64,000 bases of DNA from NCBI RefSeq assembly GCF_039537585.1, contig NZ_BAABAU010000001.1, forward strand, positions 186,001-250,000, in the 5' to 3' direction. Every line of letters starts with the position of its first letter. The first letter of the stretch is position 1. Below, piece by piece: positions 1 to 64,000 of this stretch. The position numbers and the translations under genes were made by a program. This stretch comes from Frondihabitans peucedani (GTDB lineage Bacteria; Actinomycetota; Actinomycetes; Actinomycetales; Microbacteriaceae). Below the pieces are notes generated by a model. It saw only the letters and a program-made list of their open reading frames with translations. It did not search any database and was not told the DNA's origin.

Positions 1-576
1 GATGTCGAGGTATTGACCGGCGGTGACCTCCGTGCGCATGCGGTTGAACTCGCGTCGGGCCGCGACGGCGGCGTCGCGCGACGGCAGCGAGTCGAAGGCC
101 TCGGAGACGAGCTCGTCGCTCCACGAGAGCAGGAGGTCGCCGAAGAGGAGCGCCGCGGAGGTGCCGAACGACCCGGCGTCGCCGAGCCAGGAGCCGTCGC
201 GGTGGAGGCCCTCGAACCGGCGGTGCGCCGCGGGGAGCCCGCGACGGGTGTCGGAGTTGTCCATGATGTCGTCGTGCACGAGGGCCGCGGCGTGGAAGAA
301 CTCGAGCCCCGCCGACGCGGTCAGGACGCTCGCCAGCTGGGCGCGGTCGGGACCCTCGGCGAGAGGGTCGGACGAGGCGCCGATGGCCTGCACGGACTGC
401 CAGCCCCAGTAGCAGAACAGGGCCCGGAAGCGCTTGCCGCCCTGGAGGAGGTCGGCGGAGAACCGGGCGAACGGATCGAGGTCGGAGGCGATGCGGGCCA
501 GATGCGGCCGCTGCCCGTCGAGGAAGGTGTCGATCCGCTCTTGAACGACGTCTACTAACCGCGTACTCTCAGCCAC
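1..576 (-). CDS. Polyprenyl diphosphate synthase, 5' part only
   Basis: The first 192 codons of a trans-isoprenyl diphosphate synthase, which condenses isopentenyl diphosphate onto an allylic primer to make menaquinone, carotenoid or carrier-lipid precursors. The gene runs off the window at base 1. The first aspartate-rich motif DDIMD lies at 259-273 (about residues 102-106), followed by the usual D-x-R-R-G loop; these bind Mg and the allylic diphosphate. The second aspartate-rich motif lies outside the window. I chose the GTG at 576 because a TAGGCT hexamer ends six bases upstream, so the transcript is probably leaderless. It diverges from the DUF3040 gene. The exact chain-length product cannot be read from this fragment. 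Confidence 0.9.
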   Translation of the reverse strand, partial: MAESTRLVDVVQERIDTFLDGQRPHLARIASDLDPFARFSADLLQGGKRFRALFCYWGWQSVQAIGASSDPLAEGPDRAQLASVLTASAGLEFFHAAALVHDDIMDNSDTRRGLPAAHRRFEGLHRDGSWLGDAGSFGTSAALLFGDLLLSWSDELVSEAFDSLPSRDAAVAARREFNRMRTEVTAGQYLDI

Positions 577-582
577 GCCGCT

Positions 583-588
583 AGCCTA
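583..588 (-). promoter_or_regulatory. Candidate -10 element (TAGGCT) of the prenyl synthase gene
   Basis: TAGGCT on the minus strand is followed by six bases and then the GTG start, the spacing expected for a leaderless actinobacterial transcript. No clear -35 box was seen. The same hexamer occurs before ftsZ, wag31, dnaE, ctaC and trpD in this window. A TAGAAT at 606-611 on the plus strand could serve the divergent DUF3040 gene. Confidence 0.5.
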
Positions 589-696
589 ACCACAGACCGC
601 GGTCGTAGAATTCTGAGCATCGAGCCCGCGCGTGCGCGGGTCCGATCCGGCTCGTCACGCGAGTCAGACCACAGCCGTCCCTGAAGGGAACACAAG

Positions 697-1098
697 ATGC
701 CACTTTCCGAACAGGAGCAGCGGCTGCTCGAAGAGATGGAGCGCAGCCTCTACAACAACGACTCCGACTTCGTCACCACCATGAGCTCGCGTCGAGGGCG
801 ACCGAGCTACACCATGGTGGTCGTCGGGGTCCTGGGAGCACTCGTGGGGGTGGGCATCGTCATCGCAGGCGTCGCCTTCCGCCAGCCGCTCATCGGTGTT
901 GCCGGCTTCGTCGTCCTGCTCGCGGGCGCGCTGTTCGCGATCGCGCCGCCCCGCCGCCGTCACGGCTCTCTCGGCGCCGCCCCGGTCCCTCCCCGTTCCT
1001 CCACCGGGTCGGACGGCCGTGCGCGCGGCAACCGCGGCTCGATGATGGACCGCCTCAACGAGCGCTGGGAACGCCGTCAGGGCGGCGACGAGCGCTGA
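697..1098 (+). CDS. DUF3040 family small membrane protein
   Basis: A 133-residue protein of the actinobacterial DUF3040 family; its function is unknown. The N-terminus (MPLSEQEQRLLEEMER) is the family signature: a short amphipathic segment that precedes two hydrophobic segments at about residues 38-60 and 65-83. A basic, low-complexity tail with many Arg and Gly follows. It lies just upstream of mraZ, a position that DUF3040 genes often occupy in Actinobacteria, but tandem terminators separate it from the dcw cluster. A GAAGGG ribosome-binding site stands before the ATG. Confidence 0.9.
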   Translation: MPLSEQEQRLLEEMERSLYNNDSDFVTTMSSRRGRPSYTMVVVGVLGALVGVGIVIAGVAFRQPLIGVAGFVVLLAGALFAIAPPRRRHGSLGAAPVPPRSSTGSDGRARGNRGSMMDRLNERWERRQGGDER

Positions 1099-1114
1099 TC
1101 CTCCCTCTCTGATC

Positions 1115-1143
1115 GGGCCGACCTCCGGGTCGGCCCTTTTTTT
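1115..1143 (+). terminator. Rho-independent terminator after the DUF3040 gene
   Basis: A perfect 9-bp stem, GGGCCGACC (1115-1123) with GGTCGGCCC (1128-1136), a TCCG loop and seven T residues. It is the clearest intrinsic terminator in the window. Confidence 0.95.
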
Positions 1144-1191
1144 GTGCCCTCGACCTGCCGGGGGCGCACGAAGTCCTCCCTTTTCCTCCAC

Positions 1192-1223
1192 CCCCGTTCT
1201 TCCCCGAGAAGGCGGGGTTTTTT
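1192..1223 (+). terminator. Second terminator upstream of mraZ
   Basis: CCCCG (1192-1196) pairs with CGGGG (1213-1217), with additional pairing possible between the TTCT and AGAA segments inside, followed by six T residues. Together with the terminator at 1115 it insulates the dcw promoter from upstream transcription. A third small stem (GCCCCG/CGGGGC, 1227-1250) follows without a T run. Confidence 0.8.
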
Positions 1224-1264
1224 CATGCCCCGGCACCCCCTTTTCGGGGCGGGGACTCGCTTGA

Positions 1265-1308
1265 GTGGCGTGCGGTGGAGTAAAGTGGAGGAAACGGTGG
1301 GCGAGTGG
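1265..1308 (+). promoter_or_regulatory. Phased GTGG repeats, probable MraZ operator and mra promoter
   Basis: GTGG occurs five times on one strand, at 1265, 1275, 1285, 1297 and 1305, so the first three are exactly one helical turn apart. MraZ is known to bind GTGG/TGGG direct repeats of about 10-bp period upstream of its own gene. A possible -10 element, TAAAGT (1281-1286), lies among the repeats, so bound MraZ would cover the promoter. The mraZ start is 13 bases after the last repeat, with GAGG at 1313-1316 as ribosome-binding site. Confidence 0.75.
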
Positions 1309-1320
1309 GGGTGAGGTGCA

Positions 1321-1752
1321 GTGTTCCTCGGTACCTACGCGCCCCGGCTCGACGAGAAAGGCCGCATCATCCTTCCTGCCAAGTACCGCGACGAGCTGGC
1401 CTCCGGCCTCGTGATGACGCGCGGGCAGGAGCGCTGCGTCTACGTCTTCAGCCAGCGCGAGTTCGAAGACCTCCACTCGCGCATCCGGCAGGCGCCCGTC
1501 ACCAGCAAGGCCTCGCGCGACTACCTCCGCCTGTTCCTCTCGGGCGCGTCCGACGAGATCCCCGACAAGCAGCACCGCGTCACGATCCCCGCGAACCTCC
1601 GCGAGTACGCGGGCCTCGGCCGCGACCTGACCGTCATCGGCGCCGGCAACCGCGCCGAGATCTGGGACACCGCCGCTTGGAACACGTACTACGCCGAGCA
1701 GGAGGCGTCCTTCGCCGACACCACGGAGGAGGTGATCCCCGGCCTCTTCTGA
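1321..1752 (+). CDS. mraZ: Transcriptional regulator MraZ
   Basis: A 143-residue MraZ, the DNA-binding regulator that heads most dcw clusters. It contains two tandem SpoVT/AbrB-like repeats: residues about 5-50 with the [13 protein letters not shown] motif, and about 80-125 with [12 protein letters not shown]. MraZ forms rings that bind GTGG direct repeats and usually represses its own operon; five such repeats stand immediately upstream. The GTG start is supported by GAGG four bases before it. rsmH follows after 104 bases, where no terminator was seen. Confidence 0.97.
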
Positions 1753-1856
1753 CCTTCCGGCCCTGACTCCCAGCCGTCCACCCCTGGCGCACCTTCCCCG
1801 GTGCCAGGTGGGATGGATGGGGATCAGGGCCTGAAGACCACGAGAGTCCGTCCGCC

Positions 1857-2810
1857 ATGGCAGACGAGCAGATCCACACCCCCGTCCTCCTCGAGCGCAC
1901 GCTCGAGCTCCTCGCGGCGGCCATCGGCCGACCGGGAGCCGTCGTCGTCGACACCACCCTCGGCATGGGCGGCCACTCCCACGCGATGCTGTCGCGTCAC
2001 CCCGGCCTCACCCTCGTCGGGCTCGACCGCGACACCGAGGCGCTGGCAATCGCGGGGGAGCGGCTCGCCGAGTTCGGCGACCGCGCGAAGCTGGTGCACA
2101 CCGAGTACGACGGCATCGCCGCGGCTCTCGACGGTCTCGGCATCGACGAGGTCGACGGCGTCCTGTTCGACCTCGGCGTCTCCTCGCTGCAGCTCGACCG
2201 GGTCGAGCGCGGCTTCTCGTACTCGAAGGACGCCCCGCTCGACATGCGGATGGACCCGACGCAGGGCGTCACCGCCGAGACGGTCCTCGCCACCTACTCC
2301 GAGGCCGACCTCCGCCGCATCTTCTACCAGTACGGCGAGGAGAAGCTGGCGCCCCGGTACGCCCGCCGCATCGTGGAGCGGCGAGAGTCCTCGCCCCTCG
2401 TCCGGAGCGGCGAGCTGGTCGACCTCCTCAGCGCGGCGACGCCCGCGGCCCTGTCGCGAGCGGGTCATCCTGCGAAGAGGGTGTTCCAGGCCCTGCGCAT
2501 CGAGGTCAACGCCGAGCTCGCCTCTCTCGAGGCGGCGCTCCCGGCGGCCCTCGACCGCATCTCCATCGGCGGCCGGATCGTCGTGCTCGCCTACCAGTCG
2601 CTCGAAGACCGGCTCGTGAAGCGCGAGTTCGCGGCGCGGAGCACCTCGACGGCGCCCGCCGGCCTCCCGGTCGAGCTCCCCGAGCACCGACCCGAGTTCT
2701 CCCTCCTCGTCCGCGGCGCCGAACTGGCCGGCGACGACGAGAGAGACAGCAATCCCCGAGCAAAACCCGTGCGCCTGCGGGCCGCCGAGCGAATCCGGAG
2801 ACGAGCATGA
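1857..2810 (+). CDS. rsmH: 16S rRNA (cytosine-1402-N4)-methyltransferase RsmH
   Basis: A 317-residue RsmH (MraW), which methylates N4 of C1402 in the ribosomal P site using S-adenosylmethionine. The N-terminal [13 protein letters not shown] start and the class I methyltransferase glycine-rich loop with GMGGHS are visible, followed by the family's helical insertion and the conserved DLGVSS and [14 protein letters not shown] segments. The start at ATG 1857 gives the usual N-terminus, although its ribosome-binding site is weak. The end overlaps ftsL by four bases (ATGA), which suggests translational coupling. Confidence 0.97.
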
Positions 2811-3448
2811 CCAACCTCGCCACGCTGCCCACCCGCCTCTCGGGCGACGACGTCGAAGACGACCTCCTCGGGAGCGACCTCCCCGGAGGGTCGCGGCCCC
2901 GCCGGGGCCCGATCGAGATCGTCACCAGCCGGGTCCAGCGGCAGGCGCGCCCGCGCATCCTGTACGCCCTCATCGCCACGGCGGCCCTCTTCGTCCTGCT
3001 GCTCACGCAGCTCGGCGTCAGCATCGCTCTGAGCAAGGGCGCTTACCAGATCTCGTCGCTGCAGGACACGCAGACCTCGCTCTCGCGGACGCAGGAGAAG
3101 TACAGCGAGAAGCTTCAGGTGCTGTCGTCGCCGCAGAACATCGCAAACAACGCCACGGCGCTCGGGATGGTGCGGAACCAGAACCCGGTCTACCTCGACC
3201 TGTCCACGCAGAGGGTGTTCGGCACCCCGACCCCGGCAGCGCCCGACAAGGCGACCTCGGGCGACCTCATCCCGAACAGCCTGCTGAAGGGCGTCCCCGT
3301 CGTCACGAAGCCCCAGACGAAGGACGCAGCGAAGGACGCCTCCGCGAAGGCCGCCGCGGCTTCTGGCGCGACGGGCGCGGCAGAGACGCAAACGGGTGCC
3401 GCGAAGGTACCGTCGTCGAATCAACTGGCTGCTCCGGAGACCCGCTAG
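2807..3448 (+). CDS. ftsL: Cell division protein FtsL-like
   Basis: A 213-residue bitopic division protein in the ftsL position between rsmH and ftsI. It has a cytoplasmic N-terminus of about 50 residues, one membrane segment (about 50-74, starting near [12 protein letters not shown]), and then an extracytoplasmic region whose first 50 residues are compatible with a coiled coil ([20 protein letters not shown]). The C-terminal 60 residues are Ala/Lys/Thr-rich and probably disordered, which is longer than in E. coli FtsL. The family diverges strongly, so the assignment rests on position and architecture. FtsL joins FtsB and FtsQ to activate septal synthesis. Confidence 0.85.
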
Positions 3449-3489
3449 ACACGTCTTCCCAGCAGGCTCCGCTGGGCCAGCCGATGAGT

Positions 3490-3514
3490 GCGGGCGGCGT
3501 TCGGCGCCTCCCGC
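3490..3514 (+). promoter_or_regulatory. Strong hairpin immediately upstream of the ftsI ribosome-binding site
   Basis: A 10-bp stem with one mismatch (3490-3499 with 3505-3514) closed by a TTCGG loop ends directly before the GGTGAGG ribosome-binding site of ftsI. A second smaller stem (CCCAGC/GCTGGG, 3458-3476) lies upstream. There is no T run, so termination is less likely than an RNA-stability or translation role. This is the only sizeable gap (81 bases) between ftsL and ftsQ. Confidence 0.4.
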
Positions 3515-3529
3515 GGTGAGGAACCACTC

Positions 3530-5341
3530 GTGAGAGCAACCGCACACGGCAGCACGGTCGGGAACGGCGGCGTCCGCCACACCCGGGGCAGGCGGCGCCG
3601 AGCGACCGTCGCCGCGATCGCGATCTTCGCGCTCGTCGCGATCTTCGTCGTCCGGCTGGTCGACATCCAGGTCGTCCAGGCTGCGACGCTCAACTCCGAC
3701 GCCGTCGGCAAGCGGTCGATCTCGACGACGATCTACGGCGACCGGGGCGACATCGTCGACACCAACGGCAAGGTCCTGGCCGGCACGGTGCTGCGGTACG
3801 ACATCACCGCCGTGCCGCGGTTCGCGCAGGAGGGCTACAGCACCACCGACGCCCGAGGCGTCAAGCGCACCTACTCCCTCGAGCAGTCCGCCCAGCAGAT
3901 CGCGGCGGCGACCGGGGCGAAGACGCAGACGATCCTGACGGCCCTGACGGCGAACAAGACCAGCCTCTACGCGAAGCTCGTCGGGGCGGTCGACGTCGAC
4001 GCCTACGACAGGATCGAGAAGCTCGGCATCTCGTGGATCTACCCGGTCCGCACGACGGCCCGCACCTACCCCGACGGGGCCGTGGCAGGCAACCTCACCG
4101 GTTTCGTCGGCACCGACGGCGACGGCCAGTACGGCCTCGAGCAGGAGTACGACTCCTGCCTCGCGGGCGAGAACGGCTCCGAGACCTACGAGCGCGGCGC
4201 CGACGGCGTGAAGCTCCCCGGGTCGAGCGTGACGACGAAGAAGGCAGTCGACGGCGGCACCGTCCAGACGACGATCGACTCCGACCTCCAGTTCCAGATG
4301 CAGCAGGATCTCGACGAGCAGGTCAAGGCGATCGGCGCGACCTCGGGCAGCGTCGTCGTGATGAAGGCGTCCGACGCCTCGCTGCTGGCGGTCGCCGACT
4401 CCGGCAGCGTCGATCCCAACAACCGGAACGCCAACAAGGGTCTGAATCTCTCGTCCCGTGCATTCCAGTCGTCGTACGAGCCCGGCTCGACGTTCAAGGC
4501 CATGACCGCCGCGACGGCGATCGACCTGGGCGTCGCCAGCCCCGCCTCCCAGGAGATCGTCGCCGACACCAGGAGGTTCTCCTGGGGCGGCATGATCGGC
4601 GACGCCGAGGCCCACCCGGTCGAGCACCTCACCCTCGCGGGCATCCTCGCCGACTCCTCGAACGTCGGCATCTCGCTCATCGGCGAGAAGGTCTCGAAGC
4701 AGCAGCGCTACGAGTACATGCTGAAGTTCGGCCTCGGCAAGACCAGCGAGGTGAAGTTCCCGGGCGAGACCGTCGGTCAGCTCCGCGCGCCGTCCGACTG
4801 GGACAGCCAGACGGACATCAACTCGATGTTCGGGCAGGGCGTCGGCGCGAGCGCGATCCAGGTCGCCAGCATCTACCAGACCCTCGCCAACGGCGGCGTC
4901 CGAATGCCGGTCAAGCTCGTGAAGGGCTGCGTCGCGAGCGACGGCACCGTCACCGACGTGCCGAGCGCGAAGGGCACCCGCGTCGTCTCCGAGAAGGCCG
5001 CGGACGACGTGGTCGACATGCTCGAGAACACGATCCCCGAGGGCACGCTCAAGGGCATGGCTCCGATCTCGGGCTACAACGTCTCGGCCAAGACCGGTAC
5101 GGCGCAGATCGCCGACGCGCCCGGCGGCGGATACGGCAGCGACTACATCATCTCGGTCGCCGGCATCGCCCCCGCCGAGAACCCGCAGTACGTCGTGCTC
5201 GTGACCTTCAACAAGCCCACTACGCTGAAGACCTCGTTCGCGGCGGCCCCCGCCTTCCGCGAGATAATGTCCCAGGTCCTCGAGACGTACCGGGTGAAGC
5301 CCTCGACCACGGCCCCCACCGATCTCCCGGATACTTGGTAG
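3530..5341 (+). CDS. ftsI: Septal peptidoglycan transpeptidase FtsI (PBP3 class)
   Basis: A 603-residue class B penicillin-binding protein that cross-links septal peptidoglycan with FtsW. A basic N-terminal tail and one membrane segment (about residues 23-43) precede the PBP dimer domain with its GDRGDIVDTNGKVLA motif. The transpeptidase domain has the three active-site motifs: STFK with Ser320, SSN at about 376, and KTG at about 521. I chose GTG 3530, which has GGTGAGG at the right distance; an in-frame GTG at 3488 would add 14 residues but would place the hairpin at 3490 inside the gene. No PASTA domains are present. Confidence 0.96.
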   Translation: MRATAHGSTVGNGGVRHTRGRRRRATVAAIAIFALVAIFVVRLVDIQVVQAATLNSDAVGKRSISTTIYGDRGDIVDTNGKVLAGTVLRYDITAVPRFAQEGYSTTDARGVKRTYSLEQSAQQIAAATGAKTQTILTALTANKTSLYAKLVGAVDVDAYDRIEKLGISWIYPVRTTARTYPDGAVAGNLTGFVGTDGDGQYGLEQEYDSCLAGENGSETYERGADGVKLPGSSVTTKKAVDGGTVQTTIDSDLQFQMQQDLDEQVKAIGATSGSVVVMKASDASLLAVADSGSVDPNNRNANKGLNLSSRAFQSSYEPGSTFKAMTAATAIDLGVASPASQEIVADTRRFSWGGMIGDAEAHPVEHLTLAGILADSSNVGISLIGEKVSKQQRYEYMLKFGLGKTSEVKFPGETVGQLRAPSDWDSQTDINSMFGQGVGASAIQVASIYQTLANGGVRMPVKLVKGCVASDGTVTDVPSAKGTRVVSEKAADDVVDMLENTIPEGTLKGMAPISGYNVSAKTGTAQIADAPGGGYGSDYIISVAGIAPAENPQYVVLVTFNKPTTLKTSFAAAPAFREIMSQVLETYRVKPSTTAPTDLPDTW

Positions 5342-5392
5342 GCCGCCCGTGTCACACCAGCACGAATCGACGCGGCAAGAAATGAGGAATCT

Positions 5393-6955
5393 TTGAGTGC
5401 CCGGATCCCCCCGGTCCTTCGTCCGGAACATCCCTCGGCGAGGTCTCTCGGCCAGCTGGCCAGCGAGTTCGGACTCGAGCACATCGGCTCGATCGACGGC
5501 ATCGAGATCACGGGCGTGACTCTGTCGACCGGCGACCTCCACCCGGGCGACCTCTACGTCGGCATGCCCGGTGCGCACCGGCACGGCGCCGAGTTCGCCG
5601 CCGAGGCCCGCGAGGGCGGCGCGGTGGCCCTGCTGACCGACGCCCGCGGCGCGGAGATCGCCGAGGGCGCAGGGCTCCCCGTGATCCTGGTCGACTCTCC
5701 GCGCGCAGCGCTCGGAGACGTCTCCGCGTGGGTGTACCGCACCATGGAGCACCCGCCGCTCCTCTTCGCCGTCACCGGCACCAACGGCAAGACCTCGACG
5801 TCCTACCTGCTCGAGGGCATCCTCCGCCAGATGGGCCTCGTGACCGGTCTGTCGTCGACGGCCGAGCGCCACATCGGCGACCTCACCGTCGTCTCCCGGC
5901 TCACCACGCCGGAGGCCAGCGAGATGCACGCCCTCCTGGCCCGCATGCGCGAGAGCGAGGTCCGCGCCGTCGCCGTGGAGGTCAGCGCGCAGGCCCTCAG
6001 CCGCAACCGCGTCGACGGCCTCGTCTTCGACGTCGCCGGCTTCACGAACCTCAGCCACGACCACCTCGACGACTACGGCGACATGGAGGAGTACTTCCAG
6101 GCGAAGCTGCCTCTGTTCCAGCCCGACCGCGCAGCGCGCGGCGTCGTCTCGCTCGACTCGCCCTACGGGCAGCGCGTCGTCGAGGCGTCTCGGATCCCGG
6201 TCACGACCATCAAGGTCGTGCCGCCGATCACCGAGGGCACGGACGACGCCGACTGGACGGTCGAGATCCTCGACGAGCAGGCCGCCTACACCGAGTTCCG
6301 CCTATCGGGGCCGGAGGGTCGCTCGCTCGTCACCCGCGTCCCGATGATCGGCTGGCACATGGCCGCCGACGCAGCCCTCGCCATCGTCATGATGGTGGAG
6401 GGGGGCTTCGAGCTCGAGGCCATCGGTCAGGCCCTCGACGAGGACGGCGGCATCGTCGCCTACCTCCCCGGCCGCACCGAGCGGGTCTCCGGCGACCGCG
6501 GGCCGAGCGTCTTCGTCGACTTCGGCCACAGTCCCGACGCGTTCCTGACCACGCTGGGCGCCGTCCGCCGGTTCACCCCGGGCAAGGTCATCATGCTGTT
6601 CGGCGCCGACGGCGACCGCGACACCACCAAGCGGCCCGAGATGGCGCGCGTGGCCGCCGCCGGGTCCGACATCCTCGTCGTGACCGACCACCACCCGCGC
6701 TTCGAAGACCCCGACTCGATCCGGAAGACCCTCGTCGACGCGGCTCGCGAGGCGTACCCCGACCACGAGATCCACGAGGTGAGCCCGCCCGAGGCGGCCA
6801 TCCGGTTCGCCGTGTCGCTCGCGGACGAGGGCGACTCGATCCTGTGGGCCGGCCCCGGCCACCAGGACTACCGCGACATCCGAGGGGTCCGCACCCCCTA
6901 CTCCGCTCGCGACGAGGCACGCGCCGCCCTGCGAGAGGCCGGGTGGGCCGAGTGA
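5393..6955 (+). CDS. murE: UDP-MurNAc-tripeptide synthetase MurE
   Basis: A 520-residue Mur ligase that adds the third residue of the peptidoglycan stem peptide. The ATP-binding loop GTNGKTSTSYL, the central ligase domain and the C-terminal domain are all present. In meso-diaminopimelate-specific enzymes the C-terminal domain carries DNPR; here the aligned segment, about residues 432-436, reads D-H-H-P-R. That fits a different third amino acid, as expected if this is a B-type peptidoglycan organism. The TTG start follows GAGGAA at a good distance. The stop overlaps the murF start by four bases. Confidence 0.95.
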   Translation: MSARIPPVLRPEHPSARSLGQLASEFGLEHIGSIDGIEITGVTLSTGDLHPGDLYVGMPGAHRHGAEFAAEAREGGAVALLTDARGAEIAEGAGLPVILVDSPRAALGDVSAWVYRTMEHPPLLFAVTGTNGKTSTSYLLEGILRQMGLVTGLSSTAERHIGDLTVVSRLTTPEASEMHALLARMRESEVRAVAVEVSAQALSRNRVDGLVFDVAGFTNLSHDHLDDYGDMEEYFQAKLPLFQPDRAARGVVSLDSPYGQRVVEASRIPVTTIKVVPPITEGTDDADWTVEILDEQAAYTEFRLSGPEGRSLVTRVPMIGWHMAADAALAIVMMVEGGFELEAIGQALDEDGGIVAYLPGRTERVSGDRGPSVFVDFGHSPDAFLTTLGAVRRFTPGKVIMLFGADGDRDTTKRPEMARVAAAGSDILVVTDHHPRFEDPDSIRKTLVDAAREAYPDHEIHEVSPPEAAIRFAVSLADEGDSILWAGPGHQDYRDIRGVRTPYSARDEARAALREAGWAE

Positions 6956-8370
6956 TCCCGCTGACGCTCGACGAGGTCCGCACGATCGTCGGCGGCGAGC
7001 TCGTCCTCCCGGCAGGCAGCTCGGCGGCCGACGTCGTGACCGGCTCCGTCGAGACCGACTCGCGCCTGGTCACGGCGGGCTCGGTGTTCTTCGCCCTGCC
7101 CGGCGAGGTCACCGACGGCCGGCTGTTCGTGCCCAGCGCTGTCGAGAACGGCGCGGCCCTCGTCGTCGCCGAGGCGCCGGTCGAGGCCGGCGTCCCCGTG
7201 ATCCTGGTCGCCGACGGAGTCGTGGCCCTGGCCGACCTCGCCCGCGAGGTCGTCGCGCGCATCCGCGACGCGCGAGACGGCGCCGACCGCCTGCGCGTGG
7301 TCGGGATCACCGGATCGAACGGCAAGACCAGCACCAAGAACATGCTTCGGGCGATCCTGAGCGACCTCGGCCCGACCGTCGCTCCCGAGGGCTCGTTCAA
7401 CAACCACGTCGGGGCACCGATCTCGATGCTCCGGTCCGACTTCGACACCCGCTACCTCGTCTGCGAGATGGGTGCGGCGGGTCCCGGCGAGATCAAGCGC
7501 CTCGTGGGTATCGCGAAGCCCGACACGGGCGTCGTGCTCAAGGTGGGCATGGCCCACGCCGACGGCTTCGGCGGCATCGAGGGCACCCGCGCGGCCAAGG
7601 CCGAGATGGTCACCGACCTCCCGGCCTCCGCGACCGCGATCCTCAACCGCGACGACTTCCGGGTCGCAGGAATGGCCGACGACACCGCAGCCCGCGTCGT
7701 CACCTTCGGCCTCACCGAGGGGGCGGAGTACCGCGCCACCGACATCGAGGTCACCGCCACCGGCACCTCGTTCACGCTGCACGCCCCCGGCCTCACCCGC
7801 GAGGTCTCGCTCAGGATCCTCGGCGAGCACCACGTGATGAACGCCCTGGCCGCCCTGTCGGTCACGGGGGAGTGGGGCCTCGACGTCGACCGGGCCGCCA
7901 CCGTCCTCGAGGGCGTCACCCGAGCCGAGCGCTGGCGCATGGAGGTCCTCGACGGAGGGCCCGGCGTCACCGTCATCAACGACGCCTACAACGCCAGCCC
8001 CGACTCCGTCGCGGCGGCGCTGAAGACGCTCGCGCAGATCACCGGCCCCGGGCAGCGCTCGGTCGCCGTCCTCGGCGAGATGGCCGAGCTCGGCGAGTTC
8101 GCCCGAGACGAGCACGACCGCATCGGCCGCCTCGTCGTCCGCCTCAACATCCACAGGCTCGTCGTCGTCGGCGATGCGGCTCGCCACGTCCACATGGCGG
8201 CCGGGCTCGAGGGTTCGTGGGATGGTGAGACCATGCTGGTTCCCGACTCCGACGCGGCCTACGACGTCCTGAAGGCCGACCTCCGCGACGGCGACGTCGT
8301 GCTGGTGAAGTCGTCCAAGTCGGCGGGCCTCCGGTTCCTCGGCGACCGCCTCGCGGGAGTGACCGCGTGA
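6952..8370 (+). CDS. murF: UDP-MurNAc-tripeptide--D-alanyl-D-alanine ligase MurF
   Basis: A 472-residue Mur ligase that completes the UDP-MurNAc-pentapeptide by adding D-Ala-D-Ala. It has the MurF N-terminal domain, the ATP loop [15 protein letters not shown] (about residues 118-132), and the conserved [10 protein letters not shown] segment of the C-terminal domain. The GTG start overlaps the murE stop (GTGA); another in-frame GTG three codons upstream is possible. The stop overlaps the mraY start in the same way, so murE-murF-mraY are translationally coupled. Confidence 0.96.
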
Positions 8371-9458
8371 TCGCCCTGCTCATCGGCGGCTCCGTCTCGC
8401 TCGTCTTCACCCTGCTGCTCACCCCGCTGTTCATCCGGCTGTTCCACCGCCTCGGCTGGGGCCAGTTCATCCGGAGCGACGGCCCCCAGTCGCACCACAC
8501 CAAGCGCGGCACCGCGACCATGGGCGGAATCGTCCTGATCCTCGGCACCGTGATCGGCTACCTCGTCGGCCACCTCGTCGGCGGCGACCGCCTCACCACG
8601 AGCGGCCTCCTCGTCCTGCTGATGATGGTCGGGCTCGGCTTCGTCGGGTTCCTCGACGACTTCACCAAGGTGCGCAACCAGCGGAGCCTCGGCCTCACCG
8701 GCTGGGCGAAGATCCTCGGCCAGGTCCTGGTCGCAGTGCTCTTCGCGGTCCTGGCGCTCACCGTGCACGGCCGGAACGGCCAGACGGCCGCCTCGACCTT
8801 CATCTCGGGCGTCCGCGACATCCCCTGGCTCGACCTGGCGTTCGGCGGGTCGCTGCTCGGCGCGATCCTGTTCACCGTCTGGGTGGTCATGATCACGACG
8901 TCGGCCTCGAACGGCGTCAACGTCGCCGACGGGCTCGACGGGCTCGCCACGGGCGCGTCGATCCTCGCCATCGGGTCGTACATCTTCATCGGCTTCTGGC
9001 AGAACAACCAGCTCTGCACGAGTGCCCGCGCCGTCCAGGAGGCCTGCTACACCACGACGAATCCGCTCGACCTCGCGGTCGTGGCGGCCTGCATCTCGGG
9101 CGGCCTCATCGGGTTCCTGTGGTGGAACACGTCGCCGGCGCAGATCTTCCTCGGCGACACCGGCTCGCTCGGCCTCGGCGGCGCCCTCGCGGCCCTTGCG
9201 ATCCTGAGCCGCACCGAGCTCCTCCTCGTGCTGATCGGCGGCCTGTTCCTGATCGTCACCGGCTCGGTGATCCTGCAGCGGATCTACTTCAAGCTCACGC
9301 ACGGCAAGCGCATCTTCCTGATGAGCCCGCTGCACCACCACTTCGAGCTCAAGGGCTGGGCCGAGGTGACGGTCGTCGTCCGGTTCTGGATCATCGGCGG
9401 GCTCTTCGTCGCCGCCGGAGTCGGCACGTTCTACCTCGAGTGGATCTCGAAGGTCTGA
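8367..9458 (+). CDS. mraY: Phospho-MurNAc-pentapeptide transferase MraY
   Basis: A 363-residue polytopic membrane enzyme (about ten membrane segments) that transfers phospho-MurNAc-pentapeptide from UDP to undecaprenyl phosphate, forming lipid I at the inner face of the membrane. Family motifs are visible: the cytoplasmic [16 protein letters not shown] loop, FLDDFTK with the Mg-binding aspartates, [13 protein letters not shown], the [12 protein letters not shown] segment, and [12 protein letters not shown] near the C-terminus. The GTG start lies inside the murF stop, and murD starts at the mraY stop with a one-base overlap. Confidence 0.97.
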
Positions 9459-11020
9459 TGAGCGACTCACCCGTCTCCCCGCTGCCCGGCGGCGGCTCGC
9501 GCCTCGACGCCCTCACGAGCTGGCACGCCGACTGGAAGGGGCTCCGCGTCGGCGTCCTCGGCCTCGGCGTGACCGGCTTCTCGGTCGCCGACACGCTCTG
9601 CGAACTCGGCGCCGACGTCCTCGTCGTCGCACCGGGCGGCGACTCCGACGCAGCCCGGCTCCTGCCCGTCATCGGCGCGCGGCTCGTCGTCCAGCCCGAC
9701 CTCGACACGCCGCCCGACGAGCTCGTCGCGTTCGACGCCGACGTCGTCGTCGTGAGCCCCGGCTTCGCGCCCCATCACCCGCTCGTCGTGTGGGCCACCG
9801 GCTCGCGCGCGGCGGTCTGGGGCGACGTCGAGCTCGCCTGGCGGGTGCGCGACAAGACCGCCAAGGTCGCCGAGTGGGTTCTCGTGACCGGCACCAACGG
9901 CAAGACGACGACCACCCAGCTGACTGCTGCGATGTTCGCGGCCGACGAGCGGACCGTCGCGGCCTGCGGCAACATCGGCCTGCCCGTGCTCGACGCGGTC
10001 CGGGAGCCCGGCGGCTTCGACGTGCTGGCCGTCGAGCTCTCGAGCCACCAGCTGCACTACCTGCCGATCGAGGGCCCGGGAGCCCTGCATCCTGCGGCCT
10101 CCGTCTGCCTGAACGTCGAGGACGACCACCTCGAGTGGCACGGCGGCCACGACGCCTACCGGGCCGCGAAGGGGCGGGTCTACGCGAACACGCGGATCGC
10201 CTGCGTCTACAACCGTGCCGACCCGACCACGATGCGGCTCGTCCAGGAGGCCGACGTGGAGGAGGGCTGCCGCGCCGTCGGCTTCGGGGTCGACGCTCCG
10301 CCGGTGAGCGACTTCGGCGTGGTCGAGGCGCTCCTCGTCGACCGCGCGTTCCTCGACGACCGACAGCACCGCGCCCTCGAGCTCACCACCCTCGAGACGC
10401 TCACCGAGTCGGGGCTCGACGCGCCGCACCTCGTCGCAGACGTCCTCGCCGCCGCCGCCCTCGCGCGCTCGCTCGACGTCCCGCCCGACGCGATCCACCT
10501 GGCCGTCGCAGCCTTCCGAGCCGACCACCACCGCTCCGAGGTCGTCGCGACGTCGGGCGGGATCACCTGGATCGACGACTCCAAGGCCACCAACCCGCAC
10601 GCGGCGAGAGCATCCCTCGTGGCTGCGGGCAGCGTCGTGTGGATCGTCGGCGGCCTCTTCAAGGGCGTCGATGTCGCACCCCTCGTGCGCGACGACACGT
10701 CCGGCCTGAAGGCGGCCGTGCTGATCGGCCGCGACCGGGAGATGCTCAGGGACGCCTTCCGGCGACACGCCCCCGGCATCCCGGTCTTCGAGGTCGACGA
10801 GCCCGACACTGAACGGGTGATGACGCGGGCCGTGGGCCTCGCGGCCGGGGTCGCCGAGAGCGGGGACACCGTGCTCCTGGCACCCGCTGCGGCATCCTTC
10901 GATCAGTTCGCCGACTACGGCGCCCGGGGCGACGCGTTCGCCCGGGCCGTCCACGACCACCTGGGAGGTGACGCCGATGGCCGACACCCCATCGAGCCTC
11001 CCGCGACGCCTGGTCCCTGA
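9458..11020 (+). CDS. murD: UDP-MurNAc-L-alanine--D-glutamate ligase MurD
   Basis: A 520-residue Mur ligase that adds D-glutamate to UDP-MurNAc-L-Ala in the cytoplasm. The N-terminal Rossmann domain begins with VGVLGLGVTGFSVA, the ATP loop is GTNGKTTTTQLTA, and the C-terminal domain carries WIDDSKATNPHAA. At 520 residues it is longer than E. coli MurD (about 440), as in other Actinobacteria. The start is ATG 9458, which shares one base with the mraY stop. The end overlaps ftsW by 44 bases, so the ftsW ribosome-binding site lies inside murD. Confidence 0.96.
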   Translation: MSDSPVSPLPGGGSRLDALTSWHADWKGLRVGVLGLGVTGFSVADTLCELGADVLVVAPGGDSDAARLLPVIGARLVVQPDLDTPPDELVAFDADVVVVSPGFAPHHPLVVWATGSRAAVWGDVELAWRVRDKTAKVAEWVLVTGTNGKTTTTQLTAAMFAADERTVAACGNIGLPVLDAVREPGGFDVLAVELSSHQLHYLPIEGPGALHPAASVCLNVEDDHLEWHGGHDAYRAAKGRVYANTRIACVYNRADPTTMRLVQEADVEEGCRAVGFGVDAPPVSDFGVVEALLVDRAFLDDRQHRALELTTLETLTESGLDAPHLVADVLAAAALARSLDVPPDAIHLAVAAFRADHHRSEVVATSGGITWIDDSKATNPHAARASLVAAGSVVWIVGGLFKGVDVAPLVRDDTSGLKAAVLIGRDREMLRDAFRRHAPGIPVFEVDEPDTERVMTRAVGLAAGVAESGDTVLLAPAAASFDQFADYGARGDAFARAVHDHLGGDADGRHPIEPPATPGP

Positions 11021-12239
11021 GGGATCGACGGCGCGCGGGCGCGACGCACAGCACGGGGCGGCACTCGTCGCCGTCAAGAAGCTCTTCGCGGCCGAGTCGA
11101 CCTCGTTCTTCGTCGTCGCCGGCACGGCGGTGTTCCTCGTGGTCTTCGGCCTCGTCATGGTCCTGTCGTCGTCGAGCGTCGAGCAGTACGTCGCGACGCA
11201 CGACTTCTTCGGGGCGTTCCTCCGCCAGGGCATCTTCGCCGCGGTCGGCGTCCCCCTCATGCTCGTGCTGTCGAGGGTGCCCACCTGGGCGTGGCAGAAG
11301 TACGCCTGGCACCTCTTGGCCGCCTCCATGGTCCTGCAGCTGCTGGTGTTCACGCCGCTCGGCGTCACGGTCAACGGAAACCGCAACTGGATCCACATCG
11401 GCTCCTTCAGCGCCCAGCCGTCGGAGTTCCTGAAGCTGACCCTCTGCATCTGGATCGGCATGATCCTGGTCAAGAAGGAGAACCGGCTCGACGACTGGCG
11501 GCAGGTCGCCGTCCCGCTCGTCCCGGTCGTGCTCATCGCGGTCGCCCTCGTCATGCGCGGCGGCGACCTCGGGACGACCCTGATCCTGCTTCTCCTCGTC
11601 GGTGTCGGGGTGTTCCTCAGCGGGGTGCGGCTGAAGTTCTTCGTCGTGCCGCTCCTCCTCATGGCCGTCGCGATCCCGCTGCTCACGATCAACGGCGGCA
11701 GCTCGCGGTCGACGCGCATCTCGGCCTGGCTCGCCGGCTGCGACACCGCCGAGGCCTACCAGTCGACCTGCTGGCAGACGACCCACGGCCTCTGGGCGAT
11801 GGCCTCCGGAGGCGTCTTCGGCGTCGGGCTCGGCAACTCGAAGGCCAAGTGGTCGTGGCTGCCCGAGGCCGACAACGACTTCATCTACGCGATCATCGGC
11901 GAGGAGCTCGGGCTCATCGGCGCGTGCGTCGTGCTCGGCCTCTTCATCGTGCTCGCCGTCTCGTTCATCAAGATCGTGCGCCGCTCCGACACCGCGTTCG
12001 TCCGGATCGTGACCGGCGCGATCATGACCTGGATCATCGGTCAGGCGCTCGTCAACATCGCCGTCGTCCTGGGGCTCCTCCCGGTGCTCGGGGTGCCTCT
12101 CCCGCTCATCAGCGCGGGAGGGTCGTCGCTCATCTTCGTGCTCGCGGCGCTCGGCGTGGTGCTCTCGTTCCTGCACCACGCGCCCGACGCCGAGGCGTCC
12201 GAGATCGCGACCCGCGAGCGGGTAGGGTCTCTCCGGTGA
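10977..12239 (+). CDS. ftsW: Septal peptidoglycan polymerase FtsW
   Basis: A 420-residue SEDS-family glycosyltransferase that polymerises lipid II at the septum together with FtsI. About ten membrane segments are evident, with the SEDS motifs NRNWIHIG followed by [11 protein letters not shown], and [22 protein letters not shown] near the C-terminus. I chose ATG 10977 because GGAGG at 10964-10968 is spaced correctly for it; a GTG at 10968 would overlap that ribosome-binding site. The stop overlaps murG by four bases. Confidence 0.96.
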
Positions 12240-13342
12240 CGACGTACCTCCTCGCCGGCGGCGGCACCGCCGGGCATGTGAACCCCCTCCTCGCGACGGC
12301 CGACCGGCTGCGTCGGAGGGAGCCGGGGGCGGTCATCCTGGTGCTCGGCACCGCCGAGGGCCTCGAGGCCCGACTGGTGCCAGCCCGCGGCTACGAGCTG
12401 CTCACGGTGCCCCGACTTCCGTTCCCGCGCCGTCTGAACGCGAAGGCCCTCGCCTTCCCGAAGCGCATCGTCTCGTCCATCTCCGGCGTCCGGCGGCTGC
12501 TCGCCGAGCACCGGGTCGACGTCGTCGTCGGGTTCGGCGGCTACGCGGCAGCGCCCGCCTACCTCGCCGCCTGGCGGAGCCGCGTGCCGATCGTCGTGCA
12601 CGAGGCCAACGCGAAGCCGGGCATGGCGAACGTCCTCGGATCGTTCCTCACGAAGCACGTCGGCGTCGTCTTCGCCTCGACGAGGCTCCGGCACGGACGC
12701 CAGGTCGGCATGCCCCTCCGCGACGAGATCGAGAACCTCGACCGCCACGGCGTGAAGAGCGAGGCGCTGCAGTTCTTCGGCCTCGACCCCGCGAAGCCGA
12801 CCCTTCTCGTGACCGGCGGCTCCACGGGTGCGAGGCGCCTGAACGAGACGGTGTCGCGCTCGGCCGAGGCCGTGCTCGGGGCCGGTTGGCAGATCCTGCA
12901 CATCACCGGCGAGAAGTCCGAGCTCTCGAGCACCTCCCTCGCCGACTACCACCTCCTGAAGTACTGCGACCGGATGGACCTCGCCCTCGCCGCGGCCGAC
13001 TTCGTCGTCTCTCGAGCAGGATCCGCCACCGTCAGCGAGCTCACCGCGCTGGGCCTGCCCGCGGTCCTCATCCCGTATCCCGTCGGCAACGGCGAGCAGC
13101 GCTTCAACGCCACCGACGTGGTCGAGGCCGGGGGAGCCGAGCTCGTCGCCGACGCGCAGTTCACGCCGGCCTGGGTACGCTCCCACGTCGTGCCCGTCCT
13201 CCTCGACCGCGCCAGGATCGCCGACATGGCCGCCCGGAGCGCGTCCGTCGGCTTCCGCACCGGCGCCGACCGCATGGTCGACCTCGTCATCGAGGCCTCG
13301 TCCTCGTCTCCCCGAACCACGACCCTCAGCGAGAAGCCATGA
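12236..13342 (+). CDS. murG: Lipid II synthase MurG
   Basis: A 368-residue peripheral GT28 glycosyltransferase that adds GlcNAc from UDP-GlcNAc to lipid I, giving lipid II. The first glycine-rich loop [10 protein letters not shown] stands at the N-terminus, the second ([10 protein letters not shown]) begins the C-terminal Rossmann domain, and the nucleotide-binding [11 protein letters not shown] and [13 protein letters not shown] segments follow. The GTG start overlaps ftsW, and the stop overlaps the murC start (ATGA). Confidence 0.97.
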
Positions 13343-14757
13343 TCAAGCCCGACCTCAGCCAGCCTCTGCCCGAAGAACTCGGCCGGGTCCACTTCGTCGG
13401 CATCGGCGGCTCCGGCATGAGCGGCATCGCGCGGGTCTTCCTGGCGGCAGGCGTCACGGTCACCGGGTCCGACACGCGAGACAGCGACAACATCGCGAGC
13501 CTCCGCGACCTCGGAGCCACCATCGCCATCGGCCACGCCGCCGAGAACGTCGGCGACGCCGACACGCTCGTCGTCACCGGAGCGCTCTGGCAGGACAACC
13601 CCGAGTACGTGCTCGCCCTCGAGAAGGGGCTGCCCGTCCTGCACCGCTCGCAGGCCCTCGCCTGGCTGATCGCCGGCCAGCGGCTCGTGTCCGTCGCCGG
13701 AGCCCACGGCAAGACGACGTCGACCGGCATGATCATCACCGCTCTCCTCGAGGCGGACCGCGACCCGAGCTTCGTCAACGGCGGCGTCATCCAGTCGCTC
13801 GGCGTGAGCGCCAAGGGCGGCTCCGACGACCTCTTCGTCATCGAGGCCGACGAGTCCGACGGCTCGTTCCTCCTCTACGACACGTCGATCGCGCTCATCA
13901 CCAACGTCGACGCCGACCACCTCGACCACTACGGCTCGAGAGAGGCGTTCGACGAGGCCTTCGTGACCTTCGCGCAGCGGGCGGGCGAGTTCGTCGCCAT
14001 CTCGAGCGACGACGCGGGGGCCGTCGAGGTCACCCGGTCTCTCGATCCTGCGCGGGTCGTGACCTTCGGCACCGCCGAGACCGCCGACGTGCGTGTGACC
14101 GAGGTCACCACCTCCGGGCCCGTGGCCTTCACCCTCACGCACGAGGGCATCAGCCGCCGCGTCCAGCTCGCGGTGCCCGGCCACCACAACGCGCTCAACG
14201 CGGCCGGCGCCTACACCGTGCTCGTCGGCCTCGGACTCTCCCCCGAGGAGGCCGTCATGGGCCTCGAGGTGTTCGGCGGCACGCAGCGGCGCTTCGAGCT
14301 CCACGGCACCGTCCGGGGCGTCAGTGTCTACGACGACTACGCCCACCACCCGACCGAGGTGCAGGCCGCGCTGAAGGCCGCGCGCTCGGTGGTCGGAGAC
14401 GGCAGGATCATCGCCGTCCACCAGCCGCATCTCTACAGCCGCACCCGCATGATGGCGGGGGAGTTCGCGGAGGCCTACGAGACCCTCGCCGACCACACCG
14501 TGGTCCTCGACGTCTACGGCGCCCGCGAAGACCCGGAGCCCGGCGTCACCGGAGCGCTCGTGTCGGGCCGCTTCCAGGATCCCTCGCGGGTCGACTACGT
14601 CCCCGACTGGCAGGCGGCGGCCGACCGGGTCGCGGAGGTCGCCCGCGACGGCGACTTCGTGATCACCCTCGGCTGCGGCGACGTGTACCGGATCGTCCCC
14701 CAGCTGCTCGGGAGCCTCGAGACGACAGCGTCGGCGACGCCCGCTCCGGTCGAGTGA
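13339..14757 (+). CDS. murC: UDP-MurNAc--L-alanine ligase MurC
   Basis: A 472-residue ligase for the first step of stem-peptide synthesis. The N-terminal [16 protein letters not shown] Rossmann motif, the ATP loop [11 protein letters not shown], and [10 protein letters not shown] with HQPHLYSRT in the C-terminal domain identify MurC rather than Mpl. The start is ATG 13339 in the ATGA overlap with murG. ftsQ follows after ten bases. Confidence 0.97.
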
Positions 14758-14767
14758 GTCCCGTCTC

Positions 14768-15799
14768 GTGAAGCGTCCCGAGGGCTTCGACCGGACGCCG
14801 GTGCGGCGTCCTGCGCCTCCTGCGGCGACCCCTCCTGCGGCGACCCCGTCTGCTTCGACGACCCCGCGGGATCCCGCCCAGCCGGTCGCCGCTGCGCCGA
14901 CCACGACCATCACGGGCGAGAGGGAGCGCGACCGCGGCTCCGACGGCGGGGCGCGGGCGCACGATCCTGCGTTCCTCGACGCCCCCGACACCTCGGCAGC
15001 CGAGGCGCGCGAGCGGGCCCGGGCAGCCCGGCGCCTGGCCCGTCGAGCGGCTGCAGCCCGGCGCGCTGTCGAGCGCACGGAGGTCCGCCGCTTCACCCGG
15101 CGCTCGAGGCACCGGCGCGCCGCCTGGATCACCGCCGCCGCTGTCGTCGTGGCTCTGGTCGGCGCCGTGACGATCAGCGTCTTCTCGCCGCTCCTGTCGC
15201 TCGAGACAGTGAAGGTCGAGGGGACCTCCCGCGTCGACAAGGCGGCCGTGCAGGCCTCGCTCGACCAGCAGCTCGGCAAGCCGCTGGCCCTGGTCGACTT
15301 CGGGGCCGTGAAGCGCGACCTCTCCGACTTCCCGCTCATCGAGTCGTACGTGACCGAGACCATGCCGCCGCACACCCTCGTGGTGCGCATCACGGAGCGG
15401 CAGCCGATCGCCTCGGTGAAGGTCGGCAAGACCTTCGAGCTCGTCGACCCGGCGGGCGTCGTCATCGCGACGTCGACGAAGCAGGCCGCCGGCTACCCCG
15501 TCGTCGACCTGAAGGGCGGCAGCCTCGACGGGCGCGTCTACCGGTCGACGGCCGAAGTCCTGTTGTCGCTGCCGGCGCAGCTCCGAAGCACGGTGAAGGC
15601 CGTGCAGGCGTCGACGGCCGACGACGTGACGCTGACCCTCAGCACCGGCGAGCAGGTCGTCTGGGGGAGCGCCGACGCCTCCGACCGGAAGGCTCAGCTG
15701 CTCGCGGGCCTCATCCGCGACCACAAGGCCCGGAACCCGAAGCAGGCCGTCGTCTACGACGTCTCGGCTCCGGACAACGGGATCATCCGGACCAGGTGA
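14768..15799 (+). CDS. ftsQ: Cell division protein FtsQ/DivIB
   Basis: A 343-residue bitopic division protein. A cytoplasmic tail of about 115 residues, rich in Pro, Ala and Arg and presumably disordered, precedes one membrane segment (about 120-142). A POTRA domain begins at LETVKVEGTSRVDKAAV and is followed by the FtsQ-type domain with QPIASVKVG and the DPAGVVI segment. FtsQ scaffolds FtsB and FtsL. The GTG start is ten bases after murC. Downstream, a 210-base gap with its own promoter signals separates it from ftsZ. Confidence 0.92.
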   Translation: MKRPEGFDRTPVRRPAPPAATPPAATPSASTTPRDPAQPVAAAPTTTITGERERDRGSDGGARAHDPAFLDAPDTSAAEARERARAARRLARRAAAARRAVERTEVRRFTRRSRHRRAAWITAAAVVVALVGAVTISVFSPLLSLETVKVEGTSRVDKAAVQASLDQQLGKPLALVDFGAVKRDLSDFPLIESYVTETMPPHTLVVRITERQPIASVKVGKTFELVDPAGVVIATSTKQAAGYPVVDLKGGSLDGRVYRSTAEVLLSLPAQLRSTVKAVQASTADDVTLTLSTGEQVVWGSADASDRKAQLLAGLIRDHKARNPKQAVVYDVSAPDNGIIRTR

Positions 15800-15934
15800 C
15801 GAAGTCGCGAGAGGCAAATCGCGGGCTCGTTTCGCGACACGCGGTCCGCCTCGTAACACCGCTCAGACGAGGCACCTACCTTGTGACTGCAGGATATGCA
15901 TACTGAGCATAAGTTTAAGCTTCAAGTAGAACTT

Positions 15935-15940
15935 TAGGCT
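15935..15940 (+). promoter_or_regulatory. Candidate -10 element (TAGGCT) upstream of ftsZ
   Basis: TAGGCT lies in an AT-rich patch (about 15890-15945) that stands out in this GC-rich window, 75 bases before ftsZ. No convincing -35 box was found. Its position directly before the tandem repeats at 15946-15976 would put those repeats at or just after the transcription start. Confidence 0.45.
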
Positions 15941-15945
15941 TACCC

Positions 15946-15976
15946 GAACACCAGGGTTGCTGAACACCAGTGTTGC
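15946..15976 (+). repeat. Tandem 15-base repeat upstream of ftsZ, probable operator pair
   Basis: GAACACCAGGGTTGC (15946-15960) and GAACACCAGTGTTGC (15962-15976) match at 14 of 15 bases and are 16 bases apart. Each contains an inverted repeat AACAC-CA-GTGTT (one mismatch in the first copy). Two phased dyads just after a candidate -10 and 34 bases before the ftsZ start look like a regulator-binding site. The protein that binds is unknown. Confidence 0.55.
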
Positions 15977-16009
15977 CATAACGACAGAACTTTTCAGGCG
16001 GAGGCCGAC

Positions 16010-17161
16010 GTGACAACGAACCATAACTACCTAGCCGTCATCAAGGTCGTCGGTGTCGGCGGCGGTGGCGTCAATGCCGTCAACCGCATGATCGAGCTCG
16101 GACTCCGCGGCGTCGAGTTCATCGCGATCAACACCGACGCGCAGGCCCTCCTGCTGAGCGACGCCGATGTCAAGCTCGACGTCGGCCGCGAGCTGACGCG
16201 CGGTCTCGGCGCCGGCGCCGACCCCGAGGTGGGTCGCCGCGCGGCGGAAGACCACGCGGAGGAGATCGAGGAGGCTCTGGCCGGAGCCGACATGGTCTTC
16301 GTCACCGCGGGCGAGGGCGGCGGCACCGGCACCGGTGGCGCACCGGTCGTCGCGCGGATCGCCAAGAGCATCGGCGCTCTGACCATCGGTGTCGTCACGA
16401 AGCCGTTCGGCTTCGAGGGCCGCCGCCGCCAGGCTCAGGCCGAGGCGGGCGTCGCCCAGCTCAAAGAAGAGGTCGACACCCTCATCGTCGTCCCCAACGA
16501 CCGCCTGCTCGAGATCTCCGAGCGCGGCATCTCGATGGTCGAGGCCTTCGGCACGGCCGACCAGGTGCTCCTCGCCGGTGTTCAGGGCATCACCGACCTC
16601 ATCACCACGCCCGGCCTGATCAACCTCGACTTCGCCGACGTCAAGAGCGTCATGCAGGGGGCCGGATCCGCGCTGATGGGCATCGGCTCGTCCCGCGGCG
16701 CCGACCGGGCTATCAAGGCGGCCGAGCTGGCCGTCGCGTCGCCCCTCCTCGAGGCGTCCATCGACGGCGCCCACGGCGTCCTGCTCTCCATCCAGGGCGG
16801 ATCGAACCTCGGCATCTTCGAGATCAACGACGCTGCTCGCCTGGTCCAGGAGGCCGTCCACCCCGAGGCGAACATCATCTTCGGTGCCGTCATCGACGAC
16901 ACCCTCGGCGACGAGGTGCGCGTCACCGTCATCGCCGCCGGCTTCGACGGCGGCGAGCCCACGACGAAGACGAAGGAGCGCCGCTCGAGCTTCGTCGAGT
17001 CCGACGGTCCGGCGACCACCACGGTGGCCGGCGTGAGCGCGATCGCCGACAGCGGCACCATGCCCACCTACCAGCGCCCCGAAGAGGCCGCCACGCGCGC
17101 CTCCGACCCGGTGTTCGACGACGGCGACGACGACCTCGACGTCCCCGACTTCCTGAAGTAG
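16010..17161 (+). CDS. ftsZ: Cell division GTPase FtsZ
   Basis: A 383-residue tubulin homologue that polymerises into the Z ring. The glycine-rich GTP-binding motif [12 protein letters not shown], the T3 loop, and the T7 loop with NLDFADVKS for GTP hydrolysis are present. A linker of about 60 residues ends in the conserved C-terminal peptide [10 protein letters not shown], which contacts partners such as SepF. The GTG start follows GGCGGAGG at ideal distance. The gene has its own upstream region and is followed after four bases by the PLP-binding protein gene. Confidence 0.98.
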
Positions 17162-17165
17162 GGGC

Positions 17166-17855
17166 ATGACCGCGACCGGCGCCGAGCTGGAAGACCGCCT
17201 CGGCGGGATCCTGAGCAGGATCGCCGACGCCGCACGGTCCGCCGGACGAGCGCCCGAGAGCGTCACCACCATCGTGGTGACGAAGTTCCACCCCGAGTCG
17301 CTGGTGCGCGAGCTCTACTCGCTCGGCATCCGCGACGTGGGGGAGAACCGGCACCAGGAGGCGCAGGCGAAGGCTGCCTCGACGAGCGATCTCGACGGGC
17401 TCCGCTGGCACTTCGTGGGGCAGCTCCAGTCGAAGAAGGCCCGGCAGGCGCGCGCGTACGTCGAGGCGGTCCACTCGCTCGACCGCGACAGCGTCGTCGA
17501 CGCCCTCGGTGTCGACGACGGCCGCGTGGTCGACGGCTTCGTCCAGATCAACCTCACCGACGACCCGGGTCGCGGCGGTGTCCGTCCCGATGCTCTGGAG
17601 CCGCTCGTGGAGCGCGTCCTCGCCGCGCCCGGACTCGCCCTCCGCGGTGTCATGGCCGTCGCGCCCCTCGACGAGGACCTTCGACCGGCCTTCGCGCGGC
17701 TCCGCGAGCTGTCCGACGTCGTGAGGTCTCTCGATCCTGCGGCCGACGCCGTCTCCGCCGGCATGTCGCACGACTTCGCCGAAGCGATCGCCGAAGGCGC
17801 GACACACCTGCGAATCGGGACGGCAATCACGGGAAACCGGCCGGACGCTGGTTAA
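17166..17855 (+). CDS. YggS-family pyridoxal phosphate homeostasis protein
   Basis: A 229-residue TIM-barrel protein of the YggS/PLPBP family, which binds pyridoxal 5'-phosphate and maintains vitamin B6 and amino-acid balance; no enzymatic reaction is established. The PLP lysine lies in IVVTKFHP (about residue 39), and the [27 protein letters not shown] and SAGMSHDF segments are family signatures. It sits between ftsZ and sepF, as in most Actinobacteria and Firmicutes. Confidence 0.95.
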
Positions 17856-17889
17856 TGTCGTCTCAGACGAGCCACGACCGGAGGACACC

Positions 17890-18480
17890 ATGGCGAACCC
17901 GCTGAAGAAGAGCCTGATCTACCTGGGTCTTGCCGACGAAGAACTCGAGTACGACGAGTCCGTCGCGCAGGAGACCCCGGCCCGCGCCGCCGCACCGGCA
18001 CCCGCGCAGGCCACCGCGCCCCAGCCGGCCGCAGCGCACGCGCCGCACGGCTCGCACCCCGTGCAGAAGACCGCGCACGCCCCCAAGCAGGCACCCGCGT
18101 CGCCCGTGCAGCCGGCCCCGGCCGCCACGGCGAACCGCGCTCCCGTGACGCCCCTGCGTCGCACCACGACGACCAAGAATGCGGCTCCCACCGAGATGAA
18201 CGAGATCCTCACAGTCCACCCCCGCGAGTACAAGGACGCCCAGGCGATCGCCGCGAGCTTCCGCGACGGCATCCCCGTCATCATCAACCTCTCGCAGATG
18301 AGCGAGGGCGACGCCCGCCGCCTGGTCGACTTCGCCAGCGGTCTCTCCCAGGGTCTGTACGGCAAGATCGAGCGAGTGACGAACAAGGTGTTCCTGCTCT
18401 CCCCGGCGCACATCGCGGTGAGCGGAGATGCTGCTGAGGTAGAGTCCGACATCGAAGCGTCGTTCTTCACGCAGTCCTAG
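17890..18480 (+). CDS. sepF: Cell division protein SepF
   Basis: A 196-residue SepF, the membrane anchor of FtsZ in Actinobacteria, which lack FtsA. The N-terminal [21 protein letters not shown] is the amphipathic membrane-binding helix region, followed by an Ala/Pro/Gln-rich linker (about 30-95) and the folded domain (about 100-185) with [20 protein letters not shown] and [16 protein letters not shown]. The FtsZ C-terminal peptide binds this domain. ATG 17890 follows GGAGGAC. Confidence 0.97.
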
Positions 18481-18535
18481 AAGTTTCCGCCCGCGGGTCC
18501 ACCGCGCCCGAGCCGTGCGAGTTGATGGCCCACCC

Positions 18536-18841
18536 ATGATCGTCCACCTCTTCGCGACGATCGTCTACGTCGCACTGTTCGTCTTCTTCCTGCTGATGTG
18601 GGCGCGGTTCATCTTCGACCTCACGCAGTCCGTGAGCCGGAGCTACCGCCCCCGCGGCGCCCTCCTGGTGCTCGCCGAGGTGACCTACACGACGACCGAT
18701 CCGCCCATCAAGGCGATCCGCCGCGTGCTCCCCCCGATCCGGCTCGGCTCGGTCGCGCTCGACTTCGGATGGAGCATCGTGATGCTCGCGGTGGTCATCC
18801 TCATGAGCGTCGCCTCCGCCGTGTCGCGCTCCGCCCTCTAG
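18536..18841 (+). CDS. YggT family membrane protein
   Basis: A 101-residue membrane protein of the YggT family with two hydrophobic segments (about 5-25 and 72-95) and the conserved cytoplasmic loop containing YTTTDPPIKAIRRVLPPIRLG. The function is unresolved; the gene is conserved between sepF and divIVA across Actinobacteria and Firmicutes. I chose ATG 18536, which gives the family length; an in-frame GTG at 18515 would add seven residues. Neither has a strong ribosome-binding site. Confidence 0.9.
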   Translation: MIVHLFATIVYVALFVFFLLMWARFIFDLTQSVSRSYRPRGALLVLAEVTYTTTDPPIKAIRRVLPPIRLGSVALDFGWSIVMLAVVILMSVASAVSRSAL

Positions 18842-18898
18842 CGGCCGGAAGCCGCGACGCGACCTTCAGCCTGCAGGTCAGGTCGACTGTTGTCGTTG

Positions 18899-18904
18899 TA
18901 GGCT
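18899..18904 (+). promoter_or_regulatory. Candidate -10 element (TAGGCT) upstream of wag31
   Basis: TAGGCT stands in the 162-base gap between the YggT gene and wag31, about 100 bases before the wag31 start, and would give a long leader. Separate transcription of wag31 is plausible because its product is needed in large amounts. Confidence 0.35.
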
Positions 18905-19003
18905 GTCCGCGCACGGTGTCTCCGCACGGTCCCATCCGGGTCCTGCAGCACGGGGGAGACACCCCCACAAACCACGATCCAGAAGATTCACGAGGTGACG
19001 GCA

Positions 19004-19882
19004 ATGGCTTTGACGCCGGAAGACGTAGTCAACAAGCGGTTCCAGCCGACGAAGTTCCGTGAGGGCTACGACCAAGACGAGGTCGACGACTTCCTCGACG
19101 AGGTCGTCGTCGAGCTCCGCCGACTCGGCCAGGAGAACGAAGAGCTCCGCCAGCGCCTCGCCGCCGGCGAGTCGCGCATCGAGGAGCTCCAGAAGTCGGC
19201 CTCCGCCGCTCCTGCTGCCGCCCCGGTCGCCTCCGCTCCCGCCGCGCCCGAGCCGACTCCGGTCGCCGAGCCCGAGCCCGTCGCCGCAGCTCCCGAGCCG
19301 ACCCCCGAGCCCGAGCCGACCCCGGCACCGGCCCCTGCCGCCGCCGCCGTCTCCGCACCCCCGGCGTACACCGCCCCGAGCGCCGACGAGACCACCAGCA
19401 CCAACAACCTGCTGCAGCTCGCCCGCCGTCTCCACGAGGAGCACGTCCGCGAGGGCATCGAGAAGCGCGACCAGCTCATCGCCGAGGGTCACGCCACCGC
19501 CGCCCGCATCGTCTCCGAGGCCGAGGCCGCTCAGCGCGCCCAAGTCGAGCAGTTCGAGGCCGAGCACCGCGCGCAGGTCGAGAAGATCGAGGCCGAGCAG
19601 AAGGCCCGCACGGAGCAGTTCGACAACGAGTACCGCGCCCGCGCCGAGAAGATCGAGAACGAGCAGCGTGCGCAGGTCGAGCGCCTCGACAACGAGCGCA
19701 TCGGTCTCGAGCACCGCATCGAGAGCCTCCGCAGCTTCGAGAGCGAGTACCGCCAGAAGCTGAAGGGCTACATCGAGGGCCAGCTGCGCGAGCTCGAGGG
19801 CGACGGGGCCGGCTCGGCACCCGAGCCCGTCTCGGCTCAGTCCAGCGCGCCCGCGAGCTACCAGGGCTTTGGCTCGAACTAG
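19004..19882 (+). CDS. wag31: Polar growth protein DivIVA/Wag31
   Basis: A 292-residue DivIVA homologue (Wag31, antigen 84) that marks the cell poles and directs apical wall synthesis in Actinobacteria. The N-terminal domain begins MALTPEDVVNKRFQPTKFREGYDQDEVDDFL, containing the membrane-curvature-binding residues. An Ala/Pro/Glu-rich linker (about 70-125) separates it from a long coiled coil (about 135-265) with repeated EQFEAEHRAQVEKIEAEQ-type heptads. ATG 19004 follows GAGGTGA; the GTG at 18995 overlaps that site and is less likely. Confidence 0.96.
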   Translation: MALTPEDVVNKRFQPTKFREGYDQDEVDDFLDEVVVELRRLGQENEELRQRLAAGESRIEELQKSASAAPAAAPVASAPAAPEPTPVAEPEPVAAAPEPTPEPEPTPAPAPAAAAVSAPPAYTAPSADETTSTNNLLQLARRLHEEHVREGIEKRDQLIAEGHATAARIVSEAEAAQRAQVEQFEAEHRAQVEKIEAEQKARTEQFDNEYRARAEKIENEQRAQVERLDNERIGLEHRIESLRSFESEYRQKLKGYIEGQLRELEGDGAGSAPEPVSAQSSAPASYQGFGSN

Positions 19883-20483
19883 CACGGCCGCGACGAAGGC
19901 CAGTGTCCGCATGCTGCTGACACTGGCCTTCGTCGCTGTCATCGTCTATCTGCTCGACCAGGGCACCAAGTGGCTGGTCACGCACAACCTGACGCTCGGA
20001 CAAGACGTCGACGTCCTGGGCCCCTGGCTGAGGCTCCACTTCGTGAAGAACCCCGGAGCGGCGTTCTCGCTCGCGACCGGGTCGACCTGGGTCTTCTCCC
20101 TCGCCGCTGCGGCGGTCGTGGTCGCGATCATCGTCTTCGCGCGCAGGATCCACTCGTTCCGCTGGGCGCTCATGCTCGGGATGCTCCTCGGCGGCACGCT
20201 CGGCAACCTCACCGACCGGCTCTTCCGGGAGCCCGGCTTCGGCGTCGGCCACGTCGTCGACTTCATCTACCTCCCGTGGATCCTGCCCGCCATCTTCAAC
20301 GTCGCCGACACCTTCATCGTGTCGAGCATGGGGCTCCTGCTGCTGCTGACGCTGCTCGGCGTGGGGCTCGACGGGGTGCGGGCCTCGAAGCGCGTCGACG
20401 CCGACGGCGTGGGTTCCGACGAGGCCTCGGGCGTCGATCCTGCGCACCCGGTCGCTTCCGCTCCCGCCCGAGACGACTCGTGA
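19869..20483 (+). CDS. lspA: Lipoprotein signal peptidase
   Basis: A 204-residue LspA, the membrane aspartyl protease that removes signal peptides from diacylglyceryl-modified prolipoproteins. Four membrane segments and the conserved [20 protein letters not shown] and NVADTFI motifs, with the two catalytic aspartates in the last two, are visible. The C-terminal 40 residues are a non-conserved tail. The start is uncertain: TTG 19869 overlaps wag31 by 14 bases and gives a short N-terminal tail as in other actinobacterial LspA; ATG 19911 would begin directly at the first membrane segment. Confidence 0.93.
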
Positions 20484-21403
20484 GCGAGACGAGGTCGCTG
20501 CCGGTCCCCGACGGGCTGGCGGGCGAGCGCGTCGACGCCGCTCTCGCGAAGCTGCTCGGCTTCAGCCGGACCTTCGCCGCCGAGGTGGCGGCCGCGGGCG
20601 GGGTCACGGTCGACCAGAAGACCGTCGGCAAGTCCGACCGCCTCGACGCAGGATCGTGGCTCGAGGTCACCTGGGAGCCGCGTCAGGGGCCGTCCGTGGT
20701 CGCGGCGTCCGTGCCCGGCATGGACATCGTCCACGACGACGACGACATCGTGGTCGTCGACAAGCCGGTGGGCGTCGCCGCTCACCCCTCGGTCGGCTGG
20801 ACCGGGCCCACCGTCCTCGGCGGACTCGCCGCAGCCGGCTTCGCGATCTCCACCAGCGGCGCCGCCGAGCGCGCCGGCATCGTGCACCGCCTCGACGTCG
20901 GGACCTCCGGGCTCATGGTCGTCGCGAAGTCGGAGCGCGCGTACACGCTGCTCAAGCAGGCGTTCCGCGAGCGGACGGTCGAGAAGATCTACAACGCGGT
21001 CGTGCAGGGCCACCCCGACCCGCTCACCGGCACGATCGACGCCCCGCTGGGCCGCCACCCCTCCTCGTCCTGGAAGTTCGCGGTCGTCGTCGACGGCAAG
21101 CCCTCGGTCACGCACTACGAGACGGTCGAGGCCTTCCGCGCCGCCTCGCTCCTCGAGATCCACCTCGAGACCGGGCGCACGCACCAGATCCGGGTCCACA
21201 TGGCCGCTCAGCGGCACCCCTGCGTGGGCGACACGCTCTACGGCGCCGACCCGACGCTGTCGGCCCGCCTGGGTCTGACGAGGCAGTGGCTGCACGCCGT
21301 CCAGCTCGCCTTCCACCACCCCGCCACGGGGGAGTGGGTGGAGTTCCGGTCGACCTACCCGGACGACCTCCGGCACGCCCTCGAGGTCCTCCGCGCCGCC
21401 TGA
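20480..21403 (+). CDS. RluA/RluD family 23S rRNA pseudouridine synthase
   Basis: A 307-residue pseudouridine synthase. An S4 RNA-binding domain at about residues 12-75 precedes the catalytic domain, with the catalytic aspartate in [15 protein letters not shown] (about 137-151), and the [12 protein letters not shown] segment. Homologues with this layout modify helix 69 or nearby 23S rRNA positions (RluD), but the target is not provable here. The GTG start overlaps the lspA stop by four bases; lspA-rluD pairing is common. Confidence 0.94.
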
Positions 21404-21437
21404 GAGCGACACGCCCGACGATGTCGGCGGCCCCGGT

Positions 21438-21443
21438 TAGGCT
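21438..21443 (+). promoter_or_regulatory. Candidate -10 element (TAGGCT) upstream of dnaE
   Basis: TAGGCT in the 78-base gap between the pseudouridine synthase gene and dnaE, 38 bases before the TTG start. This would give dnaE a short leader containing its AGGAGG ribosome-binding site. Confidence 0.45.
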
Positions 21444-21481
21444 GATTCCGCCCCACTCGCGACGACCCTCCAGGAGGCGCT

Positions 21482-24997
<3,516 letters not shown>

Positions 24998-25056
24998 GGC
25001 GCGCGGTGCCGGCTCTGCCCGCGTCGATGTCGGTGGCTCGCCCTACCGTCTGAGGC

Positions 25057-26040
25057 ATGCCCGAGCCGATCCGCCAGTGGTGGTCGAGGCGCCAGGTGTC
25101 CCGCGGGGCCGAGGTGCCCTACCCCGTCGGCAGCTACCGCGACGCGTGGCAGTCGTTCCCGATGCTGGTGCGCCAGTACCACCCCGAGTTCAACGACGGC
25201 ATCGTCCTCAGCCAGATCCCGCCGGCGGCCGACGTGTTCCTGTGCTGGCAGTGCGACGTCGGGCACGTCTTCGTCGCGACGCCCGCCGAGCAGCGCTCCC
25301 GTCCGGGGCGGGAGCGGGAGCGCCGCCGCTCCTCGTGGTGCCCGGACTGCCTCGAGGGGGCGCGGCCCCGCACGCCCGCCATGCCGATGCGCGAGGGGCC
25401 GGTGGCCGAGGCGCCGGCCGGGCCGCGGGCGGTCGCTCCCGCGGTTCGGCGCGCTGGTGGTGCTGCCGGTGCTGCTGCTGCCTCTGGTGCTTCTGCTGCG
25501 CCCGCCCGTCCCGCCTCTGCCGCGCCTGCCCCGGCGCGCCGGTCACGGCAGGCTGCTCGCCCGGCCGCGAGCACCGTCTGCTCCAAGACCCCGGCTCTCC
25601 CGGCCGGCGAGCCCTTCGCCAGCGTCTGTGCCCCGTCGCCCGCGTCCGCCGTCGAAGGTGAGCTCCGTGCGTTCCTCCTCGAGCGCCTGGAGTTCACCGC
25701 GGGCCTCAACGCCATCCGGCTCGCCCGCCCGTTCTTCGATCACCTCGAGGCCTGGCCCGACGTGATCCTGCCCGAGCTCCGGGTCGCCGTCGAGTACGAC
25801 TCGACGGGGCGCTTCGGGCTCGAGCACGTGGGCCGGCGAGAAGAGGCCGACCGTCGTAAAGACAGGGCTCTCCGAGGGGCAGGATGGGAGGTCGTCCGCA
25901 TCCGCACGGGCCGCCTGCCCGCTCTCGGCCCGCATGACCTGCAGGTCGGCAGCCTCTCGAAGAAGGCGCTCGAGGCGCTCGTCGACGAGCTCCGCGTCAT
26001 CCGCGGCGCGCTCATCGTCGACGCCTACCTCCTGCGCTGA
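25057..26040 (+). CDS. Zinc-ribbon protein with C-terminal Vsr/DUF559-like nuclease domain
   Basis: A 327-residue protein of no assigned function. An N-terminal zinc ribbon is suggested by CWQC (Cys63, Cys66) and CPDC (Cys95, Cys98). A low-complexity Ala/Pro linker (about 110-195) follows. The C-terminal 120 residues have the pattern of a PD-(D/E)XK fold as in Vsr and DUF559 proteins: PDVILPELRVAVEYDS, then an Arg/Lys-rich helix (EEADRRKDRALRGAGWEVVRIR). The first half resembles zinc-ribbon proteins often annotated hypothetical in Actinobacteria. It converges on a GIY-YIG gene 13 bases away. A role in DNA repair or defence is possible but inferred. Confidence 0.7.
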   Translation: MPEPIRQWWSRRQVSRGAEVPYPVGSYRDAWQSFPMLVRQYHPEFNDGIVLSQIPPAADVFLCWQCDVGHVFVATPAEQRSRPGRERERRRSSWCPDCLEGARPRTPAMPMREGPVAEAPAGPRAVAPAVRRAGGAAGAAAASGASAAPARPASAAPAPARRSRQAARPAASTVCSKTPALPAGEPFASVCAPSPASAVEGELRAFLLERLEFTAGLNAIRLARPFFDHLEAWPDVILPELRVAVEYDSTGRFGLEHVGRREEADRRKDRALRGAGWEVVRIRTGRLPALGPHDLQVGSLSKKALEALVDELRVIRGALIVDAYLLR

Positions 26041-26053
26041 GGCGCCCTGCTGC

Positions 26054-26623
26054 TCACACCCGGAGCGACAGCGCCGCGCTCACCCACCGCGCGTGCGCGT
26101 CCCACGGGTCGGGCTGCCCTTCGGCGATCAGCGCCACGTGGGCCTCGAGTTCGGGGGAGCGGTCGAACCACTCGCTCCGGCCCAGCCGACAGGCCGCGAA
26201 CTGCACGTGCCGCGCGTGCTCGACCTGCCGGTCGCCGCGCTCGAAGGCGAGCAGCTCGTCGTGCCACAGGCGCGCCAGACGCTGCCGCGGGTTGGCTGTC
26301 GTGCCGATCTTGATCCTGCCCTCGAACCTGAGGTAGTAGACGACGTCGACGCGGGGCGCCGGCAGCTCGGAGTCGACCACGTCGCCGAAGCGCCACTCGC
26401 AGACCCCGCACGCTCGACCCGACGGGTACCGGACCGCGAGGCGTGAGCCGCAGGCGGGGCAGGGCTCCTCGGCCAGATCGACGACGCCCGAGTCGTCGTC
26501 GACGAAGTCGTGGGCGAGGGCGAGGTGGCGGTCGCAGAGGGGCACCGGTGCGTCGGCCGGCACCTCGCCCGCGCAGGATCCGCCCGCCCCTGCTCCCGAG
26601 CAGCGGCGCGCGACAGAAGGCAT
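26054..26623 (-). CDS. Zinc-ribbon GIY-YIG (T5orf172/MUG113-like) protein
   Basis: A 189-residue protein. A Cys4 zinc ribbon (CPAC at Cys55/Cys58 and CGVC at Cys72/Cys75) precedes a GIY-YIG-like domain: VVYYLRFEGRIKIGTTANPRQRL (about 94-116) holds the Tyr and the basic residues, and a Glu in VEHARHVQF and the GRSEWF motif at about 148-153 complete the T5orf172/MUG113 pattern. Such domains are predicted endonucleases, but this subfamily is uncharacterised. An N-terminal extension has two more Cys pairs (Cys8, Cys17, Cys30). It is convergent with the zinc-ribbon nuclease gene. Confidence 0.75.
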   Translation of the reverse strand: MPSVARRCSGAGAGGSCAGEVPADAPVPLCDRHLALAHDFVDDDSGVVDLAEEPCPACGSRLAVRYPSGRACGVCEWRFGDVVDSELPAPRVDVVYYLRFEGRIKIGTTANPRQRLARLWHDELLAFERGDRQVEHARHVQFAACRLGRSEWFDRSPELEAHVALIAEGQPDPWDAHARWVSAALSLRV

Positions 26624-26680
26624 GCCGCCACGCTATCCACAGCCCCCGACATCGGTCAGGCCCCTGGCCGACCCTCCCGA

Positions 26681-26686
26681 TAGTCT
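26681..26686 (+). promoter_or_regulatory. Candidate -10 element (TAGTCT) of leaderless hisD
   Basis: TAGTCT ends nine bases before the hisD ATG, and no ribosome-binding site is seen between them, consistent with a leaderless or near-leaderless transcript. Confidence 0.45.
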
Positions 26687-26695
26687 TGGACGGCC

Positions 26696-28006
26696 ATGAT
26701 CCAGACCACCGATCTCCGCGGGCAGAAGCCCAGCCGAAGCGAGCTCCTCGCTCTCATCCCGCGCGCCCGGGTCGACGTGTCCGTCGCCACCGAGGCCGCT
26801 GCGGAGCTCATCGCCGCCGTCCGCGAGCGGGGCGCCGACGCCCTGCTCGATCAGGCCGAGCGCTTCGACCGGGTCCGCCCCGCGGCCCTCCGGGTCTCCG
26901 CCGCCGAGATCCAGAGCGCTGTGGACGCGCTCGACCCCCTGGTCCGCGAGGCACTCGTCGAGTCGATCGCCCGGGTCACCGCGTCCAGCGCGGCCCAGGT
27001 GCCGCCCGAGCAGACGACGCACCCGGCACCGGGCGCCACGATCCTGCAGCGGTGGCAGCCGGTGGAGCGGGCCGGCGTCTACGTCCCCGGCGGCAAGGCC
27101 GTCTATCCGTCGAGCGTCGTCATGAACGTCGTGCCCGCACAGGTCGCCGGCGTCTCCTCCATCGCCCTGGTGTCTCCGGCTCAGGCCGCCTTCGGCGGGT
27201 CCGTCCACCCCACCATCCTCGGCGCCGCAGGCCTCCTCGGCATCGACGAGGTCTACTCGATCGGCGGAGCCGGTGCCATCGGTGCCCTGGCCTACGGCGT
27301 CGACTCGCTCGGGCTCGAGCCGGTGCAGGTCATCACGGGGCCCGGCAACAACTTCGTGGCAGCGGCCAAGCGCCTCGTGCGCGGCGTGGTGGGCATCGAC
27401 TCCGAGGCCGGGGCGACCGAGATCCTGGTCATCGCCGACGCCACCGCCGACGCGACCCTCGTCGCCGTCGACCTCATCAGCCAGGCCGAGCACGACGAGC
27501 AGGCGTCGGCGGTCCTGGTCACCGACTCGGCCGAGTTCGGCGCGCGCGTCGTGGCCGAGGTCGAGCGCCTCGCGCCACTCACGGCCAGCGCCGAGCGGGT
27601 CCTCACAGCCCTCGCCGGCCAGCAGTCGGCCGTCGTCCTCGTCGACGACCTCGAGGCCGCGGCGGCCTTCAGCAACGCCTACGGCCCGGAGCACCTCGAG
27701 ATCCAGACCGCCGACGACGACGCCACGCTGGGCCTCATCCAGAACGCCGGCGCCGTCTTCGTCGGCCCGCACACGCCGGTCAGCCTCGGCGACTACCTCG
27801 CGGGATCGAACCACGTGCTGCCGACCGGCGGGCAGGCCCGCTTCTCACCCGGCCTCGGGGCCTACACGTTCCTGCGGCCGCAGCAGATCGTCCGCTACGG
27901 GGCCGAGCCGCTCGAGGCGGTCGCCGAGCGCCTCATCGCCCTCTCGCGCGCCGAGCTCCTGCCCGCGCACGGCGAGGCCGTGGCAGCGCGCTTCGACCGG
28001 CCGTAG
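26696..28006 (+). CDS. hisD: Histidinol dehydrogenase
   Basis: A 436-residue HisD, which oxidises L-histidinol to L-histidine in two NAD-dependent steps with a zinc-bound active site. Family segments include RWQPVERAGVYVPGGKAVYPSSV, the GPGNNFVAAAKRLV loop, AGATEILVIAD, ISQAEHDEQASA with zinc and base residues, and GPEHLEIQ with the HTPVSLGDYLAGSNHVLPT segment. It stands apart from other his genes, next to nrdR, in this window. ATG 26696 has no clear ribosome-binding site, but a -10 hexamer lies just upstream. Confidence 0.97.
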   Translation: MIQTTDLRGQKPSRSELLALIPRARVDVSVATEAAAELIAAVRERGADALLDQAERFDRVRPAALRVSAAEIQSAVDALDPLVREALVESIARVTASSAAQVPPEQTTHPAPGATILQRWQPVERAGVYVPGGKAVYPSSVVMNVVPAQVAGVSSIALVSPAQAAFGGSVHPTILGAAGLLGIDEVYSIGGAGAIGALAYGVDSLGLEPVQVITGPGNNFVAAAKRLVRGVVGIDSEAGATEILVIADATADATLVAVDLISQAEHDEQASAVLVTDSAEFGARVVAEVERLAPLTASAERVLTALAGQQSAVVLVDDLEAAAAFSNAYGPEHLEIQTADDDATLGLIQNAGAVFVGPHTPVSLGDYLAGSNHVLPTGGQARFSPGLGAYTFLRPQQIVRYGAEPLEAVAERLIALSRAELLPAHGEAVAARFDRP

Positions 28007-28060
28007 CGCTGCGGTCCGACCACCTGATCGCCCGACGTCGCACGATATCCTGAGGCCACC

Positions 28061-28549
28061 ATGTTCTGCCCCTTCTGCCGTCACCCCGATTCCCGAGTCG
28101 TCGACTCCCGCACCAGCGACGACGGCACGTCCATCCGTCGTCGGCGCCAGTGCCCCAACTGCGGTCGCCGGTTCTCGACGACCGAGACGGCCAGCCTCGC
28201 GGTGATCAAGCGCAACGGCGTCCTCGAGCCCTTCAGCCGCGAGAAGATCATCTCCGGCGTCCGGAAGGCCTGCCAGGGGAGGCCCGTGACCGACGGCGAC
28301 CTCGCCGTGCTCGCGCAGAAGGTGGAGGAGGCCGTGCGGGCCAGCGGCGCGTCTCAGATCGATGCGAACGAGGTGGGGCTCGCGATCCTGCCGCCCCTCC
28401 GCGACCTCGACGAGGTCGCCTACCTCCGGTTCGCGAGCGTCTACCAGGCCTTCGAGTCGCTCGACGACTTCGAGGAGTCGATCCGGACCCTCCGCCAAGA
28501 CCACGCCGACAAGCAGGCCACCACGGGCTCCGCGGCGGCCGACCGGTGA
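28061..28549 (+). CDS. nrdR: Transcriptional repressor NrdR
   Basis: A 162-residue repressor of ribonucleotide reductase genes. The N-terminal zinc ribbon has Cys3, Cys6, Cys31 and Cys34 with the MFCPFC start and the [17 protein letters not shown] segment. An ATP-cone domain (about 49-139) with [16 protein letters not shown] senses dATP/ATP. The length is typical. The stop overlaps the pyrD start by four bases, an unusual coupling of deoxynucleotide control with pyrimidine synthesis. Confidence 0.97.
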
Positions 28550-29631
28550 CGACGTCGCAGGAGACCTCCGCCGAGACGCCGTCGCCTCGGGGCGGCCTCT
28601 ACCAGTTCGTCTTCACGAACTTCTTCGTCAGGATGGACCCGGAGCGGGCCCACCACTTCGCGTTCCGGTTCATCCGCGCCGTGCCGCGGGTCCCGATCCT
28701 GCGCACGGTCGTCCGACGAGCGACACGGCCGCACCGGTCGCTGCGCGTCGAGACCCTCGGCCTGAGGTTCCCGTCGCCGTTCGGTGTCGCGGCGGGCTTC
28801 GACAAAGACGCCACCGGCATCGCCGGGCTCGGGGCGCTCGGCTTCGGGCACGTCGAGGTGGGCACCATCACGGCCAAGCCGCAGCCCGGCAACGAGCGTC
28901 CGCGCCTCTTCCGCCTCGTCGCCGACCGCGCGGTCGTCAACCGCATGGGCTTCAACAACGGCGGCGCCGTCCGGGCCGCCGGCGTCATCGGGCGGGCGCG
29001 ACACCAGCGGCACCGGCCCGTCATCGGCGTCAACATCGGCAAGAGCCGGGTCGTCGAGGTCGACGACGCCGTCGCCGACTACCTCGTGTCGACCCGGCTG
29101 CTGGCGCCCCTGGCCGACTACCTCGCGGTGAACGTCTCGTCGCCCAACACGCCCGGCCTCCGCGGCCTGCAGGAGATCGAGAAGCTGACCCCGCTCCTGA
29201 CCGCGGTGCGAGACGCCGCGGGCAGCACGCCCGTCCTGGTGAAGATCGCCCCCGACCTCGACGACGACGCCGTCCGCGACGTCTCCCGCCTCGTCCTCGA
29301 CCTCGGTCTCGACGGCGTCATCGCCACCAACACGACGATCTCCCGCGACGGCCTCACCTCGAGCCCCGCGCTCGTCGAGGCAGCCGGTGCCGGCGGGCTC
29401 TCGGGCGAGCCCGTCGCAGCCCGGTCGCTCGAGGTCCTCCGGATCGTGCGCTCGATCGTGCCCAGGGAGCTCTGCGTCATCTCGGTGGGCGGCGTCTTCA
29501 CCGCCCGCGACGTCCACGAGCGGCTCGAGGCCGGCGCGACCCTGGTGCAGGGCTACACGGGGTTCCTCTACCTCGGCCCGCTCTGGGCCCGCCAGATCAA
29601 CCGCGGCCTGCGCGAGCTGCGTCGCGGCTGA
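28546..29631 (+). CDS. pyrD: Dihydroorotate dehydrogenase (quinone), class 2
   Basis: A 361-residue membrane-associated flavoenzyme that oxidises dihydroorotate to orotate and passes electrons to menaquinone. The N-terminal helical extension ([21 protein letters not shown]) is the class 2 membrane/quinone tunnel. The catalytic Ser lies in [15 protein letters not shown], and FMN-binding segments include [29 protein letters not shown] and ATNTTISR. The GTG start lies in the nrdR stop. It is the only pyrimidine gene in the window. Confidence 0.96.
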
Positions 29632-29674
29632 AACGGGGCGCCTGGGTTCGACGATCTCGTCGCGCGATCGTCCC

Positions 29675-29734
29675 GACACGCAGTCCGGCCCGGGACACCA
29701 GTCGTTGACGGTGTCCGGGGCCGGAATGCGCGTG
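29675..29734. repeat. Dispersed 60-base palindrome, copy A
   Basis: Two 25-base arms (29675-29699 and 29710-29734) with only four mismatches flank a 10-base loop; the inner 16 bp (TCCGGCCCGGGACACC with its partner) has one mismatch. It sits between convergent pyrD and the DUF3043 gene and may act as a bidirectional terminator, although it has no T run. A second copy of identical dimensions and related sequence is at 53076-53135. Confidence 0.8.
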
Positions 29735-29744
29735 GCGAGGCTGC

Positions 29745-30323
29745 TCAGCTCGGGAACTGGCCGCGCTTCACCTGCGGCTTGGGCAGGCGCATCGGCTTCA
29801 GCTGCAGCGCGCGCATGGCCGCGTACCAGCGGAGACCCGACTCGATCTTGTCGGCGCCGACCTTGTCGCCCAGCTTGCGGCGGATCCGCTGCCCGACGAG
29901 GAGGCAGTCGATGATGGCGACGATGAAGTAGGCCCAGAGCAGGATCAGGACGATCGACGAGGCGTTCGGCACGAGGCTGAGCAGGATCACGACGACCATG
30001 ATCGGGATCATCGCCTCGCCGACGCTGTAGCGGGCGTCGACGTAGTCGCGGACGAAGCGGCGCTGCGGGCCGCGGTCGCGTGCCGGCAGGAACTTCTCCT
30101 CGCCGTTCGCGAGGCCGATGCGGGCACGGTTGCGCTGCTCGGCGACACGGTCGCGCTGCGCCTTCTGGGCCTCCTTGCCCTTGGCGACGAGCGGACGCTG
30201 GTTGGCGGCCTCGCGCTCCTTGCGGGTCGGCGTGGGGCGCCCCTTGCCGGTGGCGGTGCCGTTGACGGTCGTCGAGCTGCCGTCGGTGGAGTTGTCGGGG
30301 GAGATGATGGGTGCCTTGGCCAC
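29745..30323 (-). CDS. DUF3043 family membrane protein
   Basis: A 192-residue protein of the actinobacterial DUF3043 family; its function is unknown. A long basic N-terminal region (with KGRPTPTRKEREAANQRPLV) leads to RRFVRDYVDARYSVGEAMIPIMV and then two hydrophobic segments (about 118-160) with a basic C-terminal tail. I chose GTG 30323, preceded by GAGGAT; the open frame extends upstream to 30368 but would overlap the promoter of the divergent M20 gene. Confidence 0.88.
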   Translation of the reverse strand: MAKAPIISPDNSTDGSSTTVNGTATGKGRPTPTRKEREAANQRPLVAKGKEAQKAQRDRVAEQRNRARIGLANGEEKFLPARDRGPQRRFVRDYVDARYSVGEAMIPIMVVVILLSLVPNASSIVLILLWAYFIVAIIDCLLVGQRIRRKLGDKVGADKIESGLRWYAAMRALQLKPMRLPKPQVKRGQFPS

Positions 30324-30352
30324 GGGTGATCCTCGCGTATCGTCGAAGAACC

Positions 30353-30358
30353 TAAGAT
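30353..30358 (+). promoter_or_regulatory. Candidate -10 element (TAAGAT) of a leaderless M20 peptidase gene
   Basis: TAAGAT is followed by eight bases and the ATG at 30367, so transcription should begin at or within two bases of the start codon. There is no ribosome-binding site. Only 43 bases separate this gene from the divergent DUF3043 gene. Confidence 0.5.
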
Positions 30359-30366
30359 TACCTGTC

Positions 30367-31779
30367 ATGAGTGAGACCTCCTACCCCGTGACCGCGACCG
30401 ACCCGGAACTCGCAGGGAGGATCAGGGAGGCCGTCCAGGGCGGTCTGCCGTCGTCGATCGCCGACCTCTCCTCGCTCGTCAAGATCCCCTCGGTGTCGTG
30501 GGACTCCTTCGATCCTGCGAACGTCGAGCGGAGCTCCGAGGCCGTCCGGGCCCTCGTCGAGAGCACCGGCCTCTTCGACAGCGTCGCCACCTCCAGGGCC
30601 CCGATCGAGGGCGACGTCCTCGGGCACCCGGCGGTCCTCGCAGTGCGGATGGCGAGGAACGGCCGTCCGACGGTCCTCCTCTACGCGCACCACGACGTGC
30701 AGCCGGAGGGCGATCCTGCGCTCTGGGAGACCCCGCCCTTCGAGCCGACGGTCCGCGGCGACCGTCTCTACGGCCGCGGCGCCTCCGACGACAAGGCCGG
30801 AGTGATGACGCACGTCGCGGCCCTCCGCGCGGTCCACGAGATCCTCGGCGACGACCTCCAGGTGGGCGTCGTCGTCTTCATCGAGGGCGAGGAGGAGTTC
30901 GGCTCGCGCTCGTTCACGAACTTCCTCGCGCAGCACCGCGAGGAGCTCGCCGCCGACCTGATCGTGGTCGCCGACGCCGACAACCCGTCGACCACCGTGC
31001 CCGGACTCACCGTCGGCCTCCGCGGCAACGTCACCTTCAAGCTCACCGTCAAGACGCTGTCGCACGCGTCGCACTCCGGCATGAACGGGGGAGCGGTGCC
31101 CGACGGCATGCTCGCCATGATCAAGCTGCTCGCCACGCTCCACGACGACGCAGGATCCGTGGCGGTCGCCGGGCTGACGAGTCGCGACGCCGACTACCCC
31201 GACTACCCGGAGGAGCAGCTCCGCGAGGAGACCGGCCTCCTCGAGGGCGTCTCGCCGATCGGCACCGGGCACATCCTGAGCCGTCTCTGGTCGAAGCCGT
31301 CGATCACGGTCACGGGCATCGACGCGCCGAGCGTCGTCAACGCCTCGAACACCCTGAGCCCCGAGATCTCGGTCAAGATAAGCGCCCGCGTCGCCCCCGG
31401 CCAGACGGCCGCCGACGCCTACGACGCGCTCGAGAAGCACCTCCTCGAGCACGCTCCGTTCGGTGCCCGCGTCGAGATCACCGACGTCGACCGCGGCAAC
31501 GCGTTCCTCGTCGACACCTCCGGCTGGGGCGTCGCCGAGGGGATGCAGGCGCTCGAGGAGGGCTGGGGCCAGCCCGCGCAGCAGGTGGGCGCAGGAGGCT
31601 CGATCCCGTTCATCGCGGACCTCGCGGAGGTCTTCCCCGAGGCCCAGATCCTGGTCACCGGGGTCGAGGACCCCGACACGCGGGCGCACTCGCCGAACGA
31701 GTCGCAGCACCTCGGCGTGTTCCACCGGTCGATCCTGAGCGAGGCGCTCCTGCTCGCGAGGCTCGACGCGCGTTCCTGA
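30367..31779 (+). CDS. M20 family dipeptidase
   Basis: A 470-residue metallopeptidase of family M20 that cleaves dipeptides or related amide bonds in the cytoplasm. Zinc ligands and catalytic residues are recognisable: YAHHDVQP (His and Asp), YGRGASDDKAGVM with the bridging Asp, IEGEEEFGS with the catalytic Glu, DADNP, and a His in the C-terminal AHSPNESQHLGVF. A dimerisation domain with SHASHSGMNGGAVP lies in the middle. The substrate cannot be named from sequence. Confidence 0.93.
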   Translation: MSETSYPVTATDPELAGRIREAVQGGLPSSIADLSSLVKIPSVSWDSFDPANVERSSEAVRALVESTGLFDSVATSRAPIEGDVLGHPAVLAVRMARNGRPTVLLYAHHDVQPEGDPALWETPPFEPTVRGDRLYGRGASDDKAGVMTHVAALRAVHEILGDDLQVGVVVFIEGEEEFGSRSFTNFLAQHREELAADLIVVADADNPSTTVPGLTVGLRGNVTFKLTVKTLSHASHSGMNGGAVPDGMLAMIKLLATLHDDAGSVAVAGLTSRDADYPDYPEEQLREETGLLEGVSPIGTGHILSRLWSKPSITVTGIDAPSVVNASNTLSPEISVKISARVAPGQTAADAYDALEKHLLEHAPFGARVEITDVDRGNAFLVDTSGWGVAEGMQALEEGWGQPAQQVGAGGSIPFIADLAEVFPEAQILVTGVEDPDTRAHSPNESQHLGVFHRSILSEALLLARLDARS

Positions 31780-31837
31780 CCTGCTTACACTTGAGGGGAC
31801 GTGCGCTTCGCGCACCCCTCAGCTCGAAGGAGGCACC

Positions 31838-32224
31838 ATGACCGACATCGCTACCGCACCCGCTGCGACCACTGACGCTCTGAAGATCGAGTACCCGACC
31901 CACGGTGTCGGGCTCTCCGACACCGCCGCAGGCAAGGTCAAGAGCCTCCTCACCCAGGAGGGCCGCGACGACCTGCGTCTGCGCGTCGCCGTCCAGCCCG
32001 GCGGCTGCTCGGGCCTCATCTACCAGCTCTACTTCGACGAGCGGCTCCTCGAGAACGACGCGCTTCGCGACTTCGACGGTGTCGAGGTCGTCGTCGACAA
32101 GATGAGCGTCCCGTACCTCGACGGCGCCTCGATCGACTTCGAAGACACCATCGAGAAGCAGGGCTTCACGATCGACAACCCCAACGCGCAGGGCAGCTGC
32201 GCCTGCGGCGACAGCTTCCACTGA
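31838..32224 (+). CDS. erpA: A-type iron-sulfur cluster insertion protein (HesB/IscA family)
   Basis: A 128-residue A-type carrier that delivers Fe-S clusters to apoproteins. The three conserved cysteines are present: one in QPGGCSGLIY and two in the C-terminal SCACGDSFH. The N-terminal 20 residues are an Ala/Thr-rich extension. ErpA is the usual name for this gene next to the cytochrome oxidase genes in Actinobacteria, but IscA cannot be excluded. GAAGGAGG precedes ATG 31838, and TACACT (31786-31791) may be its -10. Confidence 0.92.
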   Translation: MTDIATAPAATTDALKIEYPTHGVGLSDTAAGKVKSLLTQEGRDDLRLRVAVQPGGCSGLIYQLYFDERLLENDALRDFDGVEVVVDKMSVPYLDGASIDFEDTIEKQGFTIDNPNAQGSCACGDSFH

Positions 32225-32282
32225 CGCCTCGCCTCCTGTCGGTCGGGCTCGCGCTCGTCGGCTCTCGTGGAGGCGGCATCCA

Positions 32283-32328
32283 GACGACGGAGGGGAACCA
32301 CCCAGGAGGGCGGTTCCCCTTCGTCGTC
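32283..32328 (+). terminator. Terminator after the Fe-S insertion gene
   Basis: A 17-bp stem (32283-32299 with 32312-32328) containing GGGGAACC paired to GGTTCCCC, with one G-T mismatch and a 12-base loop. There is no long T run. It lies in the 246-base gap before ctaC, which otherwise holds only the ctaC leader and promoter. Confidence 0.8.
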
Positions 32329-32398
32329 CCCCGGCGAAGTTCCTTCCACGTCGAGCGAACCGCCCCTCCAGAGGAGAGAGAGACCTCGTGGCTGCGAG

Positions 32399-32404
32399 TA
32401 GGCT
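32399..32404 (+). promoter_or_regulatory. Candidate -10 element (TAGGCT) of the ctaC-ctaD-ctaF operon
   Basis: TAGGCT stands 67 bases before the ctaC start, between the erpA terminator and the gene. No regulator site was recognised in the leader, which ends in GAGAGG as ribosome-binding site. Confidence 0.45.
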
Positions 32405-32470
32405 AAGCGTGCTCCGTCTCTTCCTGAGAAGCGGTGCGCGCCCCACAGTTGAGTCATCCGAGAGGTAACA

Positions 32471-33367
32471 GTGCGCTCAAAACGTCGTCTCCGACTCGCA
32501 GCCATTCCCGTGGCTGCAGTCCTGGTCCTCGCCCTCGCCGGGTGTACTCAACAGCAGCTCCAGGGGTGGCTTCCCACCGAGGCCGGCACCACGAACCACG
32601 TGAACAGCATCATCGGCCTCTGGGTCACGTCCTGGATCGTCCTCCTCGGCGTCGGCATCATCACGTGGAGCCTCATCATCTGGGCCGTCGTGGTGTACCG
32701 CCGTCGCAAGAGCCAGACCGGGCTCCCCGTGCAGCTCCGCTACAACATGCCGATCGAGATCTTCTACACGATCGTCCCGCTGTTCCTCGTGCTCGGGTTC
32801 TTCTTCTTCACCGCGCGCGACCAGGCGGCCATCGAGAAGCCGACGGCGAACCCCGACACGACGATCACCGTCTACGGCAAGCGCTGGGCCTGGGACTTCA
32901 ACTACATGGACACGGCTGACAAGAAGAACAGCGTGTACACCCAGGGCATCCAGGCGCAGGAGCTCGGCAACGGCAACGTCGACGAGTCGAAGCTCCCGAC
33001 CCTCTACCTGCCCAAGGGCAAGTCGGTCGAGATCATCCTCAAGTCGCGCGATGTCAACCACTCGTTCTGGGTCGTCGACTTCCTGTACAAGAAAGACCTG
33101 ATCGCAGGCAAGACCAACTACGAGTACTTCACGCCTCTGAAAGAGGGCACGTACGCCGGCAAGTGCGCCGAGCTGTGCGGCGAGTACCACTCCCTGATGC
33201 TCTTCAACGTGAAAGTCGTGTCGCCGAGCGCCTACCAGGCGTACCTCGACAAGCTCCGCGCCGAGGGCAACGTCGGTGACCTGGGCGACCAGTACAACAC
33301 CAACACCAACCAGCCCGACAACAAGGCTCCGGTCGCCGCAGGCACCGACAGCACCTCGAGTAAGTAA
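32471..33367 (+). CDS. ctaC: Cytochrome c oxidase subunit II
   Basis: A 298-residue lipoprotein-type subunit II of the aa3 oxidase. A signal peptide with lipobox LAGC (Cys25 region) is followed by two membrane segments (about 48-75 and 93-115) and the extracytoplasmic CuA domain. CuA ligands are the His in NHSFWVVDF and the CAELCGEYHSLM motif (Cys, Glu, Cys, His, Met). A short Asn/Gln-rich C-terminal tail ends the protein. It accepts electrons from the diheme QcrC in the supercomplex. The GTG start follows GAGAGG. Confidence 0.96.
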   Translation: MRSKRRLRLAAIPVAAVLVLALAGCTQQQLQGWLPTEAGTTNHVNSIIGLWVTSWIVLLGVGIITWSLIIWAVVVYRRRKSQTGLPVQLRYNMPIEIFYTIVPLFLVLGFFFFTARDQAAIEKPTANPDTTITVYGKRWAWDFNYMDTADKKNSVYTQGIQAQELGNGNVDESKLPTLYLPKGKSVEIILKSRDVNHSFWVVDFLYKKDLIAGKTNYEYFTPLKEGTYAGKCAELCGEYHSLMLFNVKVVSPSAYQAYLDKLRAEGNVGDLGDQYNTNTNQPDNKAPVAAGTDSTSSK

Positions 33368-33382
33368 GGCAGGCAGAATTCG

Positions 33383-35128
33383 ATGAGCTCAGCCACCGCA
33401 ACACGTCCTGCCACAGGCGGGCAGTCCTCCAGCCAGGACTTCACCACGACCCGGGTCGGCCGCAAGGGCAACACCGTCGTCCGCTGGATCACGTCGACCG
33501 ACCACAAGGTCCTCGGGTACATGTACCTGATCACCTCGTTCCTCTACTTCCTCATCGGCGGCGTCATGGCGCTGGTCATCCGCGCTCAGCTCGCTGCGCC
33601 CGGGCTGTCCGTCGTCGAGACGAAGGAGCAGTACAACCAGCTCTTCACCATGCACGGCACGATCATGCTGCTGCTGTTCGCGACGCCCCTCTTCTCGGGC
33701 TTCGCGAACGCGATCATGCCCCTGCAGATCGGTGCCCCCGACGTCGCCTTCCCGCGACTCAACGGCTTCGCGTTCTGGCTCTACTTCTTCGGCGCGATCG
33801 TCGTCGTCGCCGGCTTCCTGACCCCGGCCGGTGCGGCCTCTTTCGGATGGTTCGCCTACGCGCCTCTGTCCGACACGACATTCACACCGGGTCTCGGCGG
33901 AAACCTCTGGGTCTTCGGCCTGGCGCTGACCGGCTTCTCGACGATCCTCGGTGGCGTCAACTTCATCACCACGATCATCACGATGCGCGCCCCCGGCATG
34001 ACGATGTTCCGCATGCCGATCTTCACCTGGAACACGCTCATCACCTCGATCCTCGTGATCATGGCGTTCCCGGTCCTGGCTGCAGCACTCTTCGGCCTCG
34101 GCTTCGACCGCGTGTTCGACGCGAACGTCTTCAACCCCGCCAACGGCGGCGCGATCCTGTGGCAGCACCTGTTCTGGTTCTTCGGGCACCCCGAGGTCTA
34201 CATCATCGCTTTGCCGTTCTTCGGCATCGTGTCGGAGGTCTTCCCGGTCTTCAGCCGGAAGCCGATCTTCGGCTATAAGACCCTCGTCTACGCGACCATC
34301 TCCATCGCCGCACTGTCCGTCACCGTATGGGCGCACCACATGTACGTCACCGGCTCGGTCCTCCTGCCCTTCTTCTCGCTGATGACGATGCTCATCGCCG
34401 TCCCGACGGGCGTGAAGATCTTCAACTGGGTGGGCACCATGTGGCGCGGCTCGATCACGTTCGAGACCCCGATGCTCTGGGCGATCGGCTTCCTGATCAC
34501 GTTCACGTTCGGTGGTCTGACCGGTGTCATCCTGGCTTCGCCGCCGCTCGACTTCCACGTGTCCGACTCATACTTCGTCGTCGCCCACTTCCACTACGTG
34601 GTGTTCGGCACCGTCGTGTTCGCGATGTTCTCCGGCTTCTACTTCTGGTGGCCCAAGTGGACCGGCAAGATGCTCAACGAGCGTCTCGGCAAGATCCACT
34701 TCTGGCTCCTGTTCGTCGGCTTCCACACCACGTTCCTCATCCAGCACTGGCTGGGCGTCATGGGCATGCCGCGTCGGTACGCGACCTACCAGCCCGAAGA
34801 CGGCTTCACGTGGATGAACCAGCTGTCGACCACCGGCGCCATGCTCCTCGGCGTCTCGATGCTGCCCTTCATCTACAACGTCTACATCACCGCCAGGCTC
34901 GCGCCCAAGGTTCAGGTGAACGACCCTTGGGGCTACGGCCGCTCGCTCGAGTGGGCGACCTCCTGCCCGCCGCCTCGCCACAACTTCACGTCGATCCCGC
35001 GCATCCGTTCGGAGTCTCCCGCGTTCGACCTGAACCACCCCGAGGCCGGCCTGCCCGTCGGTATCGGCCCGTTGAAGGACGCACCGGATGCGCCCACCTA
35101 CGACGCCGCGCAAGAGAAAGTGAAGTAG
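33383..35128 (+). CDS. ctaD: Cytochrome c oxidase subunit I
   Basis: A 581-residue haem-copper oxygen reductase subunit with twelve membrane segments. It binds haem a and the haem a3-CuB centre where O2 is reduced and protons are pumped. The low-spin haem ligand lies in TMHGTIMLL, the CuB ligands with the His-Tyr pair in [11 protein letters not shown] and HHMYVTGSV, and the haem ligands in the [14 protein letters not shown] segment. The N-terminal 35 residues are hydrophilic. It follows ctaC by 15 bases and precedes ctaF by seven. Confidence 0.98.
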
Positions 35129-35135
35129 TCCGTCC

Positions 35136-35558
35136 ATGAGAGCGCAATCGAACATCTTCTGGATCCTGGCCGTCTTCTTCTTCCTGGCCGACGCGGCGTA
35201 CACCGTGTGGAGCCTGCTGTCGCAGGAGTTCAAGGCGGTCGAGTGGACGGGCACGCTGGGTATCGGTCTTGCCGGCATCCTGTCGATCTTCCTGGCCTAC
35301 TACATGAACCGGTCGCACTTCGCGCAGACCGGCGAGCTCCCCGAAGACCGCCTCGACGCCGAGATCGACGACGGCGACCCCGAGATCGGGTTCTTCAACC
35401 CGTTCAGCTGGTGGCCCATCGTCCTCGCGGCCGGTTGCACCATGGTGTTCCTGGCTCTCGCCGTGGGCATGTGGCTGATCTTCTTCGGTGCTGCAATCAC
35501 TGCGGTCGCCCTCGTCGGCTGGGTCTACGAGAACTACCGCGGGGTCTACCGCCACTAG
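35136..35558 (+). CDS. ctaF: Cytochrome c oxidase subunit IV (actinobacterial CtaF)
   Basis: A 140-residue actinobacterial subunit IV of the aa3 oxidase, with four membrane segments (about 5-25, 35-52, 86-107 and 108-125) and the conserved PEIGFFNPFSWWPI loop. It stabilises subunits in the bcc-aa3 supercomplex. It is the last gene of the ctaCDF operon; a terminator follows 24 bases downstream. Confidence 0.95.
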   Translation: MRAQSNIFWILAVFFFLADAAYTVWSLLSQEFKAVEWTGTLGIGLAGILSIFLAYYMNRSHFAQTGELPEDRLDAEIDDGDPEIGFFNPFSWWPIVLAAGCTMVFLALAVGMWLIFFGAAITAVALVGWVYENYRGVYRH

Positions 35559-35582
35559 GCGGCCTGGTCCTCCTGCATTCGA

Positions 35583-35612
35583 GCGGGGCATCACCTTCGG
35601 GTGGTGCCCCGC
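35583..35612 (+). terminator. Terminator of the ctaC-ctaD-ctaF operon
   Basis: GCGGGGCATCACC (35583-35595) pairs with GGTGGTGCCCCGC (35600-35612) at 12 of 13 positions around a TTCG tetraloop. It is followed by a T-rich stretch. Confidence 0.93.
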
Positions 35613-35660
35613 TTCGTTGTGTGCAGCGGCAGCTGCTGCTATTGCTGGCCGGAGCGAGCC

Positions 35661-35900
35661 TGTCGAGATCGCGGGAGGCGTCGCTCTCGTCTCGCGGAGG
35701 CGACTCCTCCTGCGTTCTGGAGCTGCCGCGGCCGTTTGCCTAGGCACTGGCGGCTTGAGGTCGTGACCCCGCTGCCGGCTCGTTCCTCACGCGCGTCGCA
35801 CGTGTCTTTGGTTACCGTGCTGTGGAGTCGTCAGGCACCTCGTCGAGATCGCAGTAGACGCCGCTCACGTCTCGCTGGGGCGACTTCTCCTGCGATCTGG
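35661..35900. repeat. Two 60-base palindromes, 180 bases apart (type C)
   Basis: The segments 35661-35720 and 35841-35900 align without gaps at roughly 50 of 60 positions, and each folds on itself: GAGATCGC at the left pairs with GCGATCT-like sequence at the right, and CGTCGC/CCGC with GCGAC. Both share GTCTCGC in the loop. They share the core GAGATCGCAG with the tandem array that begins at 36001. No protein-coding function is seen between 35613 and 36652. Confidence 0.8.
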
Positions 35901-36000
35901 TCCCGCCGCCTCCGAGGGCTCTCCTGGCGTCGTCGTGAGGGTTCTGCCGCCCCTGGACACCCCGAGCGATAGGAGCTCGATGAGTCGAGCAGAGGCCGCC

Positions 36001-36620
36001 GAGATCGCAGTTCGACAAGTCTTGACGGGCGGGGTCATGTCGAAGTGCGATGTCGAAGCCGGAATGGTTTGAGCATGGCGGCAGGCTCGCCGAGACCGCG
36101 GTAGGCGTCGCCATAGTTGACCGGAAGGTGACGTGTAGTGCGATCTCGACGGGGGGATGGGTTGAGCAGGACGGCAGGCTCGCCGACATCGCAGTTCGAC
36201 ACGCTTTGACGGGCTGGGACTATGTCGAAGTGCGATCTCGACGCGGGGATGGTTGGAGCAAGGCGGCAGGGTCGCCGAGATCGCAGTAGACGTCGCCATA
36301 GTTGACCGGAAGGCGACGAGTAGTGCGCTCTCGAGGCCGGCATGGTTTGAGGAGGACGACAGGCTCGCCGAGATCGCAGTAAGCGTCGCCAAAGTCGACC
36401 AGAAGGCGACGAGAGTAGTGCGCTCTCGACGCGGGGGATCGTTTGAGCAGGACGGCAGGCTCGCCGAGATCGCAGTTCGACACGCTTTGACGGGCTGGGA
36501 CTATGTCGAAGTGCGATGTGTCGACGCGGGGATGGTTTGCGCATGGCGGCAGGCTCACCCGAGATCACCGTAGACGTCGCTCCAGCCGGGGGGAGAGGCG
36601 ACGACTAGTGCTACGTCGAG
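36001..36620. repeat. Seven tandem palindromic units of about 93 bases (types A and B)
   Basis: GAGATCGCAGT-like anchors occur at 36001, 36092, 36185, 36277, 36370, 36466 and 36561, spaced 91-96 bases. Type A units (36001, 36185, 36466) have arms ATCGCAGTTCGACA and TGTCGAAGTGCGAT. Type B units (36092, 36277, 36370, 36561) have arms like GAGATCGCAGTAGACGTCGC and GGCGACGAGTAGTGCG. Units are joined by a shared spacer with GGTTTGAGCA and GGCAGGCTCGCCGAG. The array lies between the convergent ctaCDF and ctaE-qcrCAB operons. The period is close to 31 codons, which keeps spurious frames open on both strands. Confidence 0.9.
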
Positions 36621-36652
36621 AAGCGCACCACCACGACCCCACAAAAGCCGAA

Positions 36653-36685
36653 CGGCCCGCCACACTGGAAGGTGTGGACGGGCCG
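36653..36685 (-). terminator. Terminator of the ctaE-qcrC-qcrA-qcrB operon
   Basis: On the minus strand, CGGCCCG with GTGTGG arms forms a stem (36671-36685 with 36653-36666) around a short loop. A CTTTT stretch follows within about ten bases (36643-36647 read in reverse). Confidence 0.85.
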
Positions 36686-36707
36686 CGCGGGGGAGGAGCG
36701 GTGTGAC

Positions 36708-38387
36708 CTAGTGCTTGCCGCCGGGGCCACCGTCGATCGCAGCGTGCGAGTCGTGGTGAGCAGCGTCGATCTCCGCCTTCGTGACCGGCGAAATGCGGTC
36801 CTCGAAGAAGAAGCCGGAGACGGAGGCACGCAGGCGCTCGATCGGCGTGACGACGCCACGCTCGTTCGGACGGACCATGAGCGGCTCGTACTCGTTGAAG
36901 CTGACCAGGGTCCAGCGCTCGTACTCGGTGAGCGGGGTGTGGACCTCGATGAACTCGCCGCCGGGGAGGCGGACGATACGACCCGACTCGTGCCCGTGGA
37001 GAGCGATCTCGCGGTCTTTCTTCTGGAGGCCGAGGCAGACGCGCTTGGTGATCCAGAAGGCGATGAACGGGCCGACCACGGCGAAGAACTGCATGACGTG
37101 GATGACCTGGTCGATCGACAGCTTGAAGTGAGTCGCCATGAGGTCGGACGAGGCAGCACCCCAGAGGGCCGCGTAGAGCGTCATGAGAGCCGCGCCGATG
37201 GCGGTGCGGGTCGGCGCGTTGCGCGGACGGTCGAGGATGTGGTGCTCGCGCTTGTCGCCGGTGACCCAGCCCTCGATGAAGGGGTAGAACGCCACCGTGG
37301 CGAGCAGGCCCATGAGGACGGCGATCGGGATCAGGATGTTGAACGAGACGGTGTAGCCGCCCCAGACGACTTCCCAGTGCGGGGGCACGAGACGCAGAGC
37401 GCCGTCCGCGAAGCCGATGTACCAGTCAGGCTGCGTACCCGCCGACACCGGGGAGGGGTCGTAGGGGCCGTAGTTCCAGATCGGGTTGATCGTGAAGAGC
37501 GACGCGATCAGGACGATGACACCGAAGACGATGAAGAAGAAGCCACCGGCCTTGGCTGCGAAGACCGGCATGACCGGCACGCCCACCACGTTGTCGTTCG
37601 TCTTGCCGGGGCCCGCGAACTGCGTGTGCTTGTTGATGACGAGCAGCAGGAGGTGCGCGCCGAGCATGGCGATCAGCAGGGCCGGGAGCAGCATGATGTG
37701 CAGCGAGTACAGGCGGCTGACGACCGCGGTGCCGGGGAACTCTCCGCCGAAGAGGAGGTACGAGATCCAGACGCCGATGACCGGGATGCCCTTCACCATG
37801 CCGTCGATGATCCGCAGGCCGTTTCCGGAGAGCAGGTCGTCAGGCAGCGAGTAGCCGGTGAAGCCCTCGGCCAGAGCCAGGATGAAGAGGACGAAGCCGA
37901 TGAACCAGTTCAGCTCGCGCGGCTTGCGGAACGCACCGGTGAAGTAGATGCGCAGCATGTGCAGGCCGATGGCCGCGATGAACAGCAGCGCCGCCCAGTG
38001 GTGGATCTGCCGGAAGAGCAGACCGCCGCGGATGTCGAACGAGATGTTCAGCGCCGACTGCATGGCGGCCGACATGTCGATGCCCTTGAGGGGCACGTAC
38101 GACCCCTGGTAGGTGACCTCGGCCATGGACGGCTGGAAGAAGAACGTCAGGAAGGTGCCCGAGAGCAGGATCACGACGAAGCTGTAGAGGGCGACCTCAC
38201 CGAGCATGAACGACCAGTGGTCGGGGAAGATCTTGCGACCCACCTCTTTGACCAGGCCGGAGATGCTGGTGCGCTCGTCGATGTAGTTTGCGGCGGCGCC
38301 CATGAACTTGCTGCCCTTTGCAGGGCGGAGGGGCGCATTGCCCTGTTCGGCGTAGGACGTCACGTGGGGTTCGGTGAGTGTGCTCAT
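36708..38387 (-). CDS. qcrB: Cytochrome bc complex cytochrome b subunit
   Basis: A 559-residue cytochrome b of the actinobacterial bcc complex, which oxidises menaquinol. Eight or more membrane segments, two haem-b His pairs (FRQIHHWAALLF with GLHMLRIYFTG; SLHIMLLPALL with GAHLLLLV) and a PDWYIGF segment near the quinol site are visible. The long C-terminal extension (about 440-559) is typical of Actinobacteria. The start overlaps the qcrA stop by four bases. The ef-loop region reads PIWNYGP. Confidence 0.97.
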   Translation of the reverse strand: MSTLTEPHVTSYAEQGNAPLRPAKGSKFMGAAANYIDERTSISGLVKEVGRKIFPDHWSFMLGEVALYSFVVILLSGTFLTFFFQPSMAEVTYQGSYVPLKGIDMSAAMQSALNISFDIRGGLLFRQIHHWAALLFIAAIGLHMLRIYFTGAFRKPRELNWFIGFVLFILALAEGFTGYSLPDDLLSGNGLRIIDGMVKGIPVIGVWISYLLFGGEFPGTAVVSRLYSLHIMLLPALLIAMLGAHLLLLVINKHTQFAGPGKTNDNVVGVPVMPVFAAKAGGFFFIVFGVIVLIASLFTINPIWNYGPYDPSPVSAGTQPDWYIGFADGALRLVPPHWEVVWGGYTVSFNILIPIAVLMGLLATVAFYPFIEGWVTGDKREHHILDRPRNAPTRTAIGAALMTLYAALWGAASSDLMATHFKLSIDQVIHVMQFFAVVGPFIAFWITKRVCLGLQKKDREIALHGHESGRIVRLPGGEFIEVHTPLTEYERWTLVSFNEYEPLMVRPNERGVVTPIERLRASVSGFFFEDRISPVTKAEIDAAHHDSHAAIDGGPGGKH

Positions 38388-39451
38388 CGGTCTCGCTCCC
38401 AGAAACTCGGGCCAACCGGCTCGTGGAAATCGCTCTGTGCAACCAGGTAGCCCTCGTCGTCGACCATGATGGGCAGCTGCGGGAGCGGCCGTGAGGCCGG
38501 CCCGAAGATGACCTTGCAGTTCTCGGTGACGTCGAACGTCGACTGGTGGCAGGGGCAGAGCAGGTGGTGTGTCTGCTGCTCGTACAGTGCCACGGGGCAG
38601 CCGACGTGCGTGCAGATCTTGGAATAGGCAACGATTCCGTTGTACTGCCAGTCTTCGCGGCCTGCGGGTTCGTGCAGGTCTTCAGGCTTGAGCCTCATGA
38701 GGAGGACGGCAGCTTTGGCTTTCTCTTCGAGCAGGTCGTCAGAGTCGAGCAGGGCTTCCGGGATGACGTGGAAGGCCGAACCGAGGGTGACGTCCGACGC
38801 CTTGATGCGGGTGCCGGAGGGATCGAGGGTGAGGTGCATGCCCTTTTTCCACAGGGTGTGCCGGAGCGTGACATTGGGATCCGTCTTCGGACCGAGGTCA
38901 CGGAAGATCACGATGCCCGGCAGGATGAAGGCCGCGAGAGCTCCGAAGAGGCTGTTGCGGATGAGGCTGCGGCGCCCGAAGCCGGACTCCTTGTTGCCCA
39001 GCTCGAACACCTCGGCGGCCTTGGCGCGCGTGGCGTCGGTCCCGCGCGTCAGGTGACGCATCTCGGTGATCTCCTGCACGGGCATGAGCGTCTTCGACCA
39101 GTGGACGGCGCCCACGCCGATGGCAAGGAGTCCGAGGGCGATGCCGAGACCGAGGAAGAGGTTGTTCAGCCGGATGGAGCCGGTGTCGCCCGGCCTGATC
39201 GGGAACACGATGTAGGCGGCGACAGCGAGGCAGCTGAAGATGACCGACGCGAAGAACAGCGTGGAGACCTGACGGGCCGCCTTCTTCTCCTCGACGGGGT
39301 CTTTGTCGGTGACGCGGAGCCGGTGCGGCGGCTCGCCCGGGTTCTCGAAGGGCTCCGCCGGGATGACCGCCGTGCCGGCGGAGATCTTCTGCGGCTCGCT
39401 CTTCGCGACAGCCGAGCCCGTTGCCGGGGCCTCGTCGTCGTGATCTGCCAT
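38384..39451 (-). CDS. qcrA: Rieske iron-sulfur subunit of the bcc complex
   Basis: A 355-residue actinobacterial QcrA. Three membrane segments (about 62-82, 95-115 and 165-190), rather than one, precede the Rieske domain, where CTHVGC and CPCHQSTFD (about residues 285-310) bind the 2Fe-2S cluster and form its disulfide. The N-terminal 55 residues are hydrophilic and Ala/Pro-rich. It passes electrons from menaquinol to QcrC. ATG 39451 is preceded by GAAAGG. Confidence 0.97.
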   Translation of the reverse strand: MADHDDEAPATGSAVAKSEPQKISAGTAVIPAEPFENPGEPPHRLRVTDKDPVEEKKAARQVSTLFFASVIFSCLAVAAYIVFPIRPGDTGSIRLNNLFLGLGIALGLLAIGVGAVHWSKTLMPVQEITEMRHLTRGTDATRAKAAEVFELGNKESGFGRRSLIRNSLFGALAAFILPGIVIFRDLGPKTDPNVTLRHTLWKKGMHLTLDPSGTRIKASDVTLGSAFHVIPEALLDSDDLLEEKAKAAVLLMRLKPEDLHEPAGREDWQYNGIVAYSKICTHVGCPVALYEQQTHHLLCPCHQSTFDVTENCKVIFGPASRPLPQLPIMVDDEGYLVAQSDFHEPVGPSFWERDR

Positions 39452-39512
39452 GGTGCTGCCTTTCGGTGAGTACAGGACCCGCTCGTCACATGCCGAGCGA
39501 GAAAGAGAGGGG

Positions 39513-40352
39513 CTAGTTGGAGCGGGCCGTCAGCCAGACCGTGATCGCGACGATTGCGCCGAGACCGAAGATCCAGATGAAGAGGCCTTCCGACACCGGA
39601 CCGAGGTCGCCCAGCTGGAACCCGCCCGGGGACGGGTTCTTCTCGAGGTACTTCAGGTACGTGATGATGTCCGCTTTGTCTTGCGGCGTGATGTTCAGGT
39701 CGTTGAACACGGGCATGTTCTGCGGGCCGGTGAGCATGGCCTCGTAGATGTGCTTGGAGGACGTGCCCTTGAGGTTGGGGGCGAACTTGCCCTCGGTCAG
39801 CGCGCCGCCGGCACCGGCGACGTTGTGGCACATGGCGCAGTTGATGCGGAAGAGCTCGGCGCCCTTCGCGGCGTTGCCGTCGGCACCGAGGTACTTCGAG
39901 CTCGGCTCGGAGGGGCCGGTGCCGAGGGAGGCGATGTAGGCGGCCATGGCCTGCGTCTGCGCGTTGGTGAACTGTGCGGGCTTCTCGAGCGCCTGCGGGC
40001 CGTCGGCGGCCAGCGGCATGCGACCGGTGCCGACCTGGAAGTCGACGGCGGCCGAGCCGACGCCGATCAGGCTCGGGCCGGACGCGGTGCCCGCTGCGGA
40101 GAGCCCGTGGCAGGTCGCGCAGTTCGCCGCGAAGAGCTTCTTGCCCTCGTTGACCTGCGACTGGGACGCACCGCTGCCGGTGTTCGTGTCGGCGGTGGCC
40201 GTCGACGTGAACAGGGCGTACGCCCCGCCGGTGGTCAGGAGGCCGACCAGGATCAGCGAGACGGTCGCGAGCGGGGAGCGGCGACCGGCGCGCTTCTTGG
40301 AGGAAGTGGCGCCGGTCGTCTTGGACGTGGAGGCTGCTTTTCTGAGGTTCAT
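39513..40352 (-). CDS. qcrC: Diheme cytochrome c subunit of the bcc complex
   Basis: A 279-residue membrane-anchored diheme cytochrome c that relays electrons straight from the Rieske protein to CuA, replacing soluble cytochrome c. Two CXXCH motifs, CATCHG and CAMCHN, mark two c-type domains; MPVFND and GRMPLAADG supply methionine ligands. There is an N-terminal signal anchor (about 28-50) and a C-terminal membrane segment (about 258-276). I chose ATG 40352; the frame is open to a TTG at 40370, which would add six residues. Confidence 0.96.
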   Translation of the reverse strand: MNLRKAASTSKTTGATSSKKRAGRRSPLATVSLILVGLLTTGGAYALFTSTATADTNTGSGASQSQVNEGKKLFAANCATCHGLSAAGTASGPSLIGVGSAAVDFQVGTGRMPLAADGPQALEKPAQFTNAQTQAMAAYIASLGTGPSEPSSKYLGADGNAAKGAELFRINCAMCHNVAGAGGALTEGKFAPNLKGTSSKHIYEAMLTGPQNMPVFNDLNITPQDKADIITYLKYLEKNPSPGGFQLGDLGPVSEGLFIWIFGLGAIVAITVWLTARSN

Positions 40353-40373
40353 TGCGCTGCGTGGATCCAATGC

Positions 40374-41018
40374 CTATTTGAGGATGTAGATGACCAGGAA
40401 CAGGCCGATCCACACCACGTCGACGAAGTGCCAGTAGTACGAGATCACGATGGCGCTGGTGGCCTCGCGGTGTCCGAAGTTCTTGACCGCGTAGGCGCGA
40501 CCGATGATGAACAGGAAGCAGATGAGACCGCCGGTCACGTGCGCGGCGTGGAAGCCGGTCGTGAGGTAGAAGGCGGAGCCGTAGGCACTGGACTGCAGCG
40601 TCACGTGCTCGGAGATCAGGTTGGTGTACTCGTACGTCTGCAGCGCGACGAACGTGGCGCCCATGGCGTACGTGAGGAAGAACCACTCGACGAGGCCCCA
40701 CTTGCTGACCTGGAACAGCCGGCCGGTGCGCTTGCCCTGCAGGCGCTCGGCGGCGAAGACGCCGAACTGGCAGGTGACGCTCGAGAGCACCAGGGTGATC
40801 GTGTTGAACGCCGCGAAGGGCACGTCGAGCTTCGTCGTCTGCGACGCCCACAGCTCGGGCGACGTGCTGCGGAGCGTGAAGTAGATCGCGAACAGGCCGG
40901 CGAAGAACATCACCTCGCTTCCGAGCCAGACGATGGTGCCGACGGCAGCGGTGCTCGGCCGGTTGACGACCGGTGCACCAGTGGTTCTTGCGAGAGGGGT
41001 ACTTGTCACAAGAGCCAT
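40374..41018 (-). CDS. ctaE: Cytochrome c oxidase subunit III
   Basis: A 214-residue subunit III with five membrane segments. Conserved family features are [15 protein letters not shown] near the N-terminus, [10 protein letters not shown], and the C-terminal [19 protein letters not shown]. It is encoded with the bcc genes rather than with ctaCDF, the usual actinobacterial arrangement. The start is ATG 41018; open frame upstream is a shadow of trpD. qcrC begins about 20 bases downstream. Confidence 0.97.
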
Positions 41019-41098
41019 TATGGCTGAAAAAGTGCAGCTTGCCCCGCTGCGAAAGAGTGCCAGTCTCGACATCGAGCTATCTGAGAGAAGCCGCTCAG

Positions 41099-41104
41099 TA
41101 GGCT
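41099..41104 (+). promoter_or_regulatory. Candidate -10 element (TAGGCT) of leaderless trpD
   Basis: TAGGCT is followed by seven bases and then the trpD ATG, with no ribosome-binding site. This is the same arrangement as before the prenyl synthase at 576. Confidence 0.5.
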
Positions 41105-41111
41105 GAGAAGC

Positions 41112-42164
41112 ATGACCGACGCTCTGTCCTGGCCCCGAATCATCGACGCGCTGCTCGAGGGCGACGACCTGTCCATCGCCGATGCCACGTGGGCCATGGA
41201 GAGCGTCATGGTGGGGGAGGCGACTCCGGCCCAGCTGGCCGCCTTCCTGGTCGCTCTCCGGGCCAAGGGCGAGACGGTCGACGAGATCGTGGGCTTCCGC
41301 GACGCGATCCTGGCGCACGCTCTGCCGCTCCCCGTCGATTCCATGGGGGTTGACATCGTCGGCACCGGCGGCGACCGGTTCGGGACCGTCAACATCTCGA
41401 CGATGGCCTCGATCGTGGTCGCTTCGTCGGGTGTCCCCGTCATCAAGCACGGCAACCGGGCCGCGAGCTCCGCGTCCGGGTCGTCCGACGTGCTGAGCGC
41501 CCTCGGAGTCGATCTGTCTCGTGATCCTGCGCGGGTCGCGGAGGTCCTCGGCGAGGTCGGCATCACCTTCGCGTACGCGGCGGCGTTCCACCCCGGCTTC
41601 AAGCACGCGGCGGCGACGCGGCGCGAGATCGGCGTGCCGACGGTCTTCAACTTCCTGGGCCCGCTGACGAACCCCGCCCGGCCCGAGGCGAGCGCCGTCG
41701 GAGTGGCCAATGCGTCGAAGGTCGGCCTGATCGTCGGCGTGTTCCAGACGCGCGGCGCGACCGCGCTCGTCTTCCGCGGCGACGACGGGCTCGACGAGCT
41801 CACGACGACCGGTCACAGCCACATCTGGGAGGTGTCCGGCGGGTCGGTCACGGAGCACGATCTCGATCCTGTCGAGCTCGGCCTGCCGCGCGTGTCGATC
41901 GACGACCTCCTCGGCCGCGACGCCCTGCACAACGCCGCCGTGGCACGGAGGGTGCTCGACGGCGAGAAGGGGGCGGTGCGCGACATCGTGCTCCTGAACG
42001 CGGCGGCCGGCCTCGTGGCGTTCCGTCTCGCGCAGGATCCCGCGCAGCGCGACCGCCCGATCGTCACGCGGTTCCGCGAGCAGCTCCGCGTCGCGGCCGA
42101 GGCCATCGACGCCGGTCTCGCGTCGGCCAAGCTGGCCGAGTGGGTGGCCGCGACTCGACGGTGA
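41112..42164 (+). CDS. trpD: Anthranilate phosphoribosyltransferase
   Basis: A 350-residue TrpD, which transfers phosphoribose from PRPP to anthranilate in tryptophan synthesis. The PRPP-binding [14 protein letters not shown] loop, [21 protein letters not shown] and the [36 protein letters not shown] segment are diagnostic. The gene is isolated from other trp genes here. It diverges from ctaE and ends at a bidirectional terminator shared with glpK. Confidence 0.97.
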
Positions 42165-42175
42165 CACGCACGTGG

Positions 42176-42207
42176 AAGGCCCGGCAGGAGCGATCCTGCC
42201 GGGCCTT
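42176..42207. terminator. Bidirectional terminator between trpD and glpK
   Basis: A perfect 14-bp stem, AAGGCCCGGCAGGA (42176-42189) with TCCTGCCGGGCCTT (42194-42207), with a GCGA loop. Its symmetry and position between convergent genes suit termination on both strands. Confidence 0.95.
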
Positions 42208-42225
42208 CGTCACGCGCGGAGAGCG

Positions 42226-43743
42226 TCAGCTGACGTCGGAGTCGACCCAGTCGAACGTCTTCGTCACGGCCTTCTTCCAGAGGCGGAGCTGGCGCTCGCG
42301 CTCGTCGGCGTCCATGTTCGGCTCCCAGCGCTTCGACTGCTGCCAGTTCGCGCGCAGGTCGTCGAGGTTCTCCCAGAAGCCGACCGCGAGGCCCGCGGCG
42401 TAGGCGGCGCCGAGTGCCGTCGTCTCGGCCACGACGGGCCGGACCACGGGCACGTTCAGGATGTCGGCCTGGAACTGCATGAGGGCGTCGTTCGCCGTCA
42501 TGCCGCCGTCGACCTTCAGCTCGGTGAGGTCGACGCCGGAGTCGGCGTTGACCGCGTCGAGCACCTCGCGGGTCTGGAACGCCGTCGCCTCCAGGGCGGC
42601 ACGGGCGATGTGGCCCTTGTTGACGTAGCGCGTCATGCCGACCAGGGCACCCCGCGCGTCCGAGCGCCAGTACGGAGCGAACAGGCCGGAGAACGCCGGC
42701 ACGAAGTACACGCCGCCGTTGTCCTCGACCGTGGTGGCCAGGGCCTCGACCTCGGGAGCCGAGTTGATGATGCCCAGGTTGTCGCGGAGCCACTGGATCA
42801 GCGAGCCCGTCACGGCGATCGATCCTTCGAGGGCGTAGTGGATCGGTCCGTCGCCGAGCTTGTAGCCGATCGTCGTGAGGAGGCCGTTCTCGCTCCGCAC
42901 CTTCTCGGTGCCGGTGTTGAAGATCAGGAAGTTGCCGGTGCCGTAGGTGTTCTTCGACTCGCCCTGGTCGAACGCGGCCTGGCCGAAGGTCGCGGCCTGC
43001 TGGTCGCCCAGGATGCCGGCGATCGGGACCTCGCGGAGGAGCGACGACGACGAGGCGTAGCCGTAGATCTCGGACGACGACTTCACCTCGGGCAGCATCG
43101 ACTTCGGGACCCCGAAGACGTCGAGGATGTCCTGGCGCCACTCGAGCGTCTCGAGGTCGAGGAAGAGCGTCCGGGAGGCGTTGGTGACGTCGGTGACGTG
43201 CACGCCGCCGTCGGTTCCGCCGGTGAGGTTCCAGAGCACCCACGTGTCGGTGGTGCCGAAGAGGAGGTCGCCCGCCTCGGCCTTCTCGCGGGCGCCCTCG
43301 ACGTTCTCCAGGATCCAGACGATCTTGGTGCCGGCGAAGTAGGTGCTGAGCGGCAGCCCGACGATGTCCTTGAAGCGCTCGACGCCTCCGTCGGCGGCGA
43401 ACCGGTCGACGATCTCCTGCGTTCGCGTGTCCTGCCAGACGATCGCGTTGTAGACGGGCTCGCCGGTGTTCTTGTCCCAGACCACCGCGGTCTCGCGCTG
43501 GTTGGTGATGCCGACGGCCTTGATGTTGTGGCGGGTGATGTTGGCGCGGCTGAGGGCCTGGCCGATGACCTCGCGGGTGTTCTCCCAGATCTCCTTCGGG
43601 TCGTGCTCGACCCAGCCGGCACGGGGGAAGATCTGCTCGTGCTCGAGCTGGCCGGTCGACACGATCGAACCGGAGTGGTCGAAGACGATGGCCCGGCTGG
43701 ATGTCGTGCCCTGGTCGATGGCGAGGATGTAGTCGTCGCTCAC
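42226..43743 (-). CDS. glpK: Glycerol kinase
   Basis: A 505-residue FGGY-family kinase that phosphorylates glycerol to sn-glycerol 3-phosphate in the cytoplasm. It begins [20 protein letters not shown] (phosphate-1 loop); the FGGY signatures [18 protein letters not shown] and [27 protein letters not shown], and the [18 protein letters not shown] adenosine segment, are present. The GTG start at 43743 follows GGAGCACC. It lies 50 bases downstream of glpF in one operon. Confidence 0.97.
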
Positions 43744-43793
43744 GGGTGGTGCTCCTTCGTCGTTGAGTAGAACGGGGATGAGGGGGAAGAGCG

Positions 43794-44513
43794 TCAGGCC
43801 AGGGGGAGGAGGGCCGAGGAGAGCAGCGCCGCGAGGGCACCGCCGACCAGGGGTCCGACGACCGGCACCCAGGCGTACGACCAGTCGCTGCCGCCCTTGC
43901 CCTTGATGGGCAGGACCGCGTGGGCGATGCGGGGGCCGAGGTCGCGCGCGGGGTTGATGGCGTAGCCGGTCGGGCCGCCGAGCGAGGCGCCGATCGCGAT
44001 GACCAGGAAGGCGACGGGGATGGCGCCGAGCTCCGAGGGCGTCTTGCCGTTGGTGAAGGCGATGATCACGAAGACCAGGACGAAGGTGCCGATGATCTCG
44101 GTCACGAGGTTCCAGGCGTAGTTGCGGATCGCCGGGCCTGTGGAGAAGACGCCGAGCTTCGCGGCGGGCTCCGGCTCCTCGTCGAAGTGGTTCTTGTACG
44201 CCAGCCAGACGAGCACGGCGCCGATGAAGGCGCCGACCATCTGCGCTGCGATGTAGACCAGGAACTGGACGAAGTCGATCTTGCCGAGGATCAGCTGGGC
44301 GATGCTGACGGCCGGGTTCAGATGGGCGCCCGACTTGTACGAGACCGTGACACCGGCGAAGACCGCGAGGCCCCAGCCGAAGTTGACCATGAGGGTGCCG
44401 CCGTTGAACCCCTTGCTCTTCACGAGCGCGACGTTCGCTACGACACCTCCACCGAGGAGCAGCAGCATCGCTGTGCCCACCGTTTCAGAGAGAAAAATGA
44501 TTCCGAGGGACAC
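43794..44513 (-). CDS. glpF: Glycerol facilitator / aquaglyceroporin
   Basis: A 239-residue MIP-family channel with six membrane segments. The two pore motifs are HLNPAVS and AINPARD. The aspartate after the second NPA is the mark of glycerol-conducting GlpF rather than water-specific aquaporins. The GTG start has AAGGAAGG upstream. It is the first gene of the glpF-glpK operon and diverges from dhaK. Confidence 0.95.
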
Positions 44514-44728
44514 GGTGACCTTCCTTAGTCGTTAACGGCGGTAGCACGGAAGGCGCGCTCCGCATTGAGCGTTTGTCACACCATAGACCCGGTGGCAAAC
44601 ATTTCAACCCCACAGGTCTGGACTTTGTTTTGTGTCTGGCTGTGTCCGTTACCGGGGCGATAACGTAAGCCCACGACCGTGCAGCCGAGAGCACTCGAGC
44701 GCTCCCGCGGTGAACAAGGAGGACTTCG
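44514..44728. promoter_or_regulatory. Divergent control region between glpF and dhaK
   Basis: A 215-base non-coding gap that must hold both promoters. The best dyad is GTTTGTCACACC (44571-44582) against GGTGGCAAAC (44591-44600), an imperfect inverted repeat. GTTTTGTGTC (44627-44636) resembles its left half. TAACGT (44661-44666) could be a -10 for dhaK, whose ribosome-binding site AAGGAGG is near 44716. No regulator gene lies beside it in this window. Confidence 0.4.
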
Positions 44729-45730
<1,002 letters not shown>

Positions 45731-45770
45731 TCCTGCGATCGGGTTCGACCATCCGCACGCGATCGCGAAG

Positions 45771-45845
45771 CGCACCGACGCGATCAGCACCGACGCGACC
45801 AGCACCGACGAGACCAGCACCGACGTCACCAGCACCGACGCAACC
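45771..45845 (+). repeat. Five 15-base tandem repeats between dhaK and dhaL
   Basis: The unit AGCACCGACGCGACC occurs five times in tandem (45771-45785, 45786-45800, 45801-45815, 45816-45830, 45831-45845) with one to three changes per copy. It lies in the 138-base gap between dhaK and dhaL. The unit is five codons long, so it keeps any reading frame open; one frame reads as repeated Ala-Pro-Thr-Arg-Pro, and the dhaK/dhaL frame as His-Arg-Arg-Asp-Gln. Confidence 0.9.
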
Positions 45846-45868
45846 AGCACGACGAAAGGCAGCACCGC

Positions 45869-46513
45869 ATGACGCTCGACCTCTCCTGGGTCACGACCTG
45901 GGTCGACGACACCGTCGCCGTCGTCTCCGACAACCGGCTGCGGTTGAGCGAGCTCGACCGCGAGATCGGCGACGGCGACCACGGTGAGAACCTCGACCGC
46001 GGCTTCGCGGCCGTCAAGGCCAAGTTCGACGCGCTCCCCGAGGGGTCGACGCCGGGCTCGGCTCTGAAGCTCGTCGCGACGACGCTCATCTCGACCGTCG
46101 GCGGTGCAAGCGGCCCGCTGCTCGGCACGGCCTACCTCAAGGGCGCCCAGGCTCTGGGCGATGCCGCCGAGCTGGACGCCGACGCGGTCGTCGCGCTCCT
46201 GACCGCCGCGCGCGACGGGGTCGTCCTGCGCGGCAAGGCCGAGGTCGGCGACAAGACGATGATCGACGCCTGGACCCCGGCCGTCGATGCTGCGACCGCG
46301 GCTGCCGCGTCCGGCGCCTCTCCCGCCGCGGTCCTCCGCGCCGCAGCGGACGCCGCCGTCGAGGGCGCAGCGTCGACCGAGCCCCTCGTGGCTCGGAAGG
46401 GCCGCGCCAGCTACCTCGGCGACCGCGCCGTCGGTCACCGCGACCCGGGCGCCGAGTCGTCCTCTCTCATCCTCATCGCCGCCGCGGAAGCGGCCGAAGC
46501 AACGGAAGGCTGA
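45869..46513 (+). CDS. dhaL: Dihydroxyacetone kinase subunit DhaL
   Basis: A 214-residue nucleotide-binding subunit of dihydroxyacetone kinase. The Mg-ADP-chelating aspartates lie in LSELDREIGDGDHGENLDRG (about residues 28-47), and GGASGPLLGTAYLKGA with GDKTMIDAW and the C-terminal DPGAESS are conserved. Bound ADP is rephosphorylated by DhaM and then phosphorylates the substrate on DhaK. ATG 45869 has GAAAGG upstream. dhaM follows after two bases. Confidence 0.96.
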   Translation: MTLDLSWVTTWVDDTVAVVSDNRLRLSELDREIGDGDHGENLDRGFAAVKAKFDALPEGSTPGSALKLVATTLISTVGGASGPLLGTAYLKGAQALGDAAELDADAVVALLTAARDGVVLRGKAEVGDKTMIDAWTPAVDAATAAAASGASPAAVLRAAADAAVEGAASTEPLVARKGRASYLGDRAVGHRDPGAESSSLILIAAAEAAEATEG

Positions 46514-46515
46514 TC

Positions 46516-47208
46516 ATGGCCGCAAGCGTAGGAATCCTCGTCGTCTCTCACAGCTCGAAGATCGCGGAGGGCACGGTGGAGCTGGCGAAGCAGATGGCGC
46601 CGAGCATCACGATCGTCGCCGCGGGCGGCACCGACGAGGGCGGGCTCGGCACGAGCTTCGACAAGGTCTCGTCGGGCATCGGCCAGGCGCAGCAGGGCCG
46701 GGGCGTCGTGATCCTGGCCGATCTGGGCTCGGCGATCCTCACCGCCGAGACCGCCGTCGACTTCCTCGACGACGCCGAGAGGGCGCTCGTCGTGATCGCC
46801 GACGCCCCCGTCGTCGAGGGGACCGTCGCTGCCGCCGTCGCCGCCGAGACCGGCGGCTCGCTGACGAAGGTCGCCGAGGCCGCTCGCACTGCCACCGGCG
46901 TCGCCGACCCGCACGCCGACGAGCGCACGCTGAGCCGTGACGAGGTGTCGGGCGCCGTCGAGCGGTCCGCCACCCTCGTGAACCCCTCGGGGCTTCACGC
47001 GAGGCCGGCGGCGGAGTTCGTCAAGCACGCGTCGAAGTTCACCTCGAGCATCCAGATCAACGGCGTCGACGCGAAGAGCCTCCTCCGCATCATGGGGCTG
47101 GGTCTGCCTCAGGGGTCGACGGTGAGCATCGTCGCGACCGGGGACGACGCGCCGCAGGCCGTCGACGCCCTCATCGCCCTCGTCGACTCGGGCTTCGGCG
47201 AGGTCTAG
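46516..47208 (+). CDS. dhaM: PTS-dependent dihydroxyacetone kinase phosphotransferase DhaM (EIIA-HPr)
   Basis: A 230-residue phosphoryl carrier with two domains: an EIIA-mannose-like domain (about 1-130) with the phosphorylated His12 in VVSHSS, and a C-terminal HPr-like domain (about 150-230) with His161 in NPSGLHARPAAEF. It lacks the partial EI domain found in E. coli DhaM, so phosphate must come from the general EI/HPr. Its 3' end overlaps the convergent YchJ gene by four bases. Confidence 0.95.
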   Translation: MAASVGILVVSHSSKIAEGTVELAKQMAPSITIVAAGGTDEGGLGTSFDKVSSGIGQAQQGRGVVILADLGSAILTAETAVDFLDDAERALVVIADAPVVEGTVAAAVAAETGGSLTKVAEAARTATGVADPHADERTLSRDEVSGAVERSATLVNPSGLHARPAAEFVKHASKFTSSIQINGVDAKSLLRIMGLGLPQGSTVSIVATGDDAPQAVDALIALVDSGFGEV

Positions 47209-47594
47209 GCGGCGTCGACGTAGACCCAGCGGTCTCCGACGCGCCGGAAGCGGCTCTCCTCCGACTGCACGCCCGCCGCGGCCCCGTGCCGGTAGCGCGC
47301 CTCGAACGTGACGGTGCCCGTCCGGTCGAGGAGGCCGCCGCCGGTGCTGCCGACGATGTCGAGCCGGTACCACCGGGTCTCCGGGTCGAGCTCGAGCGTG
47401 TCGGGCCGGGTCGCAGGATCCCACGTCTCGAGCAGGTAGGCCGCGTCACCGACCGCGAACGCGGAGTACCGCGAGCGCATCAGGCGTGTCGCCGTCGTCG
47501 CCCGGGCCTCTCCCCGGTGCAGGGGCAGGCAGCAGGATCCGTAGGTCTCGCCGCTGAGGCACGGGCACCGGGACTCGGGTGTGACGGCGGGCAT
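47205..47594 (-). CDS. YchJ family protein (UPF0225)
   Basis: A 129-residue YchJ-family protein of unknown function. The N-terminal SEC-C-like zinc motif (CPCLSGETYGSCCLPLH) binds metal in relatives, and RLMRSRYSAFAVGDAAYLLETW and the VTFEARYRHG-to-ESRFRRVGDRWVYVDA segments form the NTF2-like fold. I chose ATG 47594; an in-frame GTG upstream at about 47615 would add seven residues. Confidence 0.93.
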   Translation of the reverse strand: MPAVTPESRCPCLSGETYGSCCLPLHRGEARATTATRLMRSRYSAFAVGDAAYLLETWDPATRPDTLELDPETRWYRLDIVGSTGGGLLDRTGTVTFEARYRHGAAAGVQSEESRFRRVGDRWVYVDAA

Positions 47595-47686
47595 GACCTG
47601 AAGCGTAGTGTCCACGGAGACGGCCCTCAGGCAGCGGCCGTCGGAGAACGGCGGTCAGAGGACAGTCGTCAGAGAGCGGAGACCTC

Positions 47687-47875
47687 ATGCGGGCAGTGGT
47701 GATCGGAGTCGCAGCGGCGGTGTGTGTCCTGGCGATCGTGAGGTCGCGCCGAGCGGCCGGCGAGATCAAGAAGAGCGCGCGGTCGGCGAAGCGCAGGCAG
47801 GCCGTCACCCACGCGGTCCACCAGAAGCCGGGCAAGGTCGACCTCCCCAAGCTGCCGAAGATCAAGCGGAGCTGA
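47687..47875 (+). CDS. Small single-span membrane protein
   Basis: A 62-residue protein with one N-terminal hydrophobic segment (about 3-18, AVVIGVAAAVCVLAIV) followed by a strongly basic tail with many Lys and Arg. GCGGAG lies at a plausible distance from the ATG. The codon positions show the G/C-rich third base of real genes here. No family is recognised and the function is unknown. Confidence 0.6.
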   Translation: MRAVVIGVAAAVCVLAIVRSRRAAGEIKKSARSAKRRQAVTHAVHQKPGKVDLPKLPKIKRS

Positions 47876-47899
47876 ACCCCGGCGCCCGGACCCGGGCGA

Positions 47900-48670
47900 T
47901 CAGACCTGCGACACCGGCGAGACGACGAGCTCGTCGATCCGGACGTGCGCGGGGGAGTCGAGCACGAACAGCGCGGTCCGAGCTACATCGGTCGGCGTGA
48001 GCATCCTCTCGCGGGCCTCGCCCCCGGGGACGACGGGCCGCATGGCCAGGAAGTCGGTGTCGACGTCGCCCGGGCAGAGGTGGCAGGCGCGGACGCCGCT
48101 CGCAGCCTCCTGGACGTTGACCGTCCGGCAGACGGAGGCGAGCGCGCTCTTGCTCGCGCTGTACGCGACCCCGGCGCCGGGCGAGAACTGCCAGGCCGAG
48201 AACGACGAGACGACGACGATCTGGCCTCGCGCCCGGCGGAGAGCCGGCAGGGCGGCGTCGACGACGCGCGCGACCGCGGTCAGGTTGGTCTGCACGATGT
48301 CGTCGAACGAGTCCATCGTCTGATCCGCCCAGGTGCGCTGCGGCGAGTTGAGGCCGGCCGAGAGCACCAGCTCATCGATGGAGCCCCACCGGCGCAGGAT
48401 CGCGTCGCGCGCGCCGATCACGGACGACCCGTCGCGCACGTCGCACGGCACGACGACCGCGCTCCCGCCGTCCTCCTCGATCAGCCGGACCGTCTCGCGG
48501 AGGGCGTCCTCGCGGCGGCCGCTGACGGCGACGCGCCGCCCACCGGACGCTGCCAGGAGGGCCGTCGCGCGACCCATCCCGCTGCCGGCGCCGGTGATCC
48601 AGAGCACGGGGGCGTCATCCTGCCGGCTCGTCGCTGCGCTGTCGGCAGGGGTCGTCGTCGCGTCGCTCAC
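47900..48670 (-). CDS. Short-chain dehydrogenase/reductase
   Basis: A 256-residue classical SDR. The cofactor loop is TGAGSGMGRA (about 26-35), with RR after the second strand suggesting NADP preference, and the catalytic Tyr-Lys pair is YSASK with the Ser in VVSSFS. An N-terminal tail of about 20 residues is Ser/Thr/Ala-rich. The substrate is unknown. It diverges from another SDR gene at 48749. Confidence 0.92.
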   Translation of the reverse strand: MSDATTTPADSAATSRQDDAPVLWITGAGSGMGRATALLAASGGRRVAVSGRREDALRETVRLIEEDGGSAVVVPCDVRDGSSVIGARDAILRRWGSIDELVLSAGLNSPQRTWADQTMDSFDDIVQTNLTAVARVVDAALPALRRARGQIVVVSSFSAWQFSPGAGVAYSASKSALASVCRTVNVQEAASGVRACHLCPGDVDTDFLAMRPVVPGGEARERMLTPTDVARTALFVLDSPAHVRIDELVVSPVSQV

Positions 48671-48719
48671 GGGGGCTCCTCTGCGAGGTGCGGTCGATCC
48701 TGCACCCTCCCTCCCACAG

Positions 48720-48725
48720 TAGGGT
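48720..48725 (+). promoter_or_regulatory. Candidate -10 element (TAGGGT) of the SDR gene at 48749
   Basis: TAGGGT in the 78-base divergent gap between two SDR genes, 24 bases before the ATG and upstream of the GAGGAGG ribosome-binding site. Confidence 0.4.
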
Positions 48726-48748
48726 GCGAGAGACGAGGAGGTTCATCG

Positions 48749-49543
48749 ATGCTGATCGACTACACCGGGCGGGTCGTGGTGGTGACCGGAGCCGCGCGCG
48801 GGATCGGGCGCGTCATCGCCGAGAGGTTCCGCGCGGAGGGCGCCGATGTCGTGGCGCTCGACCTCGCGTTCGACGAGGCGGACGAGAGCGCTGCCGGCAC
48901 GGTGGCGGCAGGCAGCGGCCCGGGCATCACGATGATCCCCTGCGACGTCAGTGATCCTGCATCGGTCGCGTCAGCGGTCGCCCGGATCGACGAGCGGTTC
49001 GGCCGCATCGACGTGCTCGTGAACAACGCCGGGATCAACGTCGACGGCCTGGTCGCCGATCTCGACCCGGCCCGGTTCGCTCGCGCCCTCGAAGTCAACG
49101 TCGGAGGTGTCTTCGCCGTGAGCCAGGCCGTCGCACCCGTGATGAAGCGGGCGGGCACCGGCAGGATCATCAACGCCGCCTCGTTCGCCGCGATCGTCCC
49201 GAGCATCGGCAGCGCCGCCTACGCTGCCTCGAAGGCGGCCGTCGTGCAGTTCACGCGCGTCCTCGCGGGGGAGCTGGGACCGTGGGGGATCACCGTCAAC
49301 GCGTACGCGCCCGGCATGATCCCCACCGCGATGAACGGCTTCGCCGAGCTGCCCGAGGACGCGCAGTCGCGGCTCCTCGACACGCTCACCATCCGGCGCT
49401 GGGGGAGCCCCGACGACATCGCCGACCTGCTGTGCTTCCTCGCGAGCGACTTCGCCGGCTACATCACGGGCACCCTCGTCGACGTGTCGGGCGGCAAGCT
49501 GGCGACGCAGATCCCCAGCCGGGCGTACGAGTCGGAGCGCTAG
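48749..49543 (+). CDS. Short-chain dehydrogenase/reductase
   Basis: A 264-residue classical SDR of the FabG-like group. TGAARGIGR is the cofactor loop, an Asp ending the second strand (VVALDLAF) suggests NAD preference, NNAG is at about 87-90, and the catalytic Ser and YAASK follow. The C-terminal VDVSGGK segment is typical. GAGGAGG lies seven bases before ATG 48749. The substrate is unknown; it is distinct from the divergent SDR at 47900. Confidence 0.93.
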   Translation: MLIDYTGRVVVVTGAARGIGRVIAERFRAEGADVVALDLAFDEADESAAGTVAAGSGPGITMIPCDVSDPASVASAVARIDERFGRIDVLVNNAGINVDGLVADLDPARFARALEVNVGGVFAVSQAVAPVMKRAGTGRIINAASFAAIVPSIGSAAYAASKAAVVQFTRVLAGELGPWGITVNAYAPGMIPTAMNGFAELPEDAQSRLLDTLTIRRWGSPDDIADLLCFLASDFAGYITGTLVDVSGGKLATQIPSRAYESER

Positions 49544-49555
49544 CGGGTCTGGCGC

Positions 49556-50011
49556 TCAGCCCTCCGTCTCAGGCGTGACCGGGCCGCTGCCGGGGGAGTC
49601 CGTACCGATCGCGTCGGCGCCGAGCGCCTCCTGGTCGGCCGTCTCGAGTCGTCCGTCCGCGCCGGGAACGTCTCCGTCAGGCGCATCCGCGGTCTCCGTC
49701 GAGTAGACGACCGGGTCGGCGGTGGGGAAGTCGCCGTCCGGGCCGACCGTGCCGTCGTCGGACGACTCCACCGGCGCGACGGCGTCCGCCGCGTCGACCA
49801 CGGACGCTCCGTCGGGAGCCTCCTGAAGATCGCCGACCACCCCGAGCGCGTCCGCCGCCTCCCCGGAGTCCGTGTCGTCCGGCATCCCCTCCGTCTGCCG
49901 CCACTCCTCGACGTGGCCGGGGCCCGGCCGCCCCTGCACCAGAGACTGGCTCTCGTGCTTCAGCTCGTCGTCCAGCTGCGGGTTGTGCCTCGTGCTGCCG
50001 CGCTCGATCAT
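49556..50011 (-). CDS. Acidic low-complexity protein, hypothetical
   Basis: A 151-residue protein. The N-terminal 45 residues (MIERGSTRHNPQLDDELKHE, then VQGRPGPGHVEEWRQTEG) match a pattern I recognise from small actinobacterial hypothetical proteins of unknown role. The rest is an acidic, Asp/Ala/Gly/Pro-rich and probably disordered tail. ATG 50011 is preceded by GAGAGGA; the open frame upstream to 50122 lacks a good start. It ends 12 bases from the SDR gene, convergent to it. Confidence 0.7.
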   Translation of the reverse strand: MIERGSTRHNPQLDDELKHESQSLVQGRPGPGHVEEWRQTEGMPDDTDSGEAADALGVVGDLQEAPDGASVVDAADAVAPVESSDDGTVGPDGDFPTADPVVYSTETADAPDGDVPGADGRLETADQEALGADAIGTDSPGSGPVTPETEG

Positions 50012-50360
50012 GGGTTCGTCCTCTCCTGTCCGGTGGCCCCATGCAACGCGCGACGACGGGCCTCGGTCAGGGGTTGACGAGCGACCCGCGCCCGGGATAC
50101 GCCCGACCGGAGCCTCTGGCACCTGTCGCTCACGCGTCGATCGTCGCTCCCGCGCGAGGCGCGCACGCCGTCAGGGCGCACGCCGCAGCGCTGACGTGGT
50201 AGATGAAGACGTCGAGGTACGTCGCCCTCGACGGGGCGAGCCCGCCCAACCACCGGGCGCAGGCGGCGATCCGGGGCTTGACATCGCCCGAAGGAGTTCG
50301 ACCCGCCGGTCGCGGGAGCGGCCCCGGTGGTTGATTGAGGACGCGAATCGAAGGAGGACG
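50012..50360. other. Gap of about 350 bases without a convincing gene
   Basis: This lies between the divergent genes at 50011 and 50361. The only notable signals are TTGACA at 50278-50283 without a matching -10, and the ribosome-binding site GAAGGAGG before 50361. An open stretch on the minus strand (about 50130-50289) would encode some 50 residues ending in a hydrophobic segment, but it has no good start codon. Confidence 0.5.
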
Positions 50361-50717
50361 ATGACACCGACAGACCGAGCAGCCCTTCCCAGCCCCGGGA
50401 CGATCGCGGCCCGCGGAGCCGCCTCGCTCTACGCCGCCAACATCTCCCTCGGCACGGCGGCCGCCCTCCGACTCCTCGACACCCGGGGCGTCCGCTGGGT
50501 CCACCACGCCCTCTACATCGCCACCGTCGCGGCGACCCTCGAGGCGCTCTGGCTGTCGTGGGGGAGACGGAGCGGGAGAGCGGTGTCCCTCGGACTCGCG
50601 GCGACCGCCCTGGCCACGGTGACCCGAACGTCCGGGCGCTCGCCGCGCCATCCTGCGCTGGCTCTTGTCGCGGCACCGGCCTTCGTCTCGGCCCTCGCCC
50701 TCCGCGCCGACGCCTGA
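50361..50717 (+). CDS. Small membrane protein, hypothetical
   Basis: A 118-residue protein with three or four hydrophobic segments (about 22-38, 48-66, 73-86 and 99-115) and no family I recognise. GAAGGAGG lies directly before the ATG at good distance. The next gene, a nitroreductase, starts one base after its stop, so the two are probably co-transcribed and coupled. Confidence 0.75.
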
Positions 50718-50718
50718 C

Positions 50719-51513
50719 ATGGAGCTCTTCGACGCGATCGCGCGACGCCGCACCACGAACGGCCCCTTCCTCGACACGCCCGTCTCCGAGGAGCACCAGC
50801 GGACCCTCATGCGGGTCGCCGGCGCCGCGCCGAGCCAGCTGAACAGTCAGCCCTGGCGCTTCGTCCTGATCGAGGACAGGGCGACCATCGAGACCGTCGC
50901 CGGAATCAGCGGCTCGAGCATGACCGAGGCGATGTCGAACGGCTCGTTCTTCGAGCGGTACAAGCGGTGGTTCCGGTTCAGCCCGGCCGAGATGTCCGTG
51001 ACGCGCGACGGCATGCTGTTCGACCGGCTCCCCGCGATCCTGCGCCCCTTCACCGGCCAGGTGTTCACCGCGGGCGGGCAGAGGACCATGAACCGGCTGC
51101 GGGTGCCGCAGCGGCTGGGGGAGGAGAACCGGAAGCTGGTCGCAGGATCGCCGCTCCTCATCGCGGCGCTCCTCGATCGCACCGAGGCCCGCCCGGGGGA
51201 GCTGTCGTCGTTCTACTCGATCTTCAGCCTCGGCGCCGCGATGGAGAACGTCTGGCTCGCGACCGTCGAGCTCGGCCTCGGCATCCAGTTCGTGTCGTTC
51301 CCGATGGAGGTGGAGGGCCGCTGGGCCGAGATCGAGGGGCTCCTCGAGGTTCCGGACGACCTCCAGCTCATGGCCGTGTACCGGGTCGGCTACGTGCCCG
51401 ACCGGGAGCGGCGGCCGCCGATCGACTGGTCGAGCCGGGAGCGGCGGGCTCCGTCGCAGTACGTCTTCCGCGAGTCGTGCGGGCGGCCGCAGGACGGCTG
51501 GGACGAGGGCTGA
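50719..51513 (+). CDS. Nitroreductase family protein
   Basis: A 264-residue FMN-dependent nitroreductase-fold protein. The N-terminal [17 protein letters not shown] holds FMN-binding Arg residues, [15 protein letters not shown] is the second FMN segment, and [20 protein letters not shown] the dimer helix. The insertion at about 75-125 is longer than in simple NfsB-type enzymes. Natural substrates are unknown. It is coupled to the small membrane protein gene upstream. Confidence 0.92.
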
Positions 51514-51609
51514 GGGGGTCGGGGCTCGCTGGGGCGCTGCGTGCCGGTGCGGTGCTTGCCGGGGCGCTGCTTGCCCGCGTCGGGCCTCAGAAGCCCTCGT
51601 TGTGGACGC

Positions 51610-52077
51610 CTAGCGCGTCGACCGTGGGTCGGGAGCATCGCGCATTCTCCTAACCCGTCTGCGCAGGACGAGTCCCAGGGCCGCGGCCCCGATGAAGACA
51701 CCTCCCGCAGCGAGCTGGACCCAGCCGGCGGCCAGGGCGGGCGTCGTGAGGCGCGTCGAGAACTCTCCGGGCCGAGGCGGCGGAATCGCCGGGAGGCTGA
51801 GGGTGATGGACGCGCGAGGAGAGACGCCCGCGACGGAGGCCAGAACGACGAGGGCGAGCAGGGCCAGGACGAAGAGTCCGATCGGTGCGAGGCCTGCCAG
51901 CCGCTCGACGCTGCCTCGGACCGCCAGATCGACTCGCGCGCGTCGTGCGGGTCGGCTCCGCCCCTCTGCTTCGGCTCCTGTGAGCAGGGTGTCGAGGAGC
52001 GCCTCGCCGTGCGAACGACGCCACGACCTCGAGTACCACCGCAGGGCCGCTCGATACCGGCGCTCGAGATCGTTCAC
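51610..52077 (-). CDS. Membrane protein co-encoded with a PadR regulator
   Basis: A 155-residue protein. The N-terminal 35 residues (MNDLERRYRAALRWYSRSWR, then RSHGEALLDTLL) form the short helical region seen at the start of many actinobacterial membrane proteins paired with PadR regulators. Two membrane segments follow (about 62-85 and 118-140). The function is unknown. The start overlaps the PadR gene's stop by four bases. Confidence 0.75.
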   Translation of the reverse strand: MNDLERRYRAALRWYSRSWRRSHGEALLDTLLTGAEAEGRSRPARRARVDLAVRGSVERLAGLAPIGLFVLALLALVVLASVAGVSPRASITLSLPAIPPPRPGEFSTRLTTPALAAGWVQLAAGGVFIGAAALGLVLRRRVRRMRDAPDPRSTR

Positions 52078-52403
52078 GCTCCGACCCCGGTCACGCGCAG
52101 GCGGCGAAGAGCAGTCTCGGCGCCTCGCCGTCGCCGCTCCGCTTCTGCAGAGAGTCGAGCGCGACCGTTCTCGGTCAGAGCGAACGATCTCCGGAGCCTG
52201 CCCTGGACGATCTCCTCGGATGCGACCTCGACGAGGCCGTCGACACGCAAACGGTCGAGGGCGGCGTAGAGGGTCCCGGCCTGCAGTCTCAGTGTGTCGT
52301 CGGTGAGGGCTGCGGCATCGGTGATGATGCCGTAGCCGTGGCGCGGACCGGCCGCGAGGGACGACAGGATGACGAACGTCGGCTCGCGCATCTCGAGGGT
52401 CAT
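52074..52403 (-). CDS. PadR family transcriptional regulator
   Basis: A 109-residue winged-helix regulator of the short PadR group. The start TLEMREPTFVILSSLAAGPRHGYGI and the wing region with LRLQAGTLYAALDRLRVDGLVE are diagnostic. The C-terminal dimerisation helix is short. A -10-like TATAGT ends six bases before the ATG, so the transcript is probably leaderless. It likely regulates itself and the membrane gene it overlaps. Confidence 0.92.
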   Translation of the reverse strand: MTLEMREPTFVILSSLAAGPRHGYGIITDAAALTDDTLRLQAGTLYAALDRLRVDGLVEVASEEIVQGRLRRSFALTENGRARLSAEAERRRRGAETALRRLRVTGVGA

Positions 52404-52409
52404 GCGTCC

Positions 52410-52415
52410 ACTATA
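52410..52415 (-). promoter_or_regulatory. Candidate -10 element (TATAGT) of the PadR gene
   Basis: TATAGT on the minus strand followed by six bases and ATG 52403. It lies in a conspicuously AT-rich stretch (52410-52440) where PadR itself could bind, although no clean palindrome was found. Confidence 0.5.
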
Positions 52416-52465
52416 TTCAGATGGTATGACTATGACAAGTGCCCCTCGAGATGCAGGCGTCCGCT

Positions 52466-52972
52466 CTAGCCGTGTGGGTCCGCGCAGTGCTCGAGGGCAC
52501 CTCGCGTCTGCACGGCCTCCTCGCGCTCGAGGAGGTCGAGGGTCGCGAGGGCCTCGAGTTCGGCGTCGGGCGCCTCCTCGACGGCGATGAGCCGATCGTC
52601 GGCGTGGGGGAGCGCGTGCAGGATCTCGTCGAGCTTCCGCTGGACAGCCGTCTGCTGCCGTGCCTGCGTGTGCTGGATGGCGAAGACCATGAGCAGGGTG
52701 ATGGTCGAGCTGGTGATGTACAGGACGTTGTCCCACCAGGCCGGGAACGCGGCGACGAACCCGTAGACGACCCAGCCCAGGATCGCGAGGGCGGCGACGA
52801 CCCCGGTCGTCGAGTGCGCGGTCGCCTCGTTGACCCGGTGCAGGACCCGGCTGCTCCATCGGCGTCCTGACGCGGTGCGCGTCTGCCGCGCGTTGATGAG
52901 TCCGCGCCGCCAGCGAGGGTGTCGCACCCGGTCGGCTGTCGAAGGGGAGGGCGGGGCGTCGGGACTCGTCAT
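52466..52972 (-). CDS. Low-affinity iron permease family protein
   Basis: A 168-residue protein of the family named for yeast Fet4 (low-affinity iron permease). A hydrophilic N-terminal 50 residues precede ATAHSTTGVVAALAILGWVVYGF and a second membrane segment with VLYITSSTITLLMVFAIQHTQARQQTAVQRKLDEIL, the conserved core of bacterial members. Transport by the short bacterial form is unproven. ATG 52972 is chosen; a GTG three codons upstream is possible. The last 40 residues are acidic. Confidence 0.85.
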   Translation of the reverse strand: MTSPDAPPSPSTADRVRHPRWRRGLINARQTRTASGRRWSSRVLHRVNEATAHSTTGVVAALAILGWVVYGFVAAFPAWWDNVLYITSSTITLLMVFAIQHTQARQQTAVQRKLDEILHALPHADDRLIAVEEAPDAELEALATLDLLEREEAVQTRGALEHCADPHG

Positions 52973-53033
52973 GGTGGTCACGGTAGGCGGGTTCTGACGG
53001 CACCGTCTGCGGGCCCAGGATCAGTTACTTGAC

Positions 53034-53047
53034 ATAATGTGCATTAT
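53034..53047. promoter_or_regulatory. Palindrome ATAATG-TG-CATTAT upstream of the iron permease family gene
   Basis: A perfect 6-2-6 inverted repeat, AT-rich in a GC-rich region, overlapping a TTGACA (53029-53034). It lies 62 bases upstream of the low-affinity iron permease family gene on the minus strand. It recalls the AT-rich operators of Fur-type regulators but does not match their 7-1-7 pattern. Confidence 0.35.
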
Positions 53048-53075
53048 CAGCGCGCCGCGGGAGGGCTCCGCGTCA

Positions 53076-53135
53076 GACACGCATTCCGGCCCGACTCACG
53101 CGGTACAACCCGTGTCTCGGGCCGAACTGCGTGTC
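53076..53135. repeat. Dispersed 60-base palindrome, copy B
   Basis: Two 25-base arms (53076-53100 and 53111-53135), four mismatches, 10-base loop: exactly the geometry of copy A at 29675. The first 18 bases, GACACGCATTCCGGCCCG, match copy A at 17 of 18. It lies in the 424-base gap between the divergent iron permease family gene and the peptide-binding protein gene. Confidence 0.8.
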
Positions 53136-53234
53136 ACGAGCACGGACACGAGCACGCCCACGAGGCGCCCGCAGCCGAGGCGCACCGAGCCCCCGCAGCA
53201 CCCCTCGTGCGGGTGTCACGACATTTCTTCCAAA

Positions 53235-53272
53235 CGTAACAAGTTTGAAAAGAATTCTCACTACTGTAATCA
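53235..53272 (+). promoter_or_regulatory. Shared 38-base control block, copy 1, before the binding-protein gene
   Basis: CGTAACAAGTTTGAAAAGAA (53235-53254) followed by TACTGTA (53262-53268). It aligns without gaps to 56286-56323 (29 of 38 identical; 19 of the first 20). Each half could be an operator half-site or promoter element: TTGAAA may be a -35, and TGTAAT or TAATCA a -10. It lies 125 bases before the binding-protein start. Confidence 0.7.
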
Positions 53273-53396
53273 ACACTACGACGGAGCACTCGGTCGACCA
53301 CCACCACGAGACACCCCGACCGACCGTCACCTGAGCACTTCCCCACGGTTCCACCACAGCGCACCTCGCGGGGTGCAGAGAGTAGTGAGGCACTCG

Positions 53397-54959
53397 ATGA
53401 GAAAACGGACAGGAGTCGTCGCGGCTGTAGCAGTGACGGCAGCACTCGCCCTCGGCGGCTGCAGCGCGGGAGGCGGCGGCGGATCGTCGGCGGCGAGCGG
53501 CAAGCCGACCAAGGGCGGCGACCTGACGATGGCCTGGTCGGCCGACATCATCTCGATGGACAAGACCATGACGTTCGACAACAACTCCATCCGCGTGATG
53601 GAGCAGATCATGGAGCCGCTCTTCCAGGCCAGTGCCGACGGCACGAAGCTCAAGCCGTGGCTCGCCACCGGATACACGATCTCGAGCGACAAGAAGACGT
53701 ACACGATCAAGCTCCGGAAGGGCGTGACGTTCTCGAACGGCGACCCGATGACGGCCAAGGACGTCAAGTTCTCGATCGACGAGGACACCAAGACCGGTGC
53801 CGCAGGCTGGGGCTTCATCAACTCCGCGATCAGCTCGGTCGAGGCCACCGACGACTCGACGGTGACGATCAAGCTCAAGTACGCCTGGGCTCCCCTGATC
53901 GCCGACCTGTCGCTGTTCTCCAACGGCGTGATCCCCGACGGCTACGGGGGCAAGACCGCGGCGGAGTTCTACAAGGCACCCGTCGGCACCGGCCCGTACG
54001 TCTGGGACTCCTGGAAGAAGGGGCAGTCGCTCAAGCTCACCGCGAACTCGAAGTACTGGCAGAAGGGCAAGCCGTACCTCGCAAGCGTCAAGTGGAACGT
54101 CGTTCCCGACGCCAACACCCGCAAGCTCCAGGTGCAGGGCGGCCAGATCGACATCGACGACACGCCCGACTGGTCGAGCCTGTCGTCCCTGAAGTCGGCC
54201 GCCGGAGTCAAGGCGACCACCTTCCCGTCGACTCAGATCGACTACATCGCCTTCAACCAGAAGCGCAAGCCGTTCGACGACGTGCACATCCGCCAGGCGA
54301 TCTCGCTGGCGATCGACCGCAAGGCGATGCTGAAGGCGGTCCTGTTCGGCAACGGCAAGGTCGCGAACTCGCTCCTCTCCCCCGGCACGCCGTTCTACGA
54401 CAAGGACGCCGGCGGGGCGACCCTCGACGTGAAGGCCGCCAAGGCCGAGCTGGCGCAGTCGTCCAAGCCCAACGGCTTCACAACCACGCTGCTCATCGCC
54501 TCCGGCAACCCGAACCAGGCCTCGGTCGCGCAGATCATGCAGTCGGAGCTGAAGGAGATCGGCATCACGATGAACATCAAGCAGCTCGACCCGACGGCCA
54601 ACAAGCAGGCCCGTCTGGCGTCGGACTTCGACATGGCCATCTCGGCCTGGACCATGGACATCCCCGATCCCGACGAGTGGACCTCCTTCGCGGTCGACCC
54701 GACCGGCGGCTCGAAGTCGGCGTTCACGTCGTACGACAACCCCGACGTCATCGCGATCAACAAGAAGGCCCAGCAGGAGACCGACCCGGCCAAGCGTCAG
54801 GAGCTCTACTCGGAGCTCCAGAAGCAGACGAGCAAGGACGCCTTCCTGGCGTACCTGTACTACTCGCCCTACGTCTACGCGACGACCGACAAGGTGCAGG
54901 GCTTCCACGTGACCCCGCTCGGCAACTACCTCCTGCAAGACGTCTCCAAGACGAAGTAG
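53397..54959 (+). CDS. Peptide ABC transporter substrate-binding lipoprotein (family 5)
   Basis: A 520-residue extracytoplasmic binding protein of the DppA/OppA type. A signal peptide ends in the lipobox LGGC (Cys22 region) with a Gly/Ser-rich tether. Family 5 features are ADIISMDKTMTFDN, the KLRKGVTFSNGDPMTAKDVKFS segment, GTGPYVWDSW, and the late IPDPDEWTSF. It delivers peptides to the permeases encoded 1.4 kb downstream. GTGAGG precedes ATG 53397. A terminator and an amidase gene stand between it and the permease genes. Confidence 0.94.
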   Translation: MRKRTGVVAAVAVTAALALGGCSAGGGGGSSAASGKPTKGGDLTMAWSADIISMDKTMTFDNNSIRVMEQIMEPLFQASADGTKLKPWLATGYTISSDKKTYTIKLRKGVTFSNGDPMTAKDVKFSIDEDTKTGAAGWGFINSAISSVEATDDSTVTIKLKYAWAPLIADLSLFSNGVIPDGYGGKTAAEFYKAPVGTGPYVWDSWKKGQSLKLTANSKYWQKGKPYLASVKWNVVPDANTRKLQVQGGQIDIDDTPDWSSLSSLKSAAGVKATTFPSTQIDYIAFNQKRKPFDDVHIRQAISLAIDRKAMLKAVLFGNGKVANSLLSPGTPFYDKDAGGATLDVKAAKAELAQSSKPNGFTTTLLIASGNPNQASVAQIMQSELKEIGITMNIKQLDPTANKQARLASDFDMAISAWTMDIPDPDEWTSFAVDPTGGSKSAFTSYDNPDVIAINKKAQQETDPAKRQELYSELQKQTSKDAFLAYLYYSPYVYATTDKVQGFHVTPLGNYLLQDVSKTK

Positions 54960-54972
54960 CACCCGCACCACC

Positions 54973-55000
54973 GGGCGCCCGCTCTCCGGGGCGGGCGCCC
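54973..55000 (+). terminator. Terminator after the binding-protein gene
   Basis: GGGCGCCCGC (54973-54982) pairs perfectly with GCGGGCGCCC (54991-55000) around an eight-base loop, followed by a pyrimidine-rich CTCCTCTTCTTC stretch. It probably lets the binding protein be made in excess over the downstream genes. Confidence 0.85.
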
Positions 55001-55053
55001 CTCCTCTTCTTCGCACGCCGGTCGACGACGACCGCCCACCTCGAAAGGCCGCC

Positions 55054-56268
55054 ATGGAAGCGCAGGATGCACGGGGCCGGGCCGACACGATCGGCCGCGC
55101 GCTCCACGCCGTGGTCGCGATCGTCCCGGCACTCCCCCGGCCGGTCTCAGGGCCCCTCTCCGGTCTCTCCGTGGCGGTCAAGGACATGATCGACGTGACC
55201 GGCTTCCCCCGTGGCAACGGCAACCCGATCGCCATGCACGGCCCCGCTGCCGCCGAGGACGCCCCGGTGGTCGCCGACCTCCGCCGCCAGGGCGCCGACG
55301 TGGTCGCTCTCGCCGCCCTCCTCGAGTACGCCGCGGGAGCCCAGCATCCTGAGCTCCCCGAGGCCCGGAACCCCGTCGATCCGTCGAAGACCGCGGGAGG
55401 GTCGAGCGGAGGATCCGCGGCCCTCGTCGGAGCCGGGGTCGTCCAGGTGGCCCTCGGCACCGACACCGGCGGCTCGATAAGGCTCCCCGCCCACTACTGC
55501 GGGGTCGTCGGCTTCAAGCCCACCCACGGCACGCTCTCGGTCGACGGCGTGACGCCGCTCGCGCCGAGCCTCGACCACGTCGGGCTGCTCGCCGTCGACG
55601 TGGCGACGACCGCCCGGGTGTTCGAGGCCCTGACAGGGCAGGTGTCCGAGGCCGTGTCACGCCCGCTCCGAATCGGAGTCCTGGTCGACCAGCTCGCCGA
55701 CCCTCGGCTCGAGAGCGACGTCCGCCTGGTCGTGGACGCCGCGATCGAACGCCTCGGCGCATTCGGCGAGGACGACGTGGTGCTCGTCGAGGTCGGCGCC
55801 GGAGAACTCGACCGGCTGAACGGGCCGATCGGTGCGCTGATCCTGCGCGAGGCGTGGCAGGTGCACGGCACCAGGATCACCCGGTCGCCGGATCACTTCG
55901 GCGCACCGACCGCGCGCCTCCTCCACTCCGCCGCCGAGGTCACCGAGGCCGACTACGCCGCAGCGCTCGCGGAGCGCGACGCGCTCCTCCCCCGGGCCCT
56001 CGCCCTGCTCGACGACGTCGACCTGCTGCTCGGCCCCGCAGCCCCGTACGCGGCGCCGGAGGTCTCCCCGCCGATCGACACCCCCGATGGCGAGATCGAG
56101 GGCATCTTCTCCGGGCCCTACAACGTGACCGGCCAGCCGGCGCTCGTGCTCACCTGCGGCCAGACCGCCGACGGTCTCCCGGTCGGTCTGCAACTCGCCG
56201 CCACGAGAGGCTCCGACGCCCTCCTCCTGGCCGGGGCGGAAGTCGTCGAACGCCTCCTCGGAGGGTGA
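55054..56268 (+). CDS. Amidase signature family hydrolase
   Basis: A 404-residue amidase. The Ser-cisSer-Lys triad is visible: Lys43 in VAVKD, Ser117 in AGGSSGGSAA and Ser141 in TDTGGSIRLPA. At about 400 residues it is shorter than most members (450-500). It hydrolyses an amide bond in the cytoplasm; the substrate is unknown, but its place inside a peptide-uptake cluster suggests a peptide- or amino-acid-amide. It lies between the binding-protein terminator and the second copy of the 38-base control block. Confidence 0.93.
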   Translation: MEAQDARGRADTIGRALHAVVAIVPALPRPVSGPLSGLSVAVKDMIDVTGFPRGNGNPIAMHGPAAAEDAPVVADLRRQGADVVALAALLEYAAGAQHPELPEARNPVDPSKTAGGSSGGSAALVGAGVVQVALGTDTGGSIRLPAHYCGVVGFKPTHGTLSVDGVTPLAPSLDHVGLLAVDVATTARVFEALTGQVSEAVSRPLRIGVLVDQLADPRLESDVRLVVDAAIERLGAFGEDDVVLVEVGAGELDRLNGPIGALILREAWQVHGTRITRSPDHFGAPTARLLHSAAEVTEADYAAALAERDALLPRALALLDDVDLLLGPAAPYAAPEVSPPIDTPDGEIEGIFSGPYNVTGQPALVLTCGQTADGLPVGLQLAATRGSDALLLAGAEVVERLLGG

Positions 56269-56285
56269 CTCTGTTGTCTCTCGTT

Positions 56286-56323
56286 CGTAACAAGATTGAA
56301 AAGAAGACCACGTACTGTAGTGA
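56286..56323 (+). promoter_or_regulatory. Shared 38-base control block, copy 2, before the permease operon
   Basis: CGTAACAAGATTGAAAAGAA (56286-56305) followed by TACTGTA (56313-56319), aligned without gaps to 53235-53272. It starts 17 bases after the amidase stop and ends 34 bases before the permease start, so the permease genes have their own regulated promoter. Confidence 0.7.
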
Positions 56324-56357
56324 TCAGTACAAACCAGCAACCAAGGAGGTGTGACCG

Positions 56358-57317
56358 ATGCTCCACCGTCTGCGCTTCATCCCCGGCCGGCTCGTCCAGT
56401 CGATCCCCGTCGCCCTCGGCGTGACGCTCATCGTCTTCTTCATGGCGCACCTCCTGCCCGGCAATGCGGCCCTCGCGCTCCTCGGCGAGCGCGCCACCAA
56501 GCAGAGCGTCGCCGCCCTGACCGAGCAGCTCGGTCTCGACAAGCCGCTCTGGCAGCAGTACTTCCTCTTTCTCGGGCAGCTCTTCCAAGGCAATCTCGGG
56601 ACGAGCCTGACCTACCAGACGCCCGTGCTGCAGCTGCTCACGACGGCGATCCCGGTGACGCTGTCGCTCCTGCTCTACGCGCTCGTGCTCGCTCTCGTGA
56701 TCAGCATCCCCCTGTCGGCCCTCGCGGCCTTCCGTCCGGGTGGCGCCCGCGACCTGAGCGTCCGCGGCTTCACGCTGCTCGGTCAGGGCATGCCGCAGTT
56801 CTGGCTCGGCATCATGCTGATCCTGCTGCTCGGGGTGACCCTCCGCGTGTTCCCGGTGGGCGGCTACGGCGACGACATCCCCGCGCACCTCTACTACCTC
56901 TTCCTCCCGGCGCTCACGCTGGCGATCGCGATGTCGCCGACGATCATCCGGAGTCTCCGCTCGTCGATGATCAGCGTGCTCGAGGCGGAGTACGTCGGGA
57001 CCGCCAAGTCGAAGGGCGCGTACGGGGTCGAGCTGTTCGGCGGTCACGTGCTGCGGAACGCGGCGATCCCCACCGTCTCGGTCATCGGGGTGAACCTCGG
57101 GTTCCTGGTCGGAGGGTCGCTCGTGATCGAGCGGGTGTTCGCCCTCCCGGGCCTCGGGTCGCTGATGATCAACTCGATCTTCACCCGCGACTTCCCGACC
57201 ATCCAGGGCGTGACGCTGTTCGTCGCCCTGTTCGTGGTGGTCGTCGGGATCCTGACCGACGTCGTCTACACGATGCTCGACCCGCGGGTCGACCTCAGCA
57301 GGAAGGCGCGCGCGTGA
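56358..57317 (+). CDS. Peptide ABC transporter permease, DppB type
   Basis: A 319-residue inner-membrane permease with six membrane segments. It begins with RLVQSIPVALGVTLIVFFMAHLLPG, the DppB-type start, and carries the EAA-loop sequence EAEYVGTAKSKGAYGVELFGGHVLRNAAIPTVS that contacts the ATPases. AAGGAGG stands before ATG 56358. The next permease overlaps by four bases. Confidence 0.95.
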   Translation: MLHRLRFIPGRLVQSIPVALGVTLIVFFMAHLLPGNAALALLGERATKQSVAALTEQLGLDKPLWQQYFLFLGQLFQGNLGTSLTYQTPVLQLLTTAIPVTLSLLLYALVLALVISIPLSALAAFRPGGARDLSVRGFTLLGQGMPQFWLGIMLILLLGVTLRVFPVGGYGDDIPAHLYYLFLPALTLAIAMSPTIIRSLRSSMISVLEAEYVGTAKSKGAYGVELFGGHVLRNAAIPTVSVIGVNLGFLVGGSLVIERVFALPGLGSLMINSIFTRDFPTIQGVTLFVALFVVVVGILTDVVYTMLDPRVDLSRKARA

Positions 57318-58198
57318 CCACTCCCACGACCGCCCTGGTCACGTTCGCCTCCCGCCGCCGCAGCAACCGGTCGCGAGCGCTCCGCCCCTGGTACCGCAAC
57401 GGGCCTCTGATGGCGGGCGCCGTGATCGTCGGTCTGCTGGTGCTCGTCGCGGTCCTCGCCCCGGTGCTCGCGCCCTTCGACCCGGTGAAGCAGAACCTCA
57501 CGCACGCGCTCGAGTCGCCGTCGTCGACGCACCTGCTCGGCACCGACAAGTACGGCCGCGACGTGATGTCCCGTCTCATCTGGGGTGCTCGCGTCGACCT
57601 TCGGGTGGGCTTCCTCGCCGTCCTGATCCCGTTCGTCGTGGGCACGGTGATCGGGGGAATCGCCGGCTACGCGGGCGGCTGGCTCGACACCGTGCTGATG
57701 CGGATCGTCGACATCTTCTTCGCCTTCCCGTTCTACGTCATGGTGATCGTGCTGGTCTTCGTCTTCGGTTCGGGCGAGTTCAGCATCTACATCGCCATCG
57801 CCGCGGTCTCGTGGGTGTCGTACGCCAAGATCGTCCGCGGCGAGGTGCTGGTCGCGAAAGAGCAGGACTACGTCGTGGCCGCTCGACTCGGCGGGATGTC
57901 GCACGGCCGCATCCTGCTCCGCCACATCGGGCCCAACGTGCTGTCGCAGGCGATCATCTACGCCATGAGCGACATCGTCATGGACATCATGGCGATCGTC
58001 ACCCTCGGCTACCTCGGCCTCGGGATCGCCCCGCCGACGGCGGAGTGGGGCTCGATGATCAACGACGGCCAGGAGTTCATCACCACCCAGTGGCAGCAGG
58101 CCACCATCCCCGGTCTCGTCGTCGTCGTCACCAGCCTCGGCCTGTCGTGGCTCGGCGACGGCCTCTCCGACCTCCTGAGCCCCGAGAGGAGGAAGTGA
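57314..58198 (+). CDS. Peptide ABC transporter permease, DppC type
   Basis: A 294-residue permease with six membrane segments. LLGTDKYGRDVMSRLIWGARVDLRVGF is the DppC N-terminal signature, and the EAA loop reads KEQDYVVAARLGGMSHGRILLRHIGPN. It forms the heterodimeric channel with the preceding permease. The GTG start lies in the preceding stop (GTGA). Confidence 0.95.
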   Translation: MTTPTTALVTFASRRRSNRSRALRPWYRNGPLMAGAVIVGLLVLVAVLAPVLAPFDPVKQNLTHALESPSSTHLLGTDKYGRDVMSRLIWGARVDLRVGFLAVLIPFVVGTVIGGIAGYAGGWLDTVLMRIVDIFFAFPFYVMVIVLVFVFGSGEFSIYIAIAAVSWVSYAKIVRGEVLVAKEQDYVVAARLGGMSHGRILLRHIGPNVLSQAIIYAMSDIVMDIMAIVTLGYLGLGIAPPTAEWGSMINDGQEFITTQWQQATIPGLVVVVTSLGLSWLGDGLSDLLSPERRK

Positions 58199-58200
58199 CC

Positions 58201-59193
58201 GTGAGCGCTTCCCTGCTGAACGTCGAGAACCTGACCCTCGGGATCCGCCGCAAGGGCCGCCCCGACACGATCATCGTCGACGACCTGTCGCTCGACATCG
58301 CGTCCGGTGAGCGCTTCGGGATCGTCGGCGAGTCGGGGTCGGGGAAATCGCTCACCCTCCGCGCCGTCGCGGGGCTCCTCCCCAAGGGCGTCGAGGTGCT
58401 CTCCGGGAGCATCCGCTACGACGGGCGCGAGCTCGTCGGGATGCCGCGCACCGAGAGGCGCCGCCTCATGGGCCCGGAGATCGCGATGATCTTCCAGGAG
58501 CCGATGACGGCCCTCAACCCGGTGGTGCGGGTCGGCGACCAGATCGCGGAGGGCCCGCGCCGGCACCTCGGGCTGAGCCGGGCCGACGCCGACGCGCTGG
58601 CGATCGACATGATGGCGAGGACGGGCATCCCCGATCCTGCGCGACGCGCCCGCGCCTACCCGCACGAGCTCTCCGGAGGACTCCGGCAGCGGATCATGAT
58701 CGCGATGGCGGTCTCGTGCGGGCCGCGGCTGCTGCTCTGCGACGAGCCGACCACGGCCCTCGACGTGACGGTGCAGCACCAGGTGCTGAAGGTGCTCGAG
58801 GCGCTCTGCGCCGACACCGGGACCGCACTGGCGTTCGTCACCCACGACCTCGCCGTCGTCAATCAGACCTGCACCGACATGGCCGTCATGTACGCCGGTC
58901 ACCTCGTCGAGTCGGGGTCGGTGCGCGACGTGCTCGGCGATCCCCGCCACCCGTACACGAAGGGGCTCCTCGACTCGGCCCCCGACTTCGACCAGCCGCT
59001 GCGCGACCTCGTGCCGATCCCCGGGTTCCCGCCGAATCTCGCCGCCCGCCCGAGCGGGTGCCCGTTCGCGCCGCGCTGCGCGTTCGCGGTGCCGGAGTGC
59101 ACCGAGGCGATGCCTCCGCGCGAGGTCGTCGCCCCCGGGCACGACGCCGCGTGCATCGAGTCCGACCGCATCTTTGAGGGAGCCCGCGCATGA
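58201..59193 (+). CDS. Peptide ABC transporter ATPase, DppD type
   Basis: A 330-residue ATPase. Walker A GESGSGKS, Q-loop, signature LSGGLRQR, Walker B LLLCDEPT and the H-loop His in THDLAVV are present. The C-terminal oligopeptide-transporter domain has the CPFAPRC cysteines of an Fe-S-like or metal-binding motif. I chose GTG 58201 because AGGAGG is eight to nine bases upstream; GTG 58195 is too close to it. The stop overlaps the next ATPase. Confidence 0.95.
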   Translation: MSASLLNVENLTLGIRRKGRPDTIIVDDLSLDIASGERFGIVGESGSGKSLTLRAVAGLLPKGVEVLSGSIRYDGRELVGMPRTERRRLMGPEIAMIFQEPMTALNPVVRVGDQIAEGPRRHLGLSRADADALAIDMMARTGIPDPARRARAYPHELSGGLRQRIMIAMAVSCGPRLLLCDEPTTALDVTVQHQVLKVLEALCADTGTALAFVTHDLAVVNQTCTDMAVMYAGHLVESGSVRDVLGDPRHPYTKGLLDSAPDFDQPLRDLVPIPGFPPNLAARPSGCPFAPRCAFAVPECTEAMPPREVVAPGHDAACIESDRIFEGARA

Positions 59194-60260
59194 CCGTCAC
59201 CGCCCTGCCGACGCCCGTGCTGCGGGTGTCGGACGTCACGAAGAGCTACCACCTGCGCACCCCCCTCGCCACGCGTCTCGCGAGGGGCGCGGACGACCAC
59301 TCGAGCCTCCGGGCACTCGACGGGGTCGACCTGCACCTGCGGAAAGGCGAGATCCTGGCCCTCGTCGGCGAGTCGGGGTCGGGCAAGTCGACGCTCGCGA
59401 AGATCCTCGTCGGGTCGGCGACACCGAGCTCGGGATCGGTCGAGTACCACGGCGAGCCGATGCCGGCGAGGCGCGACCGGAACGACAGCCGCCGCATCCA
59501 GATGGTGTTCCAAGACCCGTACTCGTCGCTCAACCCGCGCATCTCGGTGGGCTCGATGCTCCGCGAGCTGCTCGTGCTCCACAAGGTGGTGCCTCGGAGC
59601 GAGGTGCGGGCCGAGAGCATCCGGCTGCTGAACCTCGTCGGGCTTGAGGAGGACGCCCTCGACGCCTTCCCCAGCCAGTTCTCCGGCGGTCAACGCCAGC
59701 GCCTCGCCATCGCCCGGGCCCTCGCGGTCCGTCCCGACATCCTGATCGCCGACGAGCCCGTCTCGGCCCTCGACGTGTCGGTGCAGGCCACCATCCTCGA
59801 CCTCTTCGCCCGGCTCCGGCGCGAACTCGGCCTCAGCATCCTGTTCGTCGCCCACAACCTGGCCGTCGTGCAGCACCTGAGCGACCGGGTCGCCGTCATG
59901 TACCTCGGCCGCATCGTCGAGGTCGCCGACACCGCCGAGCTGTTCGCGAACCCCCGCCACCCCTACACCCGCGCGCTGATCGACTCGATCCCCCGCATGA
60001 CCGCGGGCAGCGTGAACGAGGAGTTCGTGCTCGAGGGCGAACCGCCGAGCCCCTTCGACGTGCCGAGGGGCTGCCGGTTCAACCCGCGCTGCCCCTATGC
60101 CACCGACGAGTGCCGCACGATCGACCCGGCGCTCGCCGAGTTCTCCGCCGGACACGAGACGGCCTGCCTCCGCGCGGACGACCTCGATCCCTTCCAGGCC
60201 GCGCCCGAACACGCCGCGCCCGAACACGCAACACCCGACGCAAGGAGCACCACCCTATGA
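59190..60260 (+). CDS. Peptide ABC transporter ATPase, DppF type
   Basis: A 356-residue ATPase, partner of the preceding one. Walker A GESGSGKS, Q-loop FQDPYSSLNPR, signature FSGGQRQR, Walker B ILIADEPVSALD and the AHNLAVV H-loop are all intact. The C-terminal domain has the RFNPRCPYA cysteine motif and then a Pro/Ala/Glu-rich tail with repeated PEHAAPEHA. It overlaps its neighbours by four bases on both sides. Confidence 0.95.
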   Translation: MTVTALPTPVLRVSDVTKSYHLRTPLATRLARGADDHSSLRALDGVDLHLRKGEILALVGESGSGKSTLAKILVGSATPSSGSVEYHGEPMPARRDRNDSRRIQMVFQDPYSSLNPRISVGSMLRELLVLHKVVPRSEVRAESIRLLNLVGLEEDALDAFPSQFSGGQRQRLAIARALAVRPDILIADEPVSALDVSVQATILDLFARLRRELGLSILFVAHNLAVVQHLSDRVAVMYLGRIVEVADTAELFANPRHPYTRALIDSIPRMTAGSVNEEFVLEGEPPSPFDVPRGCRFNPRCPYATDECRTIDPALAEFSAGHETACLRADDLDPFQAAPEHAAPEHATPDARSTTL

Positions 60261-61090
60261 AGATCTGGATGTCACTCGACATGGAGGGCGTCGCCGGCGT
60301 CGTCGACTGGGACCAGTGCCGCCCCGGCAGCCCCTCGTACGCCCTCGGCTGCGAACTCCTGCAGGACGAGGTGAACGCGGCCATCGAGGGCGCGATCGCC
60401 GGAGGCGCGACCGAGATCGTGCTGAACGACTCCCACAGCCGCATGGCGAACCTCGATCCGCGACGAATCGCCGGCGAGGCCCAGTACATCTCGGGTCGCC
60501 ACAAGCCGATGTACATGATGCAGGGCCTCGACGACACCGTCGACGCGATCTTCTTCGTCGGGTACCACGGCTCGATCTCGGGCAAGTCGTCGACGATGTC
60601 GCACACCTACAACCCCGAGGTCTTCTCGGGCGCGAAGCTCAACGGCGAGTACGTCGGCGAGAGCGGGATCAACGCCCTCGTCGCCGAGCACTACGGCGTG
60701 CCGATCGCCCTCGTCACGGGCGACATCGTCACCTGGGAGGAGACGGAGGCCTTCGCCGGCGGCGGCGTCAACGTCGTCACGAAGCAGTCGATCTCGCGCG
60801 CCAGCGCGAAGAACCTGCACCCCACCGAGTCGTGCCGCCTCATCCGGGCTGGGGCCGAGGAGGCCGTCCGCCGCGTCGCCGCCGGCTCCGTCAAGACGCC
60901 CGGCATCACCCGCCCGGCGACTCTCGACCTCGAGCTGCAGACCGCCGACATGGCCGACGTCGCCACCTGGGCGAGGCGTGCCGAGCGCACCGGACTCCGC
61001 GAGGTCAGGATCGAGGGCGACGACCTGCTCGACGTCTTCCAGGCCTTCGTGGCCGTCAACTACATCACGCGTCAGGCCGGAGGGCGCTGA
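60257..61090 (+). CDS. dppA: M55 family D-aminopeptidase (DppA type)
   Basis: A 277-residue zinc peptidase of family M55. The metal ligands of Bacillus subtilis DppA are conserved at the same positions: Asp8 and Glu10 in SLDMEG, His60 in NDSH, His104 in GYHG, and a Glu at about 135; His116 corresponds to the catalytic His. The founding enzyme cleaves N-terminal D-Ala and D-amino-acid dipeptides. The gene overlaps the ATPase gene by four bases, so imported D-amino-acid peptides are its probable substrates. Confidence 0.94.
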   Translation: MKIWMSLDMEGVAGVVDWDQCRPGSPSYALGCELLQDEVNAAIEGAIAGGATEIVLNDSHSRMANLDPRRIAGEAQYISGRHKPMYMMQGLDDTVDAIFFVGYHGSISGKSSTMSHTYNPEVFSGAKLNGEYVGESGINALVAEHYGVPIALVTGDIVTWEETEAFAGGGVNVVTKQSISRASAKNLHPTESCRLIRAGAEEAVRRVAAGSVKTPGITRPATLDLELQTADMADVATWARRAERTGLREVRIEGDDLLDVFQAFVAVNYITRQAGGR

Positions 61091-61091
61091 C

Positions 61092-62039
61092 ATGGCCGAT
61101 GAGGAGTCGAGGGCCACACCCCTCGAGACCAGGATCTGGGACATCCCCTCGCGCGGCCCCTGGTCGCTCGCCCTCCACGGCGGTGCGGGCGGCCGCATCG
61201 AGGAGCTCTCCACCGAGAGCCGCGAGGCGTTCGAAGCAGGGCTCTCCCGGGCCTACGCCGCGGGCCGCACCGTTCTCGAAGCCGGCGGATCGGCCCTCGA
61301 CGCGGTCTGCGCCACCGTCGAGCAGCTCGAGGACGACCCCCTCTTCAACGCAGGATGCGGGGCAGCCCTCACCGCCGACGGAGTCGCCGAGCACGATGCG
61401 GCCGTCATGGACGGTCAGGGCAGGGCCGGCGCGATCGCCGTCTCGAGGCACGCGAAGAACCCCGTCCGGGTTGCCCGAAGCGTGCTCGAGAAGAGCGACC
61501 ACGTGCTCCTCGTGAGCCCGTCGGAGCAGCTCGTCACCGAGTGGGGTCACGAGGTGCGCGACCAGTCGTACTTCGTCACCGAGGCCAGGCGGGTGCAGCT
61601 CGACCGGATCCTCAACCTGACGCTGACCGGGCCCCGGCACGGAACCGTCGGCGCCGTCGCCCGCGACGTGCACGGCGATGTCGCGGCTGCGACCTCGACC
61701 GGCGGCATGGCGGGGCAGAGCCTCGGCCGAGTGGGCGACAGCCCGATCATCGGCGCCGGCACCTACGCCCGGAACGACTCCGTCGCGATCTCGTGCACCG
61801 GCGAGGGCGAGGCCTTCATCCGCGGTGTCGTCTCGTACGACATCGCCAGCCGGATGCGGTTCCTCGGCTCGAGCCTCCGGGACGCCGTGGCGACCACCTT
61901 CGCCGAAGAGCTGACGGCGAAGAACGCCTCCGGCGGCCTCGTCGGCGTCGCCCCCGACGGTCGCGTCGTCGTCGCCCACAACTCCCCCACGATGTTCGCC
62001 GCTTTCGAAGACCACGACGGGTTCGCCATGCTGACCTGA
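61092..62039 (+). CDS. Isoaspartyl peptidase / L-asparaginase (family T2)
   Basis: A 315-residue Ntn-hydrolase of family T2. LALHGGAGG and the DPLFNAGCGAALTADG segment are typical, and autocleavage should occur before Thr185 in RHGTVGAVA, leaving the catalytic N-terminal Thr; STGGMAGQ and GAGTYA form the substrate site. Relatives release aspartate from beta-aspartyl dipeptides and hydrolyse asparagine. It follows the M55 gene by one base, so the two act on imported peptides together. Confidence 0.93.
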   Translation: MADEESRATPLETRIWDIPSRGPWSLALHGGAGGRIEELSTESREAFEAGLSRAYAAGRTVLEAGGSALDAVCATVEQLEDDPLFNAGCGAALTADGVAEHDAAVMDGQGRAGAIAVSRHAKNPVRVARSVLEKSDHVLLVSPSEQLVTEWGHEVRDQSYFVTEARRVQLDRILNLTLTGPRHGTVGAVARDVHGDVAAATSTGGMAGQSLGRVGDSPIIGAGTYARNDSVAISCTGEGEAFIRGVVSYDIASRMRFLGSSLRDAVATTFAEELTAKNASGGLVGVAPDGRVVVAHNSPTMFAAFEDHDGFAMLT

Positions 62040-62079
62040 ACGGGCAGCGCCGAACACCCGTCAACCGAGAGGGAGCAGC

Positions 62080-62967
62080 ATGTCGATCAACGATGAGATC
62101 TTCGCCCGCATGGGCGAACTCAGCCCGGCCGAGAAGAAGGTCGCCAGGACACTCCTGGCCTCCTACCCGAGCGCCGGGCTCGAGAGCGCCGCGACGGTCG
62201 CGAAGGCCGCGGGCACCTCGACGCCCACCGTCCTCCGTCTCGTGACCCGGCTCGGCATCGGCAGCTACCCCGACTTCCAGAAGCGTCTCCGCGACGAGAT
62301 CACCCACCACATGAACAGCCCGGTGAGCCGCACCGTCGAGGGCATCCGCGACCACGCCCCCGAACCGGTCTTCGAGGCGGCGATGACGGAGAAGACCGCG
62401 CTGATCGAGAAGCTCGGCCAGTTCGTGCCCCCGAGCGAGTTCGAGCTGGCCGTGCAGGCGCTCGCGGCGAGGCCCCGGCAGATCGCGATCTCCGGCGGCT
62501 ACTTCAGCCGCTACCTCGCGATGCTCCTCGCCACCCAGCTCGATCAGGCGGTGCCAGGGGTCGACTTCGTCGCCGAACCCCTGGGGCACGACATCGGGAA
62601 GATCCTGCGCCTGACCGCGGGATCGGTCGCCGTCATCATCGACTTCCGCCGCTACGAGCTCACGGCCAAGCAGGCGGCCGACATCGCCAAGCGGCAGGGC
62701 GCGACCGTCATCGTCATCACCGACCAGGGCCTCTCGCCCGCTGCCGAGGGCGCAGACATCGTCCTCCCGGTGCCGGTCGACGGGATCCCGTTCGACTCGT
62801 TCGTCGGCCTGCTGGCGCTCCTCGAGGCCCTGGTCGAAGGGGTCCTTCAGGCCACCGACGGCCGCGGGATCGACCGCATGAAGGAGTGGGAGGACACGGT
62901 GCAGATCGCCCGCGCCTACCGAGCCACCTCGGTGCTCCAGACCGACTCCGACACCGACGAGAGCTGA
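62080..62967 (+). CDS. MurR/RpiR family transcriptional regulator
   Basis: A 295-residue regulator. An N-terminal RpiR helix-turn-helix domain (about 1-77, with LSPAEKKVARTLLASYP and KAAGTSTPTVLRLVTRLG) precedes a SIS domain (about 125-260) that usually senses a phosphosugar or related ligand. It is the only regulator within the peptide cluster, so it is the best candidate to bind the two 38-base blocks at 53235 and 56286. GAGGGAG is the ribosome-binding site. Confidence 0.93.
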   Translation: MSINDEIFARMGELSPAEKKVARTLLASYPSAGLESAATVAKAAGTSTPTVLRLVTRLGIGSYPDFQKRLRDEITHHMNSPVSRTVEGIRDHAPEPVFEAAMTEKTALIEKLGQFVPPSEFELAVQALAARPRQIAISGGYFSRYLAMLLATQLDQAVPGVDFVAEPLGHDIGKILRLTAGSVAVIIDFRRYELTAKQAADIAKRQGATVIVITDQGLSPAAEGADIVLPVPVDGIPFDSFVGLLALLEALVEGVLQATDGRGIDRMKEWEDTVQIARAYRATSVLQTDSDTDES

Positions 62968-62970
62968 GAC

Positions 62971-63669
62971 ATGACGACATTCGAGGGCCGCACCGCCGTG
63001 GTCACCGGCACCGCCCAGGGCATCGGCAGCGCGATCGCCGCCCTCCTCGACGAGAACGGCGCCACGGTCCACCGCGTCGACCGCGACACGGTCGACCTCT
63101 CCGACACGCGAGCCGTCGAGGAGTTCTTCGAGCGGGTCGGCGGCGTCGACGTGCTCGTGAACAACGCCGGCGGGGTCGTCGGCCAGACGCACGTGCCGAT
63201 CGACGAGCTCGACGACGCCGCCTGGGACGCCGTGATGAACGCCAACATCACCACGACGCGCAACTGCACGAGGGCGGCTGCGCGCTCCATGAAGGCCCGC
63301 GGCTTCGGGCGGATCGTCACGATCTCGTCCGGGGCCGGCCGGAGCGTCAGCCTCACCGGCATCCAGGCCTACGCAACCGCGAAGGCCGCCCAGATCGGCT
63401 TCACCCGGCAGATGGCCCACGAGCTCGGCCCGTTCGGCGTGACAGTCAACTGCATCGCCCCCGGCTTCGTGCTCTCGAACCCCACGACCCAGGCGCAGTG
63501 GGAGTCGTACGGCGACGACGGCCAGCGCGCCCTCCTCGACCGCATCGCCACCCGCCGCACCGGCACCCCGTTCGACATCGCCCGCGGCGTCCTCTTCTTC
63601 GCCGACCCGGAGGCCTCCTGGATCAGCGGCCAGACCATCTCGATCGACGGAGGACACTCCCTCTTCTAG
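62971..63669 (+). CDS. Short-chain dehydrogenase/reductase
   Basis: A 232-residue classical SDR. TGTAQGIGS is the cofactor loop, an Asp in VHRVDRD suggests NAD preference, NNAGGVVG follows, and the catalytic Ser-Tyr-Lys are in TISSGAGRS and YATAK. It is three bases downstream of the RpiR gene and 14 bases upstream of the DUF885 gene, so it is part of the peptide operon. Its role there is unclear. Confidence 0.92.
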   Translation: MTTFEGRTAVVTGTAQGIGSAIAALLDENGATVHRVDRDTVDLSDTRAVEEFFERVGGVDVLVNNAGGVVGQTHVPIDELDDAAWDAVMNANITTTRNCTRAAARSMKARGFGRIVTISSGAGRSVSLTGIQAYATAKAAQIGFTRQMAHELGPFGVTVNCIAPGFVLSNPTTQAQWESYGDDGQRALLDRIATRRTGTPFDIARGVLFFADPEASWISGQTISIDGGHSLF

Positions 63670-63683
63670 AGGGCGGCATACCC

Positions 63684-64000
63684 ATGAGCATCCGAGACCC
63701 CCGGCTCCTCGCCCTTGGCGAACGCTATTTCGAGACCCAGCACACCTACGACCCCTACAACGCCACCCTCCTCGGCATCGACCGGTTCGACGGTCTCGCA
63801 GGCGACCCGTCGCTCGCCGCGAGCGAGAGCGCCGCAGCGGCGCTCGCCGCGATCGGCCGCGATGTCGACGCCCTCGACACGACGGGGTTCAGCGACGACG
63901 AGCTCGCCGACCGCGACGTGCTCGCCGTCCTGGTGCGAGGAGCGCAGGAGGACGCGGAGCACTCCCTGTGGGCCACCAACGCCTCGGCCAAGGGCTACGT
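63684..64000 (+). CDS. DUF885 family protein, 5' part only
   Basis: The first 105 codons of a DUF885 protein; the gene runs off the window. The start (MSIRDPRLLALGERYFETQHTYDP, then YNATLLGIDRFDGL) matches the helical N-terminus of this family, whose members are predicted zinc-dependent carboxypeptidase-like enzymes with an HExxH motif further downstream, outside the window. It continues the peptide-catabolism operon. Confidence 0.8.
   Translation, partial: MSIRDPRLLALGERYFETQHTYDPYNATLLGIDRFDGLAGDPSLAASESAAAALAAIGRDVDALDTTGFSDDELADRDVLAVLVRGAQEDAEHSLWATNASAKGY

Follow-up and report, generated by a model that had tools for sequence, protein, structure and literature searches.

The gap between ctaF and qcrB of Frondihabitans peucedani, towards which two respiratory operons converge, holds nine imperfect palindromes that belong to a family dispersed over the whole genome. 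The family occurs in two alternating forms of fixed length (A and B), and is found mostly where the 3' ends of converging genes meet. In the related genus Curtobacterium, long palindromes at lasting positions were found to differ between lineages and to resemble the other copy of their own genome. What we infer from these observations, a putative two-way transcription stop with its possible carrier and route of spread, is weighed below against other readings.

The Array between ctaF and qcrB

The window analysed here comprises 64,000 nucleotides (contig NZ_BAABAU010000001.1 of assembly GCF_039537585.1, positions 186,001 to 250,000), and coordinates given without a locus label refer to it. Two genes, which we take from the first reading of the sequence and from general knowledge to be ctaF (35136..35558, plus strand, with an orthologue in all seven genomes of the genus) and qcrB (36708..38387, minus strand), point into the gap according to their open reading frames and end at 35558 and 36708, respectively, in line with the original prediction of an array between convergent genes. 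Two covariance models assign the palindromes the order B' B' A B A B B A B. The copies starting at 36091, 36184, 36276 and 36465 were in the training sets of these models, so that their scores are partly by construction, while the remaining five were outside the training sets.

The first two palindromes, both of 57 bp, lie at 35664..35720 (plus strand; B model E 4e-10, RNA folding z −4.4) and at 35844..35900 (44.4 bits on the minus and 39.8 bits on the plus strand with the B model; z −2.7), and start 180 bases apart. They had been described as a separate kind, C, at the head of the order C C A B A B B A B; the order was recovered, but there is no third kind, as these copies are diverged B units with best scores of 43.1 and 44.4 bits under the B model against 23.4 and 24.6 bits under the A model. 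Seven tandem units follow on the plus strand: A at 36000..36055 (56 bp; A model 61.6 bits, E 8e-18; z −4.8), B at 36091..36148 (58 bp; B model 58.7 bits; z −4.6), A at 36184..36240 (57 bp; 71.4 bits, E 5e-21; z −2.4), B at 36276..36333 (58 bp; 67.2 bits, E 4e-17; z −4.6), B at 36369..36428 (60 bp; 52.2 bits; z −4.6), A at 36465..36521 (57 bp; 63.1 bits, E 3e-18; z −2.0) and B at 36560..36618 (32.9 bits; z +0.5). Their start-to-start distances of 91, 93, 92, 93, 96 and 95 bases, like the places of all nine palindromes, are those originally described. Eight of the copies fold with z from −2.0 to −4.8, and the last one is decayed. The array itself is a tandem duplication in which some copies are partly decayed, and it is the largest cluster found of the A/B family.

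Terminator-like hairpins at both flanking genes indicate that the array lies between two ordinary gene ends. The hairpin after ctaF (35582..35613, plus strand) is present in the same or a similar form after ctaF in all seven genomes of the genus, and the one after qcrB (36654..36684, minus strand), which was recognised by eye and left unscored by our terminator script, is followed by CTTTTG on the minus strand (36642-36647). Comparing 35401-36900 with Rfam gave no match that reached the gathering score; the two with E below 1 fell far short of it. The impression that the sequence is unlike any named repeat was borne out, with no similar one in the libraries and searchable papers, and none of the matches listed among open-licence texts (titles and abstract starts) dealt with such repeats in Microbacteriaceae.

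The A/B Family in the Genome

The motif CGAGATCGCAG was found 64 times in the genome of 3.69 Mb and not once in the reversed control, which is beyond chance. Form A measures 57 bp (CGAGATCGCAGTTCGACA, 21 bases and TGTCGAAGTGCGATCTCG) and form B 58 bp (CGAGATCGCAGTAGNYGTCGC, 16 bases and GCGACGNCTACTGCGATCTCG). Each unit consists of two inverted half-sites of about 20 bp at a fixed spacing around a variable centre, with CGAGATCGCASTTCGACA in A and CGAGATCGCASTAGNYGTCG in B. Searching for half-sites with up to two mismatches yielded 38 matches for A and 49 for B (0 and 3 in the reversed controls). From these, 19 A and 25 B units were counted, 44 in all, which occupy 19 places; nine of the units are in the window. 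Half-site matches without a partner were limited to one for A and three for B, A and B halves were never mixed inside one unit, and one chance match within a gene (L045) was left out of the copy set. Since half-sites are almost never alone, the genome shows no longer element with A/B ends, such as the autonomous partner of a MITE would be.

Neighbouring units less than 400 bases apart alternate in 22 of 23 cases in the catalogue (12 BA, 10 AB and one BB), or in 23 of 25 once the two window copies missed by the catalogue, the first and the last, are added. Outside the window, all 16 catalogued A copies measure 57 bp and all 19 B copies 58 bp; the first look at the copies permitted lengths of 36-61 bases. 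The arms are conserved, while the centres are near random in most sets: the identity of the centres, real against shuffled, was 0.44 vs 0.39 in A and 0.56 vs 0.47 in B, 0.49 vs 0.45 and 0.50 vs 0.39 in two Curtobacterium strains, and 0.62 vs 0.42 for the 6-base centre of Frondihabitans sp. Leaf304. Similarity ends about 3 bp beyond the unit in F. peucedani, where the flanks of the A/B units show only a weak GCG-type consensus, and a weaker similarity extends about 8 bases beyond it in Curtobacterium MCBD17_013. GTAG is found inside the B stem and is absent from A. Helical phasing of the spacers is weak (R 0.40, p 0.12; 13 spacers, one per duplicated unit).

According to the original prediction, an array with no copies elsewhere, no compensatory change in its arms at homologous loci and no transcript or protein binding would have been a decaying local duplication. 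The search of the genome and its relatives instead found copies genome-wide, which rule out a merely local decaying duplication, as well as the arm pair in relatives and covariation of the arms across lineages (see below).

Position Relative to Genes

Genes were called with an in-house codon-score script, not with a standard gene finder, and the orientation counts that follow rest on these calls. Across the window and a further 20 stretches, each of 20 kb and 11 of them selected for holding known elements, 12 of 13 element-bearing gaps were convergent, compared to 48 of 372 other gaps (Fisher 9e-10); among gaps of at least 60 bases, the counts were 12 of 13 with and 29 of 190 without elements (1e-8). 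All 19 places in the F. peucedani genome divide into 15 convergent, four same-direction and no divergent gaps. When the named loci of other genomes are included, 62 of the 91 classed clusters (107 minus 15 at locus edges and one inside a gene) are convergent as against 62 of 425 other gene pairs, the comparisons of orientation, strand bias and flanking genes being based only on units of 48, 57, 58, 60 or 63 bases.

Palindromes of at least 44 bases were also searched de novo, a search in which shuffled gaps yield at most one per class. They were present in 13 of 21 convergent, 5 of 54 same-direction and 1 of 23 divergent gaps of the window and the unpicked stretches of F. peucedani; the corresponding counts were 28/38, 19/116 and 2/55 in ten Curtobacterium genomes, 8/15, 8/57 and 1/25 in six congeners, and 8/21, 8/98 and 0/42 in 18 other Microbacteriaceae. 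At a minimum length of 40 bases, six order-level stretches gave 1/6, 1/29 and 0/13, and two further stretches from the family, one without any called gene, gave 0/2, 0/1 and 0/3. As such palindromes occupy many convergent gaps in these bacteria, the A/B family shares convergent ends with several other families of long palindromes. In same-direction gaps, 39 of 47 long palindromes lie nearer to the upstream stop than to the downstream start. The residual gap length is 95 bases with elements and 85 bases in palindrome-free gaps.

Several other palindromes were seen nearby and are reported here for completeness. A second family of F. peucedani (58-74 bases, arms like ACGCGCATTCCGGCCC) has two copies in the window (29676-29733 and 53076-53135) and three elsewhere (L167 2461-2518 and 19653-19714; L183 16741-16814), the five lying in two convergent, two same-direction and one divergent gap. 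A third family (62-64 bases, AAACCCTCGCGATCGGC..GAGGGTTT) has four copies, all in convergent gaps (L169 471-534; L175 2278-2339, 2416-2479 and 2587-2650), which end in A/T runs like two-way terminators, and a fourth (56-60 bases, GCGACAAGAAACCACG..CGTGGTTTCTTGTCGC) was found in two convergent gaps (L166 3176-3231; L174 1392-1451). Palindromes of the type CGGACGGGAGGC..GCCTCCCGTCCG, about 44-62 bases long, occupy convergent and same-direction gaps in most of ten Curtobacterium genomes (L252-L271). Curtobacterium VKM Ac-2865 has the unit embedded in tandem mosaics of about 270-320 bases that include other palindromes and are common to distant loci (L108 1983-2611, L115 300-1240, L153 88-776). 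A near-perfect palindrome of 47 bases lies in the window at 19890-19936, 8 bases past a gene in a same-direction gap, and three clustered copies of a 63-75-base palindrome were noted in other genomes (L246 10329-10720; L188 6747-7217; L269 17500-17964).

Relatives and Concerted Turnover

In a scan of named genomes, whose catalogue covers near-exact arms only (81 stretches reported, 80 loci listed), the arm pair was found in many Curtobacterium strains, Frondihabitans sp. Leaf304, Leucobacter soli and another Microbacteriaceae isolate, at one locus in Mycetocola manganoxydans, and at one locus each in Rhodococcoides fascians, Leekyejoonella antrihumi and a Pseudonocardiales MAG. The strict element pattern is present in 8 of 299 genomes of the family Microbacteriaceae. 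Unit length is nearly constant per species, being 48 in Leaf304 (18/20), 60 in Leucobacter (4/4), 57 or 58 depending on the strain in Curtobacterium (at 58, for example, 20/20, 18/19 and 13/14) and mostly 48-63 in other species. Among 185 flanking genes, three clusters, at most candidates for a shared neighbourhood, joined F. peucedani with other genomes; two of the three are presumably transporter families that may be paralogous.

In the six congeners, no A/B-like unit was found within 1497 bases after ctaF. Other long palindromes follow ctaF in three of them (G001, G003 and G005) and none in G002, G004 and G006. These palindromes are unrelated and lie, counted from the ctaF stop, at 265-427 (L159), 297-943 (L160) and 430-489 (L162, reversed).

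The HK-groEL locus of Curtobacterium was matched in 39 of 40 genomes, and 30 loci were compared, with palindromes picked by hand and a GC-rich hairpin beside groEL omitted. One position for palindromes lies 7-229 bases past the HK stop and a second at about 1.1-1.4 kb; by reading, both are filled at 12 loci, one at nine and neither at nine. Their sequence depends on the lineage (CGAGATCGCAGTCGTTGCCG, CGAGATCGCACTTCGTGCCG, CGAGGTCGCACGAACTGCCG, GAGCGGTCACGATCTGTCG and others). In 12 genomes, the two palindromes of the same genome reached a mean alignment score of 30.9, compared to 15.7 and 14.8 at the orthologous positions, 14.5 for other pairs and 8.9 for shuffled sequences (permutation p 5e-5, with related genomes equally weighted), so that a same-genome pair is about twice as alike as the average orthologous pair. 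In 8 of the 12, another genome's best orthologous palindrome of the first position outscores the genome's own pair, which indicates that the palindrome type is inherited within a lineage and varies from one lineage to another. A palindrome of these bacteria can stay at its position even as its sequence changes together with that of the genome's other copies. At one locus (L218, G318:C33), the HK gene beside groEL contains one in-frame TGA, possibly a sequence error.

Pairing, Folding and Terminator Tests

The suggestion that folding is maintained in the arms held between lineages but not within one genome. Across lineages (65 sequences of 58 bp, 64 of them distinct), 85.9% of the cells are paired against 80.8% in shuffles, and double-change cells number 148 against 70 ± 10, while two of five covariation measures (pairs changed on both sides, and further pair types) were no higher than in shuffles. 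Within genomes, columns 12-20 show 26 double changes against 25.4 and a paired fraction of 0.821 against 0.819; three strains, taken singly, show a slight excess (p 0.05-0.08). In an orientation-free test of 132 copies, columns 12-20 pair as expected for independent half-sites, and pairing is deficient at column 21 (45 against an expected 62.9, p 0.002) and column 22 (40 against 64.1, p 0.001). This independence of the arms, together with the deficit at columns 21-22, points to two half-sites that conform to a consensus particular to their genome and show a directed asymmetry by the centre. As the arms are uncompensated within genomes, a pure hairpin reading is weakened, although a long hairpin may tolerate single mismatches. 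Of all folded units, ten of 11 had z from −2.0 to −8.1 and one +0.5. When the copies were oriented by their mismatch at position 11, GT (48) and AC (70) gave no sign of a G-U preference, and the asymmetry at position 11 is not interpretable because the search patterns demanded G in at least one arm.

A U-tract, taken as at least four T in the nine bases past the palindrome, accompanied 1 of 86 strands for the 43 convergent-gap palindromes of all families in F. peucedani, and 4 of 74 strands in Curtobacterium. The A/B palindromes are not canonical terminators. Canonical terminators were rare in every group of convergent gaps, being scored on the left in two and on the right in one of 12 convergent gaps with elements, in two and five of 14 gaps with other long palindromes, and in none and three of 21 gaps with neither, by a script that also scores 10 of 94 shuffled strands and missed the qcrB hairpin. 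Short hairpins in the leftover gap sequence fail to separate these groups of gaps.

As a candidate mobiliser, a Y1/RAYT transposase was looked for with PF01797 (E 0.001) and was found in none of 14 genomes, including all eight with the strict element pattern, in a search whose control was positive in 5 of 14 known genomes and which could miss a very divergent relative.

Comparison with Known Systems

The assignment of the units to the REP/BIME-like dispersed extragenic palindromes, of an untagged, longer and less numerous sort without a detected RAYT, is well supported. The comparison with BIME/REP clusters made in the original prediction fits, given a dispersed family of two alternating types with an extragenic, 3'-end location. 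In E. coli, BIMEs bind gyrase, IHF or Pol I. Like these mosaics of Y and Z REPs, the A/B units are dispersed extragenic palindromes of which two types are combined in clusters, with a preference for 3' ends and convergent genes. They differ in having units of 57 or 58 bp, no GTAG foot, no TnpAREP/RAYT found and 44 copies, and in belonging to another phylum; REP units in BIMEs measure 29-37 bp according to the available parts of PMC8266576. Tagged REPs have a length of 20-40 bp in the accessible text of PMC3733652, as compared with 57 or 58 bp in all 35 A/B copies outside the window, and usually exceed 100 copies per genome in that of PMC2817692, as compared with 44 here. In the portions available of PMC3733652 and PMC3116915, tagged REPs and REPINs are, like the A/B units, species-specific palindromes between same-direction and convergent genes, and both groups are extragenic and near 3' ends. 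Unlike GTAG/CGTC-tagged REPs, which carry an unpaired foot tag, the A/B units have none, their palindromes are longer, a Y1 was not found, and positions can persist as types turn over together. The string "actinobacter" has no occurrence in the main text of PMC3733652 as available, and the accessible part of PMC12306157 names three actinomycetes, none from Microbacteriaceae.

A second resemblance is to termination by polymerase collision. In E. coli, according to the available part of PMC13082048, convergent transcripts come to an end when polymerases collide head-on, and the collision is fixed and stabilised by a nascent hairpin. Both systems have a hairpin in the gap of two convergent genes, whereas the A/B units form a repeated family with conserved outer arms, a fixed length and no U-tract, and termination by them would be by analogy.

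The third likeness is to the DNA uptake sequences of Neisseriaceae, which form inverted pairs at the ends of genes. A repeated word that takes on a different dialect in each lineage, as presented in the accessible text of PMC3630211, recalls the palindromes described here; the A/B family differs in its 57-bp paired unit and its tens of copies, and has no evidence of uptake.

Possible Roles of the Palindromes

Our best explanation, put forward tentatively and at somewhat less than even confidence, is that the A/B units may stop transcription from either side where genes converge, through hairpins that act when polymerases collide, as in E. coli. The units appear to spread and grow alike within a genome by a route for which no Y1/RAYT was found, and are retained mostly at convergent 3' ends. 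Each of the converging RNA polymerases would form a long hairpin without a U-tract, the hairpins would fix and stabilise the site of collision, and neither transcript would enter the opposite gene; between ctaF and qcrB, the nine units would then constitute a reinforced two-way stop besides the terminator-like hairpins of both genes. Such a stop is favoured by the dispersed family, its alternation, convergent place, 3' bias and hairpin folding, by the generality of long palindromes in convergent gaps and by the E. coli analogy. It is disfavoured by the missing U-tract, the uncompensated arms within genomes, the fixed length with a variable centre, which a hairpin loop does not need, and the A/B family in none of six congeners after ctaF. 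The residual gap lengths (95 vs 85 bases) fit mere insertion equally well, and genes may do without stops, as 18 of the 21 convergent gaps that lack long palindromes have no canonical terminator either.

That insertion alone accounts for the family is somewhat unlikely in our judgement. Selfish or neutral REP-like elements would multiply and settle in convergent gaps as harmless sites, with no function for the host, and the sharp unit boundaries, the lineage-specific families, the tandem duplication in the window, a residual gap length resembling that of ordinary gaps, the rarity in divergent gaps, where promoters lie, and the 9 of 30 Curtobacterium loci with both positions empty (by reading) agree with this. 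Yet positions persist across several Curtobacterium lineages in spite of changes in sequence type, arms are conserved around centres that are near random in most sets, and no mobilising enzyme was found. Concerted turnover at fixed positions (30.9 vs 15.7 and 14.8) would fit a protein-bound roadblock, in which a dimer or tetramer on both 20-bp half-sites blocks polymerases from both sides and a drifting specificity creates the dialect, as would the fixed length with a variable centre, half-sites that are nearly always paired and vary independently within genomes, and similarity ending about 3 bp outside the unit in F. peucedani. We nevertheless regard it as unlikely, given that half-sites of 20 bp are long for a simple dimer, that A and B halves are unmixed within a unit, although descent explains this as well, that helical phasing is weak (p 0.12), and that the drift is slow and follows descent (an orthologous palindrome above the own pair in 8 of 12 genomes).

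A topological role, in which gyrase or a nucleoid protein would act at the units to relieve positive supercoils between converging polymerases, as proposed for E. coli BIMEs, would suit the convergent location and the place of the largest array, between two operons that general knowledge leads one to expect to be strongly expressed. This role is improbable, as several places hold one unit only and the flanking genes, from a reading of unannotated proteins, are unlike a strongly expressed set. Roadblock terminators are known from yeast, and a protein-dependent stop would be their bacterial counterpart. A broader form of this roadblock, in which high-GC actinobacteria would use a genome-wide, two-way, protein-dependent stop, with paired 20-bp half-sites at lasting positions between converging genes and a putative reader protein whose drifting specificity would carry all sites of a genome from one dialect to the next, seems to us rather doubtful.

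Implications for Converging Transcripts

How high-GC bacteria with rare U-tract terminators separate converging transcripts is, in our view, unsettled. If palindromes do so, one repeat class would explain about half to three quarters of the sampled convergent gaps (8/15, 13/21 and 28/38 in the Frondihabitans and Curtobacterium stretches sampled). Concerted change at lasting positions would call for a way of copying other than by RAYT or for a reader protein that co-evolves, and each of these would be new to us.
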